A stretch of DNA of 64,000 nt from Paenibacillus guangzhouensis. GTDB taxonomy: Bacteria; Bacillota; Bacilli; Paenibacillales; Paenibacillaceae. The stretch is from NCBI RefSeq assembly GCF_009363075.1, contig NZ_CP045293.1, positions 6,495,006-6,559,005 on the forward strand, in the 5' to 3' direction. Below, one piece after another: positions 1 to 64,000 of this stretch (the stretch's first letter is position 1; the number at the start of each line of letters is the position of its first letter). The translations under genes were made by a program, and so were the position numbers. The notes under the pieces were generated by a model. That model worked only from the letters and a program-made list of their open reading frames with translations, had not been told where the DNA came from and did not search any database.

Positions 1-170
1 ATCCGGTTACGAATGTCATTGACACGTTCGTCTATCGCGGACTGAAGGTCACGGGCAATATTGGCATGAGTACCGCAGCGGGACTCTATCAAGCGGTGGT
101 CGGCTTCATTCTTGTCTTAACCACGAACTTTATCGTACGCAAAATTAACAAAGAACAAGCGTTATTCTAA
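1..170 (+). CDS. Carbohydrate ABC transporter permease, LplB-type (3' end only)
   Basis: The first 170 bases read through in one frame to a TAA at 168-170 and encode about 56 C-terminal residues. The end of the protein has one hydrophobic segment (GLYQAVVGFILVLTTNF) followed by the basic tail IVRKINKEQALF, the usual C-terminus of LplB/UgpA-like inner-membrane permeases that work with YtcP-like partners. The next gene follows after about 60 bases, in the order permease-permease-binding protein, matching the second cassette at 8627-12026. Such permeases form the heterodimeric membrane channel of CUT1-family sugar importers. The 5' part lies outside the window, so the start and substrate are unknown. 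Confidence 0.85.
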   Translation, partial: PVTNVIDTFVYRGLKVTGNIGMSTAAGLYQAVVGFILVLTTNFIVRKINKEQALF

Positions 171-229
171 CGTCCACGGACATCCCGTGTTCCGTGACCG
201 ACATCTTTAGCGAGAGGGGGAACTCTACT

Positions 230-1192
230 TTGGAACATCGAACCGCCGTTGATCCACACCCGCAAGCAAATAAGCACGCAGCGAAGAAGCTTCGGAACAT
301 TCACCATTTGTCACCGTTCTGGAATGCTATAGCACATCTTGGGATCGGATTATTTTCACTCGCTTGCGTCTATCCGTTTTTGTTCGTAGTCGTGCTATCC
401 TTCACGGATGAGACGGCGTTAGCAAAGAATGGGTATTCCATTATTCCGGAGAAGTGGTCCGTCGATGCTTACACTTACCTGTTCAAAACAGGCGATCAGC
501 TGCTTCGATCCTACGGGGTCACGCTGTTCATCACCGTCGTAGGAACGCTGCTCACTCTGATCATCGTGTCCTTATATGCGTATGCGATTTCCCGCAGTTA
601 CTTTCATTTTCGAGGTTTTTTCTCCTTCGTTGCCTTCTTCACGATGCTGTTCGGGGGCGGGTTAGTCCCATCTTATATCGTCGTGACGCAGGTGCTGCAT
701 TTGAAGGATACGATGTGGGCGTTAATTCTCCCGATGTGCGTCAGTGCATTCTCGATCTTGATTATGCGAACCTTCTTCAAGACGATGGTGCCTGATGCCA
801 TTATCGAATCGGGCAAAATTGACGGTGCAGGCGAATTCCGCGTCTTCCTGTACCTGGTGTTACCGATTTCTCTGCCGGGCCTAGCAACGATTGGATTGTT
901 CGCAGCCCTTGGATATTGGAACGACTGGTTCAACGCGCTGCTCTATATTGACGATGCAAGATTGCTGCCGTTGCAATCCTTACTGATGAAGGTAGAGACG
1001 AATATCCAATTTATTCTCCAAAATGCGGGATTGGCAGGTGCAGGGGACCGAACCGATATGGTTCGAACGTTGCCGGCCGAGACGACACGGATGGCGATGG
1101 TTGTGCTGGCTACCGTGCCGATCATATTCGCATATCCTTTCTTCCAGCGTTATTTCGTGCAAGGTTTGACGATTGGCGCGGTGAAGGAATAG
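230..1192 (+). CDS. Carbohydrate ABC transporter permease, YtcP/LplC-type
   Basis: Second permease subunit of a CUT1-type sugar importer, about 320 residues with six predicted membrane helices. The EAA loop that contacts the ATPase is visible as ESGKIDGAGEFRVFLYLVLPISLPGLA, and the C-terminus YFVQGLTIGAVKE is typical of YtcP-like proteins. I prefer a TTG start at 230 because GAGAGGGGG lies 9 bases upstream; a GTG at 194 is in frame but has no good ribosome site. It follows an LplB-type permease and precedes the binding-protein gene at 1445. No ATPase gene is in the cassette; in Paenibacillus and Bacillus a shared MsmX-like ATPase often energises such systems (family knowledge, not seen here). 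Confidence 0.9.
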   Translation: MEHRTAVDPHPQANKHAAKKLRNIHHLSPFWNAIAHLGIGLFSLACVYPFLFVVVLSFTDETALAKNGYSIIPEKWSVDAYTYLFKTGDQLLRSYGVTLFITVVGTLLTLIIVSLYAYAISRSYFHFRGFFSFVAFFTMLFGGGLVPSYIVVTQVLHLKDTMWALILPMCVSAFSILIMRTFFKTMVPDAIIESGKIDGAGEFRVFLYLVLPISLPGLATIGLFAALGYWNDWFNALLYIDDARLLPLQSLLMKVETNIQFILQNAGLAGAGDRTDMVRTLPAETTRMAMVVLATVPIIFAYPFFQRYFVQGLTIGAVKE

Positions 1193-1282
1193 CGCCGAAG
1201 GGATATACGTTGAACGAATATCATTATAGCGGCTAAGGAACGAAGAGGAAGCTTGAGCTTGGAGGAGTGATAACGTTCGCCT

Positions 1283-1333
1283 TTGTTGTCGGATTTCCTC
1301 TATAACTTAATCATTCAAGAAATCCGACAACAA
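1283..1333 (+). promoter_or_regulatory. Intercistronic hairpin between permease and binding-protein genes
   Basis: A perfect 14-bp inverted repeat, TTGTTGTCGGATTT at 1283-1296 and its complement at 1320-1333, encloses a 23-base AT-rich loop. It lies in the 252-base gap between the YtcP-type permease and the downstream binding-protein gene. There is no T run after it, so it is not a standard terminator. By analogy with the malE-malF region, it may stabilise or process the mRNA so that the binding protein is made in excess; that role is inferred. Confidence 0.6.
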
Positions 1334-1444
1334 CAGCGACCGGAAGGCCAAGCTTTCTCGTAGTGACTGCTAGCAGGTACCAAGCCATCTGTTCGTTCAA
1401 TCTATATACAGGTATAACTCAAAATAAAAGGGAGGAAGACAGAG

Positions 1445-2938
1445 ATGAGAAAAAGTGTACTACTCGTATTGACCTTCATCATGCTTGCTTCAGTTGCGCT
1501 TGCAGGCTGCGGCAGCAGCAAGGATGCCAAACCCAGCGAGGGAACGAAAGACACAGGAACGACCGATACGCAGCAAACGACGCAAGAGAAGAAAGCTGAT
1601 CCAGTGACGCTGTTATGGTATACCATTGGCGGTCCGCAGAAAGACCAAGATAAAGTACTTACTGAGGTTAATAAATATTTGCAAGAGAAAATCAACGTGA
1701 AGCTGGATATGAAAGTTATCGATTGGGGCGACTATTCGCAGAAAATGCAAGTTATCGCCGCTTCGGGTGAGCCGTTCGATATCGCGTTCACGAGTTCATG
1801 GGCCTTCAACTATGTGGAGGGGGCACGAAAAGGCTATTTCCTAGAGTTGGATGACTTGATCAACCAACATGGCCAAGGCATCAAGGAAGTGCTGAACCCG
1901 GCGTTCCTCGAAGGTTCTAAGGTCAACGGCCATAACTATGCGATTCCAACGAATAAAGAGCTTCCGGCACAAGCCGTGTGGCGGTTCAACAAGAACCTGG
2001 TCGACAAATACAAATTAGACATTACAAAAGCAACAACACTGGAGAGCCTCGCACCGATGCTGAAGGCTGTCAAGGAAGGCGAACCGGATGTGTATCCGAT
2101 TCCTTCGAACATTGGGATGTACCTTCCGTTTGATTTTGCATTAGAAGGCATTCCGGTTGGAGTGTCTATGAACACAACGGATTTCAAGATGGTGAATATT
2201 TGGGAGTCAGCAGAAGCGAAGCAAGTGTTCAAAACGATGCGCGAGTACTACCAAGCGGGATACTTGCCGCCGGATGTAGCGACGAAGCAAGGTAATGATT
2301 TCGAGAAGACGGGCAAATGGCTCGTGGATAAGCAGCACACCGTACCATTCGCCGACATTCAATGGTCAGACAGCATGAAGTATCCAATCGTCTCGACCCC
2401 AATGCATGAGCCGCTCGTATTCAACTGGTCTGTAACGGGCTCGATGCAGGCGATTTCATCCAAAACCAAATATCCGCAGCAAGCGATGGAGTTCTTGAAT
2501 TTGCTGAATACGGATAAATATCTGCGCAACTTGATTAATAACGGGATTGAAGGCGTGCACTACAAACGTCTGACGGAAGATACGTACGAGCCGATACCGG
2601 ATTCCGGCTACAGCATGCCGTCCTTCACGCTTGGCAACATGTTCTTGCTTGATAAACTCAAAGCTGATCCAGCGGATAAGTGGGAGCAATATAAGAAATT
2701 CAATGATTCTGCGAAAAATGCACCGCTGCTTGGGTTCCAATTCGACCCAACGAATGTCATGACAGAAATCGCGAACGTGAAGAATGCGGTCGATGAATTC
2801 GGTCCTTCCTTCAACACAGGTTCGGTAGATCCAGAGAAAATGCTGCCAAAAGCGATTGAGAAGCTGAAGGCGCAAGGCATCGATAAGATTATTGCAGAAG
2901 CACAGAGGCAGCTTGACGCTTGGCGCGCAAGCAAATAA
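1445..2938 (+). CDS. Extracellular solute-binding lipoprotein of sugar ABC transporter
   Basis: A 497-residue family 1 extracellular solute-binding protein. The N-terminus is a lipoprotein signal (MRKSVLLVLTFIMLASVALAGC) with lipobox ALAGC and a Ser/Asp/Lys/Thr-rich linker, so it is expected to be lipid-anchored outside the membrane and to deliver ligand to the two permeases encoded just upstream. The start is fixed by GGGAGG about 8 bases before the ATG. The family includes LplA-like proteins of Paenibacillus that bind oligosaccharides, but the ligand cannot be assigned. A strong terminator follows at 2952, ending the operon. A long gap with a hairpin (1283-1333) separates it from the permease gene. 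Confidence 0.92.
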   Translation: MRKSVLLVLTFIMLASVALAGCGSSKDAKPSEGTKDTGTTDTQQTTQEKKADPVTLLWYTIGGPQKDQDKVLTEVNKYLQEKINVKLDMKVIDWGDYSQKMQVIAASGEPFDIAFTSSWAFNYVEGARKGYFLELDDLINQHGQGIKEVLNPAFLEGSKVNGHNYAIPTNKELPAQAVWRFNKNLVDKYKLDITKATTLESLAPMLKAVKEGEPDVYPIPSNIGMYLPFDFALEGIPVGVSMNTTDFKMVNIWESAEAKQVFKTMREYYQAGYLPPDVATKQGNDFEKTGKWLVDKQHTVPFADIQWSDSMKYPIVSTPMHEPLVFNWSVTGSMQAISSKTKYPQQAMEFLNLLNTDKYLRNLINNGIEGVHYKRLTEDTYEPIPDSGYSMPSFTLGNMFLLDKLKADPADKWEQYKKFNDSAKNAPLLGFQFDPTNVMTEIANVKNAVDEFGPSFNTGSVDPEKMLPKAIEKLKAQGIDKIIAEAQRQLDAWRASK

Positions 2939-2951
2939 GACGATGATCGGC

Positions 2952-3001
2952 AGACCTTCTGCTGCGAGAGGAATCCTTCTCTTCGCGGTAGGAGGTCTTT
3001 T
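2952..3001 (+). terminator. Rho-independent terminator of the first ABC cassette
   Basis: AGACCTTCTGCTGCGA pairs, with G-U wobbles, with a downstream arm ending CGGTAGGAGGTCT, followed by TTTT. It lies 14 bases after the binding-protein stop codon. Confidence 0.8.
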
Positions 3002-3071
3002 GTCATCGGGTGGGGGTATTCCATCATTTCTGGGTAGGATTGGGAAAAACATGTCCATTTATATGATATTC

Positions 3072-3129
3072 GTCATACTTGTCACCTGACGTTCATGACT
3101 ACTCGGCGGATAGGGGATTTTTCTATACT
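3072..3129 (+). promoter_or_regulatory. Promoter and probable DesR operator of des
   Basis: A -10 element TATACT sits at 3124-3129, but the -35 position (3101-3106, ACTCGG) is poor, as expected for an activator-dependent promoter. Directly upstream are two nested dyads: GTCAT (3072-3076) with ATGAC (3095-3099), and GTCA-CC-TGAC at 3081-3090. Counted from the expected transcription start near 3136, they cover about -37 to -64, inside the window where phosphorylated DesR binds the Bacillus subtilis des promoter (about -28 to -77). The neighbouring desKR genes make the assignment likely; binding itself is inferred. Confidence 0.65.
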
Positions 3130-3196
3130 GAAGGTAGAATAGACCCGTTGCGTGGATTGGCTATACCATGCATGAGCCCAAGGAGGACATGACACG

Positions 3197-4258
3197 ATGA
3201 CACAAGCGAGCGTCGCTCATTTGAAGAAAGAAATGGTTCCCTATGAGAAGAGCAGCTTAAAGACGAGTATTCGTCAGATGTTGAATACAATTGTACCTTT
3301 AATTTTGTTATGGATTGCGGCCTACGCTAGTCTGTCCGTATCGTACTGGCTTACGCTGCCAATCGCGATCGTCGCATCGGGGTTTGTGATTCGCACGTTT
3401 ATTATTTTTCATGACTGCTGTCATCAATCCTTCTTCAAGAGCCGCCGGGCCAATGATATTCTCGGTACGATCACCGGTGTGTTGACACTTGTTCCGTATC
3501 AGCAATGGAAGAACAGCCATTCGATTCACCATGCAACGAGCAGCAACCTCGACAAACGGGGCGTTGGCGATATGTGGGTGATGACGGTGGATGAATATAT
3601 CGCAGCACCAACGCTGCAGCGTCTGGCTTACCGATTCTATCGCAATCCGTTCGTTATGCTGGTTCTTGGACCGATTTTTATCTTTGTTATTAGCTACCGG
3701 TTCAATCGCAAAGGCGCGAAGCGGAAAGAACGCCTGAACACCTATCTGATGAATGTACTCATCGTAGCGCTCTACGCACTGCTATGCTGGGCCATTGGTT
3801 GGCAGGCATTCCTCTTGGTTCAGGTTCCGATTATTTTCGTATCGGGTATGCTCGGCATTTGGTTATTCTACGTGCAGCATCAGTTCGAGGATTCGTACTT
3901 CGAGCATGAGGATGAGTGGAGTTATGTGCTTGCTGCCGTGGAAGGAAGCTCATATTATAAGCTGCCGAAGGTATTGCAGTGGATCACTGGCAACATCGGG
4001 TTCCACCACGTTCATCACCTTAGCCCGAAGGTGCCGAACTACCTGCTGGAGCAAGCGCATGACGAGACACCGCCATTGCAGCATGCGACGACGATCACGC
4101 TCCGCACAAGCTTGGAATCGCTGCGGTTCCGTCTATGGGACGAAGAGCGCAAGACCTTCGTGAGCTTCAAGCAAATCAGGCATTTGCTGAAGAAGCCGGC
4201 CCATACGGTCTCTGTGCAACCTGTGAAAAATCGCCGGCCAAGCGTGCAAAGCAAGTAA
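3197..4258 (+). CDS. des: Membrane phospholipid fatty acid desaturase
   Basis: A 353-residue integral-membrane acyl-lipid desaturase. It has the three diiron histidine boxes: HDCCH at 72-76, HSIHH at 108-112 and HHVHH at about 272-276, with hydrophobic segments before and between them (about 29-70 and 150-230). In B. subtilis the orthologue Des introduces cis double bonds into acyl chains of membrane phospholipids to restore fluidity in the cold. The adjacent desK and desR genes, in the same order as in B. subtilis, and the upstream dyads at 3072-3099 support the same role. The ATG is preceded by AAGGAGG. There is no terminator before desK, so some readthrough is likely. Confidence 0.93.
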   Translation: MTQASVAHLKKEMVPYEKSSLKTSIRQMLNTIVPLILLWIAAYASLSVSYWLTLPIAIVASGFVIRTFIIFHDCCHQSFFKSRRANDILGTITGVLTLVPYQQWKNSHSIHHATSSNLDKRGVGDMWVMTVDEYIAAPTLQRLAYRFYRNPFVMLVLGPIFIFVISYRFNRKGAKRKERLNTYLMNVLIVALYALLCWAIGWQAFLLVQVPIIFVSGMLGIWLFYVQHQFEDSYFEHEDEWSYVLAAVEGSSYYKLPKVLQWITGNIGFHHVHHLSPKVPNYLLEQAHDETPPLQHATTITLRTSLESLRFRLWDEERKTFVSFKQIRHLLKKPAHTVSVQPVKNRRPSVQSK

Positions 4259-4324
4259 CTGCTGTATGCTCGGATATGATAAGATACTAGTAACGTATCG
4301 CATCAAGGATAGGGAGGGGCAGCC

Positions 4325-5461
4325 TTGCAGAAATGGTATCAAATTTTCCACCGCAGTACGGGGCTTAGTCCGTATGTGTGGGTTGTCTTCTACATTCTCC
4401 CGTTCTACTTCATATTCCGCTCGTCGTCTCCTTACGAGGTGGCGATGGGGATCATTATGATATTGGCCTTTTTCGGCTGCTATGTGCTGTCCTTTGTCTC
4501 CAAAGGATGGCTTGTCTATTTCTGGACATCGATTCAAATTCTGATCTCGATCACGATGACCATATTGTTCGGTTATGTTTATTTCGGTCTGTTCCTGGCG
4601 TTCTTCATTGGGAATATTCATCATCGGGTCGGATTTATTACCTTGTATACGATTCATTTGATTACGACACTCGTTACGATCAACATCGGGTTCGTGACGA
4701 AAAATCCGATTATGATTACGCAGATTCCATTCGTTCTGGTCAGCTTGATCGCCGTTATTCTGCTGCCTGTGACGACGTATTTCCGGAACAAGCGCGAGAA
4801 GCTGGAAGTGCAGCTCGAGGACGCGAACAAACGGATCTCTGAGCTGGTGAAGCTGGAGGAGCGGCAGCGGATTGCTCGGGATTTGCACGATACGCTTGGA
4901 CAGAAACTATCGTTAATCGGATTAAAAAGCGACCTCGCGGGAAAGCTCATCACGAAGGACCCGGCAAGCGCGCTCGCTGAGATTCAAGACGTGCGTCAGA
5001 CGGCAAGACATGCGCTGAAGGAAGTGCGGGAAATGGTCACGCAAATGCGAGGAACGAGTCTGGAAGACGAGATGTTCCGCGTGAAGCAGATTCTGAAGGC
5101 GGCCTTCATCGAATGCCATGTCGAGGGCGACCTCAAGCTTACCAACACTTCGCTGCTCGTCGAGAACGTCATTAGCATGTGCCTGAAGGAAGCCGTGACG
5201 AATGTGGTCAAACATAGCAGCGCGTCGCTCTGCGATATTCGTATCATGCCTTCGCGGACAGAACTCACGATACAAGTTATGGACAATGGTGTGGGGTTAA
5301 CGAATGAAGCGATGTGCAGACGGGGGAACGGATTGCGCGGGATGAAGGAACGGCTTGAATTCGTGAACGGAAGCATGGAGATTCGTTCCGAATCCGGGAC
5401 GACCCTAACCATTCGTGTACCGAATATCGTGAATCAACCGGAAAAGGAGGTGGTCGTATGA
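4325..5461 (+). CDS. desK: Thermosensor histidine kinase DesK
   Basis: A 378-residue sensor kinase that closely resembles B. subtilis DesK along its whole length. Residues 1-150 form about five membrane helices, then a coiled linker (EVQLEDANKRISELVKLEERQR), the phosphoacceptor motif RDLHDTLGQKLSLIGLKSDL with His188 at the same number as in B. subtilis, and a HATPase domain with N box (KEAVTNVVKH), G1 (DNGVG) and G2 (GNGLRGM). In DesK, membrane thickening in the cold switches the protein from phosphatase to kinase for DesR. The polar N-terminal 'buoy' positions 10 and 12 are Arg and Thr here instead of Lys and Asn. Start is TTG at 4325 behind AGGGAGGGG. It overlaps desR by 4 bases (ATGA). Confidence 0.95.
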   Translation: MQKWYQIFHRSTGLSPYVWVVFYILPFYFIFRSSSPYEVAMGIIMILAFFGCYVLSFVSKGWLVYFWTSIQILISITMTILFGYVYFGLFLAFFIGNIHHRVGFITLYTIHLITTLVTINIGFVTKNPIMITQIPFVLVSLIAVILLPVTTYFRNKREKLEVQLEDANKRISELVKLEERQRIARDLHDTLGQKLSLIGLKSDLAGKLITKDPASALAEIQDVRQTARHALKEVREMVTQMRGTSLEDEMFRVKQILKAAFIECHVEGDLKLTNTSLLVENVISMCLKEAVTNVVKHSSASLCDIRIMPSRTELTIQVMDNGVGLTNEAMCRRGNGLRGMKERLEFVNGSMEIRSESGTTLTIRVPNIVNQPEKEVVV

Positions 5462-6057
5462 TTCGAATCGTGATCGCAGAGGATCAGCGGATGCTGCTTG
5501 GCGCACTGGCATCATTGCTTGACTTGGAAGAGGATATGGAAGTGGTGGGCCGGGCGAGCAATGGCGAAGATGCCGTAAAGCTCGTTCACCAGCATCGTCC
5601 GGATATCGTCGTGATGGATATTGAGATGCCTGGCAAGAATGGACTCGTAGCGGCCGAAGAGCTGAAGGGCAGCGGTTGCAAAGTTATGATCTTGACCACC
5701 TTCGCGAGATCAGGATATTTCGAACGGGCGATTAAGGCGGGAGCGCACGGTTATTTGCTGAAGGACAGCCCGAGCGAAGAATTGGCGGATTCCATTCGCA
5801 GCATTATGGCAGGACGCCGGATTTATGCTTCTGAGCTCGTCGATGATGCGTATGGTGAAGAGAACCCGCTGACACAGCGGGAGAAGGAAGTGCTCGGTCT
5901 GATCGCGGACGGCAAGAATACCAAGGAAATCGCGAACCAGTTGTACATTACGCAAGGAACGGTACGCAATTATATCTCCGTCATTCTCGACAAGCTGCAG
6001 GTGACGAATCGGATCGAGGCGATCACGCGGTTCAAAGAGAAGGGCTGGTTTAAGTAA
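5458..6057 (+). CDS. desR: Response regulator DesR (NarL/LuxR family)
   Basis: A 199-residue response regulator, the same length as B. subtilis DesR. The receiver domain (1-120) has the acidic pocket (Glu8, Asp9), phosphoacceptor Asp54 in VVMDIEMPGK, Thr/Lys switch residues (LTTF, LLKDSP), and a C-terminal LuxR-type HTH (PLTQREKEVLGLIADGKNTKEIANQL, TVRNYISVILDKL). Phosphorylated DesR activates des. The gene overlaps desK by 4 bases, so the two are translated together. A strong terminator follows at 6061. Only one natural target, the site at 3072-3099, is apparent in this window. Confidence 0.95.
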   Translation: MIRIVIAEDQRMLLGALASLLDLEEDMEVVGRASNGEDAVKLVHQHRPDIVVMDIEMPGKNGLVAAEELKGSGCKVMILTTFARSGYFERAIKAGAHGYLLKDSPSEELADSIRSIMAGRRIYASELVDDAYGEENPLTQREKEVLGLIADGKNTKEIANQLYITQGTVRNYISVILDKLQVTNRIEAITRFKEKGWFK

Positions 6058-6060
6058 GAA

Positions 6061-6087
6061 GAGCAGGCAAATGCCTGCTTTTTTTGT
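6061..6087 (+). terminator. Terminator after desR
   Basis: AGCAGGCA / TGCCTGCT perfect stem with a two-base AA loop, followed by seven T, starting 5 bases after the desR stop. Confidence 0.9.
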
Positions 6088-6272
6088 TTGTTAAGACAAT
6101 GTTCTCGGGAGGCCACGCCAAGTACTAGATGGAACTTCGAAGCCAAAGCACCACTTTGTGGGGGCTACCGCCAATTGAGAACTTGACAGACGAACGAGTA
6201 CTGTGCAAGGGCAATCGGGCTAGGCTATAATACTGCTCAGTACCTGAATAAGTTGAGGGGAGCATTTGGCTT

Positions 6273-8461
6273 ATGTTCAAATCCACGTACTTGCGTATTT
6301 TTGTGTGGAGCGGCATCTTTATCATCCTTGTGATCATTCCGTTTTCATTTTTTCTGATCCAGCGATTCGAAGGCTTTGCCACCTCTCAGATTAGTTCGAT
6401 CAACCGTGATCGCATTGAAGAAACATTGGATCGTACCGAATTCATCCTGGCTAAGCTGAAATGGTACAGCTTGAGTATGTACGAGGACCAGACTATTCAG
6501 AACTGGATGTATTCAGAGCAGGATGAACCTTTGCAGGATGCGGCAGCACTTCAGACGCTGTCCAAATATTTATCCAAGGAATCTTTTTTGAAGGCGCTTA
6601 CTTATTTAATATGCGCAGGGAGAAAGTGATTGATTTCCATGTGGGCCTTCTACCCTTTGAAGAGTTTACGGATAAGACCATGTTGGAACGGGTGAAGCAG
6701 CAGGATCCATCCTTATTGCGGTATACCCACCATGAAGCGGGAAATAAATCGTATCTGACCTTGCTGCTTCCTTCTTCTTATGTCAAGAAAGAGCAATATG
6801 GCTATTTAGTTGTCTTATTAAATAAGCATGCACTACAGCAGTACCTCATCTCAGGAAGCGGTACGGATAATCAAGTGACACTGATGGATCGGTCTGGGCA
6901 GGTCATTTTAGGGGAAATGAATGAAGAAATGATGCAGCGCATCATGCAATCGAGGACATCGGCTAGTCAAGGCTCCTTCGAGTTGAAGGTCGACGGGGAA
7001 CAGGCTTACGTCAATTATGCCGATTTAGATTCCCAGGATTGGACTATTTATTCGCTGTCAGGCATGGATCAATTCCGTAAGCAGGCGACGGCTTTCCAAC
7101 AAGCGATTATGCTGTCATCTATTCTGCTGCTGATCCTGCTGCTGCTGGCTGCGTTCTGGAACTCGCATAGCTCCTTTAAGCCGTTCCGGAGACTGGCCAA
7201 TCAAATTCACGGCAAGCTGCGTATCCGCGCCACAAGCGATTATGATGCGATTCAGCAGAGCGTCATGATGCTGCGCGATCACTACACGCTGATTAAGACG
7301 GAATATTTGCGGCAATGGGTTCTGCAGGGCAGACTGGGCGACGAGGCAAGAAAGGCACTAGCTCGTGAATCCAAGATCCTCGATCATTCATGGATCAGGC
7401 TGGCCGTTGTCAAAATCGATGCTTACTATGAGATTTCGGAACGATACGATTTTGCTTCCCGGCGACTGCTGAAATACGCCATTGGCAACATTGCGGAGGA
7501 GATGCTTGGCAGTAAGGAGCGTTCTATTGAGGTTGTGGATTTTGGAAGCGACCATCTGCTGATTCTTATTGGTGTGGCCGATCAGGGGGATGACGTGACA
7601 GAGGAACTGCAGGAGATGCGCCGACTGGTCGAGCAATATATTCAACTTACCATCATCGTCGCCTGCAGTGGTTCAAGACATGCGCGCGATGACTTGCGTT
7701 CGATTTACGATGACTTATGCGAATGGACGTTGTTCAAATTCGTGAGCGGTGACGACAAGATATTCACCGAACAGGAATATGAGCGATACGCAGATTTGCA
7801 GATGCAACCGGATGATACCCAGCTGGATCTCCTCATTCAATCCATACGCAGCGGGAAGGAAGAGCAGTCCCTTAGCTTGCTTGAGCAGGTGTTTGCCCGG
7901 CTGCAGACGATGAAATACGCCGAATGTCAATTTCAACTTCGATTGTTGTTCTTCTCCTTCATCAAAGCGTTTAGCAAACGGACCACCCTGAACAGTATTG
8001 AAGGCATTGAACAAACGCTCAAGAAATTCACGAAGCTCGAAGACATACACAGGTGGATGAAAGAAGAGATTGTACGCATGATCTCCTTGCTCGGGGACCA
8101 GAAAAGGTTGAATCGCAAAGGGAAGAACGTCGAGGAAGTGATTGAATATATCCAGATTCATATTCATGACCCACGGTTGTCTGTGGAGGATATCGCCGAT
8201 CACATTGCCTTGTCTGCCAAGTATGTGCGTCAGTTGTTCCTTGACCAGTATGGCATGTCATTATCCAATTACATTCTGAATATGCGGATTGAGAAGGTGA
8301 AGGAACTGCTTCAGCATTCGGACATGAGTGTTGCTGAGATTTCGCAGCAAGCTGGCTTCTTAACGAAGAGTCACTTCTTTACGGCCTTCAAAAAAGCAAC
8401 AGGCATGACGCCAGCGCAATATCGCTATCAGCAGCCCGATGCTGACGAAGCAAGCGGTTGA
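6273..8461 (+). pseudogene. AraC-family regulator with extracellular sensor domain, interrupted by a -1 frameshift
   Basis: Two overlapping frames, 6273-6629 and one read through to 8461, together encode a regulator of about 729 residues. Part one gives an N-terminal membrane helix (RIFVWSGIFIILVIIPFSFFLI) and the start of an extracellular sensor domain. Part two completes it, adds a second helix (AIMLSSILLLILLLLAAFW), a cytoplasmic region and a C-terminal AraC HTH pair (VEDIADHIALSAKYVRQLF, VAEISQQAGFLTKSHFFTAFKKATGMTPAQYR). The break is in the T6 run at 6584-6589: one extra T would restore FFEGAYLFNMRREKV. In the original frame T-TTT-TTG also fits a -1 slippery heptamer. So it may be a real pseudogene, a sequencing error or recoding. 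It precedes the ABC cassette at 8627, its probable target. Confidence 0.8.
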
Positions 8462-8626
8462 AGCGAAGATAGGGATCGGGTACGAATTCAGAACCTGACT
8501 GGTTGAATAATAACCTGTGCAGCAGCCACACAAGAACCGAAGTCGAACATTGAGAACTATCCAAGGCGGTTTCGCGGCTGTTACGATAACTTCGTCAGAT
8601 TACATGGATAGGAAGGAGGGCAGTCC

Positions 8627-9559
8627 TTGAGGAGCATGAAAGGTGGAAGCGGCTTTATCTACGAAATCGTGAAGAATCGGTATTTGTATTTGCTGGCACT
8701 GCCAGGCATCCTATTCCTGCTCATATTTGCCTATACCCCGATGGTGGGGCATTTGTTGGCATTTCAGAACTATCGGCTTGCTGACGGGTTGTTCGGCAGC
8801 GAATGGGTAGGATTTCGAAATTTCGAGTTCTTCTTCGGTAGCAAGGATTGGCTGCGTGTGACGTGGAACACCGTGTTCTTGAACGGGCTGTTTCTGGTAT
8901 TCGGTCTAGGAACGGCAATCGCGCTCGCTGTGCTGCTCAATGAAGTCACGGGGAAGTGGTTCAAGAAAACGGCGCAGTCGTTTGTATTCTTGCCGTATTT
9001 CATTTCTTGGCTGGTCGTCAGCATGATGGTGCAGACGATGTTCAGCTCAACGGAAGGCATGATGAATCAGGCGCTAACTACTCTTGGATTCGAAGGAATG
9101 GATTGGTATCTGATGCCGGGCGTATGGCCCTATATTCTGACGTTCGTATACGTATGGAAAATTGCGGGCTACAACTCGATTATCTTTCTTGCCTCGATCA
9201 CGGGCATTTCTTCGGAGTATTATGAGTGTGCCAGAATGGAAGGAGCCAGTCGCTTTCAGCAGATCATCTACATTACGCTCCCGCTGTTGCGTCCAATTAT
9301 CATCATCATGACGCTCCTTGGCATCGGCCGGATCTTCTATGGCGACTTCGGCATGATTTACGCGATTATCGGGGATGTAGGGGTTTTGTTCCCGACGACG
9401 GATGTCATCGATACGTATGCGTATCGCGCGCTTCGGCAGATGGGCAACTTCAGCATGTCCTCCGCCATCATTCTCTATCAGTCCTTTATGGGGCTCATCG
9501 CTGTTATTTTCTTCAATTGGCTTGCACGCAAGGTAGATTCAGATTCGAGATTGTTCTAA
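8627..9559 (+). CDS. Carbohydrate ABC transporter permease, LplB-type
   Basis: A 310-residue CUT1-family permease with six hydrophobic segments. The first is LYLLALPGILFLLIFAYTPMVG; the EAA loop is YECARMEGASRFQQIIYITLPLLRPIIIIM. The C-terminus (FNWLARKVDSDSRLF) matches LplB-like proteins and resembles the partial permease at 1-170. The TTG start at 8627 lies 6 bases after GGAAGGAGGG; an in-frame ATG at 8636 is possible. It pairs with the YtcP-type permease that begins 3 bases after its stop. The AraC-type regulator lies 165 bases upstream on the same strand, the usual arrangement of these sugar-uptake loci. The sugar is unknown. Confidence 0.92.
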   Translation: MRSMKGGSGFIYEIVKNRYLYLLALPGILFLLIFAYTPMVGHLLAFQNYRLADGLFGSEWVGFRNFEFFFGSKDWLRVTWNTVFLNGLFLVFGLGTAIALAVLLNEVTGKWFKKTAQSFVFLPYFISWLVVSMMVQTMFSSTEGMMNQALTTLGFEGMDWYLMPGVWPYILTFVYVWKIAGYNSIIFLASITGISSEYYECARMEGASRFQQIIYITLPLLRPIIIIMTLLGIGRIFYGDFGMIYAIIGDVGVLFPTTDVIDTYAYRALRQMGNFSMSSAIILYQSFMGLIAVIFFNWLARKVDSDSRLF

Positions 9560-9562
9560 GGT

Positions 9563-10438
9563 GTGATGGGCATGAGAGAACGGATTTTTGTTGGTTTTGT
9601 ATACGTGTTTTTGACCTTATTTGCACTGATTTGCTTCATCCCGTTTTGGATTGTAATGATTAACTCCTTTGCCAATGAAGCGCTGATTCAATCCTCTGGG
9701 TATCAGTTGTTTCCGACTTCCTTCAGCTTGGATGCGTATGCCATGCTCTTGTCAGGAAATCAAGTGTTCCGAAGTTATGGCGTCACATTGTTCGTCACAA
9801 CAACAGGCACGGTGCTTGGCGTACTTCTTACGGCTTCTTTTGCCTATGTTCTCAGTCATCCGAAAGTGAAGTATCGGCATGTGCTTTCCTTTTTAACCTT
9901 CTTTACGATGCTGTTCGGTGCAGGCCTTGTTGGATTCTATATCCTCATTGCGAACTGGCTCGGACTCAAGGACTCCATATGGGCGCTTATCCTCCCATAC
10001 CTGTTGAATCCTTTCTACGCGTTCATCCTTGTATCCTATTATCGCTCCTTGCCCTATGAATTGAACGAAGCAGCGACCGTGGACGGAGCGAATGATATTC
10101 ATATCTTCTTCCGTGTCATCTGGCCGATCTCGCTGCCGGTGATTGCTACAGTTGCACTGTTTTATGCGCTGCAATATTGGAATGACTGGTACTTATCGCT
10201 GCTGTTTATCGATAATTACAAGCTGCATCCGCTGCAAATGATGATTAGGCAGCTCATGTCCAACTTAAATGCCATGTCCTACGTGGGAGGCAGTCAGACC
10301 GACTATAATATTATCGTTCCGACATACGGCATGCAGCTTGCCATTGTGTGCGTTACGATTGGGCCGATTGTATTCGTGTACCCGTTCGTACAGAAATATT
10401 TTATTAAAGGTATGACACTGGGATCGGTTAAGGGTTAA
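9563..10438 (+). CDS. Carbohydrate ABC transporter permease, YtcP-type
   Basis: A permease of about 290 residues with six membrane helices, homologous to the protein at 230-1192 (shared blocks such as FLTFFTMLFGAGLV, ALQYWNDWY, and C-terminal YFIKGMTLGSVKG). The EAA loop reads NEAATVDGANDIHIFFRVIWPISLPVIA. The gene starts 3 bases after the upstream permease stop; GTG 9563, ATG 9566 and ATG 9572 are all in frame and the exact start is not resolved (AAGGTG at 9558 favours the ATGs). It forms the channel with the LplB-type protein and receives ligand from the lipoprotein encoded next. Confidence 0.92.
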   Translation: MMGMRERIFVGFVYVFLTLFALICFIPFWIVMINSFANEALIQSSGYQLFPTSFSLDAYAMLLSGNQVFRSYGVTLFVTTTGTVLGVLLTASFAYVLSHPKVKYRHVLSFLTFFTMLFGAGLVGFYILIANWLGLKDSIWALILPYLLNPFYAFILVSYYRSLPYELNEAATVDGANDIHIFFRVIWPISLPVIATVALFYALQYWNDWYLSLLFIDNYKLHPLQMMIRQLMSNLNAMSYVGGSQTDYNIIVPTYGMQLAIVCVTIGPIVFVYPFVQKYFIKGMTLGSVKG

Positions 10439-10469
10439 TCCAGAACCATAAATGAGGAGGAGCAAAAGA

Positions 10470-12026
10470 ATGAGAGTAAAACGTTGGTGGAATCTAACGC
10501 TCGTGCTGTTATTATCCTTAACCCTGATCGTGGGGTGCTCCAAAGGAACGAGTGAACCATCCGGCACAGATAGCGCCAAAGGAAATGAAAATGAAGCAGT
10601 AAGCACCAAGTTGGAACCGGTTACACTGAAAATTATGATTCCGGGGGATCGTCCGCCAGACATGGATCAAGTGATCGCAGAAGCGGAGCGGCGGATGAAG
10701 GACACGATTAATGTCAAGTTGGACATCGTGTTCGTGCCATGGGCTGACTTGAGTCAGAAGACGCAAGTGACGCTTGCATCTGGGGAGAATATCGATCTGA
10801 TCTTCGATGCGCCATGGCTTCACATCAATCAGATGATCGCAGACGGCTTCTACGAGCCATTGGACGACTTGCTTGCCAAGTACGGCAAAAATGTGCTGGA
10901 GAAGCGCCCACAGCAAATGTGGGATGCGAACAAGTATAACGGTAAAATTATGGCGGTACCGCTCGGGCTTACCTATGGGAGTGGGAACTCTTATGTTGTG
11001 CGCAAAGATCTTCGCGAAAAATTAGGTGTACCACCGATCAAGAACAACAAGGAACTAATTGATTTCGCCTACAAGGTGAAAGAACAGGTGCCAGGCATTG
11101 CTCCGTTCATGGCAGCGGGGACTTCGGGGCAGCAGACGTATTCCATTGTGGGTCAGCGCAGCCAATTCGACTATGATACCCATGTGCGATTTACGCATGT
11201 GCTTGGAAGCAGTCTGATGTTGTACTACAAAAATAACGATGGCAAGGTATACAATCTGCTCGAGGATAGAGAGCCCGTGATGTCGTGGTTGAAGGATGCT
11301 AGACAGATGTATAAGGATGGACTCGTCTACAAGGATATCCTAACGGCAAAGGATTTCATCCAGCCGTTCTTAAGCGGCAAAGTGGCCATCGTGACCAAGG
11401 GATCGTTCGGTACGGGGCTTTCCTTCGATGAACAGTTCAAGAGCAATGTGCCAGGCGGTGATCTGGAGACCGTAACGTTCTTTGACGGAACGAAAGGGGC
11501 GAACATCTCCAACTTCAAGCAGTGGAATTTCCTTGCAGTTCCGAAGGTTAGCAAAAATAAGGAACGGGCCGTGATGTTCATGGACTGGGCCAATGAGAAA
11601 GAGAACTACGATCTGCTATCCTACGGCATCCAAGGGAAGCACTGGGAGCCGGTTGGCGATACAGAATATAAATTGCTGGATACGAAGGGATATTGGGGAT
11701 TTGGCTATGTATGGGTATGGAATCCAATTGATGAGCGCTCGGATGCCAATCGCGACAAGAAATTTGATGAATTTGATGCGGTGCTGCGCGAGGCGGATAA
11801 TTTCACGAAGGATATTCTGACCGGGTTTGAATTTGATTCGTCTGCCATACAGAATGATCTTAGCCAATACAATACGGTCGAGGCGAAGTATTATCCTGCC
11901 ATGTTCAATGGCGTCCTGGATCCGGAGGAGACGCTTAAGAAGTTCGAGGCGGAGGCTGGGCCTTCCCTGAAGCGAATCCAAGAGGAATTGCAAAAGCAAA
12001 TCGATGCTTTTTTGGCGAAGAAGTAG
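10470..12026 (+). CDS. Extracellular solute-binding lipoprotein of sugar ABC transporter
   Basis: A 518-residue binding protein for the preceding two permeases. It starts with a lipoprotein signal (MRVKRWWNLTLVLLLSLTLIVGC, lipobox IVGC) followed by a Ser/Thr/Glu-rich linker, so it is predicted to be anchored on the outer face of the membrane. It is related to the binding protein at 1445 (shared TLKIMIPGDRPPDMDQV-like N-lobe, KEKTxxTINVKLD pattern, C-terminal LDPEETLKKFEAEAGPSLKRIQEELQKQIDAF). I use ATG 10470 because AGGAGG lies 7 bases upstream; an ATG at 10452 is in frame but would put the ribosome site inside the gene. A terminator follows at 12047. Confidence 0.92.
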   Translation: MRVKRWWNLTLVLLLSLTLIVGCSKGTSEPSGTDSAKGNENEAVSTKLEPVTLKIMIPGDRPPDMDQVIAEAERRMKDTINVKLDIVFVPWADLSQKTQVTLASGENIDLIFDAPWLHINQMIADGFYEPLDDLLAKYGKNVLEKRPQQMWDANKYNGKIMAVPLGLTYGSGNSYVVRKDLREKLGVPPIKNNKELIDFAYKVKEQVPGIAPFMAAGTSGQQTYSIVGQRSQFDYDTHVRFTHVLGSSLMLYYKNNDGKVYNLLEDREPVMSWLKDARQMYKDGLVYKDILTAKDFIQPFLSGKVAIVTKGSFGTGLSFDEQFKSNVPGGDLETVTFFDGTKGANISNFKQWNFLAVPKVSKNKERAVMFMDWANEKENYDLLSYGIQGKHWEPVGDTEYKLLDTKGYWGFGYVWVWNPIDERSDANRDKKFDEFDAVLREADNFTKDILTGFEFDSSAIQNDLSQYNTVEAKYYPAMFNGVLDPEETLKKFEAEAGPSLKRIQEELQKQIDAFLAKK

Positions 12027-12046
12027 TCAATTTTATGATTCTAAAA

Positions 12047-12074
12047 AACCTGGAGCATAGCTTCAGGTTTTTTT
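12047..12074 (+). terminator. Terminator after second ABC cassette
   Basis: AACCTGGAGC / GCTTCAGGTT stem with one G-U pair and an ATA loop, followed by T7, 20 bases after the binding-protein stop. Confidence 0.9.
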
Positions 12075-12130
12075 ATGTTACTTAACATTCATGAAGTAGA
12101 ACAGACTCGAAGTAGGATAAAAGAAGGGCA

Positions 12131-12607
12131 CGGGTATGGGAAGGCGCCTTCCATTATGAAGATTTATTGAAATTGCCATTTATTGTTCGCTATCCGAATC
12201 ACGTTGGGGCAGGCATGACTAGCAACGCGATGCAATCGCTCGTGGATCTGGCTCCGACGTTCTTGAAGTTCGCGGGGGTACCGATTCCTGGGGCGATGAC
12301 AGGCAAGGATCAGTCAGAAGTATGGCTCGGTCAGCAGAAGCAGGCGCGGAATCACATCATCTGTGAGTTCCATCATGAACCAACAACCGTAAATCTGCGA
12401 ACCTATGTGAATGATCGTTATAAAATAACGGTCTATTGCAATCAAGAATATGGTGAGATGTTCGATCTCTTCGAAGACCCGAATGAAATTCGCAACCTCT
12501 GGGATAGCCCGGAGCACCGGGACGTGAAGTCGCGGCTGCTCTTGGCGTTCATGTGGTCCGAGCTGGATAAGGATCCAATGTGGATGCCGCGAATCGCAGG
12601 GGCATAA
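12131..12607 (+). pseudogene. Sulfatase remnant lacking the N-terminal catalytic part
   Basis: The frame begins without a start codon and reads VWEGAFHYEDLLKLPFIVRYPNHV, which matches the late region of alkaline-phosphatase-fold sulfatases that usually follows an HG-x-W-x-KG motif. It continues through SLVDLAPTFLKFAGVPIP, a MTGKDQSEVWLG block, NDRYKITVY and a C-terminal MFDLFEDPNEIRNLWD block. About 300 N-terminal residues, including the CxPSR modification site and metal-binding aspartates, are missing, so it cannot be an active sulfatase. A TTG at 12167 could start a 146-residue product but lacks a ribosome site. It sits downstream of a sugar uptake operon, suggesting the operon once included this sulfatase. 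Confidence 0.8.
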
Positions 12608-12620
12608 GACGTTAGAAGAG

Positions 12621-12656
12621 AAAGCGGTGCATTCCTGAGGGATTGAACCGCTTTTT
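12621..12656 (+). terminator. Terminator after sulfatase remnant
   Basis: AAGCGGT (12622) pairs with ACCGCTT (12647), followed by TTTTT; it lies 14 bases after the remnant's stop. Confidence 0.75.
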
Positions 12657-12831
12657 GTATATATCTTAAGTTTATAATTCCATATTTTTACTTTATTTGA
12701 TGTGGGAACCAATATTGGGATAGCTTCTATTTTTTCAAGAAATTCATACGTGTTGTTGAAGAAAATAACCGATGGATTGATTATAATAGAAACACATTAT
12801 ATCGAACGTGATAGAAAGAGGTCGAAATTGC

Positions 12832-13290
12832 ATGATACTTGTAAGCTCTTGTCTCGCAGGTGTAGCGTGCCGCTACAATGGCACCCATCGTCTGGTGGAC
12901 AAGATACACAATCTTGTCGAGCAGGGGCAAGCCACGATGGTCTGCCCAGAATTGCTGGGAGGGTTCCAGACACCGCGTGAGCCTGCAGAAATCGTTAACG
13001 GTACGGGAGAAGATGTCCTGCTAGGGAAGGCCAGAATTCTCGATCGGTCAGGAAACGATGTAACGGATCTTTATCTCCTCGGGGCCCAGCGTACGCTCGA
13101 TATGGCGAGGGATTTGCAAGCGACGATTGTTGTACTCAAGGAATACAGCCCATCCTGTGGTGGAAAAATGGTCTACGATGGCCATTTCTCGAACACACGG
13201 GTGGTAGGTGAAGGAGTAACGACCGCACTGCTCAGACGCGAAGGATTCCAAGTGATATCAGAAGAAGAGTTCGCAGCGACGTGTGAGTAG
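12832..13290 (+). CDS. DUF523 family protein, TudS-like
   Basis: A 152-residue cytoplasmic protein of the DUF523 family. The family's three cysteine motifs are present: SSCLAG near residue 6, VCPELLGG near 43, and KEYSPSCGG near 103. The thiouracil desulfidase TudS belongs to DUF523 and uses three such cysteines to hold a [4Fe-4S] cluster that takes sulfur from thiolated uracil; a related desulfurase activity is possible here but not shown. The ATG at 12832 gives the usual MILVSxCL start; a GTG 24 bases earlier is less likely. TATAAT at 12782-12787 may be its -10 element. The next gene begins 30 bases after its stop and is probably co-transcribed. Confidence 0.85.
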   Translation: MILVSSCLAGVACRYNGTHRLVDKIHNLVEQGQATMVCPELLGGFQTPREPAEIVNGTGEDVLLGKARILDRSGNDVTDLYLLGAQRTLDMARDLQATIVVLKEYSPSCGGKMVYDGHFSNTRVVGEGVTTALLRREGFQVISEEEFAATCE

Positions 13291-13320
13291 AAACGTAATG
13301 ATAATGGAGGAGTGAATGAA

Positions 13321-13725
13321 ATGTCAGAGCTTGGAACGAAGGACAACCCTTGGCAGCTGAAGACACCTCCGCAGACGTCGGAGTATCAGATGTACAAGGA
13401 TGAGAAGGACGGCAAAGAGATTATTGTATGTACCGTGGGGAAAACCGTATTGCACTATGATGCGCGGTGCATAGCTGATTTGCATGAGATGCTGAAGGCC
13501 CATGGCGACTGGATGGAACTCGGAAGCGCCGATGAGCAGAAACCTGCCAAGGAAGGTACGGTAGAGGCTTGGGGGCGTTCCCCTGAGAATCCGATTGGGG
13601 GCTGGTATGGACTCAAGAAAGGGTTTCGGGGGCGCTTCGGCATGTACGTACCGCCATTAATGGAAGCCTTAGGACTTGCTGAAGTGGAGCATAATCCAAG
13701 AAATAACCGGATGCGGGCGCGATAA
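13321..13725 (+). CDS. Small uncharacterised protein, DUF6855-like
   Basis: A 134-residue protein without signal peptide or membrane helix. It begins MSELGTKDNPWQLKTPPQTSEYQMYKDE and ends with a glycine/arginine-rich block (GGWYGLKKGFRGRFGMYVPPLMEALGLAEVEHNPRNNRMRAR). The NPWxLKTPPxTSEYxMYxDE opening recalls a conserved bacterial family that I believe is catalogued as DUF6855; no function is known to me. The ATG at 13321 follows ATGGAGG by 10 bases; GTG at 13312 is an in-frame alternative. It is probably co-transcribed with the DUF523 gene, 30 bases upstream, and ends at a terminator at 13747. Confidence 0.75.
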   Translation: MSELGTKDNPWQLKTPPQTSEYQMYKDEKDGKEIIVCTVGKTVLHYDARCIADLHEMLKAHGDWMELGSADEQKPAKEGTVEAWGRSPENPIGGWYGLKKGFRGRFGMYVPPLMEALGLAEVEHNPRNNRMRAR

Positions 13726-13746
13726 TACAAACATGATGCGACAGAG

Positions 13747-13776
13747 AACACGATGACCCATTCGTCGTGTTTTTTG
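13747..13776 (+). terminator. Terminator after DUF523/DUF6855-like pair
   Basis: AACACGATGA / TCGTCGTGTT stem with one G-U pair and a CCCAT loop, followed by TTTTT. Confidence 0.85.
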
Positions 13777-13844
13777 ATTCTCTAAGCAAGTTTTCACTTG
13801 AATGTAGGGACGATTATGCCCTTTTTGGAGTGTGATAAAAATCA

Positions 13845-13987
13845 TTGACAAAAACGAATAAAAACTATGTCGAAAAATGTAGAAAAATGGTATGATGCTG
13901 AAATGCATCACGATGTGCAGCAGTACGGAGGGAAATACGCCTCCATTTTTTAATAGATTGGGAGAATACATAGGGGGAATCGATTGT
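13845..13987 (+). promoter_or_regulatory. Promoter and structured leader of the SLH surface-protein gene
   Basis: TTGACA at 13845-13850 with TATGTC at 13866, or an extended -10 TGGTATGAT at 13888-13896, can serve as promoter. Two hairpins follow before the start codon: TGCTG...CAGCA (13896-13922) enclosing GCATC/GATGT, and GGAGG...CCTCC (13927-13944) followed by ATTTTTT, which looks like an intrinsic terminator placed 37 bases before the ATG. Then AGGGGG at 13972 is the ribosome site. This could be an attenuator, but the first stem is only transcribed if the upstream promoter is the real one. Confidence 0.5.
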
Positions 13988-16900
13988 ATGCGTTCAAAGT
14001 CAATGAAGCACAGAGCGTCTGGGCAGAAAGGGGTGGCGGGTTACACGAGAATGAAGCGTGGACTGAGTCTGTTTCTAGTGCTGGGACTGATATTTCCGCT
14101 CGTAAGTATGCTAGTAATGCCCGAGACTGCGCAGGCTGCGACTTCTGTGGTTGTTAAAGAGCAGAATGAGGCAGCGACCGGCGTGTTAACCAGTGTTGCA
14201 TTCGGGAATGGGAGATTTGTTGCCGTCGGGAGAAACCGAAGTATCTCGACCTCAGACGATGGAGTAAAATGGACAGTCGTTCCGAGGGATGTTAGCGCTC
14301 CGACATTCAAGACCGTCGTGTTCGCGAACGGTAAATTTGCAGGGATTGATGGCACGACGACCAAGGTGTACATCTCGACGGATGGAAGCGATTGGAGTGC
14401 GCAGGAGGTTGGGATTGTTCCTGCTAAGATTAAAGTCGCGAACGATCGTTTCTTTATATGGCAATCTTCATACGTACCAGGATCGAATCCGCCTGTCTAT
14501 GACGTGAAATTGTACGCGTCCCAGAACGGCGTCGCTTGGTCCGACACGAAAATAAAGCATACAGGATCATCGCCGATCCCTGGAATGCAGGATATTACAG
14601 ATATTACGTATAACGGATCGAAATACATCGTATCTGCGTTGACGGCAACGTTCTATTCCTCATCGGATCTACAGAACTGGTCGACGAATACATTAACGGA
14701 CATCGTTCTTAATCAGTATGATTCCATGTGGCCGAACATGAATAATGTCATCTACCTGAAGGATCGATTCTTTACCTATACCGGAGCCACGATGGACGGG
14801 AAACCGAAGCTGTTCACATCGACCGACGGCGGTAGTTGGTCCACGAACTCATCCTGGAATAACGCTCCGTTCTCAGGCGGTGCGGCTTTGAATAACAAAT
14901 ATATTCTGCTCGGCACCGGGAAGCTCTATGTTTCCAATGACGCCGCCCCGCTGGATTTCAATCAATGGACGACGATTGATCTTACCCCTGCGGTGAGCTT
15001 TGATAGTATCGCGTATGGCAATACCAAATACGTTGCTTCCAGCAGCAGCGGGATTTTCGTCTCCTCCGATCTAGTAAAGTGGAGTAATGTAAGTGCGAAC
15101 CTGAAGAGCATTACCGCGGACACCAATGGCAACTATGTTGCTGTAGCGAACAATGGGTCTTATGGTTCGATTTATCAATCGACGGATGCATCTAGTTGGA
15201 AGGAGGTCACGCCATCTCAAGTTCCGGGGTTGAACGCAGTAACATACGGCGGGAATGGCTACGTTGGCGTTACCAATACCGTCTCAGGCGGTAATGCCAA
15301 GGCGCTTGTATCGTCTGACAGTACGACTTGGGCCTCGAAAGATACCGGAATCAAAGCACGATTAATGGGTGTTGCATATGGTGCAGGTTTATATGCGACA
15401 GTCACTTATACTGGAGACATCTATACATCAACGGATGGTTCGTCTTGGACTTCAAGGTATAGCAATGCCAATTATCGATTTAACACAATTGCATTCGTGA
15501 ACAATCAATTCATTGCGCTTGGCACCAAGTATGAGAGTGGCAAGGCAAGTGGCATCGTCATTGCCAAGTCTTCGAATGGAATCGATTGGGGTACGCCTGC
15601 CGAAGTGAACAAGCCAGACACGAATATGACAGGGATAACCTATAACGGCAGTACATATGTAATGGTAGGTTCCTCTACGCTTAGTGCAGGTCCGGGTTGG
15701 ATTTTAAAATCTACGGATTTAACGAACTGGCAGGATGTTACGAGCAATCCAATTCGATTCAATTCGGTACAAGCTGGAAGCGGCATTTTGGTGGCTGTGG
15801 GCAGCAGCGGAGGCGTGTTTACGTCCGTTGACGGCGACATTTGGATTCCGGGTGGGTCGAAATTAACCTCCAATCTTACAAGTATTCTCTTTGAGAAGGG
15901 CAGCTTCAAAGTCGTCGGTGATAATTTCTCTAAAATGATTATCATTCCGCCTGCAGTAGGCGCGCAGAGCGTTCAGGCATCCGCTGCGACGTTGACGCCG
16001 ATCGCAGGCCAAGAGGATGAAATTACGTTGACGGTACTCGATTCGGAAGGAAATACAGACGTAAATTTTGACGGCAACAAAAACGTGACCGTCAATGGGG
16101 TGTTGCCTGCACCGGGCGGCACTTACGGCAGCTTCCATGGGAAGGAGCTAAGTCTATCGTCGACAATAGTATCCGTTCCTTTCTCGGATGGTGTGGCCAA
16201 AGCGCAATTGAAGCTTAACCGGGCGGATGCCCAGTCCATGGTGTTCCAAGTGGAAGGCGTCGCTGCTAATAAGACGAATGCATTGAACATCGTGGCTGCG
16301 CCAGGCAGTGCCGTAACGATGAATTGGTTGCTAGATATTACGGCTCCTGCCGTGAACGGCGGCATGTTCGCGAAGCAGCCGATCATTAAGCTGCAGGATG
16401 TCTACGGGAACATAGACAGAAATGATAACAGTACGGTGGTGACAGCATCGAAGAAGGATGCGGGCGATTGGACGCTGACGGGCACGCTAAGCAGGAAGGC
16501 GTCGGCTGGCGTCATCACTTTCGTTGGATTAGGAACAGCGAATGATGAAGCCGTCTCGGGCGCGCAGTTGCAATTCAAGGCCGCAGCTTTCCTGGATCTT
16601 GTGAGTACCGCGGTCAACCTTCCGGCGCCGGTGGGGGCGCAGAGCGCAACCGCTGTTGCTCAGAATGCGAACCCTGGCGTTGGTGTAGAGCAAGTTGTGA
16701 CAATGACGGTGAGCAATGCGCTAGGAAAGACGGATAAGAACTTCAACGGTGCGCATGACATAACGGTATCAGGCGTTGGGCAAGCGCCGGACGGTTCGTA
16801 TGGAAGCTTGGGCGGCGAGAAGCTGACCGCTCCTGATCATACGGTTCCGGTTACGTTCACAAGTGGCATAGCTACGGTGAAGCTGGCATTGAACAAAGCA

Positions 16901-19900
16901 GCAGCACAGTCGATTCAATTCAACATTGCTAACGTTGCGGTATCGAATACAAGTGCGATTAGCATTACGCCGGTTGCAGGTACAACAGCCTCCATGAAGC
17001 TAAGCCGAGATATCACGGCTCCGAGCCATAATGGCAGTGTGTTTGCGCAGCAGCCGATCATCGAACTGCTGGATGCATTCGGCAATATTAGCGTGAATGA
17101 TAACAATACGGATGTGACTGCGTCACAGAAAGATGCGGGCGAGTGGACATTGACGGGCGTTGTGACCGTAAAGGCCAAGAATGGACTCGTGACGTTCAAC
17201 GACCTAGGTGCGACCAATGATGAAGGCGTCACCGGTGCGCAGCTGCAATTCAAGGCAGCGGGCTTGTCCGATGTGTCGAGCGCCGCGGTGAATCTTCCGG
17301 CACCAGCAGGAGCGCAGAGCGTAACTGCAGCAGCGAATAACATCAATCCAAGCGTCGGCACGGATGTGGAAATTACACTTACGGTATTAAATTCGTTAGG
17401 ACATACGGACAAGACATTTAATGGTGCGCAGGATGTCATTGTGACAGGTTATCAGCAAGCGCCGAATCAATCCTATGGAAGCTTCAAGGGAACCGATTTG
17501 ACCGCATCGCCGAATACGGTCAGCGTCATGTTTGTGGATGGGGTAGCAAAGGCCAACTTGAAGTTGAATAAATCGGGTCTTCAATCAATTGTCTTCCGCA
17601 TTGTTAACGTTGCGAAGCAGGATACGAATTCACTTGATCTCGCATGGGTTGCAGGCAACACAGCATCGATGGAGCTTACGACGGAAATTGCGGCCCCGGC
17701 AAGCAATGGTGGCGTATTCGCAGCACAGCCAGTTATCACGCTGCTTGATAAGTACGGTAACGTGAACAAAGGCGATAACAGCACCATTGTCACCGCATCG
17801 CAGAAAGATACGGGGTTATGGACACTAACCGGTGACACAGCTGTAACAGCTAAGGCAGGGATCGTGACATTTACCAACTTGGGAACGGCCAATGATGCAG
17901 GCGTCACGGGCGCACAATTGCAATTCCAGGCAGCAGGCTTGACGGAAATCACGAGCGCGGCGGTAAATCTTCCAGCTCCAGCTGGCGCGCAGAGCGCTTC
18001 AGCAGTGGTCGAGAAGACGAACCCTGGCGTTGGTGAAGAGACCGAAGTGACGTTAACCGTCAAAAATTCGCTAGGACATACGGATACGACATTTGAAGGC
18101 GATCAGGATGTGACAGTAACGGGTTATATGCAGGCGCCAGCCGGTTCGTATGGCACATTCTACGGCACCGATCTAACGGCTTCGCCGAATACGATCCGTG
18201 TTCCATTCGTGAAGGGCGTCGCGGAAGCGAAGTTAATCTTACACAAATCTGATCCGCAATCGATTGGCTTCCGGATCGGCAATGTTGCAGCACCGGATAC
18301 CAATCCGTTGAACATAAGTCCAGTCGCAGGCAGCGCAGTATCCATGAAGCTTACATCCAACATTGCAGCGCCTGTGAATAATGGCAGTGCATTTGCGGCA
18401 CAGCCTGTCATCACGCTGTTTGATACGTACGGTAATGTGAGTGCGGGCGATAACAGCACGGTTGTAACCGCATCGATCAAGGATGCTGGGGCGTGGAAGC
18501 TGACAGGTACCGTGACGGCGACTGCCCAAGCGGGTATTGCCACATTCTCAGGGCTTGGCGCAACGAATGAAGCTGAAGTCATTGGAGCACAATTAGCATT
18601 CCATGCAGGTACGATGGCAGAAGTTCTGAGTGCAGTTGTGGATCTCCCTTGGCCATCGCTTACGGCACCAAGTATTGAGTCCGTAACAGCGGGCGACGGA
18701 CATGCTCTTTTGCAATGGAGTGCCATGTACGGATCGGTAAGTTACGCCGTATATCAGCGGACAGATGCCGAAGTCTATGATAAGGAGCTTGCAGTCGTAG
18801 ACAGCTCGGTTACGAACTATGATGCGGTAGGACTAACGAACGGCACAACGTATCATTTCGTGGTCAAAGCCATTAATCCAGGGGGCATAAGCATCGCGTC
18901 TAATGAAGTGAGCGCGACGCCGCAAGTGCCGGTACCAGGTGCGCCGATCCTGCAGCCAGCTGTTGCAGGGGATACTCAGATTCATCTGGAGTGGGGTCCT
19001 GTAGATGGGTCGACAGGTTATAAAGTGTATCAAAGTCAAACGTCAGGTGTATATGGCGCGGAAATTGCTTCCGTTGCGGGCGCAGTGTACAGCTACGATG
19101 TCACGGGGTTGACTAACGGGGAATCCTATTATTTCGTTGTGAAATCGACAAATCCAGGCGGAGACAGCGCAGCATCGAACGAGGTAAGTGCGAAGCCACG
19201 AACGGTTCCAGGAGCCCCAACCGATGTACAAGCGACGGCAGGTAACGGCCAAGCAACAATTACATTCAAAGCGCCAACGCATGATGGCGGAAGCTCGATC
19301 ACGGGTTATGAGGTGACGGTGTCACCGGGGAATACTGTTGTCGCAGGTGCGAATAGCCCAATCATCGTTACGGGTCTTGTCAACGGAACGACGTATTCTT
19401 TTACGGTTCAAGCCATCAATAGTGCTGGCAAAAGTGAGGCTTCAGCAGTATCCAATGCGGTTACGCCGTCAGCGCCTACGAGCGGTGGAGGGAATAACAC
19501 TTCCTATCAACCGAGCACACCTAGCCCGACCGACAATCTCGTGGATGTCATCATGAACGGGAAGGTTATCCATATCGGTAAAGTAACGAAGAAGCAAGTG
19601 AATGGACAGACCGTCACAACGGTGACATTGGATCAGAAGAAGCTGGAGGAAATGCTGGCAGCAGAGGGCCGCGGGGCAGTGATCGTGATCCCGGTATCGA
19701 ATTCCGATGTTGCGATCGGCGAGATCAATGGACAGGTGCTTCAGTTATTGGAAAAGGCAGGGGTGACCCTAACATTGCAGTCGGAGAATGGATCTTACAC
19801 CATCTCATCTAAGCAGTTAGGCGTAAGCCGGATTATAGATCGGTTTGGTAAGGATGTCGTCCTTCAAGATATTAAAATTCAGATCGAAATCGCCGTACCA

Positions 19901-20782
19901 AGCGCTGCCGTGTTGGACAAGATTCAGTCCGTAGCTGGCAAAGGGGGCTTTACGCTTGTAGGAACGCCGCTCCATTTCAGCGTCCAAGCATTCTACGGAA
20001 GTAAGAGCGTAACGTTGTCTACATTCGATTCGTACGTCGAGCGAACCATTCTTCTGCCTGATGGCGTGGATCCGAACCGAATCACAACTGCGGTTGTGAT
20101 CGAGGAAGACGGCAGTGTACGTCATGTGCCGACCAAAATCGTGCGCAAAGACGGCAAAGTTGCCGCTGTAATCCGCAGCCTCACGAATAGTACGTATGCG
20201 GTCATCTGGCATCCGACTGAGTTTAAAGATGTAGCGCAGCATTGGGCCAAAGATGCAATTACGGACATGGGTTCACGCATGGTAGTGAGCGGCGATGAGA
20301 AGGGGAAATTCAACCCAGATCAGCCAATTACGCGAGCCGAGTTCGCCGCAATGCTTGTACGTGGATTGGGATTGAAGCTAGAACAAGGGGAATCGGTGTT
20401 CAAGGATGTGTTGGCGTCTGATTGGTATCAGGAAGCAGTTCAGACAGCTTACGCGAATCATTTGATTAACGGTGATCCGAATGGTCAATTCCGTCCTGCA
20501 GCGCTCATTACACGGGAGCAGGCAATGGTCATGATCGCGCAGGCGATGAAGCTAACGGGATTAGGGGTTGACTTACCGACAGCGTCCGCAGAACAAGTGC
20601 TGCACGCGTTCAAAGATCAACAGCAAGTCTCCGATTGGGCAGCTCAAGGCATTGCATTGAGTGTGCAGGCCGGCATCATCACCGGGCGCAGTGCGACACA
20701 GCTTGCGCCGCAAGCGACAATGACGAGAGCTGAAGTTGCAGTGATCATAAAGCGACTGTTGCAGAAATCTAATCTTATCTAA
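13988..20782 (+). CDS. Giant SLH-domain surface protein with propeller, repeat and FN3 domains
   Basis: A 2264-residue secreted protein. A signal peptide precedes AQAA near residue 49. Residues about 55-655 hold repeated VAYGNGxFVAVGxxGxIxTSxDGxxW motifs, as in Asp-box/BNR beta-propellers. Residues about 657-1555 are four tandem units of about 225 residues, each with a GAQS opening, VTVxGxxQAPxGSYGSF block and AQPVITLxDxYGN block. Three FN3 domains follow (about 1558-1835), then a conserved pre-anchor region and three SLH domains (about 2078-2264: FKDVAQHWAK, FKDVLASDWYQ, FKDQQQVSDWA) that bind pyruvylated secondary wall polymer. I use ATG 13988 (AGGGGG upstream) rather than in-frame codons from 13892. 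No enzymatic domain is recognised; an adhesive or ligand-binding role is inferred. Confidence 0.9.
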   Translation: MRSKSMKHRASGQKGVAGYTRMKRGLSLFLVLGLIFPLVSMLVMPETAQAATSVVVKEQNEAATGVLTSVAFGNGRFVAVGRNRSISTSDDGVKWTVVPRDVSAPTFKTVVFANGKFAGIDGTTTKVYISTDGSDWSAQEVGIVPAKIKVANDRFFIWQSSYVPGSNPPVYDVKLYASQNGVAWSDTKIKHTGSSPIPGMQDITDITYNGSKYIVSALTATFYSSSDLQNWSTNTLTDIVLNQYDSMWPNMNNVIYLKDRFFTYTGATMDGKPKLFTSTDGGSWSTNSSWNNAPFSGGAALNNKYILLGTGKLYVSNDAAPLDFNQWTTIDLTPAVSFDSIAYGNTKYVASSSSGIFVSSDLVKWSNVSANLKSITADTNGNYVAVANNGSYGSIYQSTDASSWKEVTPSQVPGLNAVTYGGNGYVGVTNTVSGGNAKALVSSDSTTWASKDTGIKARLMGVAYGAGLYATVTYTGDIYTSTDGSSWTSRYSNANYRFNTIAFVNNQFIALGTKYESGKASGIVIAKSSNGIDWGTPAEVNKPDTNMTGITYNGSTYVMVGSSTLSAGPGWILKSTDLTNWQDVTSNPIRFNSVQAGSGILVAVGSSGGVFTSVDGDIWIPGGSKLTSNLTSILFEKGSFKVVGDNFSKMIIIPPAVGAQSVQASAATLTPIAGQEDEITLTVLDSEGNTDVNFDGNKNVTVNGVLPAPGGTYGSFHGKELSLSSTIVSVPFSDGVAKAQLKLNRADAQSMVFQVEGVAANKTNALNIVAAPGSAVTMNWLLDITAPAVNGGMFAKQPIIKLQDVYGNIDRNDNSTVVTASKKDAGDWTLTGTLSRKASAGVITFVGLGTANDEAVSGAQLQFKAAAFLDLVSTAVNLPAPVGAQSATAVAQNANPGVGVEQVVTMTVSNALGKTDKNFNGAHDITVSGVGQAPDGSYGSLGGEKLTAPDHTVPVTFTSGIATVKLALNKAAAQSIQFNIANVAVSNTSAISITPVAGTTASMKLSRDITAPSHNGSVFAQQPIIELLDAFGNISVNDNNTDVTASQKDAGEWTLTGVVTVKAKNGLVTFNDLGATNDEGVTGAQLQFKAAGLSDVSSAAVNLPAPAGAQSVTAAANNINPSVGTDVEITLTVLNSLGHTDKTFNGAQDVIVTGYQQAPNQSYGSFKGTDLTASPNTVSVMFVDGVAKANLKLNKSGLQSIVFRIVNVAKQDTNSLDLAWVAGNTASMELTTEIAAPASNGGVFAAQPVITLLDKYGNVNKGDNSTIVTASQKDTGLWTLTGDTAVTAKAGIVTFTNLGTANDAGVTGAQLQFQAAGLTEITSAAVNLPAPAGAQSASAVVEKTNPGVGEETEVTLTVKNSLGHTDTTFEGDQDVTVTGYMQAPAGSYGTFYGTDLTASPNTIRVPFVKGVAEAKLILHKSDPQSIGFRIGNVAAPDTNPLNISPVAGSAVSMKLTSNIAAPVNNGSAFAAQPVITLFDTYGNVSAGDNSTVVTASIKDAGAWKLTGTVTATAQAGIATFSGLGATNEAEVIGAQLAFHAGTMAEVLSAVVDLPWPSLTAPSIESVTAGDGHALLQWSAMYGSVSYAVYQRTDAEVYDKELAVVDSSVTNYDAVGLTNGTTYHFVVKAINPGGISIASNEVSATPQVPVPGAPILQPAVAGDTQIHLEWGPVDGSTGYKVYQSQTSGVYGAEIASVAGAVYSYDVTGLTNGESYYFVVKSTNPGGDSAASNEVSAKPRTVPGAPTDVQATAGNGQATITFKAPTHDGGSSITGYEVTVSPGNTVVAGANSPIIVTGLVNGTTYSFTVQAINSAGKSEASAVSNAVTPSAPTSGGGNNTSYQPSTPSPTDNLVDVIMNGKVIHIGKVTKKQVNGQTVTTVTLDQKKLEEMLAAEGRGAVIVIPVSNSDVAIGEINGQVLQLLEKAGVTLTLQSENGSYTISSKQLGVSRIIDRFGKDVVLQDIKIQIEIAVPSAAVLDKIQSVAGKGGFTLVGTPLHFSVQAFYGSKSVTLSTFDSYVERTILLPDGVDPNRITTAVVIEEDGSVRHVPTKIVRKDGKVAAVIRSLTNSTYAVIWHPTEFKDVAQHWAKDAITDMGSRMVVSGDEKGKFNPDQPITRAEFAAMLVRGLGLKLEQGESVFKDVLASDWYQEAVQTAYANHLINGDPNGQFRPAALITREQAMVMIAQAMKLTGLGVDLPTASAEQVLHAFKDQQQVSDWAAQGIALSVQAGIITGRSATQLAPQATMTRAEVAVIIKRLLQKSNLI
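15958..18655 (+). repeat. Four tandem ~675-bp coding repeats inside the SLH protein gene
   Basis: Units begin near 15958, 16636, 17311 and 17986, each opening with GCGCAGAGC (GAQS) and closing near a leucine-proline-(ala-)pro sequence. The spacing is about 675-678 bases (225 codons). The later units are more alike than the first, suggesting relatively recent duplication. Such arrays can change copy number by recombination. Confidence 0.85.
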
Positions 20783-20788
20783 TTCATC

Positions 20789-20831
20789 AAGGTTATCCTT
20801 TGAGCCTACTGCTCGAGGGATAACCTTTTTT
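20789..20831 (+). terminator. Terminator after SLH surface-protein gene
   Basis: AAGGTTATCC pairs with GGATAACCTT around an inner TGAGC/GCTCG stem, followed by T6. Confidence 0.92.
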
Positions 20832-20923
20832 CATTCACAGGAAAAATAAGGGATCTCTCGAATAAATAACATAAAAGATTGGCCGGGATATCCACGTTCC
20901 GTCCATCGAAAGGAGAGATGATA

Positions 20924-22051
20924 TTGAAATTCGCTGCAATCGGCATATTATTCATGTCATTAATGACGGCTGCGTGCACGAAAGAAACCGTTGAAGAACA
21001 GCGACCAGGGTTGGTAGAAGAACAAGCGGACCTGCCTTATCAGGCTGAGGTTGCAGCAGATCAACTCGACGTACCATGGGAGATGGATGTGGCGCAGGAT
21101 GGAAGAATCTTCATCGCCGAGCGATCAGGACAAGTTCGTGTGATGATAGAAAATCAGCTGCAGTCGGAACCATTGATTGATCTTGCAGAGGACATCTACC
21201 AGGAGGCAGAGAGCGGATTGCTTGGGCTGGTGCTCGATCCTCGTTTTGAGCAGAATCACTATCTCTATGTCTATCATACCTATGAACGGGATGGCGCCCT
21301 ATATAATCGGGTGCTTCGCCTGAAAGAGCAGAACAATCGAGCGGCGGTGGATCGCATCCTTCTGGATGGGCTTGGCGGCGGGACGTCTGGTAACCATAAC
21401 GGTGGACGAATGAAGATCGGGCCAGACGGCAAGCTGTATGTGACGATGGGGGAGCAATATCAACCCTTGCTAGCGCAGGACCCGAATGTCAGATCCGGCA
21501 AAATTCTGCGCATCAACCTGGACGGGTCGATTCCTTCTGATAATCCGACGGCAGGGTCGCCGATCTACAGCATGGGCCACCGGAATCCGCAAGGTTTGGC
21601 GTGGCATCCTGAGACAGGTAAGCTGTATGCATCCGAACATGGTCAATCGGCGCATGACGAGATCAATATCATCGAAGCGGGTGCGAACTACGGATGGCCC
21701 GTGATCGAAGGCGACGAGACGTCATCCGAGCAGCCGGCTCTCAAGACGCCAATCATTCATAGCGGCGAGGAGACGTGGGCGCCATCCGGGATCACATTCG
21801 TCTCGCAAGGGCCGTGGAAAGGACACCTGCTTGTTGCGAATTTACGCGGACAGCAGGTGCTTCGTATGACGCTTGATGCGAGCGGAGAGAAAGTGACGGA
21901 TGTGCAGGCTCTTTTCCGCAGCTATGGTCGAATTCGGAATGTATATGAAGCGCCGGGCGGCGTGCTGTACCTCATGACCAACAGCCGTGATGGTCGCGGG
22001 AATCCGCAGGAGGGAGACGACAAGCTGATTCGTCTTGTGCCGAAGGGGTAG
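20924..22051 (+). CDS. PQQ-dependent sugar dehydrogenase-like lipoprotein
   Basis: A 375-residue exported beta-propeller of the soluble glucose/aldose sugar dehydrogenase family (GSDH, YliI-like). Family signatures include DVPWEMDVAQDGRIFIAERSG, ESGLLGLVLDPRFEQNHYLYVYHTY, GGTSGNHNGGRMKIGPDGKLYVTMG, GHRNPQGLAWHPETGKLYASEHG and GANYGWPVIEG; the His in NHNGG corresponds to the catalytic base region. An N-terminal signal ending TAAC suggests lipid anchoring. The TTG at 20924 follows AAGGAGAG by 6 bases; the ATG at 20918 is too close to that site. These enzymes oxidise aldose sugars with PQQ; no PQQ synthesis genes are in the window. It stands alone between two terminator-bounded units. Confidence 0.85.
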   Translation: MKFAAIGILFMSLMTAACTKETVEEQRPGLVEEQADLPYQAEVAADQLDVPWEMDVAQDGRIFIAERSGQVRVMIENQLQSEPLIDLAEDIYQEAESGLLGLVLDPRFEQNHYLYVYHTYERDGALYNRVLRLKEQNNRAAVDRILLDGLGGGTSGNHNGGRMKIGPDGKLYVTMGEQYQPLLAQDPNVRSGKILRINLDGSIPSDNPTAGSPIYSMGHRNPQGLAWHPETGKLYASEHGQSAHDEINIIEAGANYGWPVIEGDETSSEQPALKTPIIHSGEETWAPSGITFVSQGPWKGHLLVANLRGQQVLRMTLDASGEKVTDVQALFRSYGRIRNVYEAPGGVLYLMTNSRDGRGNPQEGDDKLIRLVPKG

Positions 22052-22457
22052 GTGACGTAGAACTGTTGCGCATGCCTTATCTATGGCGGTCATGGTGTGG
22101 TGGGCACCTATGTTGGAAATCTGCACGAACTTTGGCTCTATATGATGTTGAATACAGGCTATAATGGATATTTGCATCAAAACCGAGACTATTTGAGCGT
22201 AGTAGGGATGTATTTAGCGTTCTACAGTGCAAAAATCCAGTATAGATCGTTTTTTATGCGAATAGGCAGTTGTATACTGGATAAATTCCAGCATAGATTA
22301 CGAATCGCTGGCTGAGGCTGCTCTGACCCTAGGTGCAGGATTACCAACTCGATAACGAATGCATCATCTTGTTGCTCAAATTTTTCGTAATTTCACAAAA
22401 ACGTAGTACAATAGAGACATACATATCTATTTTCAGATTGAGGAGGACTTCCATTAC
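22052..22457. other. Intergenic region of about 400 bases with a perfect inverted repeat
   Basis: No convincing coding frame. ATCCAGTATA at 22235-22244 is matched by its perfect complement TATACTGGAT at 22273-22282, with a 28-base loop. A weak -10 (TACAAT, 22407-22412) and AGGAGG at 22441 belong to the downstream dipeptidase gene. The rest shows nothing I can name. Confidence 0.5.
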
Positions 22458-23813
22458 ATGAGTTATGAGACGTATTTTCAGACCAATAGAGAGAAGCATC
22501 TAAGCCAGCTGCAAGAGTGGCTTGCAATTCCGAGTATATCTGCCTTGTCCGCGCACAAAGGGGATGTGAATCGCGCAGCGGAATGGCTTGCGAACCACCT
22601 GAAAGAAATCGGACTCGAGCACGTCGAAGTTCATCAGACGAACGGACATCCGATTGTGACGGCCGATTATCTGCACGCGCCGGGCAGACCGACGATTCTC
22701 GTGTACGGCCACTATGACGTTCAACCGGTCGATCCGCTGAACTTGTGGACGACGCCGCCGTTTGAACCATCGATTCGTGACGGCAAATTGTATGCGCGCG
22801 GCGCAACGGATGATAAGGGACAATTGTTCTTGCATGTGAAGGCAATTGAAGCGATTTTGGCGGAGGAGAAGCAATTGCCCGTCAACATCAAGCTGTGCAT
22901 CGAAGGGGAAGAGGAGATTTCTAGCGCCAGCCTCCCGCCATTCTTGGAAGCGAATCGCGAGAAGCTCGCTTGCGATGCGATCCTGATCTCGGACACGTCC
23001 TTGCTCGAACCGGGCAAGCCAGCGATCAGCACAGGACTCCGCGGATTATGCTCCCTCGAAGTAATCGTGAATACGGCGAATACGGACCTTCATTCCGGGA
23101 CGTATGGCGGCGGTGTGCCGAACGCGCTGCATGCCATCGTATCCTTGCTTGCAACACTGCATGACGAGCAAGGCCGCATCGCGGTGGACGGCTTCTACGA
23201 AGGCGTGCCGGAGCTATCGACGATGATGCGCGAAGAGTTCGCGAAGCAGGGCTTGAACGAGGATGCGCTTAGAAATTCGCTTGGGCTTGAATCGCTCTAT
23301 GGCGAAGAGGGGTATTCGTTCGTTGAACGTATTGGCGCGAGACCGACGCTGGAGCTCAACGGCGTCTACGGTGGATTCCAAGGGGAAGGCACGAAGACGG
23401 TCATTCCGAAGGAAGCGCATGCGAAAATTACTTGCCGTTTGGTAGGTGATCAGGACCCGCAAGATATGCTCGATAAAATTAGAAAGCATCTGAACGCCCA
23501 CATTCAGCCGGGTGCGACGCTTACGATCATCGACGGCGAGAAAGCCCGTGCATTCAATATCGATCCGACGGATCGCGTCTTGCAAGTGGCAGCGGATGCC
23601 TATGGTACGGTCTATGGTACACGCGCATTGTTCACGAAAGATGGGGGATCGATCCCAATTGTCGAGACGTTCTCGCGCGTGCTCGAGGCGCCGGTCGTGA
23701 TGATGGGCTTCGGATTGCCGGATGAGAACTTGCATGCACCCAATGAGCATTTTAACCTGGAGAATTTCGATAAAGGTCTGCTCACCATTGTTGAATTTTT
23801 GAAGACTGTCTAA
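22458..23813 (+). CDS. M20 family dipeptidase
   Basis: A 451-residue cytosolic metallopeptidase of the M20 family. Zinc-site motifs are visible in order: GHYDVQPVDP (near residue 83), ARGATDDKGQ (near 113), IEGEEEISS with the catalytic glutamate pair (near 150), SDTS (near 178) and HAPNEHF close to the C-terminus. The lid/dimerisation domain carries DLHSGTYGGGVPNA. It resembles the PepV/CNDP-like dipeptidases that hydrolyse dipeptides and related amides. AGGAGG lies about 9 bases before the ATG. It is transcribed alone and convergent with the sulfatase gene, with terminators at 23825 and 23874 between them. Confidence 0.93.
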   Translation: MSYETYFQTNREKHLSQLQEWLAIPSISALSAHKGDVNRAAEWLANHLKEIGLEHVEVHQTNGHPIVTADYLHAPGRPTILVYGHYDVQPVDPLNLWTTPPFEPSIRDGKLYARGATDDKGQLFLHVKAIEAILAEEKQLPVNIKLCIEGEEEISSASLPPFLEANREKLACDAILISDTSLLEPGKPAISTGLRGLCSLEVIVNTANTDLHSGTYGGGVPNALHAIVSLLATLHDEQGRIAVDGFYEGVPELSTMMREEFAKQGLNEDALRNSLGLESLYGEEGYSFVERIGARPTLELNGVYGGFQGEGTKTVIPKEAHAKITCRLVGDQDPQDMLDKIRKHLNAHIQPGATLTIIDGEKARAFNIDPTDRVLQVAADAYGTVYGTRALFTKDGGSIPIVETFSRVLEAPVVMMGFGLPDENLHAPNEHFNLENFDKGLLTIVEFLKTV

Positions 23814-23824
23814 TTAATCACATA

Positions 23825-23857
23825 AACCGTCTGGGAGAGATCCGAGGCGGTTTTTTG
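23825..23857 (+). terminator. Terminator after M20 dipeptidase
   Basis: ACCGTCT... pairs imperfectly with GAGGCGGT, followed by T6. Confidence 0.65.
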
Positions 23858-23873
23858 ATGGGCGGGTAAATCA

Positions 23874-23914
23874 AAAGCTGCTTCCGGCTGTGTCCAGAAG
23901 CAGCTTTTTTGTAT
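23874..23914. terminator. Bidirectional terminator between dipeptidase and sulfatase
   Basis: AAAGCTGCTTC (23874-23884) is a perfect complement of GAAGCAGCTTT (from 23897), with T6 on the plus side and TTTT on the minus side, ending both convergent genes. Confidence 0.9.
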
Positions 23915-23915
23915 G

Positions 23916-25301
23916 TTACGAAGAATGATGAGGAGAGGAGAGCAGTACGGGAACTTCTTGCAGAATATCGTCATGATCTACCATCCAAGCTTGCAGTGCT
24001 GCAGCCAAACGGTGAAGATGTTCCGCATTCGCTGGGTGCTCGGATACATCCTTCGTCTCCCAAGGGTCCTGCGCCAGATCGAATAGTTGAAGGCGATCCG
24101 TGCCTCGGCCGGAGCTTGCGGACACGTAATAGCGAATCAGCTTCCAACGGCCGTCCTGAATTGTCCGTTGAATGTCGGCATAGACCGTACCGACGACGTT
24201 CTTCGCTCGCAGCTCGTCTTGAAGCAGCGGAACCATGCTGGTTCCGTCTGTTACTGGCTGCGGGATGCCGCATAACTCGGCAACCGTTGGGAAGATATCG
24301 ATATTGCTGGTCAACGCTTGCACCTGCTTGTCGCTAGGAATACCAGGCCCTTTCATGATGAGCGGAATATGAATGCTGTGCTCGAACATGTTCTGTTTGC
24401 CCATCAAGCCGTGCTGACCGATTGCAATGCCATGGTCTGCGGTATACACGATGATGGTGTTGTCTTCGATGCCTTTGGCTTTCAGCGCCTGCACGACTCT
24501 TGAGATCTGGGCATCCATGTGCGTAATCATGCCATAATAATCGGCGATATGCCGGCGTATTTCATCCTCGTCTCGCGGTTTTGCTGCCAGATGCTCATCC
24601 CGTACGTCCATGTCCCCGTTATCGAAAGGGAACGCTGTGCTGTAATTGGGCGGAAGCGGGATCTCACTAGGCGGATACATACTGGCATACGGCTCGGGCG
24701 CTGTACGCGGATCGTGTGGAGAGGTATAGGCGATGTAGAGATAGAAAGGCTGCTCTTGCGTATAATTCTCTACAAATTGCACAGCTGCATCGGTGAACAG
24801 CTCCGAAGAGAAACCATCGGCGATGGTTTCCCGTGTGGACGGATATTCGCCGCTTGGATCGAAATCCTGGACAGGCACGGCCGTGTGATCGCTCATGCCG
24901 CCGAAGAACAGCTTATCGCCGCCGGTGAAGCTGCGGGCAAAGCTGGGCTTGTCGTTGTGCCATTTGCCGACGGCATGCGTGACATAGCCAGCGTTCTTCA
25001 GCGCTTGCGGCATGAGCAGGACATCGGATCTTAGCGTGATCGCATGATCCCAGTTGGTGACATCGTTCCCGATCATGGAACGGAAGATAGACAGACCAGA
25101 GTTAACGCAGGCTCGGCTCGGCGCGCATACGGCTCCGGTCAACCCCCCCATAATGTGGGTGCTGCAAAATGTCGTTCCTTCCTTGGCAAGCGTATCAAGC
25201 GTAGGGGTAAAGACATCCTTATTCCCGAAGGCGCGTATCGATTCGGCACGATGATCGTCTGCGATGATGAATACGACATTCGGTTGCTTCACTTGATTCA
25301 T
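23916..25301 (-). CDS. Sulfatase (Cys-type arylsulfatase family)
   Basis: A 461-residue cytosolic-looking sulfatase with no signal peptide. The metal site DD is at 15-16 (NVVFIIADDHRAES), and the modification motif is CAPSR with Cys59, which must be oxidised to formylglycine. Further motifs are AVGKWHNDK, SPHDPR, and VYTADHGIAIGQHGLMGKQNMFEHSIHIPLI, with the DH-G metal site and a conserved Lys. The C-terminal QLFDLAQDPWETKDVS block is typical. The ATG at 25301 (minus strand) follows GAGAGGAGC; upstream in-frame codons lack a ribosome site. A radical-SAM maturase able to process Cys-type sulfatases is encoded at 47343. Substrate unknown; export would need another route, so an intracellular substrate is likely. 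Confidence 0.92.
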   Translation of the reverse strand: MNQVKQPNVVFIIADDHRAESIRAFGNKDVFTPTLDTLAKEGTTFCSTHIMGGLTGAVCAPSRACVNSGLSIFRSMIGNDVTNWDHAITLRSDVLLMPQALKNAGYVTHAVGKWHNDKPSFARSFTGGDKLFFGGMSDHTAVPVQDFDPSGEYPSTRETIADGFSSELFTDAAVQFVENYTQEQPFYLYIAYTSPHDPRTAPEPYASMYPPSEIPLPPNYSTAFPFDNGDMDVRDEHLAAKPRDEDEIRRHIADYYGMITHMDAQISRVVQALKAKGIEDNTIIVYTADHGIAIGQHGLMGKQNMFEHSIHIPLIMKGPGIPSDKQVQALTSNIDIFPTVAELCGIPQPVTDGTSMVPLLQDELRAKNVVGTVYADIQRTIQDGRWKLIRYYVSASSGRGTDRLQLFDLAQDPWETKDVSEHPANAEHLHRLAAALQAWMVDHDDILQEVPVLLSSPHHSS

Positions 25302-25440
25302 GTGACTGCTCCTCTCACATAACATGATTTGATGGGAAAAAGATTCGAACATATCTTAGCCCCCACAAGTTAACAGAGTTTAGTAGGAGTGTCAAGGTCG
25401 GATTCGCGCTGCTTTTTTTGTTTATGATGCCGGTTACAAG

Positions 25441-25469
25441 ATTACATTCGATTCAACCAATGTTATAAT
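25441..25469 (+). promoter_or_regulatory. Sigma-A promoter of the TerB/BrxD/helicase operon
   Basis: ATTACA (25441-25446), 17-base spacer, then extended -10 TGTTATAAT (-10 at 25464-25469). It lies 51 bases before the first gene of the operon and points to vegetative expression. Confidence 0.7.
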
Positions 25470-25519
25470 TAGAACATACATTCGAGTCGCGTGACGACCT
25501 TTGAGGTGTTCAAATTCTA

Positions 25520-27109
25520 ATGACGAATCACAATCATGAAGTGAAATTTGCAGAAATCGAGCTGGGGGAAGAGGAAGCGAAGAGCGCAGGCATGTCGATC
25601 CCACCAAGACCGGAGGCGCCTGAGCAAGATGCGACGAGAGAAGAAGTTACAGCGACACCGGTGATTCAGCCTGTCCGAAATTATCCGACGGGGGAGCAGC
25701 GATTCCTGGATCGAGCGAAGCAGATGGAGGATCACGTCGAACCGGAGACGCCGTTCGTGCCATTCATGACCTATTGGCCGACCTATAGCAATATGGATGC
25801 CGCACAGACGAAGTGGTATTACTATTGGCGCAGCGAGGTTCGCAGCGGACGCTACCCGGAGACGGATCTATCGTATATATTTCTCTACATTTATGAGTTA
25901 ATCAATGGCGTAGGCTGGCAGGAGCCGATGGAAGGGTACCGATCTTTGCTCGCGTTATGGGATGCCTATCGATCGCAATATGCGAAGTTAAATTTCTATA
26001 TCGTGGACTGGATCGCCGATTTCATACTCGTGCACAGGCTTGATATCTCGTTCCAAGAGATGATGTGCCGTTCGACGTACGGATTGAATGGGGAGTTGCT
26101 TGATCTGGAACTCATGCGCGGGCTGTATGCGGAACCGGTTGATGTCTCATGGGACATGCTGCAGAAGCTGTCCAACTATAACGTACAGCAGAGCAAGTAT
26201 TATACAGGCGACGGTGGGGTCCATATGGAGACGCATATCCCGCGTGTGGTTGCGCTTGTCGACGCCTATTATCGGAAGACGCAAGGCTGTAGATTGATTG
26301 AGTTGTTTAAGCCAGGCCGAGAAGTGCAGCGCGAGCGATACCTGTTCGGCAGCGCGGTCTATGATACATCATTATATGGCCGAACGTTGACGGTCCACAC
26401 GGTTCAATTTAGCGAACATAAGCTTCTTCGGGATTGGGTTACCCAGTTGATCCGATATTGCGAGAATCAGCTGCGAGAGCTTAGCGGGTACAAAGGCAAG
26501 TTAAGAGGCATTCACATCGATGCCGCCCTGGAGCCGCTCATTACGAGAGCAATAAAAGCGGAATTCGAGCGACGGGCTGCAATGGACCGCGTAGAATCAG
26601 AGGTGCAGATTGATCGTGATCGATTGCAGCAGTTGCAGCGGGATTCGGATCACGTGCGCGAATTGTTGACGGTGGAGGAGGAGCCGGTGCGGGAACCGGA
26701 GCGCTGCGTCGAGAACGGCACAGGAGATGATGTGGCGGTGGTGGCTGCGAATAGCGGGGCGTATGAGACGTCCATCGAAGCTCCTCTTAGCGATGAGTCG
26801 ATCGCGGCGGTCCCATCATTCCCAACCCAGACGCCAGATTCTGAACCAATAGATCGTATGCAACTTGATGACAGTTGGCAAGCTTTCCGCGCGGGGCTGA
26901 CGCCGGCCTATCGTGCCGCTTTATCAGCGCTTGTGCGGGGCAGCTGGGAGAGTGACATGTTCGCGATTGCGCGCGAGCATAACACGATGCCGGCACTGAT
27001 CATCGATGGTATGAATGATTTGGCGATGGAGACGATTGGCGATTTGATCGTGGACGCAGATGTCCTCGTGGATGAATATATCGAGATGCTTAACAATTAC
27101 GTAGGATAA
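25520..27109 (+). CDS. TerB_N / TerB_C domain protein
   Basis: A 529-residue soluble protein. Residues about 75-280 match the TerB_N domain (FVPFMTYWPTYSNMDAAQ, WYYYWRSEVRSGRYPETDL, SYIFLYIYELINGVGW). Residues about 445-529 match TerB_C (AYRAALSALV, MPALIIDGMNDLAMETIGDLIVD). The middle is charged and likely coiled or disordered; no canonical TerB metal-binding domain is seen between them. Comparative work by Anantharaman, Iyer and Aravind tied such TerB-N/C proteins to ATPases and helicases in predicted DNA-processing systems. Here it heads a tight operon with exactly those partners, 9 bases before the ATPase gene. It may be the scaffold of a DNA-acting complex; that is inference. The ribosome site is weak (GAGGTG). 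Confidence 0.85.
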   Translation: MTNHNHEVKFAEIELGEEEAKSAGMSIPPRPEAPEQDATREEVTATPVIQPVRNYPTGEQRFLDRAKQMEDHVEPETPFVPFMTYWPTYSNMDAAQTKWYYYWRSEVRSGRYPETDLSYIFLYIYELINGVGWQEPMEGYRSLLALWDAYRSQYAKLNFYIVDWIADFILVHRLDISFQEMMCRSTYGLNGELLDLELMRGLYAEPVDVSWDMLQKLSNYNVQQSKYYTGDGGVHMETHIPRVVALVDAYYRKTQGCRLIELFKPGREVQRERYLFGSAVYDTSLYGRTLTVHTVQFSEHKLLRDWVTQLIRYCENQLRELSGYKGKLRGIHIDAALEPLITRAIKAEFERRAAMDRVESEVQIDRDRLQQLQRDSDHVRELLTVEEEPVREPERCVENGTGDDVAVVAANSGAYETSIEAPLSDESIAAVPSFPTQTPDSEPIDRMQLDDSWQAFRAGLTPAYRAALSALVRGSWESDMFAIAREHNTMPALIIDGMNDLAMETIGDLIVDADVLVDEYIEMLNNYVG

Positions 27110-27118
27110 GGTGATGAC

Positions 27119-28438
27119 ATGCAAGAGATTAGAATCCCGAAGCGGATAACGACCGCGCTGGTGAATTCCTTAACGGCGGGGGTTGTGCCGCGCATAGGGC
27201 TGGAGCACGTAGCCGTCGGGCGCAAACCGGAGATCGAGGCGATGCTCACGGATTTGGATAATATTGCAGAAGGCGGTGCTGCATTCCGGATCATCTCGGG
27301 CCGCTATGGCAGCGGCAAGAGCTTCCTGCTGCAGACGATCCGCAATTATGCGATGGACAGGAACTTCGTCGTGGCGGACGGCGATTTGTCGCCGGAACGG
27401 AGGCTTGTCGGGACAAAAGGACAAGGCCTCGCAACCTATCGTGAACTGATGATGAATTTGTCTACGCGCACAAGACCGGATGGCGGCGCGCTCGAGACGG
27501 TGCTGCAGCGTTGGTTCGGAGCATTGCAGCAGCAGGTGATGGAGGAGCGGGGCTTCGCGATGGATGACCCGGCGCTCAATGCCGAGGTGGAGCAGCGCAT
27601 CGTGCAAGTGACGAACGAGATGCAGAATATGGTGCATGGCTTTGATTTTGCGCGGGTACTGTCCGCGTATTGGATCGGATACCGCATGGGCGATGATGAG
27701 CGGAAGCAGTCGGCGATGCGCTGGCTGCGCGGGGAGTTTCCGACGAAGACGGAGGCGAAGCAGGCGCTTGGTGTGGGTGTCATAATCGATGACGATAACT
27801 GGTACGATTATATGAAGTTGTGGTCGGAGTTCACGGCCAAGATTGGATATGCCGGGCTGCTGTTGTTCATTGACGAAGGCGTGAATCTGTACAAAATATC
27901 GAACAGTATCTCCCGTACGAGCAACTACGAGAAGCTGCTGACGATGTTCAACGATACGATGCAGGGTAAGGCACAGCATCTCGGTATCTATCTGGGCGGG
28001 ACGCCGCAGTTCGTAGAGGACCAGCGCCGAGGCTTGTTCAGCTATGAAGCGCTGCGTTCGCGGTTAATCGAAGGCCGCTATGCCAAAGACAGCTTGCGTA
28101 CCTACGCAGGTCCGATTCTGAAGCTGGACATGCTGTCTTATGAGGAGATCTTGATCCTCTTGCAGCGGTTAAGACAGATTCATGCACAGCATTTTGGCTA
28201 CACGCCAACCGTGACAGATGATCAGATGATTGCGTTCATGAAGCTTGCCGTCGGACGGCTCGGTGCGGATGAGCTGTTAACAACGCGCGAGATCGTGCGC
28301 GATTTCCTGGATTTGCTGCATACGCTGCATCAGCATCCGGACACATCCTTCGATATCCTGCTTGGCGATCGTACGATACAGCCGGCCGCAGCGAACCCGG
28401 ATGAAGTGGACGATTTGCTGGCGGAGTTCGAGCTATGA
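27119..28438 (+). CDS. AAA ATPase, DUF2791 / BrxD-like
   Basis: A 439-residue P-loop ATPase. Walker A is GRYGSGKS at 61-68 and Walker B is LLLFIDEG near 247-254, followed by YLGGTPQFVEDQRRGLFSYEALRSRL, which is characteristic of the BREX ATP-binding protein BrxD (DUF2791). The N-terminus IPKRITTALVNSLTAGVVPRIGLEHVAVGR is also typical of that family. It is translated just after the TerB_N protein and overlaps the helicase gene by 4 bases (ATGA). BrxD is found in some BREX types with the helicase BrxHI. No PglX methylase or PglZ phosphatase is encoded nearby, so this is not a complete BREX locus. Confidence 0.88.
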   Translation: MQEIRIPKRITTALVNSLTAGVVPRIGLEHVAVGRKPEIEAMLTDLDNIAEGGAAFRIISGRYGSGKSFLLQTIRNYAMDRNFVVADGDLSPERRLVGTKGQGLATYRELMMNLSTRTRPDGGALETVLQRWFGALQQQVMEERGFAMDDPALNAEVEQRIVQVTNEMQNMVHGFDFARVLSAYWIGYRMGDDERKQSAMRWLRGEFPTKTEAKQALGVGVIIDDDNWYDYMKLWSEFTAKIGYAGLLLFIDEGVNLYKISNSISRTSNYEKLLTMFNDTMQGKAQHLGIYLGGTPQFVEDQRRGLFSYEALRSRLIEGRYAKDSLRTYAGPILKLDMLSYEEILILLQRLRQIHAQHFGYTPTVTDDQMIAFMKLAVGRLGADELLTTREIVRDFLDLLHTLHQHPDTSFDILLGDRTIQPAAANPDEVDDLLAEFEL

Positions 28439-30624
28439 GTGATCACCCATTCTATCGGTTGGCGCCGTTCATACAAGAATATATTTATCGCAAAAGATGG
28501 GATACCCTTCGCGAGGCACAGGTTGAAGCATGCCGTGTGTTGTTCGACACGCGAAATCATTTGCTGATCGCATCGGGCACGGCCTCCGGTAAGACGGAGG
28601 CGGCGTTCTTCCCAGCGCTTACAGAGCTGCATCATGAGCCGTCGAAGTCGGTGGGCATCCTCTATATTGGGCCGCTCAAAGCGCTCATCAACGATCAATT
28701 CGAGCGATTGAAGGAGCTGCTGCAAGAGGCGCATATCCCGGTCTGGCATTGGCATGGCGACGTGCCGCAGTCGGAGAAGACGAAGCTCGTACGGGATCCG
28801 TCCGGCGTGCTGCAGATTACGCCCGAATCGCTCGAAGGGCTGCTCATGAATCGGCCGAATGCGATCCCGGCGTTGTTCTACGATCTGAGGTACATTGTTA
28901 TCGATGAGGTTCATGCCTTCATGGGTGCGGATCGTGGGATGCAGGTGCTGAGCGAGATCGCGAGAATAGAGCGGATGGCCGGTTGCAGACCAAGGCGAAT
29001 CGGTCTGTCAGCCACCTTGAGCGACTATGCGACGGCATCCGAATGGCTGCGCGCCGGCTCAGTCGAAGGGGTTGAGGTCGTGGCTCCGCAAGGCGGACGC
29101 AAACTCAGACTCTCCATCGAGCATTTCTCCTTTCCCAGCGCTCGGGATGAAGAGCAGACGGAGCACCTCGCGCAGGCGACGCGCGCCTATTACGATTATA
29201 TCTATGACCATACGCGGCTCAAGAAGGCGCTCGTCTTCACGAATAGCCGTTCCGATGCAGAACTCGCAGCCCTTGAACTGCGGCGCACAGCAGGGAGACG
29301 TCAGGAGCCGGATGTCTTCCATGTCCATCACGGCAGTATCTCTGCGATGCTGCGTGAAGAAGCGGAGGCCGCGCTGCGAACAGGTCATGGGCCGGCCGTC
29401 GCGATGGCGACGGTGACACTGGAGCTCGGGATCGATCTCGGCGAGCTCGAGCGTGTCGTGCAGCTGGAGTCACCGAGCAGCTGCGCGAGCTTCGTTCAGC
29501 GGCTGGGCCGATCGGGACGACGCGGGGATATGCCTTCCGAGATGATGTTCGTCATCCCGGAAGAGGAGGACGAGCAGGCACAGCTGCCTGCTCGAATGCC
29601 GTGGACGCTGATGCGGGCGATCGCCATCATCGAGCTCTATGTCCGGCACAAATGGGTAGAGCCGCTTAGCCTTCGGAAGAAGCCCGTCGGGCTGCTCTAC
29701 CATCAGACCATGAGTGTGCTGAAGAGTATGGGGGAGGCGGCGCCGAAGGATCTCGCTCGGATGATTCTATCGCTGCCGCCATTCCAGCATATTTCTCCGG
29801 AGGAATATCAGCAGTTCCTACAGTATTTGCTTCAGACAGACCATGTGCAGCGGACCGAAGTGGGCGGCTTGATCATCGGGCTAACGGGGGAGAAGACCGT
29901 GAATAATTACCGATTCTATGCGGTCTTCAAGGATGACGAAGAATACGTCGTCTACAACGGCTCCGAAGAGATAGGTTCCATTACGACGGTTCCACCGCCG
30001 GAATATTGCTTCTCGCTCGCCGGCAAGCTATGGAAGGTCATCGAGATTGACCGCAAGCATAAAGCCGTCTATGTGAAGCCTTCGCTCGGCAAGGTGGATA
30101 CATTATGGGTCGGAGGCAGAGGGGACATCCATACGGAAGTCATGCGCAAGATGAGGGATGTTCTCGCGGATAACACGATCTATCCGTACCTGGCGCCACG
30201 TGCCGTGAATCGTCTTGAGCGGGCGCGCCGGCTGGCTCGGGAGAGCGGCTTACTGGAGAAGACCGTCATCCCAGCTGGTGGCGACTCGATGTTCATCCTG
30301 CCATGGATCGGCACGAAGTCGTTCCGTACGTTGGAGCGGCTCGTGAAGTATCGACTGGCGGATCGACTCTCGCTGCGATCGATCGTACCGATGGAACCGT
30401 ATTATATGGTTATCTCGGGACGGGCCGATGCCGAAACGCTGCTGGCAGAGATCCAAGCGGAATGCTCGGAAGCGATCGATCCACTCGGCCTGCTGAAGCC
30501 GGACGAGTCACCTTACCTTGGCAAATACGATGAATTTGTCCTGCCTGAGCTTGTGCGGCAAGCGTTCGCCGAGGATGGGCTGGATATCGAGGGACTTCGC
30601 GCAGCGCTAAGTGTGCAAGAATAG
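28435..30624 (+). CDS. DEAD/DEAH-box superfamily 2 helicase, Lhr/BrxHI-like
   Basis: A 729-residue SF2 helicase. Motif I is GTASGKT at 48-54, Ib region LYIGPLKALINDQ, motif II DEVH near 156, motif III SAT near 193, motif V ATVTLELGIDLGEL and motif VI QRLGRSGRRG near 355. A long C-terminal part without recognised nuclease motifs follows. Lhr-like helicases translocate on single-stranded DNA and unwind DNA or DNA-RNA hybrids; BrxHI of BREX systems belongs to this group. It is the last gene of the operon, overlapping the ATPase gene by 4 bases and ending before a strong terminator at 30642. A joint role with the ATPase and TerB protein in DNA repair or defence is inferred. Confidence 0.9.
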   Translation: MSDHPFYRLAPFIQEYIYRKRWDTLREAQVEACRVLFDTRNHLLIASGTASGKTEAAFFPALTELHHEPSKSVGILYIGPLKALINDQFERLKELLQEAHIPVWHWHGDVPQSEKTKLVRDPSGVLQITPESLEGLLMNRPNAIPALFYDLRYIVIDEVHAFMGADRGMQVLSEIARIERMAGCRPRRIGLSATLSDYATASEWLRAGSVEGVEVVAPQGGRKLRLSIEHFSFPSARDEEQTEHLAQATRAYYDYIYDHTRLKKALVFTNSRSDAELAALELRRTAGRRQEPDVFHVHHGSISAMLREEAEAALRTGHGPAVAMATVTLELGIDLGELERVVQLESPSSCASFVQRLGRSGRRGDMPSEMMFVIPEEEDEQAQLPARMPWTLMRAIAIIELYVRHKWVEPLSLRKKPVGLLYHQTMSVLKSMGEAAPKDLARMILSLPPFQHISPEEYQQFLQYLLQTDHVQRTEVGGLIIGLTGEKTVNNYRFYAVFKDDEEYVVYNGSEEIGSITTVPPPEYCFSLAGKLWKVIEIDRKHKAVYVKPSLGKVDTLWVGGRGDIHTEVMRKMRDVLADNTIYPYLAPRAVNRLERARRLARESGLLEKTVIPAGGDSMFILPWIGTKSFRTLERLVKYRLADRLSLRSIVPMEPYYMVISGRADAETLLAEIQAECSEAIDPLGLLKPDESPYLGKYDEFVLPELVRQAFAEDGLDIEGLRAALSVQE

Positions 30625-30641
30625 ACAGGTAGACATAACAC

Positions 30642-30682
30642 AAAAAAGGAGCCACCAACCTTTCGGTTGGAGCTCCTTTTTC
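30642..30682. terminator. Bidirectional terminator between helicase and MFS genes
   Basis: AAAAAGGAGC...GCTCCTTTTT outer stem with inner CCAACC/GGTTGG around TTTC; works for both convergent genes. Confidence 0.92.
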
Positions 30683-30698
30683 GATATAGCATTTTCTT

Positions 30699-32357
30699 TT
30701 AGTTCATGCTATCGCTCGCAAACACTTGCTTCGTACCAACATCTGTACCCTCAGCCTTTGCTTGCTCACCATCTGCAGCGGCTGCTGGAACCGAATTGGA
30801 TGTGCGCAGCGGAATTTCTTTTAAGAAGAAGACCAGTGCTAGGGCAAGGAATAGTACGAGCGTGCCTGTCAAGAATACCGTCGATAAAGTCGAGCTTAAT
30901 GCATCGCGGATCATATCGAGCATTTTCGTAAACAATGGTTGAATGTCTGCTGGCAATTTCGCCATCGTCTCCGTAATTAGCGGTTTGTTCATCAATGTCT
31001 GCGGATTCGCAAATGCGGCTAATTGCTTCGCGATATTCGGATCCATCTTCGTCATATCGACGCCATGGGCCGCAGCGGATTGCATTTTATCTGTAATATT
31101 GCTCTTCAAGCTGGTGGCCATAACGGAACCCATCACGGCGATCCCGATCGTACCGCCTAAGTTACGGAACAATTGTGAGGATGCGGTCGCAACACCGATT
31201 TCTTTATGGGATACTGCATTTTGTGTTGCAAGAGAGAAGACCGGCATGCCAAGTCCAAGACCGATACCGAAAATAATCATACTGATAACAGCCATCGTCA
31301 CATTCGTCATGAAGACCATAATCGCCATACCAGCGATCATAATCGGTACGCCGAGCATCGCGAAGCGTTTGTATTTCCCGCTCTTCGAGATTTTCTGACC
31401 GGTAATGGCAGCCGTAATCATCATGAAGATGGACATCGGCATGGTCACATATCCTGCATACGTCGGTGAAATTTCTAGAACACCTTGCACGAAGAAGGAC
31501 AAGTAGATCAGGGCGCCCATCATCCCGAAGTTCATCAAGAAACCAATGATGTTCGAGACGGTAACGATTCTGTTCTTGAATAAGGACAGTGGTAGAACAG
31601 GGCTTTTCGCATGCTTCTCGACAAAGATAAAGATGATTGCAGATATAATCGAAGCTGCGAGTAATCCTAGGATTTGCGGTGAAACCCATTTATATTCGCT
31701 ACCTGCCCATGAGAAGGCAAGCAGTAAAGGTACGAGCGATGTTGTTAAGAAAATCGAACCCAGGTAGTCGATCGATTCTGATTTCTTGCGGTCCACTTTC
31801 GGGAACAAGAAAATGATCATGAAGAATGCAACAACACCTAGTGGTAAGAAGATCCAGAACACCCAGTGCCAATCCATGTTATCGATCATGTAGCCGCCAA
31901 GCGTAGGCCCGATGACACTCGAGAATCCGAAAACGGCGGTCATAAGTCCCGTCCATTTACCACGTTCACGCGGCGGGAACAAATCACCTATAGCAGTGAA
32001 GGAAGTCGCCATGATAATCCCTGCGCCGATCCCTTGAATCCCCCGATACGTTATGAACTGATAGACATCGGACGAGGTCCCGGTTAAGAAGGCCCCGACC
32101 ATAAAGAATAATATACCGGCTAGCAAAAATGGTTTACGTCCATAAATATCGGACAATTTTCCGACCAAGACGGTCGCGATCGTCGACGTTAACAGATAAA
32201 TGTTAATCGTCCAAGTGTACAAGTTCATACCATCTAGTATGGCAATGATTCTCGGCATCGCCGTACTGCCAATCGTCTGGTTGATCGCCGCGAAGAACAT
32301 GGCAGCCATGATGGCGATCATGATGGTAATTTTTCTTTTCAAGGATAAATGCTCCAT
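30699..32357 (-). CDS. MFS multidrug exporter, DHA2 (14 TMS) family
   Basis: A 552-residue drug:H+ antiporter with about 14 membrane helices. Motif A appears as GKLSDIYGRKP after helix 2, motif B region as YRGIQGIGAGIIM, and antiporter motif C as GFSSVIGPTLGGYM. It resembles EmrB/QacA and Bacillus Mdr-type exporters. A long loop before the last helix (TDKMQSAAAHGVDMTKMDPNIAKQL) is typical of this Gram-positive subgroup. It lies 24 bases downstream of a marR gene on the same strand and is probably under its control. Its substrate cannot be predicted. Confidence 0.93.
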   Translation of the reverse strand: MEHLSLKRKITIMIAIMAAMFFAAINQTIGSTAMPRIIAILDGMNLYTWTINIYLLTSTIATVLVGKLSDIYGRKPFLLAGILFFMVGAFLTGTSSDVYQFITYRGIQGIGAGIIMATSFTAIGDLFPPRERGKWTGLMTAVFGFSSVIGPTLGGYMIDNMDWHWVFWIFLPLGVVAFFMIIFLFPKVDRKKSESIDYLGSIFLTTSLVPLLLAFSWAGSEYKWVSPQILGLLAASIISAIIFIFVEKHAKSPVLPLSLFKNRIVTVSNIIGFLMNFGMMGALIYLSFFVQGVLEISPTYAGYVTMPMSIFMMITAAITGQKISKSGKYKRFAMLGVPIMIAGMAIMVFMTNVTMAVISMIIFGIGLGLGMPVFSLATQNAVSHKEIGVATASSQLFRNLGGTIGIAVMGSVMATSLKSNITDKMQSAAAHGVDMTKMDPNIAKQLAAFANPQTLMNKPLITETMAKLPADIQPLFTKMLDMIRDALSSTLSTVFLTGTLVLFLALALVFFLKEIPLRTSNSVPAAAADGEQAKAEGTDVGTKQVFASDSMN

Positions 32358-32381
32358 GATGATTCTCTACTCCCTTTAATA

Positions 32382-32810
32382 TTAATTATCTATTTTCGCA
32401 AGCACGGTCGTCATAATGCGTTTCAGGTGCTTGATATCTTCGTCCGGTAATGAACCGAAGAACATTGCGATGGTTTCTTTCTGATCTTCCATCACTTGGT
32501 GCGTAATCCGTCTTCCCTCCTCGGTAATCTGAATGTAGACGACACGTCGGTCATCTGCTGCACGTGTGCGTTCAATGTAGCCTTCCGACAATAGACGATC
32601 GGCTGCGCCAGTCACGGCACCTGAAGTAATGCACAAGGCTTCCGCAAGCTGTGATACCTTCTGCGGACCGTGTTTCTCCAGCTTGAAGAGCATTTTGAAT
32701 TGAGGGTAGGTTAATTGATGAACCATCCGTTTGTTCCAATTCTGAGTGACCCGTTTGATAAGCGTCTTGAATAGGGTTGTGACTTCAACCAGTTCTGTGT
32801 TGATCGGCAT
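32382..32810 (-). CDS. MarR family transcriptional regulator
   Basis: A 142-residue winged-helix repressor. The core reads LTYPQFKMLFKLEKHGPQKVSQLAEALCITSGAVTGAADRLLSEGYIERTRAADDRRVVYIQITEEGRRI, with recognition helix around ITSGAVTGAADRLLS and wing DRRVVYIQIT. N- and C-terminal helices form the dimer interface. The ATG at 32810 (minus strand) follows GAGGAGA; the longer frame lacks a ribosome site. It is the first gene of a two-gene operon with the DHA2 exporter, the usual arrangement for a drug-sensing autorepressor. Its likely promoter and dyad are at 32920-32979. Confidence 0.93.
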   Translation of the reverse strand: MPINTELVEVTTLFKTLIKRVTQNWNKRMVHQLTYPQFKMLFKLEKHGPQKVSQLAEALCITSGAVTGAADRLLSEGYIERTRAADDRRVVYIQITEEGRRITHQVMEDQKETIAMFFGSLPDEDIKHLKRIMTTVLAKIDN

Positions 32811-32919
32811 GTGAATTCTCCTCGAGAGCTTCAGGGTATGCACGATCTTAGCATGTTCAACAGCAGCTAGCAGGAGCTCACCCCAATGCTCAGTTTATTT
32901 GCGATACATATTTTTTATG

Positions 32920-32979
32920 ACTAAAACAATTCACTATCGAATATTTAGACAGTATAAATCTTTTGTTTTAAAACGTCAA
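32920..32979 (-). promoter_or_regulatory. Promoter of marR-exporter operon with overlapping imperfect dyad
   Basis: On the minus strand TTGACG (32974-32979), 17-base spacer, TATACT (32951-32956) is a near-consensus sigma-A promoter. Just downstream, over the expected transcription start, is an imperfect dyad CTAAATATTC - 6 bases - GAATTGTTTTAG, a plausible MarR-type operator for autorepression. Confidence 0.7.
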
Positions 32980-33103
32980 TAGGTAAAGGAAAAGTGAAAA
33001 AGGAAAAAATCGTAAAATAATGTGGGTGGCAGAATAGGCTCCAAATGATATTCTTATAGTAGAAATAAGTTGAAATAACGTGCAAATGAGGATGGAACAA
33101 GTC

Positions 33104-33505
33104 ATGAAATGGATAGATGTTGGAGCCGCCATTATTGAGAACGAGGCCGGCGAGATTCTGATCGCAAGGCGGAAGCCAGGCAAATCACAAGCCGGATTAT
33201 GGGAATTCCCGGGCGGCAAAATTGAATCCGGCGAGTCCATCGTAGCTTGCATTCGGCGGGAGTTGATGGAAGAGCTTCAGATTGATGTTGACATAGGCTC
33301 CTATTTCGGCACGCATGAGCATCAATATGAGACAGCCAATATCCGATTAATCGCTTATAAAGTGAGTTACCTTCAAGGGGAAATCCGTCTAATCGACCAT
33401 GATGCGTACTGTTGGGTACGCCGTGAAGTGCTTCATACGATTGCTTTTGCCCCGGCGGACGTGCAATTTGTTCAGATGCTGCAAGAAGAATTAGAGGAGA
33501 AGTGA
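33104..33505 (+). CDS. MutT-type Nudix hydrolase (8-oxo-dGTP diphosphatase-like)
   Basis: A 133-residue Nudix hydrolase. The Nudix box is complete: GGKIESGESIVACIRRELMEELQI, with the metal-binding REL-x-EE core. The N-terminal MKWIDVGAAIIENEAGEILIARRKPGKSQAGLWEFPGG matches MutT-like enzymes that hydrolyse oxidised purine nucleotides, although Nudix substrates are hard to predict. ATG at 33104 gives the usual family start; in-frame GTG 33080 and ATGs between are possible. It is followed 2 bases later by the MazG-like gene whose ribosome site lies within its 3' end, so the two nucleotide-pool cleaning enzymes are translated together. Confidence 0.88.
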   Translation: MKWIDVGAAIIENEAGEILIARRKPGKSQAGLWEFPGGKIESGESIVACIRRELMEELQIDVDIGSYFGTHEHQYETANIRLIAYKVSYLQGEIRLIDHDAYCWVRREVLHTIAFAPADVQFVQMLQEELEEK

Positions 33506-33507
33506 AC

Positions 33508-33840
33508 ATGCCTACTTATACCTATAACAAGCTCGTGCGTGATTTGATACCACAGATCATTGAAGCACAAGGGAAACGAGCGAATACGAGCGTACTCGAA
33601 GAATTCGACTATATGGAAGCGTTGAGAGTGAAGTACCGTGAAGAGACGCAGGAGTATTTTGAAGCGAACAACAATGAGGAGGCGCTGGAAGAGCTGGCTG
33701 ATGCATTAGAGGTCATTCGTGCATTGGCGGTTGGACATGGCGCATCTTGGGACGAGCTCGAACAGATCCGAGCGAAAAAAACTGAGGCGCGTGGGGGATT
33801 TCAGAATCGGGTCTATCTGATCGATGTAGTCGAGGATTGA
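33508..33840 (+). CDS. MazG-like nucleoside triphosphate pyrophosphohydrolase
   Basis: A 110-residue all-alpha protein of the MazG/phosphoribosyl-ATP pyrophosphohydrolase-like group. It opens with TYNKLVRDLIPQIIEAQGKRA, and the acidic metal-binding helices are KYREETQEYFEANNNEEALEELADALEVIRALA (EExxE and ExxD pattern). Such enzymes remove non-canonical NTPs. GAGGAGAAG lies 5 bases before ATG 33508, inside the end of the Nudix gene; GTG at 33502 is too close. The PucR-family regulator begins 26 bases later and may be part of the same transcript. Confidence 0.88.
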   Translation: MPTYTYNKLVRDLIPQIIEAQGKRANTSVLEEFDYMEALRVKYREETQEYFEANNNEEALEELADALEVIRALAVGHGASWDELEQIRAKKTEARGGFQNRVYLIDVVED

Positions 33841-33866
33841 CGCACTAGGAGAGGAGAAGCTCGCAT

Positions 33867-35531
33867 ATGGAATTCATTCTTACGGTTCATGATATTTTAC
33901 TGCGTCCTCTTTTTCAGAATGCGGTCGTCGTCGCAGGGGAAGGTGGATTAGCCCGCCGCGTACGCTGGGTGCATATTCTAGAAGTATCGAATTTCGACCA
34001 ATTGATCAATGGGGAAGAGTTAATCCTAACGACAGGTATTAGCTTTCATTCCGATCCCTCTTATGCCGTGAGCTACGTGGAGGAGCTGGCGAAGCAGAAT
34101 GCCTCCTGTCTCTGTATTGAACTGGGCCAATTTTTTGATAAACTGCCGGAGGCGATGATTGAGGCGGCGAGCAGACATCAGCTACCGCTAGTTATTTTCC
34201 CGCACGGGGTACGGTTCGTGGATATTACGCAAGATTTGCATTCTATGATTATTAATAGTCATCATCGCATTCTGCAAGAATTAGAGAGTGTGTCTAGAGA
34301 GTTCCATCGATTGACGTTAACATCGCAAGGGATTACGAATGTCCTAAAGTTGTTACATACGAGTACCAAGGCGCAAGTGATCTACGTTCCGACACAGGGG
34401 CAACCCACCTTCAATCCTGCGCTGCCGATCCAGACACAAAAGCGTTATTTGGAAGCGTTATCTAGCCGAATCCCGGAGATCCCGGACCATAAGCCTCATG
34501 TCGTGCCAATGGAGTGGGCGTTCGATAACAAAACGATGATTCTACAATCGGTAGGGGCGCTCGGGAAGACTTGGGCCTATATTGTGATGGTGCTCGACCA
34601 TCCGCCGCAAGAATACGATTATCTGATTCTGGATTCCGCCTCCTTATCGATCTCGCAGGATTTGCTGCGCAAACGGTACATCGAAGAACGGAAATTGTAT
34701 ACCGAGAATTTATGGGTGGACGACCTGCTGCACGTCCGAATCAAGGATGAAGAACAGCTCAAGTCACTGATGGGGACGGATTTCAAAAAGCTGAACGAAG
34801 CGCAGTACCGGGTCTGCCTCATCGAATTCGATCAGCAAGGAGATCAGTCGTTCCACGCGGTGGAGGAGGGGACGGAATCAGTCGGGATTCATCTCTCCAT
34901 GGTACTGCGTTCCATCTTCGAGCAGCATGCCTTCATGCCGTTGATCACGCTGAAGAATAACCGTCTTATTATTGTAGCGATTGATCTTAATCCGAAGCGT
35001 CCATCGAAAATACGATTGCAGCAAGTATTCGATTCGCTGCGTCAGATCCAGCTGGATGAGAAAATCGAGGATATGGACTTACTCATCGGCGTCGGACGTT
35101 CTTATGTGAAATTAATGAATGCTCATCATAGCTATCAAGAGGCCATTCGGGCCATATCGCTCTATCCGTGTTTCAAGAAACCTGTCATGTTCTTCGAGGA
35201 TTTGGGCGTCTTTCAACTGCTATTCCATATCGACAATCGCGAGATGCTGGAGTCCTTCGTTCATAGCTATCTGGGACCGCTTATTGATCATGATCTGACC
35301 AGAGGAAGCGAATTGATTCGTACGCTCAAAGTCTATCTCGACCATGACGGATCGAAGCAGATTGCTGCTCAGAAATTATTCATTGTCAGGCAATCACTCT
35401 ATTATCGCTTGGAGAAGATCGCAGAATTGCTCGGTGCCGACTTTATCGAACCGGAGAACCGAATTGCGCTGCAGGTTGCGCTTCGCGGTTACCAGATGCT
35501 GAATCCCGATCGTTTATTGAATCAAGATTAA
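33867..35531 (+). CDS. PucR family transcriptional regulator
   Basis: A 554-residue regulator. Residues about 1-125 form the PucR N-terminal ligand-sensing domain (TVHDILLRPLFQNAVVVAGEGGLARRVRWVHILEV, GEELILTTGISF). The middle is a GGDEF-like degenerate region, and residues about 480-545 are the PucR-type HTH (LIRTLKVYLDHDGSKQIAAQKLFIVRQSLYYRLEKIAELLGADF). PucR proteins control nitrogen-compound catabolism such as purines, GABA or beta-alanine. It lies directly upstream of the mmsA-aminotransferase-ald operon on the same strand and ends at a terminator at 35536, which makes it the likely activator of that operon. Candidate sites are the repeated 17-bp boxes at 35627 and 35908. Confidence 0.9.
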   Translation: MEFILTVHDILLRPLFQNAVVVAGEGGLARRVRWVHILEVSNFDQLINGEELILTTGISFHSDPSYAVSYVEELAKQNASCLCIELGQFFDKLPEAMIEAASRHQLPLVIFPHGVRFVDITQDLHSMIINSHHRILQELESVSREFHRLTLTSQGITNVLKLLHTSTKAQVIYVPTQGQPTFNPALPIQTQKRYLEALSSRIPEIPDHKPHVVPMEWAFDNKTMILQSVGALGKTWAYIVMVLDHPPQEYDYLILDSASLSISQDLLRKRYIEERKLYTENLWVDDLLHVRIKDEEQLKSLMGTDFKKLNEAQYRVCLIEFDQQGDQSFHAVEEGTESVGIHLSMVLRSIFEQHAFMPLITLKNNRLIIVAIDLNPKRPSKIRLQQVFDSLRQIQLDEKIEDMDLLIGVGRSYVKLMNAHHSYQEAIRAISLYPCFKKPVMFFEDLGVFQLLFHIDNREMLESFVHSYLGPLIDHDLTRGSELIRTLKVYLDHDGSKQIAAQKLFIVRQSLYYRLEKIAELLGADFIEPENRIALQVALRGYQMLNPDRLLNQD

Positions 35532-35535
35532 ACAA

Positions 35536-35575
35536 GAACGCTTACCCAGCTGAATGTAGAAGGGTAGGCGTTTTG
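35536..35575 (+). terminator. Terminator after pucR-type gene
   Basis: ACGCTTACCC pairs with GGGTAGGCGT, followed by TTTT, 5 bases after the stop codon. Confidence 0.85.
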
Positions 35576-35626
35576 TCGTCATGAGATAAATTCGTCATTT
35601 ATGTCAAAAAAATGAAAGATTCTACT

Positions 35627-35643
35627 TAACAATTTGTCTAATG
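35627..35643 (+). promoter_or_regulatory. Upstream copy of duplicated box TAACAnnnTGTCTAATG
   Basis: TAACAATTTGTCTAATG at 35627-35643 matches 14 of 17 positions of TAACATCCTGTCTAATG at 35908-35924; both sit in AT-rich DNA followed by a TTG-like step. The copy lies upstream of an aldehyde dehydrogenase remnant and the other directly upstream of mmsA, so the box may be a regulator site, possibly for the PucR-type protein. Confidence 0.45.
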
Positions 35644-35710
35644 CATTGATCCTAAAAAAATTTATACTTAATTTCGTAGCACATTAGAATGATTGTAATC
35701 GCTTTAAAAC

Positions 35711-35809
35711 GGGATTGATTGTGAGCTCGGCACATACGGCTTTAAGGAGTATCTGGAGACGAAGCAGATTCATGTGGCGTTACAGCCGGCGCCTTCCGGT
35801 TGGTTCTGA
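35711..35809 (+). pseudogene. 3' remnant of an NAD-dependent aldehyde dehydrogenase gene
   Basis: An open stretch of 32 codons ending in TGA at 35807-35809 encodes GIDCELGTYGFKEYLETKQIHVALQ and PAPSGWF. This matches the C-terminus of ALDH-superfamily enzymes (SGIGRELGxYGxxEYxExKQVxxxLxPxPxGWF). A TAA lies two codons upstream and nothing before it resembles ALDH, so only the end of the gene survives. It suggests that an ALDH gene once preceded mmsA in this catabolic cluster. Confidence 0.75.
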
Positions 35810-35907
35810 AGTTAACAGGAAGATTAGCTTGCCCAACGGCATAGGATGATTATAGGCGTATCGCAACATCGTTTTTTCTATAATGGTAGAAAATTTATAT
35901 TTCTTCC

Positions 35908-35924
35908 TAACATCCTGTCTAATG
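35908..35924 (+). promoter_or_regulatory. Downstream copy of duplicated box, upstream of mmsA
   Basis: TAACATCCTGTCTAATG, 64 bases before the mmsA start. A TATAAT at 35879-35884 lies just upstream without a good -35. See the copy at 35627-35643. Confidence 0.45.
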
Positions 35925-35988
35925 TTTTGCACAAGGAAGCTTCTATCTGAACGTAATCTTACATCCTAAATCTTGGGAGGGTACTCAC

Positions 35989-37452
35989 ATGTCTGAAGTG
36001 AAGACGCAAGTCATGACCATAAAGAACTATATCAACGGCGAATGGATCGAATCCGCGAGCGGCCGTTACGATCAGGTGCCGAACCCGGCAACGGGTGAGA
36101 TGATCGCGCAGGTGCCGCATTCGACCCGGGCGGAGTTGGACCAAGCGGCGGAAGCGGCTGCGAATGCGTTCGCGACGTGGAAGAACGTTGCGGTACCGCG
36201 GCGTGCGCGGATTCTGTTTCGCTATCAGCAATTGCTCGTCGAGCATTGGGAGGAGCTTGCGAAGATCGTCACGATGGAGAACGGGAAGAGCTACACGGAA
36301 GCGTATGGCGAAGTGCAGCGCGGGATTGAATGCGTCGAATTCGCAGCGGGTGCGCCGACGCTAATGATGGGCAATCAGCTGCCGGATATCGCGACAGGCG
36401 TAGAATCCGGGATGTACCGTTATCCGATCGGGGTGGTCGGCGGCATTACGCCGTTCAATTTTCCGATGATGGTGCCTTGCTGGATGTTCCCGCTCGCGAT
36501 TGCTTGCGGCAATACGTTCGTGCTGAAGCCTTCGGAGCGTACACCGATCCTCGCGAATCGCCTAGCGGAGCTCTTCGAGCAAGCCGGACTGCCCAAAGGC
36601 GTGCTGAATATCGTACATGGTTCCCATGACGTCGTGAACGGCATTCTGGAGAATGAACGCATCAAGGCCGTGTCCTTCGTCGGCTCCCAGCCTGTCGCGG
36701 AGTACATCTATAGGACGGCTGCCGCGAATGGCAAACGTGTTCAAGCGCTGGCGGGTGCAAAGAACCATTCTATCGTCATGCCTGATGCGGACCTCGACAA
36801 CGCGGTAACGAACATTATTAGCGCGGCATTCGGATCGGCTGGCGAGCGATGTATGGCTTGCGCCGTTGTCGTGGCTGTCGGTGACGTGGCGGATGAGTTG
36901 GTAGACCGCTTGCTGCAGGCAGCGAACGGAATCAAGATTGGGAACGGCATGCAATCTGACGTGTTTCTTGGCCCTGTCATTCGCGAGGAGAACAAAGCGC
37001 GCACGATCAACTATATCGAAATTGGCCAGTCCGAGGGGGCGGTGCTCGTGCGCGACGGTCGATTGGATCAAGCAGTGAACGGCGACGGCTATTTCGTGGG
37101 GCCGACGATCTTCGATGAAGTGAAGCCGGGGATGCGGATCTGGAAGGATGAGATTTTCGCTCCCGTGCTGTCGATTGTCAGGGCGAAGAATCTGGCTGAA
37201 GCGATTGAGATCGCGAACCAATCCGAATTCGCGAACGGGGCATGTCTCTATACGGATAGCGCGAAGGCGATCCGCCAGTTCCGCGAAGACATCGATGCCG
37301 GCATGCTCGGCGTCAACCTAGGCGTTCCGGCACCGATGGCGTTCTTTCCGTTCTCAGGCTACAAGAAGTCGTTCTACGGGGACCTCCATGCGAACGGACG
37401 TGACGGCGTAGAATTTTATACACGTAAAAAAATGCTCACAGCCCGTTACTAA
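35989..37452 (+). CDS. mmsA: CoA-acylating (methyl)malonate-semialdehyde dehydrogenase
   Basis: A 487-residue ALDH-superfamily enzyme of the MmsA/IolA group. It converts methylmalonate semialdehyde to propionyl-CoA, or malonate semialdehyde to acetyl-CoA, using NAD and CoA with loss of CO2. Signatures include [14 protein letters not shown], the substrate/NAD region [25 protein letters not shown], and catalytic Cys288 in GSAGERCMA. The C-terminus [14 protein letters not shown] is typical. It is the first gene of an operon with an aminotransferase (21 bases later) and alanine dehydrogenase, so malonate semialdehyde from beta-alanine is the likely substrate here rather than a valine or inositol intermediate. 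Good ribosome site GGGAGGG before ATG. Confidence 0.9.
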
Positions 37453-37473
37453 TCAGGGGGAGGTGTTGCAGAG

Positions 37474-38826
37474 ATGTCTATCAAACGTGAACCGGTCGAT
37501 ATCCTAGCAAAAGATCGGAAATATCTGTGGCACGCGATGTCTCCCTATAACGAGAACGTTCCGCCCATGGTGGTGACAGCTGGGGAAGGGTCATGGATTA
37601 CGGATTTGAACGGCAATCGTTACTTGGATGCGATGTCGGGTTTATGGTGTGTGAACGTCGGCTACGGCCGGGAGGAGATGGCGAAGGCTGCCTATGATCA
37701 GCTTGTTGCGATGCCTTATTACCCTTTAACGCAAAGTCATATCCCGGCGATTGAGCTGGCAGCGAAGCTGAACGAATGGCTGGAAGGGGAGTATGTTATC
37801 TTCTTCTCGAACAGCGGTTCGGAAGCGAATGAGACGGCATTCAAAATCGTGCGTCAATACCATGAGCAATCCGGATATCCGAATCGCTATAAGTTCATTT
37901 CGCGTTACCGCGCTTACCATGGCAACTCCATGGGCGCGCTCGCGGCGACGGGACAAGCGCAGCGCAAATATAAATACGAGCCGCTCGGCGGAGGATTTGT
38001 CCATGTGCATCCGCCGGATAGCTATCGTCGTCCAGCGGGGATGAGCGTTGAAGCGTTCAACCTGCAATGTGCGCGTGAGATTGAGGACACGATCGTCTGG
38101 GAAGGCGAAGAGACGATTGCGGCGGTGATTATGGAGCCAGCGATTACCGGTGGCGGCGTTATCGTCCCGCATCCAGTCTATATGGAAGAAGTGCAGAAGA
38201 TCTGCCACCGCCATGGGGTGCTGCTTATTATCGATGAGGTGATCTGCGGCTTCGGACGCTCCGGGCGCAAGTTCGGTCATATGAACTACGACGTGAAGCC
38301 GGATATCGTCACGATGGCCAAAGGGTTAACGAGCGGCTATCTGCCATTATCGGCGACAGCTGTGCGCAAAGAAATCTATGAAGCCTTCAAGAGCAAGGCG
38401 GATTATAGTCATCTGCGCCATGTGAACACGTTCGGCGGTACGCCGGCGGCTTGTGCGCTGGCATTGAAGAACCTCGAGATTATGGAACGTGAGCATCTGG
38501 TGGAACGTTCCCGCGTGCTTGGCGAGAAGCTGGAAGCAGGTATGGCAGAGCTTCGTGATCATCCACTTGTGGGCGATACCCGCCGCTTCGGATTCTTGAT
38601 GGGAATCGAGGTCGTGCAGAATCAAGATACGAAGGAGCCGTTGCCGCTGGCTGCAATAGGCAAGATCATCGCCGAATGCAAGGCGAAAGGGCTCATTATC
38701 GGGAAGAATGGCGATACAGTTGCGGGATATAACAACGTGCTCATGTTCTCACCGCCGTTATCTTGCACGGACGAAGACGTAGATTTCATTGTGAACACAT
38801 TTAAGGCGGTTATGAATAATCAATAA
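37474..38826 (+). CDS. Class III aminotransferase, probable beta-alanine:pyruvate aminotransferase
   Basis: A 450-residue PLP enzyme of class III. The PLP lysine is Lys283 in [15 protein letters not shown]; the [11 protein letters not shown] block precedes it and [16 protein letters not shown] forms the phosphate-binding region. Related enzymes transaminate omega-amino acids such as beta-alanine, taurine or GABA with pyruvate. With mmsA upstream and alanine dehydrogenase downstream, a cycle is complete: beta-alanine plus pyruvate gives malonate semialdehyde plus L-alanine, and alanine is recycled. Taurine:pyruvate aminotransferase is the main alternative, but no sulfoacetaldehyde enzyme is present. 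GGGGGAGG precedes the ATG. Confidence 0.88.
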
Positions 38827-38839
38827 GGAGCGGACTATT

Positions 38840-39973
38840 ATGTTAATCGGTGTACCAAAAGAGATCAAAAATAATGAGAATCGCGTCGGCATGACGCCAA
38901 GCTCTGTCGTCACGTATATCAATGCTGGGCACGAAGTGCTCGTGGAGACGAATGCGGGGGCGGGGATCGGGTTCACTGATCAAGATTATCTGGCTGCCGG
39001 GGCGCGGATCGTATCGACTGCGAAGGAAGCATGGGCGGCGGAGATGGTCGTGAAGGTGAAGGAGCCGATCCCATCGGAGTATGGTTACTTTCATGAAGGA
39101 CTAATCCTCTATACGTATTTGCACCTTGCGCCGGAACCGGAACTAACGAAAGCGCTCGTGGACAGCAAAGTGACGGCAATTGCCTATGAGACGATCCAAC
39201 TGGATAACGGCAGCTTGCCATTATTGACGCCGATGAGCGAAGTGGCTGGGCGGATGTCTATTCAGATCGGTGCGAGATTCCTCGAGAAGGCGAACGGCGG
39301 CAAAGGCGTATTGTTGAGCGGCGTACCAGGAGTTGCACCAGCGAAGGTAGCGATTGTTGGCGGCGGCATTGTGGGGGCGAACGCGGCGAAAATGGCGATC
39401 GGGCTCGGCGCGGACGTGAGCATCCTGGACATCAGTCCAGATCGTCTTCGTCAGCTGGACGATATGTTCCAAGGCCGCGTGAAGACGATTATGTCGAATC
39501 CGTTTAATATCGCGGAGACGGTTCGGAACGCGGACCTTGTTGTTGGCGCAGTGCTCATCCCAGGCGCACGTGCGCCAAGACTCGTCACGGAGAAAATGGT
39601 GCAGAGCATGAGCCCGGGCTCCGTAATCGTCGATGTTGCGATTGACCAAGGCGGCTCCATCGAGACGATTGATCGCATTACGACGCATGACAACCCGACG
39701 TACGAGAAGCATGGCGTCGTCCACTATGCGGTGGCGAATATGCCGGGCGCAGTGGCGCGCACGTCAACGTTGGCGTTGACGAACGTGACGACGCCGTATG
39801 GCGTGCAGATCGCTAGCAAGGGCTACAAGCAAGCGGCGCTAGACAACAAGGCGCTAGCGAAAGGCATCAACGTCGTGGATGGCCACGTAACGTACAAAGC
39901 TGTCGCAGATGCGCATGGCTATGCGTTTACCGATGTGTACGCGGTGTTGAATCAGACCGCGGTTCACGCGTGA
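38840..39973 (+). CDS. ald: Alanine dehydrogenase
   Basis: A 377-residue NAD-dependent L-alanine dehydrogenase, interconverting alanine and pyruvate plus ammonium. The family start [20 protein letters not shown] is intact, with the substrate-site lysine in MVVKVKEP and histidine in [12 protein letters not shown], and the Rossmann motif [17 protein letters not shown] near residue 170. Length is usual for the family. Thirteen bases separate it from the aminotransferase, with AAGGAG as ribosome site, and a strong terminator ends the operon. It would regenerate pyruvate for the transaminase and release ammonium. The vegetative Ald of Bacillus is usually elsewhere, so this may be a pathway-dedicated copy. 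Confidence 0.94.
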
Positions 39974-39979
39974 TAGGAG

Positions 39980-40007
39980 AGACGCCCCTGGGAGGGGCGT
40001 CTTTTTT
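39980..40007 (+). terminator. Terminator after ald operon
   Basis: AGACGCCCC / GGGGCGTCT perfect 9-bp stem with TGGGA loop and T6. Confidence 0.95.
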
Positions 40008-40097
40008 GTGATTATTCATCTAGGCATATAGAACTAGGTAAGCTATAATGCTGAGAGATTAATCCAATGATATCCAAAAATGGAGGAGAATCGATCG

Positions 40098-40535
40098 ATG
40101 AAACATCTAAAGTCATTATTGATGGTCTGTCTTACTATCGTGCTAATCCTTTCTTTATCGAACGTAGCGCTCGCGAAGTCATCCAAGTCAACCTTAAAAA
40201 GCTATAAAATTACGTTCGTCAGTGCGAAATTGGTAGAGAACAACCATGTGGGGAACGAATGGAGCACAGGCGCGGAAGTGAATGGTCAAGCGATATCCGT
40301 AGGGAAGAGCAAGACATTGAAACTGAAAGATTCAGATATGATAATACTGACTGCTACAGCCATCGAAGAGGACAAAGTGCCAGATGAAGGGACGGAATCG
40401 GAAGAAGTTGAGGTTAGTTCATTAACGAAGCAGAAGACGACCAGTAAAATCAATGTAATGGTGACTGAGAATCGTGGAAGATACTCTGGTAATACGGCAA
40501 CGTGGACGTTTATGTTTAAAATCGAGAAGTTATAA
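40098..40535 (+). CDS. Secreted protein of unknown function
   Basis: A 145-residue protein with a clear signal peptide (MKHLKSLLMVCLTIVLILSLSNVALA, cleavage after ALA). The mature part is lysine- and threonine-rich, starts KSSKSTLKSYKITFVSAKLVENNHVGNEW and looks beta-rich (alternating VSSLTKQKTTSKINVMVTEN, TATWTFMFKIEKL). I do not recognise the family. GGAGGAG lies 10 bases before ATG 40098; an ATG at 40080 would place that site inside the gene. It stands alone and ends at a terminator immediately before the first 51-bp repeat array. Confidence 0.75.
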   Translation: MKHLKSLLMVCLTIVLILSLSNVALAKSSKSTLKSYKITFVSAKLVENNHVGNEWSTGAEVNGQAISVGKSKTLKLKDSDMIILTATAIEEDKVPDEGTESEEVEVSSLTKQKTTSKINVMVTENRGRYSGNTATWTFMFKIEKL

Positions 40536-40541
40536 ATATTA

Positions 40542-40571
40542 GGGATATCCCGGGTGGGATGTCCCTTTTTT
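40542..40571 (+). terminator. Terminator before repeat array 1
   Basis: GGGATATCCC / GGGATGTCCC stem with one G-U pair, followed by T6. Confidence 0.85.
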
Positions 40572-40591
40572 ATTATAGTACAAGATGAGCA

Positions 40592-41151
40592 AATAACTGC
40601 AAAAAAAGCAGTTATTACGCACAAAGTAGCGCGTACGCTCCAAAATAACTGCCAAAAAGCAGTTATTTTGCTCAAAGAAGCGCCCGCGTCTCAAAATAAC
40701 TGCCAAAAGGCAGTTATTTTGCTCAAAGCGGCGCCCGCGCCCCAAAATAACTGCCAAAAAGCAGTTATTTCGCTCAAAGAAGCGCCCACGCCTCAAAATA
40801 ACTGCCAAAAAGCAGTTATTTCGCTCGCAGCAGCGGCTGCTACCCCAAATAACTGCAAAAAGGCAGTTATTTCGCTCTCAGTAACGCGTGCGCCCTAAAA
40901 TAACTGCCAAAAAGCAGTTATTTCGCTCAAAGAAGCGCCCACGCCTCAAAATAACTGCCCAAAAGCAGTTATTTCGTTCAAAGAAGCGCGTGCGTCTCAA
41001 AATAACTGCCAAAAGGCAGTTATTTTGCTCAAAGCGGCGCCCGCATCTCCAAATAACTGCCAAAAGGCAGTTATTTCGCTCAAAGTAGCGCCCACGCCCC
41101 AAAATAACTGCCAAAAGGCAGTTATTTCGCTCAAAGTAGTGCCCGCGCCCC
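40592..41151. repeat. Tandem array 1: 11 units of a 51-bp palindrome-bearing repeat
   Basis: Units begin at 40592, 40644, 40695, 40746, 40797, 40848, 40899, 40950, 41001, 41052 and 41103: one step of 52 bases, then nine of exactly 51. Each unit starts with AATAACTGC, an A-rich loop of six to eight bases and GCAGTTATT, able to form a 9-bp hairpin, followed by a 27-base segment such as TCGCTCAAAGAAGCGCCC then (A/G)CGCCTCAA. Hairpin halves are almost invariant; the 27-base segment varies mildly. Because 51 is a multiple of three, several reading frames stay open, but no ribosome site or codon pattern supports a gene. It is not a CRISPR, since the intervening segments are similar to each other. 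Confidence 0.93.
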
Positions 41152-41283
41152 ACAAATCTACCCCGATTAGCCGTATGCTTCCCAACAACCTCATCCTATC
41201 AATTTAACTCTCGCCACCCCGCCTCGACGAGTGCTAGAATGCAAATGAGAAGCGAACAATTTTACCAAAATGGGGTGTAGACG

Positions 41284-42213
41284 TTGAACGAGTATACGAC
41301 CGTGCCGCCACTGCGATTTGGGGTGATAGCAGACTTGCATCAAGACATCATGCATGATGGACCCGAGCGATTACAGGCATTTATTGATCGAATGAAGGTG
41401 GCAGATGTTGATTTCATCATCCAGTTAGGGGACTTTTGCTTTCCGATTCCGGAGAACGAAGTGATCCTCCGCATCTGGAACCTATTCGAAGGACCGAAAT
41501 TCCACGTTCTCGGTAATCATGACATGGATCGGAATGACAAATTGGAGATTCAGAACTATCTTGGCATGCCTAACCATTACTATTCCTTCGATGCGGGCAC
41601 GTACCATTTCGTCGTACTCGATGCGAATTATTATAAGCACGAGGACCAATACGTCGATTACAATAACGGCAACTACTATGCGCACGGAGAGCAATTGCCC
41701 TACATCCCCGATGAGCAACTGCAATGGTTGATCGACGATTTATCGCGAACTGACCGACACACCATTATTTTCAGCCATCAAAGTCTCCACAATCCAACTG
41801 ACGGCGTGCGGAATCGAGACGATGTACACGCTGCACTCGTCGCAGCCAATCAGGCCGCAGAGTTCCCCAAAGTCATCGCGTGCTTCAACGGACATAACCA
41901 TATCGATGCAGCCATCACCCGTGATGGGATCCATTACATTGAGGTGAACAGCACGTCCAATCAATGGCTTGGCGAAGGCTATGAATACGATCAATACGAA
42001 GCATCGATCCGAAGCCGAAGACCGGCAATGAAATATGTTGCGATGTATGCAGATCCGCTCTATATGACCGTTACGATCGCACCGAATATGATTCAGATCG
42101 AGGGCATCCAGAGCGAGTTCGTCGGTCCTGCGCCACGGGAGCGCGGGCATGAAGGGATCGTATGTGGTCATGAAATTACGGCGACTATCACTTCGCGACA
42201 TTTGATGTTCTAA
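41284..42213 (+). CDS. Metallophosphoesterase (calcineurin-like)
   Basis: A 309-residue soluble phosphoesterase. The dimetal motifs are in order: GVIADLHQD (D-x-H, near residue 14), IQLGDFCFP (GD, near 46), VLGNHDMD (GNHD, near 76), IIFSHQSLHN (H, near 163) and FNGHNHIDAA (GHxH, near 201). The substrate cannot be assigned; related proteins act on phosphodiesters or nucleotides. The start is probably TTG at 41284 behind GGGGTG; the next in-frame ATG is much farther in and would lose part of the domain. It follows repeat array 1 and is the last gene before the small transcription unit at 42221. Confidence 0.88.
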   Translation: MNEYTTVPPLRFGVIADLHQDIMHDGPERLQAFIDRMKVADVDFIIQLGDFCFPIPENEVILRIWNLFEGPKFHVLGNHDMDRNDKLEIQNYLGMPNHYYSFDAGTYHFVVLDANYYKHEDQYVDYNNGNYYAHGEQLPYIPDEQLQWLIDDLSRTDRHTIIFSHQSLHNPTDGVRNRDDVHAALVAANQAAEFPKVIACFNGHNHIDAAITRDGIHYIEVNSTSNQWLGEGYEYDQYEASIRSRRPAMKYVAMYADPLYMTVTIAPNMIQIEGIQSEFVGPAPRERGHEGIVCGHEITATITSRHLMF

Positions 42214-42220
42214 ATATAGT

Positions 42221-42249
42221 TTGACAAAAATTGGGTAACCACGTATTAT
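42221..42249 (+). promoter_or_regulatory. Near-consensus sigma-A promoter of a small transcription unit
   Basis: TTGACA (42221-42226), 17-base spacer, TATTAT (42244-42249), beginning 8 bases after the phosphoesterase stop codon. It leads into the 44-codon reading frame at 42280 and the terminator at 42483. Confidence 0.8.
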
Positions 42250-42279
42250 TTCACTATCCGTATCATGAAAGGAGGTTCG

Positions 42280-42414
42280 ATGAACATGCTAAAGACAAAT
42301 CCCACGTTGCGACAATTTACGAAGGCGAACGCTCTCTGGCTTCAAGAACGTTTACAATTGCATAGGTATGTCATCGTCCAACCGCGAGTTCATGATCGGG
42401 CTGTTCGGGTGTAA
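42280..42414 (+). CDS. Small protein of 44 residues, unknown function
   Basis: A 45-codon frame including stop, with AAAGGAGG 4 bases before ATG 42280 (a second ATG at 42286 has 10-base spacing). The peptide begins MNMLKTNPTLRQFTKANALW and continues LQERLQLHRYVIVQPRVHDRAVRV; it is basic, has an amphipathic middle and no signal peptide. A near-consensus promoter is 31 bases upstream and an intrinsic terminator 70 bases downstream, so the unit is complete without the neighbouring genes. I do not recognise the sequence. It could be a small cytosolic regulator or the coding part of a dual-function RNA. It lies directly before the RNA-repair genes but has its own terminator. Confidence 0.55.
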   Translation: MNMLKTNPTLRQFTKANALWLQERLQLHRYVIVQPRVHDRAVRV

Positions 42415-42482
42415 CGTCTTGGAAGGATCCGAGTCAGACCACCGACCAATCTAAATGAATCTACATAAGCGAATCTATATTT

Positions 42483-42520
42483 GGCCATGGACGGCGATAA
42501 CTGTCTATGGTCTTTTTATT
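42483..42520 (+). terminator. Terminator of the small transcription unit
   Basis: GGCCATGGAC pairs with GTCTATGGTC through G-U wobbles, followed by TTTTTATTTTT. It ends just before the ribosome site of the RlaP-like gene. Confidence 0.7.
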
Positions 42521-42551
42521 TTTCCTATTATCGATAAGGAGGTGCATTACC

Positions 42552-43346
42552 ATGATGATCGATATGAATACCAGAATTCTTCAGGAACTCCGTAATATCG
42601 AACAAGAGGAGAACGTGCGCATTCTCTATGCGTGCGAATCCGGGAGCCGTGCTTGGGGTTTCCCGTCACAAGACAGCGATTATGATGTTCGGTTCATCTA
42701 TCTTCGCCCCGTAGACTGGTATCTGTCCATTTTTGACAAGCGCGATGTGATCGAGCGTCCGATTAACGATTTATTAGACATCAACGGCTGGGATCTCAGG
42801 AAAGCGTTGAATCTGTTCCGCAAATCGAACCCGCCGCTGCTCGAATGGCTGCAATCGCCGATTCAATATATGGAGCAATATACGGTAACGGAGCAGATCC
42901 GCCGAATCTCACCGCTTTCCTTTTCACCGAAATCCTGTATGTATCATTACTTGAACATGGCGAAAGGGAACTATCGGGACTACTTGCAGGGCGACCAGGT
43001 GAAAATTAAAAAATACTTCTACGTGCTTCGACCGATCCTGGCATGTGCATGGATTGAACGCTATGACGACATGCCGCCGATCGCATTCGATACGCTCGTG
43101 GAACGGCTTCTTCCTGGGGATGGGGAGCTCTACCAGTTCATTCAACAGCTATTAATTCGTAAAAAAGCAGGTGAGGAGCTGGACTACGAGCCGCGGATTC
43201 ATCTCCTAAATACATTCATTGAGGAGCATATCTCGCATTTTGAACAAAAGGCTGCTGCGCTCAAAGCAGCGGAGGGTACGTTAGACGACCAACTAGACGC
43301 ATTATTTCGAGCAGCCTTAACGGAAGTATGGAAAGAGAGGAAATAA
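42552..43346 (+). CDS. Nucleotidyltransferase, RlaP-like (RNA-repair associated)
   Basis: A 264-residue polymerase-beta-fold nucleotidyltransferase. The active-site signature is near the N-terminus: CESGSRAWGFPSQDSDYDVRFIYL (residues about 28-51), with GS and DxD metal-binding residues. The rest, including DLLDINGWDLRKALNLFRKSNPPLLEWL and YHYLNMAKGNYRDYL, is typical of the family catalogued as PF10127 and named RlaP by Burroughs and Aravind for its link to RNA ligases. The next gene, 4 bases after its stop, is an RtcB ligase, which supports a role in RNA end repair. ATG 42552 follows AAGGAGGTG by about 7 bases. Which nucleotide it transfers, and to what, is not known from sequence. Confidence 0.88.
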   Translation: MMIDMNTRILQELRNIEQEENVRILYACESGSRAWGFPSQDSDYDVRFIYLRPVDWYLSIFDKRDVIERPINDLLDINGWDLRKALNLFRKSNPPLLEWLQSPIQYMEQYTVTEQIRRISPLSFSPKSCMYHYLNMAKGNYRDYLQGDQVKIKKYFYVLRPILACAWIERYDDMPPIAFDTLVERLLPGDGELYQFIQQLLIRKKAGEELDYEPRIHLLNTFIEEHISHFEQKAAALKAAEGTLDDQLDALFRAALTEVWKERK

Positions 43347-43350
43347 ACAT

Positions 43351-44577
43351 ATGGCATATCAGACGATAGATGGCGTGCGTGTCTGGGGAAACCCGGATGA
43401 CGGCGCATTAGCGCAAGCGAGGACTTGCGCGGAACACGGCCGCGTCGTACAGACGCTGCTTATGGCGGATCATCATAAAGGCTATAGTCAACCGATCGGT
43501 GGTGTGGTCGCCTATGACGGACAAATCTCGCCTTCGGGCGTCGGTTACGATATTGCGTGCGGGAACAAAGCCGTCCGGACAAATCTCATGGCAGCCGATG
43601 TGATGCCAAAAATTTCGAAGATCATGGATCAGATTGCGCGGCATATTTCTTTTGGCATCGGTCGTGTTAACAACGATAAGGTGGACCATGCGTTGTTCGA
43701 CGATCCCGATTGGGATGTGTATCTGAACGTGGGGCGTCAGGAACATGACAAATTAAAATCGCTTGCGCGAGATCAGCTCGGCACGGTCGGCAGCGGCAAT
43801 CATTATGTTGATTTGTTCGAAGAGAAGGCGACGGGACGACTGTGGATCGGCAATCATTTTGGCAGCCGTGGATTCGGCCATAAGACGGCAAGCGGCTTCA
43901 TCAATTTGGCTGCGGGTCGGGAATTTCTTGCGAACGCGCCAGGGGAGAAGATGGATCAACCACCGATTTTGCTCGACCTAGACAGTGAACTCGGCGATAT
44001 GTATTATCGTGCGATGAAGCTCGCTGGGCGGTACGCGTATGCCGGACGGGATTACGTCATCGAGCAGGTTCTGTCCTTGCTCGGTGCTGAGGCCGATTTT
44101 GAAGTTCACAATCATCATAATTATGCTTGGCAGGAGACGCATCAAGGCCGTAACGCGGTCGTCGTTCGTAAAGGAGCAACACCATCGGCGCCTGGACAGC
44201 TAGGATTTATCGGTGGCAGCATGGGGGACATCTCGGTCATTGTGCGGGGGAAAGATACCGAGGAAAATCGGAGTGCATTTTATAGCACCGTGCACGGCGC
44301 GGGACGTATCATGAGCCGCACACAAGCAGCGGGACGAATGAATTGGAAGACACGGAAGCGTTCCGGCGGACAGATTAGCCCGCAGCAAATGCGTTCGGCC
44401 GTCAAGAGTTATAACGTAGAACTACGCGGTGCCGGTACGGATGAGAGTCCTTTCGTCTACAGGAAGTTGCAGGATGTGCTCGATGCGCATGCGGAGACGA
44501 TTGATGTCTTGCATATCCTTAAGCCGATTGGCGTCTGCATGGCAGGGGCGGATGAATTCGATCCGTACAAGGATTAG
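43351..44577 (+). CDS. rtcB: RtcB family RNA-splicing ligase
   Basis: A 408-residue RtcB-type ligase. Metal- and GTP-binding motifs are present: SGVGYDIACGNKAV (Asp67, Cys70; the usual DIGCGM reads DIACGN), LGTVGSGNHY (147-152), IGNHFGSRGFGH, VHNHHNYAW near 252, VRKGATPSAPG and TVHGAGRIMSR near 313, whose His is guanylylated. RtcB joins 2',3'-cyclic phosphate or 3'-phosphate RNA ends to 5'-OH ends. It lies 4 bases after the RlaP-like gene, so the two are a repair operon. This subgroup lacks the archease partner in the window. A hairpin at 44611 ends the unit. Confidence 0.93.
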   Translation: MAYQTIDGVRVWGNPDDGALAQARTCAEHGRVVQTLLMADHHKGYSQPIGGVVAYDGQISPSGVGYDIACGNKAVRTNLMAADVMPKISKIMDQIARHISFGIGRVNNDKVDHALFDDPDWDVYLNVGRQEHDKLKSLARDQLGTVGSGNHYVDLFEEKATGRLWIGNHFGSRGFGHKTASGFINLAAGREFLANAPGEKMDQPPILLDLDSELGDMYYRAMKLAGRYAYAGRDYVIEQVLSLLGAEADFEVHNHHNYAWQETHQGRNAVVVRKGATPSAPGQLGFIGGSMGDISVIVRGKDTEENRSAFYSTVHGAGRIMSRTQAAGRMNWKTRKRSGGQISPQQMRSAVKSYNVELRGAGTDESPFVYRKLQDVLDAHAETIDVLHILKPIGVCMAGADEFDPYKD

Positions 44578-44610
44578 CCCTTGCCTGCAACGCAGCAACC
44601 TAATCCCCAA

Positions 44611-44642
44611 AAGAGCAGGCATCATAACGATGCCTGCTCTTT
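44611..44642. terminator. Hairpin terminator between rtcB and the GpsB-like gene
   Basis: AAGAGCAGGCATC is a perfect complement of GATGCCTGCTCTT, with an ATAAC loop. It serves convergent genes; T runs are short on both sides. Confidence 0.8.
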
Positions 44643-44655
44643 ACTATATATCGAA

Positions 44656-44955
44656 TTAGCCTTTAATTTTGCCCCAGCAGAACATTTCGAGCTCACGAAC
44701 ACGCTGCAATAGATCGTCAGTGTTGGAGATTTCTACGTTTGCCGCATTTTGCATGTCATAGATATGTTTTTGCATTTCCTTGATTAATCGTGAGAACAGC
44801 TCATAATCTTTAATGATTTCGTCGAGGTATGCATCAACTTCTTCTTCATTGTAACCACGGAGGGAACGGGTGAATTCTTTGCTATGAATTTCTTCAGCAT
44901 TTAACTTAATTCCCATTTCTTCGAGGTTTTTCATTTTTCCAAAACCGTTAGTCAC
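44656..44955 (-). CDS. gpsB: DivIVA-domain cell-division protein, GpsB-like
   Basis: A 99-residue coiled-coil protein. The DivIVA/GpsB lipid-binding head is clear: IKLNAEEIHSKEFTRSLRGYNEEEVDAYLDEIIKDYELF, followed by a coiled coil (SRLIKEMQKHIYDMQNAA) and a short C-terminal helix (DLLQRVRELEMFCWGKIKG) similar to the GpsB trimerisation domain (LKRLSNLEKHVFG). The length matches GpsB (about 98 residues in B. subtilis) and not full DivIVA. GpsB coordinates penicillin-binding proteins and division in Bacillota. Start is GTG at 44955 with AAAGGTG upstream; an ATG 7 codons later is possible. It is transcribed alone. Confidence 0.85.
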   Translation of the reverse strand: MTNGFGKMKNLEEMGIKLNAEEIHSKEFTRSLRGYNEEEVDAYLDEIIKDYELFSRLIKEMQKHIYDMQNAANVEISNTDDLLQRVRELEMFCWGKIKG

Positions 44956-45141
44956 GTTACATCACCTTTCTTATCCATAATCGTAAGCACGTCAAGCTCG
45001 TGGGTGCCAGCGAATGAATTGTACCGTCTGTCGGAGTGCATGGTTATTCTGTGAACAGGTTAGCCTAACTTTTATGAACCAAATCACATTTTAAACGTTA
45101 TCGGTCTAACTGCATCGCCAGCTTTTCTTTTGCTATAGTCA

Positions 45142-45876
45142 TTATACAGGCTGTTCCGATGTGGTGCCATGCTGCCATTTGCGAAGCTCAGGAACTTCTT
45201 CGGTCTCCTGACAAATTCGCTCCAGGTGCTTCAGATTTAACACATAGATATATTTCTGCCGAATCTCGATAATTCCTTCATGCTGGAGATCGTTCAGTGT
45301 TTTCGAGATCGATTCGCGTGTAATTCCGACCATGCTCGCGAGCAGGGAATGATTGATTTTCATATCAATTTTGTAAGCGATCCCATCTTGCTCACCGAAA
45401 TTATAATAAAGATCCATGATCAAATTTGCAATTTTGGTGCGGACATCGCAGAACGTTAAGTAGCGGATAGTGCGATTTAAGACACGGACGCGAGCGAACA
45501 TAATATCATAAGCACGGCGTAGGATAGAAGGATAACGATCTACCAAGTCAAGAAAATCCTTCTTTGTAATTTGCCATGCAGCAACCGGCTCGAGCGCCTC
45601 GATGGTCGCAATGCGATGACTATCGCCTGTTAATGCTTCGGCCTCACCGATGACGTCGCCTGGGAATTGAATGCCCATGATGACTTCTTTGCCTTCTTGT
45701 CCCCGGTATACTTTAACTTTGCCGGACCTTAAGATAAAGATACTATCGCTCTGGTCATTCTCGAACATGAAGACATGATTCTTCTTATATTGACGCTCTC
45801 GGAGCAGAGGGATGATCTGTTGCAATGCATCGCTAGGAAGATCAGAGAAGATCGGGACTTGATTGATTTCGATCAT
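45142..45876 (-). CDS. Crp/Fnr family transcriptional regulator
   Basis: A 244-residue regulator with an N-terminal cyclic-nucleotide-binding-like beta-roll (about 15-125, including FILRSGKVKVYRGQEGKEVIMGIQFPGDVIGEAEALTGDSHRIATIEALE) and a C-terminal HTH_CRP domain (HSLLASMVGITRESISKTLNDLQHEGIIEIRQKYIYVLN). The cysteine clusters of oxygen-sensing Fnr are absent, so an Fe-S sensor is unlikely; the effector is unknown. The ATG at 45876 (minus strand) follows AAAGGA; the longer frame lacks a ribosome site. It diverges from the AzgA-type permease gene, with 100 bases between the starts, so it may regulate that gene. Confidence 0.9.
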   Translation of the reverse strand: MIEINQVPIFSDLPSDALQQIIPLLRERQYKKNHVFMFENDQSDSIFILRSGKVKVYRGQEGKEVIMGIQFPGDVIGEAEALTGDSHRIATIEALEPVAAWQITKKDFLDLVDRYPSILRRAYDIMFARVRVLNRTIRYLTFCDVRTKIANLIMDLYYNFGEQDGIAYKIDMKINHSLLASMVGITRESISKTLNDLQHEGIIEIRQKYIYVLNLKHLERICQETEEVPELRKWQHGTTSEQPV

Positions 45877-45976
45877 GCGTACCAATCCTTTCACGGTGTT
45901 CATTCATCATTATTGTAACATGATTCGACAAGATTCAATATTAAAATTACTGGCAGCATGGGATGGAGGATCACCA

Positions 45977-47263
45977 TTGAACTCAAAATTAGGACGAATA
46001 TTTCAAATTGACAATCAGCAGACCAGTATCCGAACGGAGATGCTCGCGGGTCTGACGTCATTCATTACGATTGCTTATATTATTGCCGTCAATGGGGCCA
46101 TTCTGAGCAATGCAGGCATGCCATATGAAGCGGCGACGATTGCAACGGTGTTCTCCGCGCTGGTCGGTTGCATGCTCATGGCTTTCTGGGCGAAGTCGCC
46201 GTTGATTCTTGCGCCAGGGATGGGAGATAATGCGTTTTTCGTCTTTACCCTAGTCTTCTCTTTCGGCCTGACTTGGCAGCAGGCGCTTGCCGCAGTGTTG
46301 ATCGCAGGGATTGTGTTCTTCCTTGTCAGTATGACGAAAGGGGCGGTCTATTTATCCAAGAAGATTCCAACCTCCATGATTCATGCGATGACGGCGGGGA
46401 TCGGTCTATTTATTGGGTTTCTTGGACTAAAAAATGGCGGCGTCATCGTTGCGAGTGAAGGGACTTTCGTACAGCTTGCCAGTTTACGGGATCCGCACGT
46501 ACTAACGACGCTGTTAACGTTAGTCATTGTTGTGCCGTTATTTTTGCGCGGTGTTCGCGGGAATTTCTTAATTGGGATCATTGCCGGTACAATCATCGGC
46601 ATTCTGCTTGGTATCGTCGATTTCTCGCAAATGGGCAGCTTCCAGTTCTCCATGGCGGGATACGATCAGGTCTTCTTTGCTTTTGATTTCAGCCAACTGC
46701 ATTCGTTCCAATTCTGGATTGCGGTGTTCTCCTTGTCGATGGTTATTATTTTCGCAAATATGGGGGCACAGCTAGGCATGCTGCCAGATACGTCGAAGTT
46801 CAGACGATCATTCCAAGCGAACTCCTTATCGATCATTGCGGCCTCCATGTTCGGCTGCAGTCCGACGACGACAGCTGCAGAAGGCGCGGCAGGGATCGCT
46901 GCAGGCGGACGTTCGGGATTAACGCCGTTCATCGCGGGATTATTGTTCATCCCGGCTCTGTTCCTGATTCCGATTCTTAAGATTATTCCGAGCAGTGCAA
47001 TCGCTCCAGTACTCATTGTTGTCGGCTGCTTAATGATTCAAGGGATGAAGCATGTGAAGCTGGATGATTTCACTGAGGCTTTCCCGGCTTACCTGATGAT
47101 CGCGATTATGCCACTGACGTTCAGTATCGTGAATGGGATTGCCTTTGGCTTTATCGCTTATCCGATCGTGAAGATCGTGACTGGGCGCAGACAAGAGGTC
47201 TCCGGCGCGATGTATGTGATTGCAGCGCTGTTCCTGGTTTATTTTATACTGGGTGTCAAATAA
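45977..47263 (+). CDS. NCS2 purine permease, AzgA/PbuG-like
   Basis: A 428-residue membrane protein with about 12-14 helices of the AzgA branch of NCS2 transporters, which take up adenine, guanine and hypoxanthine by proton symport. Family blocks are REMLAGLTSFITIAYIIAVN (as RTEMLAGLTSF), APGMGDNAFFVF, GIGLFIGFLGL and GCSPTTTAAEGAAGIAAGGRSGLT, which carry the substrate-site residues. TTG at 45977 is the preferred start (GGAGGA 6 bases upstream) and gives the normal MNSKLGRIFQI N-terminus; the longer in-frame region overlaps the divergent regulator. No purine riboswitch is evident upstream. Confidence 0.9.
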   Translation: MNSKLGRIFQIDNQQTSIRTEMLAGLTSFITIAYIIAVNGAILSNAGMPYEAATIATVFSALVGCMLMAFWAKSPLILAPGMGDNAFFVFTLVFSFGLTWQQALAAVLIAGIVFFLVSMTKGAVYLSKKIPTSMIHAMTAGIGLFIGFLGLKNGGVIVASEGTFVQLASLRDPHVLTTLLTLVIVVPLFLRGVRGNFLIGIIAGTIIGILLGIVDFSQMGSFQFSMAGYDQVFFAFDFSQLHSFQFWIAVFSLSMVIIFANMGAQLGMLPDTSKFRRSFQANSLSIIAASMFGCSPTTTAAEGAAGIAAGGRSGLTPFIAGLLFIPALFLIPILKIIPSSAIAPVLIVVGCLMIQGMKHVKLDDFTEAFPAYLMIAIMPLTFSIVNGIAFGFIAYPIVKIVTGRRQEVSGAMYVIAALFLVYFILGVK

Positions 47264-47342
47264 GACTCTCTCCCTTGTGATGTAGGTTACTTCGAATCGC
47301 ACCCCGATTTGGTATACCTAGGGAAAAGGGAGGGAAAGCAGC

Positions 47343-48548
47343 ATGGATTCTTGCCGTACAGCTACGATGGAGGCGCCAGCTGCACTGATGTGGAAAACCG
47401 TATCGGAAGAATGCAATCTGGCGTGCGATTATTGCTACTACAGCTCTTGCCATGGACGGCCTTCTGCGGATATCCAGCGGATCGATGATGAGTTGTTGCG
47501 CAAAGTCATCCAAGAGATGATGCAAGGCTCGCGGGGTAGCGTATCATTTGCCTGGCAGGGAGGGGAGCCACTGCTCGCCGGGTTGGATTTCTTCCGTCGG
47601 GTTGTCCAGTATCAACAGCACTATGCGCCGCGTAATACGATCATCAGCAATGCGCTCCAGACGAATGGAACGCTGGTGACTCGGGAATGGGCGGCGTTTT
47701 TCAGGCAGTATTCCTTTTTACTCGGCGTCAGTGTCGATGGTCCGGCTTGGATTCATGATCGTCGGCGCAAGACCGGTTCGGGCAAGGGTTCGTATGATCG
47801 CGTTATGCAGGGGATTGAGGTGCTGCGCGAGGCACGGGTAGATTTTAATATTTTGATGGTTATTCATGAAGATAATGTCCATGAGGCGGAAGCCATTACG
47901 ACATGGATTGATCAGCATCAGTTCGATTTTGTACAGTTCATTCCCGGGATGGATTTTCGCTCACAGGATGCCGGGGCAGAGGGCAAATTCCTTGTCACGG
48001 CGAAGCAGTACGGGCAGTTTCTCTGTCAGATCTTCGATTGGTGGTATCGTGACGGGGAACCGTGCGTATCCGTACGGGTTTTCGATAATTGGCTGCAGCG
48101 CCTTGTCGGACAGGAGCCGGAGATGTGTGTCCATCGGGAGTCTTGCCCATCTATTCTAATATTGGAGCAGAATGGTGCGGCATATCCCTGCGATTTCTAT
48201 ATCCATGAGCAGTATCGGCTTGGCGATGCCGGTGAACAGTCGCTTAGCGCATTGATGGCTGATTCAGCGTGGGATGCTTTCCGTTCGCAGAAACAAGTGC
48301 TCGCTGACGCATGTCGGGCTTGCGAATATGTGCAGTATTGCCATGGCGGCTGTCCACGTCATCGCGTAGGGAACGCGGGACAAGATGCGCTGTGTGAGAG
48401 CTATCGGATGCTGTATGCCTACGGCGAAGACCGGATGCGAAGACTTGCGAAAATGTTGATCGGTAGACATGGATGGAAGCTTCCTGCGCGCAATGAACGT
48501 TGTATGTGCGGGAGCGGACGGAAGTACAAGAGTTGCTGCGCCATATGA
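47343..48548 (+). CDS. Anaerobic sulfatase maturase-like radical SAM/SPASM protein with SEC-C tail
   Basis: A 401-residue radical SAM enzyme. The SAM cluster motif CxxxCxxC is at Cys24, Cys28 and Cys31 (SEECNLACDYCYY). GGEPLLAGLDFF, ALQTNGTLV and VSVDGPAWIHDRRR follow as in anSME/AslB enzymes. The SPASM cysteines are in the second half (CVHRESCPSI, YPCDFY, CRACEYVQYCHGGCPRHR, CESYR). The last 20 residues form a SEC-C zinc-binding motif (RCMCGSGRKYKSCC). anSMEs turn a sulfatase Cys or Ser into formylglycine without oxygen; the Cys-type sulfatase at 23916-25301 is the obvious partner. GGGAGGG precedes the ATG. It is a single-gene unit ending at 48557. Confidence 0.9.
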   Translation: MDSCRTATMEAPAALMWKTVSEECNLACDYCYYSSCHGRPSADIQRIDDELLRKVIQEMMQGSRGSVSFAWQGGEPLLAGLDFFRRVVQYQQHYAPRNTIISNALQTNGTLVTREWAAFFRQYSFLLGVSVDGPAWIHDRRRKTGSGKGSYDRVMQGIEVLREARVDFNILMVIHEDNVHEAEAITTWIDQHQFDFVQFIPGMDFRSQDAGAEGKFLVTAKQYGQFLCQIFDWWYRDGEPCVSVRVFDNWLQRLVGQEPEMCVHRESCPSILILEQNGAAYPCDFYIHEQYRLGDAGEQSLSALMADSAWDAFRSQKQVLADACRACEYVQYCHGGCPRHRVGNAGQDALCESYRMLYAYGEDRMRRLAKMLIGRHGWKLPARNERCMCGSGRKYKSCCAI

Positions 48549-48556
48549 AAATAGCA

Positions 48557-48590
48557 AAAGCTGACCCTGATACAGGTGTCAGCTTTTTTG
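48557..48590. terminator. Terminator between maturase and Rieske genes
   Basis: AAAGCTGAC / GTCAGCTTT perfect stem followed by TTTT on the plus strand; on the minus strand it follows the Rieske gene. Confidence 0.9.
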
Positions 48591-48610
48591 GTGTGAGAAA
48601 ATAATTGAAT

Positions 48611-49591
48611 TTAGGCCGTGCCCCATACGAGGCCAGAATCTTTCAGGTAGCGACGGTAAGCGATACTCATCCGGTCACAGGCAAGGGAAAGCTCAGCTTG
48701 CAGATCCAGAGGGAGGTCTTCCGGCTTCTGGTTCTCGACCACCGGCTTGTCCTGTGCGAAAATAACGTCCTGGAACGCCGCGATCTCTTGATCGGAGAGA
48801 TCCATCGGATAGTTGAAGGACAGGATGCCGTAAGCGATCGTCGTCTCTGCATCCTTCGGCGCCACCGTTAGAACGATCGACATCTTGTTGTCGGTCTCTT
48901 TGTCGCGCTTCGTGAATTTCACCGTCATGGGACGAAGAATTTCATAGGTGTAGTAGACATTTTTCGCTTGACCTGAACCGTCCGGATCCGGTTGAAACAC
49001 TTCAATCTCCTCGGAGCGGATGGAATGCTCGTCATAAATAACATGATAGTCGCCGATGATCGTGTGCGTCGAGACGCCGAGGTATCCTTCGTGCACGACT
49101 GCCAAGTGGCCGACGTCCAGGAAATTTTCAATGACGCGTGGCGGCTTCGCTTCCACCGTTGTCGATCCCCACATTACATTGCGGTACGATTCGTCCGTCC
49201 ATTCAGGCAGTGCGAACATCGGCGCGGGTTGCTCACTATCGAGGCATACCCACACAAGACCATATTCTTCTTTACAAGCATATTTGAAAGTACGAGCTTT
49301 GCCTGGAATTGCACGATCAGCGGGAAGCTGCGGGATCTTGACGCAAGCGCCGCTGCCATCATATTCCCACGCATGGTATGGACATACGAGATTTCCATCG
49401 CGTACACACCCAAGGGACAGTTTCGCTCCGCGGTGAATACACAAGTCTTTGAACGCATGAATGCCTTCTTCATTTCGGAACAACACGACACGTTCACCCA
49501 TCAGCATCACGCCAAGTGGTTTCTCCTGCAACTCATCCGTTCGACATGCTACAAGCCACTCACGCCGTAATACCGCATCTTCAATGATCAT
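48611..49591 (-). CDS. Rieske [2Fe-2S] non-heme iron oxygenase, large subunit type
   Basis: A 326-residue Rieske oxygenase. The Rieske cluster ligands are Cys51 and His53 (CIHRGAK) and Cys70 and His73 (CPYHAW). The mononuclear iron site is in ENFLDVGHLAVVHEG (His, His, with a later Asp). Such enzymes demethylate or hydroxylate aromatic or heterocyclic compounds (for example vanillate O-demethylase, NdmA-type N-demethylases) and need a reductase partner, which is not encoded nearby. It diverges from a uracil/xanthine permease gene and lies near a second nucleobase permease, so a purine-like or pyrimidine-like substrate is possible; this is an inference. AAGGAG lies about 9 bases before the start. 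Confidence 0.9.
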   Translation of the reverse strand: MIIEDAVLRREWLVACRTDELQEKPLGVMLMGERVVLFRNEEGIHAFKDLCIHRGAKLSLGCVRDGNLVCPYHAWEYDGSGACVKIPQLPADRAIPGKARTFKYACKEEYGLVWVCLDSEQPAPMFALPEWTDESYRNVMWGSTTVEAKPPRVIENFLDVGHLAVVHEGYLGVSTHTIIGDYHVIYDEHSIRSEEIEVFQPDPDGSGQAKNVYYTYEILRPMTVKFTKRDKETDNKMSIVLTVAPKDAETTIAYGILSFNYPMDLSDQEIAAFQDVIFAQDKPVVENQKPEDLPLDLQAELSLACDRMSIAYRRYLKDSGLVWGTA

Positions 49592-49758
49592 GATTTCATA
49601 CTCCTTCGCTCACTCAAAGTTGATAGAATTTGATGTTAAATGTCACTATTTCGCGATTAAAACACTTATATGGTACATATTATCAAATCAAATCTAGTTA
49701 TTCAACATAAACACGAACATTAATTTTAGGTTAAATAAAAAATGTACGTATTTAGGGC

Positions 49759-49787
49759 TGTACAAATCAAAAAACGTCGCCTATAAT
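49759..49787 (+). promoter_or_regulatory. Promoter of the uracil/xanthine permease gene
   Basis: TGTACA (49759-49764), 17-base spacer, TATAAT (49782-49787), 73 bases before the TTG start. The 5' leader shows no purine or PyrR-type structure that I can recognise. Confidence 0.6.
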
Positions 49788-49860
49788 CGGAATTGAGATT
49801 TTTGTCACATCGTGTCGATCGTATAAAAAGAGTGGCCCAAAAAAGAGAGGATGGTTTTCG

Positions 49861-51207
49861 TTGGAACAGCAGCAGCCGAACAAACCGCAGCTAATCGTCG
49901 GGGTGAATGAAAAGATTGGCCCTGTCAAAGCGCTATTGTTAGGATTACAGCACGTATTAGCGATGGATTTGTATATCGCGCCGATCATTATTGCAGGGAT
50001 TTTATCGTTAAGCAACAGCAATGCATCCTTCTTTATTCAAATGTGTTTCTTCGCGACAGGGATCGCGACTTTGATTCAGACGGGGATCGGATTGCGTCTG
50101 CCGGTTGTTCAAGGCCCATCCTATGTACCGATTGCAGCGATTGGTGCAATTGGCAGCAAACTCGGTATGGGGGCAATGGCTGGAAGCTTGATTCCAGGGG
50201 CATTGATCGTCATGCTGCTCGGCTTGCCACTGAAATGGTTCGCCAAAGCGGTTCGTAAATTCATTCCGCCGCTTGTCGGGGGAACGGTTATTCTGATTGT
50301 GGGTATTGGCCTAATGCCAGTTGGCTTAGGAAATGTATATCATGCGAAAGGTGAGCTCGGCACGAACATTCTGATCGGTGCTGTCTCAGCGATCGTGCTT
50401 GTCATTTGTATTCTTCTTGGACGTAACGCGAAAGGGCTAGGAACGTTCTTCCGCCTGATTTCGGTTATCGTTGCGATTGTCGCAGGCATCATCACGGCAT
50501 CGTTGTTCGGCGCAGTTGATTTTTCCCCGGTGAAAGATGCTGCTTGGTTCTCTTTCCCGAAATTGTTCCCATTCGGAGCGCCTGTGTTCGATATTAGCGC
50601 CATTCTTACGATGGTATTCGTATACTTCATCGTCTTGATCGAGACGACAGGAACTTGGTTCGTTATCTCTTCCGTAACAGGTGAGGAGTTGACGAACGAA
50701 CGCTTGAACCGCGCATCCTTCGGTGAAGGTCTTGGATGCTTTGTTGGTTCATTGTTCGGCGGTACGCCAATGACGGGTTATTCTTCGAATGCCGGTCTGA
50801 TCGCGATTACGGGTGTTGGCAGCCGGATGGCGATTATGGCAGGTGGCGGTATTCTTGTTCTGCTTGGCTTAATGCCGAAGCTGTCCGCATTGATTACTTG
50901 TATTCCAGAGTCCGTGATCAACGGTATCTTCTGTATCGTCTGCGTCGCGATTGTCATTAACGGTCTAAAAGTTATCCAGCACGTTGTGCTAGATGACCGC
51001 AACATGATGGTCATTGGGATTCCGGTATTGCTGACGATTGCGATTACGGTGCTTCCAAAAGGTGCAACGGACGGATTGCCTGACTTCGTCAACTATGTGT
51101 TGTCTTCAGGCTTGACGGTAGGTGCGCTTGCGGCGGTATTACTGAATCTGCTGATTCCGAATCACAAAGAAAAACCAGCTGCGGCTTCGAAGCAAGAGGT
51201 CGCGTAA
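49861..51207 (+). CDS. NCS2 uracil/xanthine permease
   Basis: A 448-residue nucleobase:cation symporter of the NAT/UraA-UapA branch, with 14 predicted membrane segments. Diagnostic blocks are GLQHVLAMD (the QH motif of helix 1), VQGPSYVPIAAIGAIG, VLIETTGTW (helix 8 motif with the substrate-binding glutamate), and FGGTPMTGYSSNAGLIAITGVGSR (helix 10, normally carrying the second substrate residue). The sequence fits uracil or xanthine uptake; specificity is not resolved. TTG at 49861 follows GAGAGGA by about 9 bases. It diverges from the Rieske oxygenase gene and ends at a terminator just before repeat array 2. Confidence 0.92.
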   Translation: MEQQQPNKPQLIVGVNEKIGPVKALLLGLQHVLAMDLYIAPIIIAGILSLSNSNASFFIQMCFFATGIATLIQTGIGLRLPVVQGPSYVPIAAIGAIGSKLGMGAMAGSLIPGALIVMLLGLPLKWFAKAVRKFIPPLVGGTVILIVGIGLMPVGLGNVYHAKGELGTNILIGAVSAIVLVICILLGRNAKGLGTFFRLISVIVAIVAGIITASLFGAVDFSPVKDAAWFSFPKLFPFGAPVFDISAILTMVFVYFIVLIETTGTWFVISSVTGEELTNERLNRASFGEGLGCFVGSLFGGTPMTGYSSNAGLIAITGVGSRMAIMAGGGILVLLGLMPKLSALITCIPESVINGIFCIVCVAIVINGLKVIQHVVLDDRNMMVIGIPVLLTIAITVLPKGATDGLPDFVNYVLSSGLTVGALAAVLLNLLIPNHKEKPAAASKQEVA

Positions 51208-51214
51208 TAGGAGA

Positions 51215-51245
51215 AAGGCTTGGCGTAGGGGCCAAGCCTTTTTTG
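51215..51245 (+). terminator. Terminator before repeat array 2
   Basis: AAGGCTTGG / CCAAGCCTT perfect stem followed by T6. Confidence 0.93.
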
Positions 51246-51285
51246 TGTTTTAGATGGGGGAGTGCTAGTATGCGCGCATGTGCGG

Positions 51286-51924
51286 AATAACTGCAAAAAA
51301 GCAGTTAATCGGTGAGAAAGTAGCTCGGATGTGCGGAATAACTGCAAAAAAGCAGTTAATTGGCGTGAAAGTAGCTCATGTGTGCGGAATAACTGCCAAA
51401 AAGCAGTTAATTGGTGGCGAAAGTGGCTAATTTGTGCGGTATAACTGTCAAAAAGCAGTTAATTGGCGTGAAAGTAGCTCGTGAGTGCGGAATAACTGCA
51501 AAAAAGCAGTTAATTGGCTGGAAAAGTAGCTCATGTGTACGAAATAACTGCAAAAAAGCAGTTAATTGGCGCGAAAGTAGCTCGGATGTGCGGAATAACT
51601 GCAAAAAAGCAGTTAATTGGTGGTAAAGTGGCTCGCGTGTGCGGAATAACTGCCAAAAGGCAGTTAATTGGTGGGAAAGTAGCTCGTATGTGCGAAATAA
51701 CTGCCAAAAAGCAGTTAATCGGCGGGAAAGTGGCTCGTATGTGCGAAATAACTGCCAAAAAGCAGTTAATCGGCGTGAAAGTAGCTTGTATGTGCGAAAT
51801 AACTGCCAAAAAGCAGTTAATTGGTGGCGAAAGTGTCTAATGTGTGCGAAATAACTGCAAAAAAGCAGCTAATTGGCGTGAAAGTAGCTAATGTGTGCGG
51901 AATAACTGCCAAAAAGCAGTTATT
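51286..51924. repeat. Tandem array 2: 13 units of a 51-52-bp palindrome-bearing repeat
   Basis: Units begin at 51286, 51337, 51388, 51440, 51491, 51543, 51594, 51645, 51696, 51747, 51798, 51850 and 51901. The period is 51 bases with three single-base expansions. The core is AATAACTGC, A-rich loop, GCAGTTAAT, so the perfect stem is 7 bp in most units and 9 bp in the last one, which ends GCAGTTATTCCGCTCAAAG like array 1. The 27-base segment (GGCGTGAAAGTAGCTCGTGT type) differs from array 1 but shares an AAAGTAGC block with it. It lies in a convergent intergenic region after a terminator. No ribosome site supports the frames that stay open through the array. Confidence 0.93.
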
Positions 51925-51966
51925 CCGCTCAAAGGAGGCGCCACCTCCAGTGCGCCCCTACGAAAA

Positions 51967-52005
51967 AAATGCCTAGTAAGCATCCATCTGCTCACTGGGC
52001 ATTTT
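51967..52005. terminator. Terminator of the ThrE gene pair
   Basis: AAAATGCCTAGTAAGC pairs with GCTCACTGGGCATTTT with few mismatches; it lies 3 bases beyond the minus-strand stop codon and gives TTTTTTT on that strand. Confidence 0.85.
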
Positions 52006-52008
52006 CAT

Positions 52009-52437
52009 TTAGATCCGGCTGCCGACCTTACGCAGCATCTGATTCAGCACCTCGGCCAGCACCAGGCCGATGGCGATCGCGCCGGAGATGAAGAAGGCCT
52101 GCGCGGCGAGCTGCATTGCGACATTATAGTCATTCTCGACGAAATGGCGCATCGCATCGTAGGCCATGCCGCCAGGCACGAGTGGGATCATGCCCGATAC
52201 ACTGAAAATAATGACGGGCGTCTTATACAGCCGCGCGAACACAATACTCGTCGCTCCGACGACGAAGGTCGCGGCGAAGGTTGCTAGAACGGTGCTGTAG
52301 CTTCCGTTCAAGAGAATATAGACAGCCCAACTAACCATCCCGACGAGCCCGCATTGCGGCAGCGAACGTCTCGGCGCATTGAAGATCACACCGAAGGCGG
52401 CAGAGGCGATAAAGCTGGTAACGAGTTGTGCGATCAT
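52009..52437 (-). CDS. Threonine/serine exporter, small subunit (ThrE_2, DUF3815)
   Basis: A 142-residue membrane protein with four to five hydrophobic segments. It matches the C-terminal half of Corynebacterium ThrE, as seen in split systems (ThrE_2): FGVIFNAPRRSLPQCGLVGMVSWAVY, FVVGATSIVFARLYKTPVIIFSVSGMIPLVPGGMAYDAM. It is encoded 30 bases after the larger ThrE-like subunit on the same strand. Together they are expected to export serine or threonine driven by the proton gradient. The terminator at 51967 ends the operon. Confidence 0.9.
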   Translation of the reverse strand: MIAQLVTSFIASAAFGVIFNAPRRSLPQCGLVGMVSWAVYILLNGSYSTVLATFAATFVVGATSIVFARLYKTPVIIFSVSGMIPLVPGGMAYDAMRHFVENDYNVAMQLAAQAFFISGAIAIGLVLAEVLNQMLRKVGSRI

Positions 52438-52467
52438 AGTTAGCGTGACCTCTTTCGAATGAGAGAA

Positions 52468-53226
52468 TTAGAATAGAATGAAGACGAGCGCAATCCCTGT
52501 GCCAATCGCGAAGGCGGTCAGGAATGCCTCGGCTCCTTTCGAGATGCCCGAGACGAGGTGGCCGGACATTAAGTCGCGGACGGCGTTCGTAATTAATAGA
52601 CCGGGCACGAGCGGCATGACCGATCCAATGATGATTTTATCTACTTCGTAACCGATTCCAATTTTGACGAAAATGAACGCGAGCAGCCCTAGCAAGAACG
52701 AAGCTGAGAATTCGGCGAAGAACTTCACCGCTACAATCCGGTGGAAGTAAATGACAGATGCCAGACCCAGGCCTCCGCATAGAACTGCAGGGATGAAATC
52801 GTACCATCCGCCGCGGAACATAATCAGGAAGCAGCCGCTGGCGATGGCCGCAGCCACGATCTGGAACCAGATCGGATACGTGTGTTTGTCTTGTTCGATT
52901 TCTCGGAGCCGAAGCCGGGCTTCGGGCATGGTGATAGCGCCGCTAGTTAAGGCGCGTGACACATTGTTCACCTCGGCGACCTTGGATAAGTCGGTGGTGC
53001 GTTCAGTAATACGAATCAGCTTGGCTGGTTCCGCGCCATCCGTCGAGAAAATAATGCCCGTCGGCGTCACATAGCTATGTGAACGCGGGATGCCAAGCGA
53101 TGAAGCCATCCGCGTCATCGTATCCTCAACACGGGAAGTTTCTGCACCGCTCTGCAGCATAATTTTGCCGGCGAGCAGACAGATTTCGATGGTCTCATAT
53201 GTTAAATGATCAAGTTTGTCTTCCAT
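52468..53226 (-). CDS. Threonine/serine exporter, large subunit (ThrE, DUF1212)
   Basis: A 252-residue protein with a soluble N-terminal part (about 1-120: LLAGKIMLQSGAETSRVEDTMTRMA, SYVTPTGIIFSTDG) and five hydrophobic helices. This is the DUF1212 half of ThrE-type amino acid exporters. The C-terminal membrane half is encoded separately by the next gene downstream, as usual in Bacillota. First gene of the two-gene operon, ATG start on the minus strand. A role in exporting excess serine or threonine is inferred from the family. Confidence 0.9.
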   Translation of the reverse strand: MEDKLDHLTYETIEICLLAGKIMLQSGAETSRVEDTMTRMASSLGIPRSHSYVTPTGIIFSTDGAEPAKLIRITERTTDLSKVAEVNNVSRALTSGAITMPEARLRLREIEQDKHTYPIWFQIVAAAIASGCFLIMFRGGWYDFIPAVLCGGLGLASVIYFHRIVAVKFFAEFSASFLLGLLAFIFVKIGIGYEVDKIIIGSVMPLVPGLLITNAVRDLMSGHLVSGISKGAEAFLTAFAIGTGIALVFILF

Positions 53227-53439
53227 GTTCTATCCCCTATTATCGAGATGATGCAACATTCATAATTATGATCATTATGTAGAAGAAAAGGCTGAATGTA
53301 AAGCAGGTTTGTCTCAGTTCGTCATGTCAGTTGCTTATATGAGATTGAAGCGTATAAGCGAAGGCAGGACAACCCATTTCTTCTCAGGTTCATTTTCCAT
53401 TATAATAAGGAAATAGAAGAGGGTGCGAGGAGGAAAATC

Positions 53440-54102
53440 ATGGCAAAACAGAAGTATTACGTCGTATGGGCTGGGAAGAAACCGGGGATTTATAAGACAT
53501 GGCCGGAGTGCCAAGAGCAGGTCAATCAATTCCCGCAAGCCAAATATAAATCGTATGAGACGCTAGCAGAAGCGGAAAAAGCTTATCAAGGTGGGGCGAA
53601 GTCGTATTGGAACCAGGCGGGATCGAAAGGAAACGGGGCTTCCAAGTCATCATTCGGATCGCGCAAACCAGCGGCAACAGACGTACCTTTATCGGAAATC
53701 GATTATAACAGCATTTCGGTTGACGTTGGGACACGGGGAAATCCGGGACCTGTCGAGTATAAAGGGGTAGATACGCAGACCGGGGATATCCTGTTCTCGC
53801 ATGGCCCGATTGCCAAAGGGACCAACAATCTAGGGGAATTCCTTGCTATCGTACACGGTCTAGCCTATCTGAAGCAGAAGGGCAGCACGCAGACGATCTA
53901 TAGCGATTCGGCGAATGCGCTCAAATGGCTGAAGCAGAAGAAGGTATCCTCTACACTCGTACGGGATGCATCGACAGAAGAGATCTGGACCTTGGTTGAT
54001 CGAGCGGAACAGTGGCTGCGGACGAACACGTACAAGAATAAAGTCTTGAAGTGGGAGACGCAGAGCTGGGGGGAAATCCGTGCCGACTATGGGCGAAAAT
54101 AA
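53440..54102 (+). CDS. rnhA: Ribonuclease HI with N-terminal viroplasmin domain
   Basis: A 220-residue type 1 RNase H. Residues about 4-48 are the viroplasmin/RHBD hybrid-binding domain (KYYVVWAGKKPGIYKTWPECQEQVNQFPQAKYKSYETLAEAEKAY). After a Gly/Ser/Lys linker, the catalytic domain carries the four acidic residues in SVDVGTRGNPGP (Asp), TNNLGEFLAIVHGL (Glu), IYSDSANALKWL (Asp) and EIRADYGRK (Asp). It cleaves RNA in RNA-DNA hybrids. The domain order resembles eukaryotic RNase H1 and some Bacillota enzymes. GAGGAGG lies 7 bases before the ATG, and TATAAT at 53401 is a likely -10. A bidirectional terminator follows. Confidence 0.92.
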   Translation: MAKQKYYVVWAGKKPGIYKTWPECQEQVNQFPQAKYKSYETLAEAEKAYQGGAKSYWNQAGSKGNGASKSSFGSRKPAATDVPLSEIDYNSISVDVGTRGNPGPVEYKGVDTQTGDILFSHGPIAKGTNNLGEFLAIVHGLAYLKQKGSTQTIYSDSANALKWLKQKKVSSTLVRDASTEEIWTLVDRAEQWLRTNTYKNKVLKWETQSWGEIRADYGRK

Positions 54103-54105
54103 TAC

Positions 54106-54145
54106 AAAAAGGCTTGTCCTCGAACGAAGAGGACAAGCCTTTTTT
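54106..54145. terminator. Bidirectional terminator after RNase HI gene
   Basis: AAAAAGGCTTGTCCTC pairs perfectly with GAGGACAAGCCTTTTT, with a GAACGAA loop and T runs on both strands. Confidence 0.95.
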
Positions 54146-54154
54146 TAAGCAAAG

Positions 54155-55105
54155 CTAGGTGCCTCGCACGAGCGTAGATGCAATATATTGCAGGAACACA
54201 TCGATCGGCGGCTTGCGCTTCTTATGCCGGTCATTGGTCAAGACTGCAACGAGATCATGCGATGGAACAACGATAATATATTGCCCACCGAAGCCTAGGG
54301 CGAAGTAATAGGGGACTCCGATCGATGGCTCTTGCTCCGTCGTGAACGAAGACACCCACCAGTGCCAGCCGTACATGCCTTCTCGTGGCTTGCTCACTTG
54401 CACCCGCGGCAGGGTGGATTGTTCGATCCAGGCATCGCTTAACAGCTGCTTCCCTTGATGTCGGCCCCGATGTAGGTAGAGCTGTCCGAACTTCAACATA
54501 TCCCGCGGTTTCAAATAGAGACCGAAGCCACCTGTATGAATGCCTTGCGGGTCGACTTCCCATTGCCACGTTTCGATACCAAGCGGGTGGAAGAGGTGCT
54601 GCTGTGCAAAGTCTTCAACCGATTGGCCCGCTGCTTGCATCACCATGGCCGCGAGCAGTTGCGAACAGCCGGAATTGTAGATCATCCGTGTGCCCGGTGG
54701 ATCCGCCAGCGGTAATGTTAAGGTGAAGTCTATCCAATTGGCTGTCTTGGTCATGCGCGGAAATGAATTCAGTCCCCCGAATTCCATCCATTCGAATCCC
54801 GCGGTCATGTCAAGCAAATGCTCGATTGTAATGTCACGTTTACGCTGATCGGCATCGTGCGCGAGCTGTGGGAAGAATGTATGGATTTTGGCGTCGGTTC
54901 CCGGCAAGATTCCCTGATCGATCGCGATCCCGACTAATGCGGATAACACGCTCTTCGTGCACGAGTTAACCTTAGATAATGCATCGGCTGATTCGGGTTC
55001 CCGGTAGTATTCGAACAGAATTTGTTCGCCTCTGGCGAGGATACAGCTACGCAGGGCATGCGTTGTGATGGAGCGTTCAATGGCGTCGAGATCAAATGGA
55101 CTCAT
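54155..55105 (-). CDS. Serine hydrolase, class C beta-lactamase family
   Basis: A 316-residue protein of the class C beta-lactamase/penicillin-binding-protein fold. The catalytic SxxK is SCTK in VNSCTKSVLSALVGIA (near residue 48), and the YxN motif is YNS in TRMIYNSGCSQLLAAM. The third motif region is FGGQYIIV, close to the C-terminus, with Gly in place of the usual K/H-T/S-G. No signal peptide is seen, so it is cytosolic and more likely an esterase or peptidase than a drug-resistance enzyme. Its ATG overlaps the stop of the AlkD-like gene (ATGA), so it is the last gene of a three-gene operon. Confidence 0.88.
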   Translation of the reverse strand: MSPFDLDAIERSITTHALRSCILARGEQILFEYYREPESADALSKVNSCTKSVLSALVGIAIDQGILPGTDAKIHTFFPQLAHDADQRKRDITIEHLLDMTAGFEWMEFGGLNSFPRMTKTANWIDFTLTLPLADPPGTRMIYNSGCSQLLAAMVMQAAGQSVEDFAQQHLFHPLGIETWQWEVDPQGIHTGGFGLYLKPRDMLKFGQLYLHRGRHQGKQLLSDAWIEQSTLPRVQVSKPREGMYGWHWWVSSFTTEQEPSIGVPYYFALGFGGQYIIVVPSHDLVAVLTNDRHKKRKPPIDVFLQYIASTLVRGT

Positions 55106-55782
55106 GCGTTATTACGCTCCACATACTTCAGCGCTTCCTTCCGGCTTAGCGGCGAGAGTTCCGTCTCCGCAACGAATTGACGTACGGCGTCTTCGTTCGC
55201 CTTGGAGTATTCACGCAGCGCCCAGCCGATCGCCTTGCGTATGAAAAATTCCTGTTTTGTCGCAACGCTGCGGATGTAGCGGAACAACCGCTCTTCGTCC
55301 GTGTTCTTCTTATAGCTTAACTGATAGAGCAGGGCAGTGCGCTGAAGCCAGAGGTTGTCGGACGCAATCCATCGTTCCGTATATGAGGCTATGAGCTCCG
55401 GATATTTGGCAAAGTGAAAGCCAATCAAGCGTGATGCGATCAGATCCACCGTATCCCACCATGATTTATCGATAACAAGTCCTTCGAGGATATCGATATG
55501 TGCTTGTTCGGCATGCTTCCGGTGTTTCTCGTAGAGCACCATTGCGATATATTGGAACTCCCGCTCCGGCAGCGACCAGACGTCGCCAGCCACCTGAACA
55601 AGCTCTCCCCCTTTCGGAAGCGGGTTCGCCTGCATAAACTCGCGCAGCAGCCGGTTTCGATCCGGCGTCCGAATACCGAGGAACGGGAATTGATCTCGCA
55701 TATATGCGGCCATCGGGATAGCTGTTTCCGCATGGGTATGAGTTCGAAAATATGATTCCAGCTGTACAGCATAGGGATGCAT
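55102..55782 (-). CDS. DNA alkylation repair protein, AlkD-like
   Basis: A 226-residue all-helical HEAT-repeat protein of the AlkD family. Characteristic blocks are FLGIRTPDRNRLLREF, REFQYIAMVLYEKH, WWDTVDLIASRLIG, WLQRTALLYQLSY and FFIRKAIGWALREYSK, with the Trp/Asp residues that line the AlkD DNA-binding groove. AlkD removes bulky or cationic alkylated bases without flipping. The ATG at 55782 (minus strand) is preceded by AAAGGAGG at 10 bases; a longer frame starting at 55833 lacks a site. It lies between the MalY-like gene and the serine hydrolase gene, and overlaps the latter by 4 bases. Confidence 0.9.
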   Translation of the reverse strand: MHPYAVQLESYFRTHTHAETAIPMAAYMRDQFPFLGIRTPDRNRLLREFMQANPLPKGGELVQVAGDVWSLPEREFQYIAMVLYEKHRKHAEQAHIDILEGLVIDKSWWDTVDLIASRLIGFHFAKYPELIASYTERWIASDNLWLQRTALLYQLSYKKNTDEERLFRYIRSVATKQEFFIRKAIGWALREYSKANEDAVRQFVAETELSPLSRKEALKYVERNNA

Positions 55783-55833
55783 TCGTTCGTAGCCTCCTTT
55801 GAATATCGTTAGAATGTCCCAATCCCCATCCAT

Positions 55834-57009
55834 TTACCTCTTAGCTAGGGGATAGACCTTATGGATTCGTTCCAACGCTTCCTGCAGTAATGCTCGCGGC
55901 GTGCCTAGATTGATGCGGATGAAACCTTCGCCCCCAGGGCCGAATGCTGCGCCGAAGCTAACCGTAACGCCAGCTTCTTGTTCAATCCATAGCTTTAATG
56001 CCTGGTCTTCCAGGCTAACCGCACGGCAATCCACCCAGAGCAAGTAAGTTCCTTCCGGCTCAATGACGACAAGCTCCGGCATATGCTCCGCTATGAACTG
56101 CTTCGCATAGGCAATATTGCCTTGAATGTAAGCGCGCAGTTCTTTAAGCCATGCATCGCATGACGTATATGCAGCTTCAAGCGCTGGAACGGCGAAGAAG
56201 GTCGGATCGAATACGCCGCATTGCAGCATACGTGCACGGAACCCTTCGCGGAGCTCAGGATTCGGAATGATGATGTTCGATATTTCGAGCCCGGCTAGAT
56301 TGAAGGTTTTGGCAGGGGAGGTGCAGATGATGGAGCGCTGTGCGATCGCTTCGGACAAGGTCGCAATCACGGTATGCTCGTGACCGACATGAGGGAAGTC
56401 CGCATGGATATCATCCGAGACGATTAGCACATCGTACTTTTCGCATAACGCTGCGACACGATCGAGTTCCGCGCGAGTCCAGACCCGCCCCGTCGGGTTG
56501 TGCGGTGAGATGAACAAGAGCATTTTAATTCCTTCTTGCATCTGCCGTTCCATATGTTCGAAATCCATTTCATATCGACCGTTAATCAGCTGCAGCGGGC
56601 TCTCCACCAAGGTGCGATGATTCAGGCGAACCGAACGTGGAATAGGCTGATAGCATGGGGTATGAATCATGATCCGGTCCGTCTCCTCGGTGAAATGCTG
56701 GATAATCAGCGAGACAGCTTGGACGATCCGCGGACAGAAGACAATCCAGTCTCGTTCGACTCCCCAGGAATAGGCATGACGCATCCAGCGCTGAACGGCA
56801 TCGTAATAAGGAGCGAAAAGGTTCGTATATCCGTAAATCCCGTGATCGGCCATATGGCGAATGCGATTCTGTATCGCTTCGGCCGTAAGCAGATCCATAT
56901 CAGCGACGGAGAGAGCGATTTGATTCTGCCCGAACTGCTGGGCCATCACATCCCATTTATCGCTATTGGTGCCGAATCGGTTCGTAACTTGATCGAAAGA
57001 TGATTGCAT
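55834..57009 (-). CDS. MalY/PatB family aminotransferase (cystathionine beta-lyase type)
   Basis: A 391-residue class I/II PLP enzyme. It has the MalY/PatB hallmarks: KWDVMAQQFGQNQIALSVADMDLLTAEAIQ at the N-terminus, HGIYGYTN, SPHNPTGRVWT, VSDDIHADF, and the PLP lysine in SPAKTFNLAGLEIS, ending with VSFGAAFGPGGEGFIRINLGTPRALLQEAL. B. subtilis PatB is a C-S lyase that makes homocysteine from cystathionine or cleaves cysteine conjugates. It is the first gene of an operon with the AlkD-like and serine hydrolase genes; the functional link between them is not clear. Confidence 0.92.
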   Translation of the reverse strand: MQSSFDQVTNRFGTNSDKWDVMAQQFGQNQIALSVADMDLLTAEAIQNRIRHMADHGIYGYTNLFAPYYDAVQRWMRHAYSWGVERDWIVFCPRIVQAVSLIIQHFTEETDRIMIHTPCYQPIPRSVRLNHRTLVESPLQLINGRYEMDFEHMERQMQEGIKMLLFISPHNPTGRVWTRAELDRVAALCEKYDVLIVSDDIHADFPHVGHEHTVIATLSEAIAQRSIICTSPAKTFNLAGLEISNIIIPNPELREGFRARMLQCGVFDPTFFAVPALEAAYTSCDAWLKELRAYIQGNIAYAKQFIAEHMPELVVIEPEGTYLLWVDCRAVSLEDQALKLWIEQEAGVTVSFGAAFGPGGEGFIRINLGTPRALLQEALERIHKVYPLAKR

Positions 57010-57183
57010 CGTGGAAATACCTCCTGTTGTTCACGTGTATATTCTTATTTAAAGGCTTTCTCCACAAGCAATCAACCATGAAATGTGACTGAGATCGCGA
57101 TCGAAGTAGAAGATACATAGTTTTGCCGGAAATGGTCACGCTATCCTTGAACGCAAATGCTTGTGAACGAGGAGGAGACGACC

Positions 57184-57399
57184 ATGTCAGATCAGAGCAG
57201 AAAAGCTGTTCAGGATGCGATTCAAGCGGATTTCGAATCGATGAATGCAGCGACATCAGCTAGCGCAGGACTAACATCGATGCAATTCGGGCGTGATGAT
57301 GTGCAAGAAGGAAATACGATCCCATCCGCAGCACCTGCGCCCGCCGATACATCGATACAGCATGCATCCAATGTGATTGAAGACGACGCTTATATCTAA
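57184..57399 (+). CDS. Small acidic protein of unknown function
   Basis: A 71-residue protein starting MSDQSRKAVQDAIQADFESM with a Ser/Ala/Thr/Pro-rich middle and an acidic C-terminus (SNVIEDDAYI). It has no cysteine, membrane helix or signal peptide and looks largely disordered. I do not recognise a family; it is not a classic alpha/beta-type small acid-soluble spore protein. GAGGAGGAG precedes ATG 57184 by about 8 bases. It is monocistronic, diverges from the MalY-like gene and ends in a terminator at 57421. Confidence 0.65.
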   Translation: MSDQSRKAVQDAIQADFESMNAATSASAGLTSMQFGRDDVQEGNTIPSAAPAPADTSIQHASNVIEDDAYI

Positions 57400-57420
57400 A
57401 TAGGAATGAATGTGAACAAA

Positions 57421-57469
57421 ACAGGAACGTTTCCACTTCAGACGGAAGTAAGGGACGTTTCTTTTTTTG
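57421..57469 (+). terminator. Terminator after small acidic protein gene
   Basis: A stem with ACTTC/GAAGT in the middle and GGAACGT/ACGTTTC outside, followed by T7. Confidence 0.75.
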
Positions 57470-57476
57470 GGGGTTA

Positions 57477-57522
57477 TTGACTTACTTTTTGTTATATACT
57501 ATAATCAAGTTATAAATTGATT
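57477..57522 (+). promoter_or_regulatory. Promoter and dyad operator of the mhq-like operon
   Basis: TTGACT (57477-57482), 17-base spacer, consensus TATAAT (57500-57505). A perfect dyad AATCAA (57503-57508) / TTGATT (57517-57522) overlaps the -10 and the transcription start, the expected position of a repressor such as a MarR- or DUF24-type quinone sensor. The known MhqR box sequence is not evident, so the repressor is uncertain. Confidence 0.75.
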
Positions 57523-57575
57523 CATCAACAAAGCAGGACGGTTATACATACATCATCCAGTAGGGGGAACCGAAC

Positions 57576-58214
57576 ATGACTGATTTTATGCAAGTAGTGA
57601 AGGATCGCAGATCGGCAATGAAATTTAAACCGGAAGTACATATTACAAGAGAAGAGTTAAATGAGATGTTCGAACTCGTCAAATATGCCCCGTCGGCGTT
57701 TAATTTGCAGCATGCGCATTATATCGTTATCGATAATGAAGCGCTCAAGAACGGTAAAATTTATGAAGCTGCGAATAAGCAGTATAAGGTACAATCGGCA
57801 TCAGCCGCGATTCTGGTGCTGGGCGATATGGATGCCTATCGGCAGGTAGGCGAACTGAATGAAGGAATGCTGAACTTAGGCATCATGAACAAGCAAGAAT
57901 ACGACATGACGGTTGAATCGGTGACATCCTTCTACGAAGATCGAGGTGAAGCATTTAAGCGCGATGAAGCCATTCGCAATGCGAGCTTGTCGGCGATGCT
58001 GTTCATGTTGATTGCCAAAGAGAAGGGCTGGGATACTTGTCCGATGATCGGATTCGATGCCGAAGCGATGCGCGAAGCATTGAATATCTCTTCCCGGTAC
58101 GTTCCAGCGATGTTAATCGTCATTGGACAGGAGCAAATCGCAGGACAGAGACCTCGGGGTTATCGGAAGCCGGTCGCAGAGTTCGTAAGTTATAATACCG
58201 AAATTTCAAAATAA
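57576..58214 (+). CDS. Nitroreductase family protein, MhqN-like
   Basis: A 212-residue FMN-dependent oxidoreductase of the nitroreductase fold. Residues RRSAMKFKPE near the N-terminus and APSAFNLQHAHYIVI form the FMN-binding pocket; KEKGWDTCPMIGFDAEAMREAL is the typical late motif. The protein resembles B. subtilis MhqN, an NAD(P)H quinone/nitro reductase induced by methylhydroquinone. The next two genes encode MhqO-like and MhqD/MhqP-like proteins, so the operon is probably for detoxifying quinones or catechols. GGGGGAACC lies before the ATG; the promoter and dyad at 57477 are 54 bases upstream. Confidence 0.88.
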   Translation: MTDFMQVVKDRRSAMKFKPEVHITREELNEMFELVKYAPSAFNLQHAHYIVIDNEALKNGKIYEAANKQYKVQSASAAILVLGDMDAYRQVGELNEGMLNLGIMNKQEYDMTVESVTSFYEDRGEAFKRDEAIRNASLSAMLFMLIAKEKGWDTCPMIGFDAEAMREALNISSRYVPAMLIVIGQEQIAGQRPRGYRKPVAEFVSYNTEISK

Positions 58215-58251
58215 ATGATTAGCATTATCACTTTGAAAGGGGTTGGAGATC

Positions 58252-59202
58252 ATGGCATTACGCACAGCAGGCATTCATCATATTACGGCGTTTGCACGGA
58301 ATCCCCAAGAGAATGTTGATTTTTACGCAGGGATTCTTGGGTTAAGACTTGTGAAGAAGACCATTAACTTTGATGCACCAGAGGTATATCACTTGTATTT
58401 CGGTGATGAGGCTGGCACGCCCGGTACGATCATCACGTTCTTCCCGTGGCCAGAATCACGCAAGGGACGGGTTGGCGGAGGGCAGGTAGGACGAACAACC
58501 TATGTGATCCCGCCGGGTGCAATGGGCTTCTGGGAAGCTCGCTTAAAGCATTTCGGCATCTCGGTCTCGAAGGCTGAACGCTTCGGCGAGGCGTATCTGC
58601 AATTCGCCGATCGTGAAGGGCTGCAGCTGGAGCTCGTGGAACGCGAAGCTGGCAAGCCGAGCGCATGGTCATTCGGCGGCATTCCAACAACGGCCGCGAT
58701 TAAAGGCTTCGGAGGCGCCGTGCTGTTTAGTGTCAATTCAGCGAGCACGATGGGGGCGCTTGAGGATGTACTAGGGCTCACGAAAGTCTCGGAAGATGTA
58801 GGATACGTCCGTTATCAAGCAGACGGAGAGTTCGGCAATATCATCGATGTCGTGGCGAACAATGTGGATTGGGGCCATGGCGGTGCGGGTACAGTGCATC
58901 ATATTGCATGGCGTGCCAAAGATAATGAAGAGCATGCCGAATGGCGGCAGGCCGTGATTCAAGGCGGGTACCAACCGACAGACATTCTGGATCGACAGTA
59001 TTTCCATGCGCTGTATTTCCGTGAGGCAGGCGGAATTCTATTTGAGATTGCGACAGACCCTCCAGGCTTCGCAAGGGATGAAGCACCGGAGGCGCTAGGC
59101 GAGCAGCTCATGCTGCCGAAATGGTTCGAGCCACGGCGCGCGCAGCTCGAAGCAAATTTGCAACCGATTGAGGTTCGCGTATTAGGAGGCGATCACGCAT
59201 GA
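58252..59202 (+). CDS. VOC ring-cleaving dioxygenase, MhqO-like
   Basis: A 316-residue protein of two glyoxalase/VOC modules. Metal-binding residues can be seen in GIHHITAFARNPQENVDFYAGILGLRLVKKT at the N-terminus, GTVHHIAWRAKDNEEH in the second half and GGILFEIATDPPGF near the end. It resembles B. subtilis MhqO, MhqA and MhqE, which are thought to open the ring of hydroquinone-type compounds. The ATG at 58252 follows AAAGGGG/GGAG; an ATG 9 bases earlier is in frame. It overlaps the following esterase gene by 4 bases, and lies 37 bases after the nitroreductase gene. Confidence 0.92.
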   Translation: MALRTAGIHHITAFARNPQENVDFYAGILGLRLVKKTINFDAPEVYHLYFGDEAGTPGTIITFFPWPESRKGRVGGGQVGRTTYVIPPGAMGFWEARLKHFGISVSKAERFGEAYLQFADREGLQLELVEREAGKPSAWSFGGIPTTAAIKGFGGAVLFSVNSASTMGALEDVLGLTKVSEDVGYVRYQADGEFGNIIDVVANNVDWGHGGAGTVHHIAWRAKDNEEHAEWRQAVIQGGYQPTDILDRQYFHALYFREAGGILFEIATDPPGFARDEAPEALGEQLMLPKWFEPRRAQLEANLQPIEVRVLGGDHA

Positions 59203-59810
59203 TTCACGTATTCGAGCAGGGCACAGACCAAAGTGCGCCGACACTGGTGCTATTCCATGGCACAGGCGGTACGGAGCGAGATCTGCTGCCGTTAGCGAAG
59301 CATATTTCACCATCATCTAGTATTCTTAGCCTTCGAGGCAACGTGCTGGAGAACGGCATGCCGCGTTTTTTCAGACGATTGGCTGAAGGCGTGTTCGATG
59401 AAGAGGATTTGATCTTCCGTACGAAGGAAGTCTACGAATTCCTAGATCAAGCTGCAACGCAGTATAAGCTTGATCGCGACAATTTCATCGCCGTAGGTTA
59501 TTCGAACGGTGCGAATATTATCGGCAGCTTATTATTTCATTACGCAAATGCCGTGAAGGGTGCTGTTCTGCATCATCCGATGGTTCCGCTCCGCGGGGTG
59601 ACCTTACCTGAGCTTTCGGGAACACAAGTCTTCATCGGCGCGGGTACGAATGATCCCATCTGTTTGAGATCCGAGTCCGAGGAGCTGGATCAGCTTCTGC
59701 GGAGCGCAGGTGCATCGGTTACACTCCATTGGGGGAACGCGGGGCATCAGTTGACCGGAGCGGAAGTCGAAGCCGCGAAGGTCTGGTTCCAGCAACATTA
59801 CGCTTCATAA
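59199..59810 (+). CDS. Alpha/beta hydrolase, MhqD-like carboxylesterase
   Basis: A 203-residue alpha/beta hydrolase of the phospholipase/carboxylesterase family. The oxyanion region is FHGTGGTERDLLPLA, the nucleophile elbow is VGYSNGANI (Ser near residue 100), and the acid and histidine follow in GAGTNDPIC and GNAGHQLT. It resembles B. subtilis MhqD, encoded in the yodED locus, which responds to quinones. Its ATG overlaps the stop of the dioxygenase gene (ATGA), and AGGAGG lies inside that gene's end. Probable role: hydrolysis of ring-cleavage products; inferred from context. Confidence 0.9.
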   Translation: MIHVFEQGTDQSAPTLVLFHGTGGTERDLLPLAKHISPSSSILSLRGNVLENGMPRFFRRLAEGVFDEEDLIFRTKEVYEFLDQAATQYKLDRDNFIAVGYSNGANIIGSLLFHYANAVKGAVLHHPMVPLRGVTLPELSGTQVFIGAGTNDPICLRSESEELDQLLRSAGASVTLHWGNAGHQLTGAEVEAAKVWFQQHYAS

Positions 59811-59823
59811 TTCGAAATGCAAT

Positions 59824-59872
59824 AGCCATGGTAGACGACGAGTGAATCTCGGGCGAACTGCCATGGCTTTTT
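59824..59872 (+). terminator. Probable terminator after the mhq-like operon
   Basis: AGCCATGG and CCATGGCT, 29 bases apart, followed by TTTT. The loop is long, so efficiency is uncertain. Confidence 0.6.
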
Positions 59873-59944
59873 GGCGCATGCTGGAGCATACGCAGGATAT
59901 CCGCTATACTGGCTAGAGGTTAATAACGGAAGAGGTTAGTTGAC

Positions 59945-60874
59945 ATGACGAAATATTTATATACATACGCAGCGCATGAAGATGAACAAGCCTTGTGTCA
60001 ATTAGAGCTCCGGACATTGTTCCGCGGTGCGAAGATGGGGGCCAGGAGTCTAATCTCCGCACGCCGAATTGAACCAAGCCGCAGTCCGTTCATCCATGAA
60101 CGGTTGGCCATCGAATATATGACCCCCACGCTTGACGAACTGGTTCAGCAGGTTGCATCCGTGCAGATTCCAGAGGGACAGACCTTTAAGGTCGTGTATT
60201 ATAAATCGGGTGAAGATGTGTCTTACGAGGAGGAGCGGGTGATTGAACGAAGTCTCGGCGCGATGATTCGCGGGAAGGCGGATATGCGCAATCCGGAGCT
60301 CCTTTTCGGGGTAACGAAGCATGCCGAGGGTTTTATATTCGGTACTTGTGCCCAGAGCTCGGCCATCTGGAAGCATCACATGGATAAGCCTCAGAATTAT
60401 TCGACGGCTCTAAGTACAAGGCTCGCACGTGCCGTCGTCAATATTGCTGTGCCCGACATCGAGGGCGTCCGCGTTATCGATCCTTGCTGCGGCATTGGTA
60501 CCGTGCTTCTGGAAGCCCTATCGATGGGGATCGATATAATAGGTCGGGACATCAATCCCTTAACGACGCGAGGGGCACGGCTGAACCTCGCGCACTTTGG
60601 CTATCCGGATGTCGTTACGCTAGGAGATATGCGCGAGATTACAGAATCATATGATACGGCGATCATTGACCTGCCTTATAATCTATGCTCGAAGCTCTCG
60701 GCTGAAGAGCGGCTGTCCATGCTGCGCGGTGCGCATCGATTCGCGGATCGTGTCATATTGATTACCACGGAGCCGATCGACGAATCGGTTGCGCAAGCGG
60801 GCTTCGAGATCATAGATCGTATTCAGGTGCACAAAGGTCGATTCGTGCGCGAAGTGCTCGTCGTCCAAGGATGA
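59945..60874 (+). CDS. TRM11-like SAM-dependent RNA methyltransferase
   Basis: A 309-residue protein. The C-terminal part is a Rossmann-fold methyltransferase of the UPF0020/TRM11 group: motif I DPCCGIGTVLLEAL near residue 180, IIGRDINPLTTRGARLNL, and the N6/N2-type catalytic motif as DLPYN near 240. The N-terminal part (about 1-150) may be a divergent THUMP-like RNA-binding region. TRM11 and related enzymes methylate guanosine N2 in tRNA or rRNA; the target here is unknown. It is transcribed alone and ends 8 bases before the convergent EamA gene, with no clear terminator between. Confidence 0.85.
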   Translation: MTKYLYTYAAHEDEQALCQLELRTLFRGAKMGARSLISARRIEPSRSPFIHERLAIEYMTPTLDELVQQVASVQIPEGQTFKVVYYKSGEDVSYEEERVIERSLGAMIRGKADMRNPELLFGVTKHAEGFIFGTCAQSSAIWKHHMDKPQNYSTALSTRLARAVVNIAVPDIEGVRVIDPCCGIGTVLLEALSMGIDIIGRDINPLTTRGARLNLAHFGYPDVVTLGDMREITESYDTAIIDLPYNLCSKLSAEERLSMLRGAHRFADRVILITTEPIDESVAQAGFEIIDRIQVHKGRFVREVLVVQG

Positions 60875-60882
60875 GTTCCTGC

Positions 60883-61866
60883 TTATTGATTCGCTTTTGC
60901 GTGGGGGGCAGGCTTCACAGCGTGGCTGTTCGATTCTAGTACTTCCGGCTGCGCTGTATTTCGTTTTCCCCAGATGAGCGTGCCGATGACGCCGACGATG
61001 ATCATGATTGACCCGAGGATATCATAGATCGTAATCTGTTCGCCGAATACGAGCACCCCGCCGATCATCGACACGATGGTCGCAAGATTGGAGAATACGC
61101 TCATCTTGGACGCTTCCATTTTGGACAAGGTATACGTCTGTAATAGCAATGATATCAAGGAAGAGAGCAGGCCAAGATATAGAATGGCGATCCAGAAGGA
61201 ACCGACGGTCAAAGGTTGAACCAATTGCTCCATCGTGCCATTCACACCGTGCTGGACGAGCGCCATCGCGCCGAATGCGATACTGCCGATCGCCATCATG
61301 ATATACGTTAACTCAATCGGTCGGAACTGGCCGGAGAGCTTGCGAGCAAATACGCTATACCCCGAGAACGACAAGACGGAGAAGAATAATAAGATGATCC
61401 CCGCCATATGCGATAGATCCAGCTTCGTCCCCTTCATAATGACCACGAACAATACCCCGAACACAGAGAGCGCAATGGCGAACTTTTGCTTAAGCGTTGT
61501 ACGTTCCTTCAGGAAATATCCCGCGAATAGTACCGTTAATACGGGGGTAAATGCATAGAGAATACCGCCTTCCGCGGAGGACGCGTGCTGCAAGCCAAAC
61601 GCTTGAAGCGCGAAGAACAAGGTTGGATACAGGATGGCCATGCCTAGAATCGGGCGTAGCGATTTACCGCGAATATTGATTTTGATCCACCCAAGCGCGA
61701 CGGGAATACTTAAGACCAGGAACGATAGGATGAACCGATAAGCGAGTGCGGTGAAAGGGTCTGCGGATTGCAGCGCGCTCTTCATGAACAGAAATGATAA
61801 TCCAATAATGCTTGCATTGATGATTGCGGAAACGACGGCAAGCTTATGGCTTTGTTGTGTACGCAT
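60883..61866 (-). CDS. EamA/DMT family transporter
   Basis: A 327-residue membrane protein with ten hydrophobic helices in two EamA halves (about 5-140 and 150-290), of the drug/metabolite transporter superfamily. Typical blocks are ASIIGLSFLFMKSALQSADPFTALAYRF, SSAEGGILYAFTPVLTVLFAGYFLKERTT and KMSVFSNLATIVSMIGGVLVFGEQITIYDILG. The C-terminal tail is polar. It diverges from a MocR-type regulator gene, an arrangement that often means regulation by that protein. Its substrate, often an amino acid, metabolite or vitamin, is not predictable. Confidence 0.9.
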   Translation of the reverse strand: MRTQQSHKLAVVSAIINASIIGLSFLFMKSALQSADPFTALAYRFILSFLVLSIPVALGWIKINIRGKSLRPILGMAILYPTLFFALQAFGLQHASSAEGGILYAFTPVLTVLFAGYFLKERTTLKQKFAIALSVFGVLFVVIMKGTKLDLSHMAGIILLFFSVLSFSGYSVFARKLSGQFRPIELTYIMMAIGSIAFGAMALVQHGVNGTMEQLVQPLTVGSFWIAILYLGLLSSLISLLLQTYTLSKMEASKMSVFSNLATIVSMIGGVLVFGEQITIYDILGSIMIIVGVIGTLIWGKRNTAQPEVLESNSHAVKPAPHAKANQ

Positions 61867-62033
61867 CTAAATTCCTCCTAGAACAAATCCTTATGGATTT
61901 ATTTGAAAATTACGATCTGCCTGCTATTCAGTGATAGGTTGAATCGTTATACTGAAGATACGATAAGATCTGGAAATTGACGAGATGGAATTGTTGTGAT
62001 TGTATCGGTACAGTTTAGAAGGATCTATTCATT

Positions 62034-63416
62034 TTGTTAGAGAAATGCGGTGTGTTAATGGCTAAATATGTAACCGTACTCACGGACATGGAAGATCGGA
62101 TTCGTACCGGGCAATACGCCCCTGGACATAAGCTTCCTTCGATTCGTGACGCATCCGAAATGTACGGGTGCAGCAAGAGCACCATTATTCGTGCTTACGC
62201 CGAACTCGAACGTCTACATATCATATATGCATTGCCGCAGAGCGGCTATTACGTCATTGATCGCCGTGGGGAGCAGTGGGATCAAGGGAAGGACACCGAC
62301 AAGCTGGATTTCTCATCGGCGTCGCCCGACTTGCATATTTTCCCATACCTCGATTTTCAGCATTGTCTGAATCGCGCGATCGACACCTATCAATATCAAT
62401 TGTTCACCTATGGGGATTCACAGGGGCTTGAGAGCTTTCGGCATACGCTCGTGAAACATCTGGCCGACGATCAAGTCTTCGCGAAGCTGAATCAAATCGT
62501 CGTCACGTCGGGGGTGCAGCAAGCGCTGAATATTCTGACCCGGATGCCTTTTCCTAGCGGCAAATCCGTGATTCTGATTGAGCAGCCGAGTTATGAGATC
62601 TATCAGCGGTTTCTAGAGCTCGAAGGGGTGAAGGTCGCCGGGATTACGCGAACAACCCGTGGACTGGATCTCGACGAGCTGGAGAAGCAGTTCAAGCAGG
62701 GGGATATCAAGTTCTTCTATACGATGCCGAGGTATCAGAACCCGCTCGGGACATCCTATACCCTTGCCGAGCGGAAGGCTATCGTCAGGCTCGCTGAACG
62801 CTATGATGTCTATATCGTTGAAGATGATTATATGGGGGATCTGGGGGCAGAGGTTCGAATGAATCCGCTCTACAGTTACGATACATCAGATCATGTCATT
62901 TATTTGAAGAGCTTCTCTAAAGTCATATTCCCGGGGCTTCGCGTCGGTGCGGCGATTGTTCCTAAACTGCTGCATCCGATATTCGTGCAATATAAGAGAT
63001 TCTCGGATGCCGATTCTTCGATCGTGTCTCAAGGCGCCTTGGAGATTTACCTTAAGAACGGTATGTTCGACCACCATAAACGCAAGATTATCCAGCTCTA
63101 TGCGGCTCGGATGAATCGAATGAATCGTGCGCTGACCGAGGCGCAAGCATCGGAGTGGGTTGAAGTCGCCCCCGTTCAGCAAGGGGTGTATATCTCGCTT
63201 GTGTTACCGAAGGTCGTGAATATGGATCAACTGCACGGGAAGCTGCAGCGAGCAGGCGTCATGACGGTACCAGGTAAAGAATTCTTTTTGCAAAATCAAG
63301 CACCGTTATACAAATTCCTTCGGCTTAGCATTACTCGAGTTCATGAGGACCGCATTGAAGAGGGAGTGCAGACGATTATGGAAGAGGTGAAGCGAGCAGG
63401 GCGTGGATGGGGTTAG
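62034..63416 (+). CDS. MocR family regulator (GntR HTH fused to aminotransferase fold)
   Basis: A 460-residue fusion protein. Residues about 10-80 form a GntR winged helix (DMEDRIRTGQYAPGHKLPSIRDASEMYGCSKSTIIRAYAELERLHIIYALPQSGYYV). The rest is a fold type I aminotransferase domain with NPLGTSYTL, VEDDYMGDLG and the PLP lysine in LKSFSKVIFPGLRVG. MocR proteins use PLP or its amino-acid adducts as effector and usually do not catalyse transamination. The gene diverges from the EamA transporter, the likely target. TTG 62034 has AGAAGGA 10 bases upstream; ATG 62058 gives the start usual in homologues (MAKYVTVL), so the exact start is open. Confidence 0.9.
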   Translation: MLEKCGVLMAKYVTVLTDMEDRIRTGQYAPGHKLPSIRDASEMYGCSKSTIIRAYAELERLHIIYALPQSGYYVIDRRGEQWDQGKDTDKLDFSSASPDLHIFPYLDFQHCLNRAIDTYQYQLFTYGDSQGLESFRHTLVKHLADDQVFAKLNQIVVTSGVQQALNILTRMPFPSGKSVILIEQPSYEIYQRFLELEGVKVAGITRTTRGLDLDELEKQFKQGDIKFFYTMPRYQNPLGTSYTLAERKAIVRLAERYDVYIVEDDYMGDLGAEVRMNPLYSYDTSDHVIYLKSFSKVIFPGLRVGAAIVPKLLHPIFVQYKRFSDADSSIVSQGALEIYLKNGMFDHHKRKIIQLYAARMNRMNRALTEAQASEWVEVAPVQQGVYISLVLPKVVNMDQLHGKLQRAGVMTVPGKEFFLQNQAPLYKFLRLSITRVHEDRIEEGVQTIMEEVKRAGRGWG

Positions 63417-63488
63417 ATAAGCAGGGGATGTGGAATGGTTGCCATATGTAACGTCATGTGAATTTCGAAAATTGGGGAGGAAACGGTA

Positions 63489-64000
63489 ATGCAAATTGGG
63501 ATCATTGGAACCGGAGGGTTCTCGGAGACACACTGCAACTTATTGGAACAGATGGATGATGTTCGCGTTAGCGCCGTATGCGGGACAAGTCTTGCCAAAG
63601 CGGAGCGGTTCGCTCAGAAATGGCGAGGCGTAGCAGCTTACGGGGACGTTAATCAAATGCTCGATCAAGAGAAGTTGGATGCCGTCTATATTTGCGTTCC
63701 TCCATTTGCGCATGGGGCGCTGGAGAAGGCGGTAATCGAGCGGAATATTCCGTTCTTCATCGAGAAGCCGATTGCGCTGGATGATGAGCTCCCTGCCGAG
63801 CTTCTCGCACGCATTGAGGAGAAATCACTGATTACGTCGGTGGGTTATCATTTCCGGTACACCGATGCGACGCAGCGAGCGATCGAGCTCTTGCAGGGCC
63901 GAACCGTAGGGATGGCACTTGGCACATGGATGGGGGATATGCCTCGCGTCGGATGGTGGCGGAAGCAAGAGGGCTCTGGCGGGCAATTCCTCGAGCAGAC
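63489..64000 (+). CDS. Gfo/Idh/MocA family oxidoreductase (5' part)
   Basis: About 170 N-terminal residues of an NAD(P)-dependent dehydrogenase, cut by the window end. The Rossmann motif is MQIGIIGTGGFSETHCNLL, the adenosine-loop region is AVCGTSLAKAERFA, and the family hallmark EKP is in PFFIEKPIALDDELPAE. VGYHFRYTDATQ lies where substrate-side residues begin. The family acts on sugars, inositols and related polyols. GGGGAGG precedes the ATG by about 8 bases. It lies 72 bases after the MocR gene on the same strand. The C-terminal half and operon partners are outside the window. Confidence 0.9.
   Translation, partial: MQIGIIGTGGFSETHCNLLEQMDDVRVSAVCGTSLAKAERFAQKWRGVAAYGDVNQMLDQEKLDAVYICVPPFAHGALEKAVIERNIPFFIEKPIALDDELPAELLARIEEKSLITSVGYHFRYTDATQRAIELLQGRTVGMALGTWMGDMPRVGWWRKQEGSGGQFLEQ

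Follow-up and report, generated by a model that had tools for sequence, protein, structure and literature searches.

Why does a Paenibacillus guangzhouensis chromosome carry the same palindrome eleven times in a row, and what might act on it? The window, by which we mean the whole stretch of DNA analysed (64,000 nucleotides, positions 6495006-6559005 of the 6.90-Mb chromosome), holds two such arrays (Table 1). The original prediction counted eleven units in array 1, with nine steps of exactly 51 bases. This count is confirmed by the palindrome starts (40594, 40646, 40697, 40748, 40799, 40850, 40901, 40952, 41003, 41054 and 41105), which give one step of 52 bp followed by nine of exactly 51 bp, and by TRF, which reports the tabulated interval with a period of 51, 11.1 copies and a score of 703. 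The loop is 7 bases long in the first unit and 6 in the remaining units, and AATAACTGC...GCAGTTATT is, like the arms, intact in 11 of 11 units.

Between each array and the + strand gene upstream of it lies a terminator-like hairpin. At array 1 this hairpin has an 11-pair stem and a T tail and lies directly 3' of the stop codon; the hairpin scan found 1 there against 1.9 expected in shuffles, so that the scan is weak alone, and 5 against 1.2 expected at array 2. Elsewhere in the window, positions 13892-20782 form an open reading frame of 2296 aa.

Table 1. Repeat arrays and neighbouring hairpins in the 64-kb window
Feature	Position	Strand	Remarks
Array 1: 11 units of 51 bp, first step 52	40591..41157	+	A-rich loops on + strand
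11 dyads TAACTGC-N6/7-GCAGTTA of array 1	40594..41124	.	arms perfect in 11/11
Array 2 (sister array): 13 units, steps 51 or 52, dyad as in array 1, other spacer	51278..51950	+	
Terminator-like hairpin between upstream gene (40080-40535, +) and array 1	40541..40566	+	
Terminator-like hairpin between upstream gene (49861-51207, +) and array 2	51211..51244	+	
Terminator-like hairpin of convergent gene, far side of array 2	51975..51996	-	

Tandem arrays in two Paenibacillus species

We searched for TAACTGCNNWWWNGCAGTTA, the palindrome with an A/T loop, in the source genome (G000), in Paenibacillus terrigena (G001, taken as DSM 21567) and in another genome of the genus (G002). The + strand gave 357, 70 and 0 matches, and the reversed pattern gave 0, 0 and 1. 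With 357 matches against none for the control in the source genome, the palindrome is not a product of chance. Chaining units within fetched stretches yielded 38 arrays (460 units) in the source genome and 19 arrays (127 units) in P. terrigena, the largest with up to 24 dyads (~1.2 kb). The source-genome stretches cover 182 of 188 and 256 of 274 A-loop matches of the genome, up to one mismatch, and some of its arrays are thus missed. Steps of 51 or 52 bp make up 397 of 422 in the source genome (306 of 51 bp, 91 of 52 bp, 25 others) and 100 of 108 in P. terrigena (96, 4 and 8). A coding repeat (51 = 3 x 17) is ruled out because 91 of the 422 source-genome steps are 52 bp. CRISPR is rejected as well: spacers here are alike inside an array and unlike between arrays, whereas a CRISPR has constant repeats and unlike spacers within one array.

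Across the 57 array consensuses of the two species, the dyad and the period are constant and the spacers differ from array to array. AAA nearly always stands before the arms and an A/T-rich triplet after them, and GC is also common at +5/+6. Information content is 1.78-2.0 bits in the arm columns and below 0.75 bit in 23 of 25 spacer columns (+4..+28), in agreement with the earlier view that the palindrome is the best-conserved part; these values come from 575 of 587 units, those with other loop lengths being excluded, picked by their dyad with at most 4 arm mismatches, which favours the arms. Spacer identity averages 0.60 within arrays, 0.45 in 14 orthologous pairs and 0.34 in 616 other pairs, with arm identity at 0.94-0.96 throughout, in a gap-free comparison of units selected on their arms.

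The orthologous pairs share both flanks between the source genome and P. terrigena, and a 15th pair shares one flank. Fourteen pairs at orthologous places indicate long residence. Four of the 19 P. terrigena arrays are without a counterpart among the located source-genome arrays. G002 has neither palindrome nor array. At its array-2 locus the same permease gene (90% identity) and the same convergent neighbour are separated by a 58-bp gap, in which we see by eye one hairpin-like repeat; this locus is an empty site. Copies of one or two units also occur outside arrays, in P. terrigena (L176 ~4154 and L177 ~4175, both behind genes) and in the source genome (L050 3329), and are possible seeds or remnants of arrays.

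The four-dyad element and its helical rhythm

We extended the search to 394 genomes of 19 genera, taken as the family Paenibacillaceae and including P. terrigena. Exact TAACTGCNNAAANGCAGTTA occurs in 8 of the 394, with more than four matches only in the source genome and P. terrigena, and bulk tandem arrays were found in these two species only. The single palindromes of other genera have degenerate partners ~50-60 bp away. A relaxed pattern, TARMTGCANWWNTGCAKYTA, is present in 34/394 genomes and 11/19 genera (control, 1). At 40 loci in nine of these genomes we listed freely how far apart the sites near an exact match stand, up to a limit of 130 bp. The distances fell at 50 (27), 51 (40), 60 (2), 61 (27), 62 (3) and 111-113 bp (64), with another 15 scattered. 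The sites stand mostly in fours, spaced 51-61-51 bp, the first two loops A-rich and the last two mostly T-rich. A quartet search, which unlike the free listing fixes the distances by design, found 43 quartets in 42 of 68 loci versus none in 340 shuffled loci.

A geometry pattern made of three TGC-N6-GCA cores (one extended to CTGC) at fixed distances matches 75/394 genomes from 15/19 genera, with 0/394 for the reversed control; 319 genomes have no match. The fourth site, which lies outside the pattern, is present in 39 of 40 fetched places. Matches per genome range from 0 to 72 forward, with up to 70 reverse in one genome, and are not copy numbers, as forward and reverse matches may be halves of one element. 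The source genome has no match and P. terrigena one, which indicates that the tandem form prevails in these two species. We infer that the arrays are a tandem-amplified relative of the quartet and descend from it. The concern, raised in the original prediction, that arrays might be absent from related genomes therefore has a divided answer: bulk arrays are limited to two species, and the four-dyad geometry is widespread in the family. In two genomes a run of 9-base CAACACCCG repeats lies directly beside a quartet (L272 and L280), and an AGAGCA run adjoins another (L267).

Both spacings are whole numbers of helical turns, with 51 = 5 x 10.2 bp and 61 = 6 x 10.2 bp in the quartets of relatives. 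The idea that the palindromes lie on almost the same side of the helix is thus borne out, and by a second spacing as well. The A/T fraction peaks ~10.5, 20.5, 30.5, 40.5 (50.5) bp from the dyad centre and dips between, and this rhythm runs in phase with the dyads through linkers that vary in sequence. At a period of 10.2, the spacer A/T amplitude is 0.166 in 37 source-genome arrays and 0.165 in 17 P. terrigena arrays (shuffle maxima, 0.048 and 0.096). The 225 quartet linkers reach 0.203 versus 0.033, with a best value of 0.208 at 9.8 bp, and in 21 of 22 genomes their rhythm keeps step with the dyads. These linkers are short and period resolution is low, so amplitudes at 9.5-10.5 bp are alike. 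Part of the rhythm may be carried by common descent. The low conservation of the spacers, as first described, holds for their sequence, but they keep an A/T rhythm, close to one helical turn in period, that had gone unnoticed.

A/T runs at the helical period are a mark of curved DNA, and the array DNA is probably intrinsically curved according to a wedge model, whose output is a prediction only. When 153-bp windows across the 64 kb are ranked by predicted curvature, each of the top 15 overlaps one or other of the two arrays. Predicted curvature exceeds the 95th percentile of shuffles in 52 of 52 sufficiently long arrays; of the 75 quartets, 91% surpass the 95th percentile computed from their flanks, and 75% surpass that computed from shuffles.

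Arms, neighbours and carriers: weighing the explanations

Gene contexts were taken from a crude, purpose-made ORF caller. Read along the A-loop strand, 31/38 source-genome and 16/19 P. terrigena arrays have a codirectional gene upstream, divergent gaps hold one array in each (1/38 and 1/19), and convergent gaps outnumber divergent ones 18 to 2. Of the 75 quartets, 37 are in tandem gaps, 25 in convergent and 5 in divergent ones; 7 overlap an ORF of at least 150 aa and 1 is at an edge. In the source genome dnaA is at 5.377 Mb, and 32 of 38 arrays are leading-strand oriented by the fork direction expected from dnaA. In convergent gaps, used since gene direction cannot decide orientation there, this is true of 12 of 13 arrays (two-sided binomial, 0.003). 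The largest array-free stretch among located arrays spans 2.154 Mb (343-2497 kb) and includes the point opposite dnaA (~1.93 Mb, reckoned from dnaA). The gap itself is drawn from position-sorted exact matches covering that stretch, and its P value is 3.7e-5 for 38 random points and 4.4e-3 for 24 clusters.

We compared arm pairing at 300 sites from 75 elements in 22 genomes, with seven duplicate loci and L352 dropped. Watson-Crick pairs numbered 156 at -1/+1, 141 at -2/+2, 208 at -3/+3 and 185 at -4/+4, against within-genome shuffle means of 167.2, 146.5, 202.3 and 199.2. Pair -5/+5 was raised (232 vs 221.5, reached by 6/500 shuffles), and pairs at -6 to -8 were at shuffle level; since copies within a genome are related, these shuffle counts cannot be taken as probabilities. 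In an initial set of 144 sites, for which shuffling ran across genomes, there was a small excess at the variable pairs 3/18 (76 vs 69.8) and 4/17 (64 vs 56.8) and a clear one at 8/13 (120 vs 106) and 1/20 (120 vs 116.2). In the arrays, distinct one-sided arm changes fell into A-C (34), G-U (26) and other (41), with no G-U excess, and pairing was restored in 2 of 6 two-sided changes. That the arms hardly covary is evidence against selection for RNA or single-strand hairpins, and the half-sites appear to be mainly two independent copies of a recognition sequence. Uncompensated arm mutations, which the original prediction had named as a test, were thus found; they speak against hairpins and leave a DNA site of two independent half-sites unrefuted.

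An array of RNA hairpins in read-through transcripts, one of the roles first proposed, would suit the strong predicted fold of five units (z -9.8) and an orientation mostly along the upstream gene. The arms offer no useful covariation, however, G-U changes do not exceed A-C changes, and a terminator-like hairpin stands before each window array; linker length is kept and linker sequence is free, and Rfam 15 has no match at gathering score in the window or in ten loci of relatives. We consider this role very improbable. Hardly more credence is due to a repeat of REPIN/RAYT type acting through single-stranded hairpins: extragenic dyads, inverted pairs, constant spacing and arrays oriented by chromosome arm would agree with it (PMC3116915), but the same lack of covariation counts against it and neither GTAG nor CGTC lies beside the stem. 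The matching transposase domain, Y1_Tnp (PF01797), was found in 5 of 12 carriers tested and was absent from the other seven, namely P. terrigena and G012, G013, G115, G125, G301 and G349; among the five is the source genome, whose Y1 transposase remnant is split over two frames (G000:C1:2220747-2221102). A neutral minisatellite grown by slippage would account for units more alike within arrays than between them, but leaves unexplained one period with different spacers in 57 arrays and a 51-61-51 geometry in 15 genera, and seems to us scarcely credible. Sites for a partition or nucleoid-occlusion protein (ParB, Noc or a relative), comparable to sopC of plasmid F, are improbable too. Short tandem repeats with one dyad each resemble parS-F (PMC6238139), and the terminus-side gap resembles that of Noc sites (PMC7383237). 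Yet there are hundreds of dyads and most of the family is without them, though chromosome partition is general. The dyad is also unlike the known parS and Noc motifs.

The stronger rival holds that the repeat is a selfish, MITE-like nonautonomous element, with the dyads as transposase or recombinase sites and the arrays as by-products of amplification without host function. We judge this rather unlikely, though a serious contender. In one genome (G253) the quartets lie inside a MITE-like unit with inverted ends TTACTACTTAGGWCCC (L287-L293; clear in L287-L289, nested in L291), so their spread may be selfish, and some copies in G137 share longer flanks. At L308 (G105) and L322 (G150), a quartet has an IS200-type Y1 transposase gene within a few hundred bases, and other copies of the G150 gene have no quartet nearby. 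Copy number is patchy and G002 retains an empty site. Against this, inverted ends rise above the shuffle maximum in 0 of 29 elements scored in genomes other than G253, the G141 and G142/G144 copies cease to be similar near the outer dyads, the 14 orthologous pairs point to long residence, and selfishness alone leaves the helical rhythm of saturated linkers unexplained. The patchy distribution says that the element spreads and gets lost like a selfish repeat, and use by the host is still compatible with it.

Origins outside the family were also considered. A phage or plasmid origin was rejected after blastn of array 1 against phage and plasmid collections returned nothing. The exact palindrome pattern had 0 matches in IMG/VR, and six geometry matches there are without A/T flanks and were read as chance. 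Matches in Clostridia (at least 80 loci) stem mostly from a different dispersed element. That repeat (L055-L134; Clostridia, Ruminiclostridium MAG) has constant flanks of its own around AATAACTGCC-AAAA-GGCAGTTATT and an ...GAGGACACATTA end, is often near contig ends and looks like a separate mobile or terminator-like element.

Among the roles first proposed, a docking array for a dimeric protein and/or a chromosome-organising site fits best, with protein and function both putative. We think it somewhat probable that array 1 serves as docking DNA, helically phased and curved, for a putative dimeric protein, with an architectural role and with gain and loss of a selfish kind. Each unit would offer one dyad (two inverted half-sites, AAATAACTGC) per ~five helical turns, and each quartet four dyads at 5, 6 and 5 turns of 10.2 bp, arranged ->-> <-<-. 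A dimeric DNA-binding protein would occupy every dyad from the same face of the helix, and where transcription units have their 3' ends the DNA may be bent or wrapped to form a compact particle, serving as an architectural or supercoil-pinning site. We know of no protein that binds the dyads. Because gain and loss of the repeats among close relatives resemble those of selfish elements, any benefit to the host is probably modest and lineage-specific.

Tentatively, we also entertain a bolder possibility, in which the element would be a bacterial chromatin site of a new class. The four dyads, at 5-6-5 helical turns, and the continuous 10.2-bp A/T rhythm would wrap DNA round the putative dimeric protein in a sequence-encoded, nucleosome-like particle, polymerised in two species into arrays that mark gene 3' ends, follow replication and spare the region opposite the origin. 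To our knowledge, bacteria have so far offered no example of a discrete, copied DNA element in which protein-site-like dyads and a wrapping geometry are encoded together, and in the openly licensed literature we recognised no paper describing the element. A new kind would be arguable if the wrapping protein were found. Hundreds of versions with free linkers and fixed helical phase make a rule linking sequence, curvature and binding testable, and tandem expansion in two species beside a relative with an empty site lends itself to comparative study of 3'-end supercoiling and chromosome organisation.

Comparison with known systems

Among the extragenic palindromic repeats, we place the element in a new family, one of DNA elements that are interspersed and helically phased. 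The 190-bp repeats of Bacillus subtilis are described as distributed over the origin half, in the same orientation to the fork, and as a putative structural RNA; their length is near that of the quartet. Terminal inverted repeats, a mark of MITEs, are present on the G253 copies and rise above shuffles in 0 of 29 other scored elements, none of them an array of the source genome or P. terrigena.

The REP/BIME/REPIN repeats are alike in being high-copy extragenic dyads with inverted pairs, constant spacing and tandem arrays, oriented by chromosome arm, and BIME-2 binds gyrase (PMC3116915, PMC3733652, PMC2817692). Unlike REPs, the Paenibacillus element has a stem flanked by AAA and WWT with no GTAG/CGTC tag, as well as a 10.2-bp A/T rhythm and a 51-61-51 geometry common to many genera; unlike REPINs, its arms hardly covary and most tested carriers are without a Y1 transposase.

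In sopC/parS of plasmid F, twelve 43-bp tandem repeats carry 16-bp inverted repeats that bind ParB dimers (PMC6238139). The likeness is one of anatomy alone, tandem repeats with dyads, whereas the Paenibacillus arrays occupy ~40 chromosomal loci and have another dyad. Noc-binding sites are likewise many chromosomal dyads depleted near the terminus (PMC7383237). The Paenibacillus dyads form phased arrays and occur in few species, and their motif is a different one. A further parallel is A-tract periodicity, in which A/T runs are phased with the helix and proposed to lie at loop tips of supercoiled DNA (PMC3940949). Unlike such curved A-tract DNA, the Paenibacillus element is discrete and copied, with conserved dyads and a fixed length.
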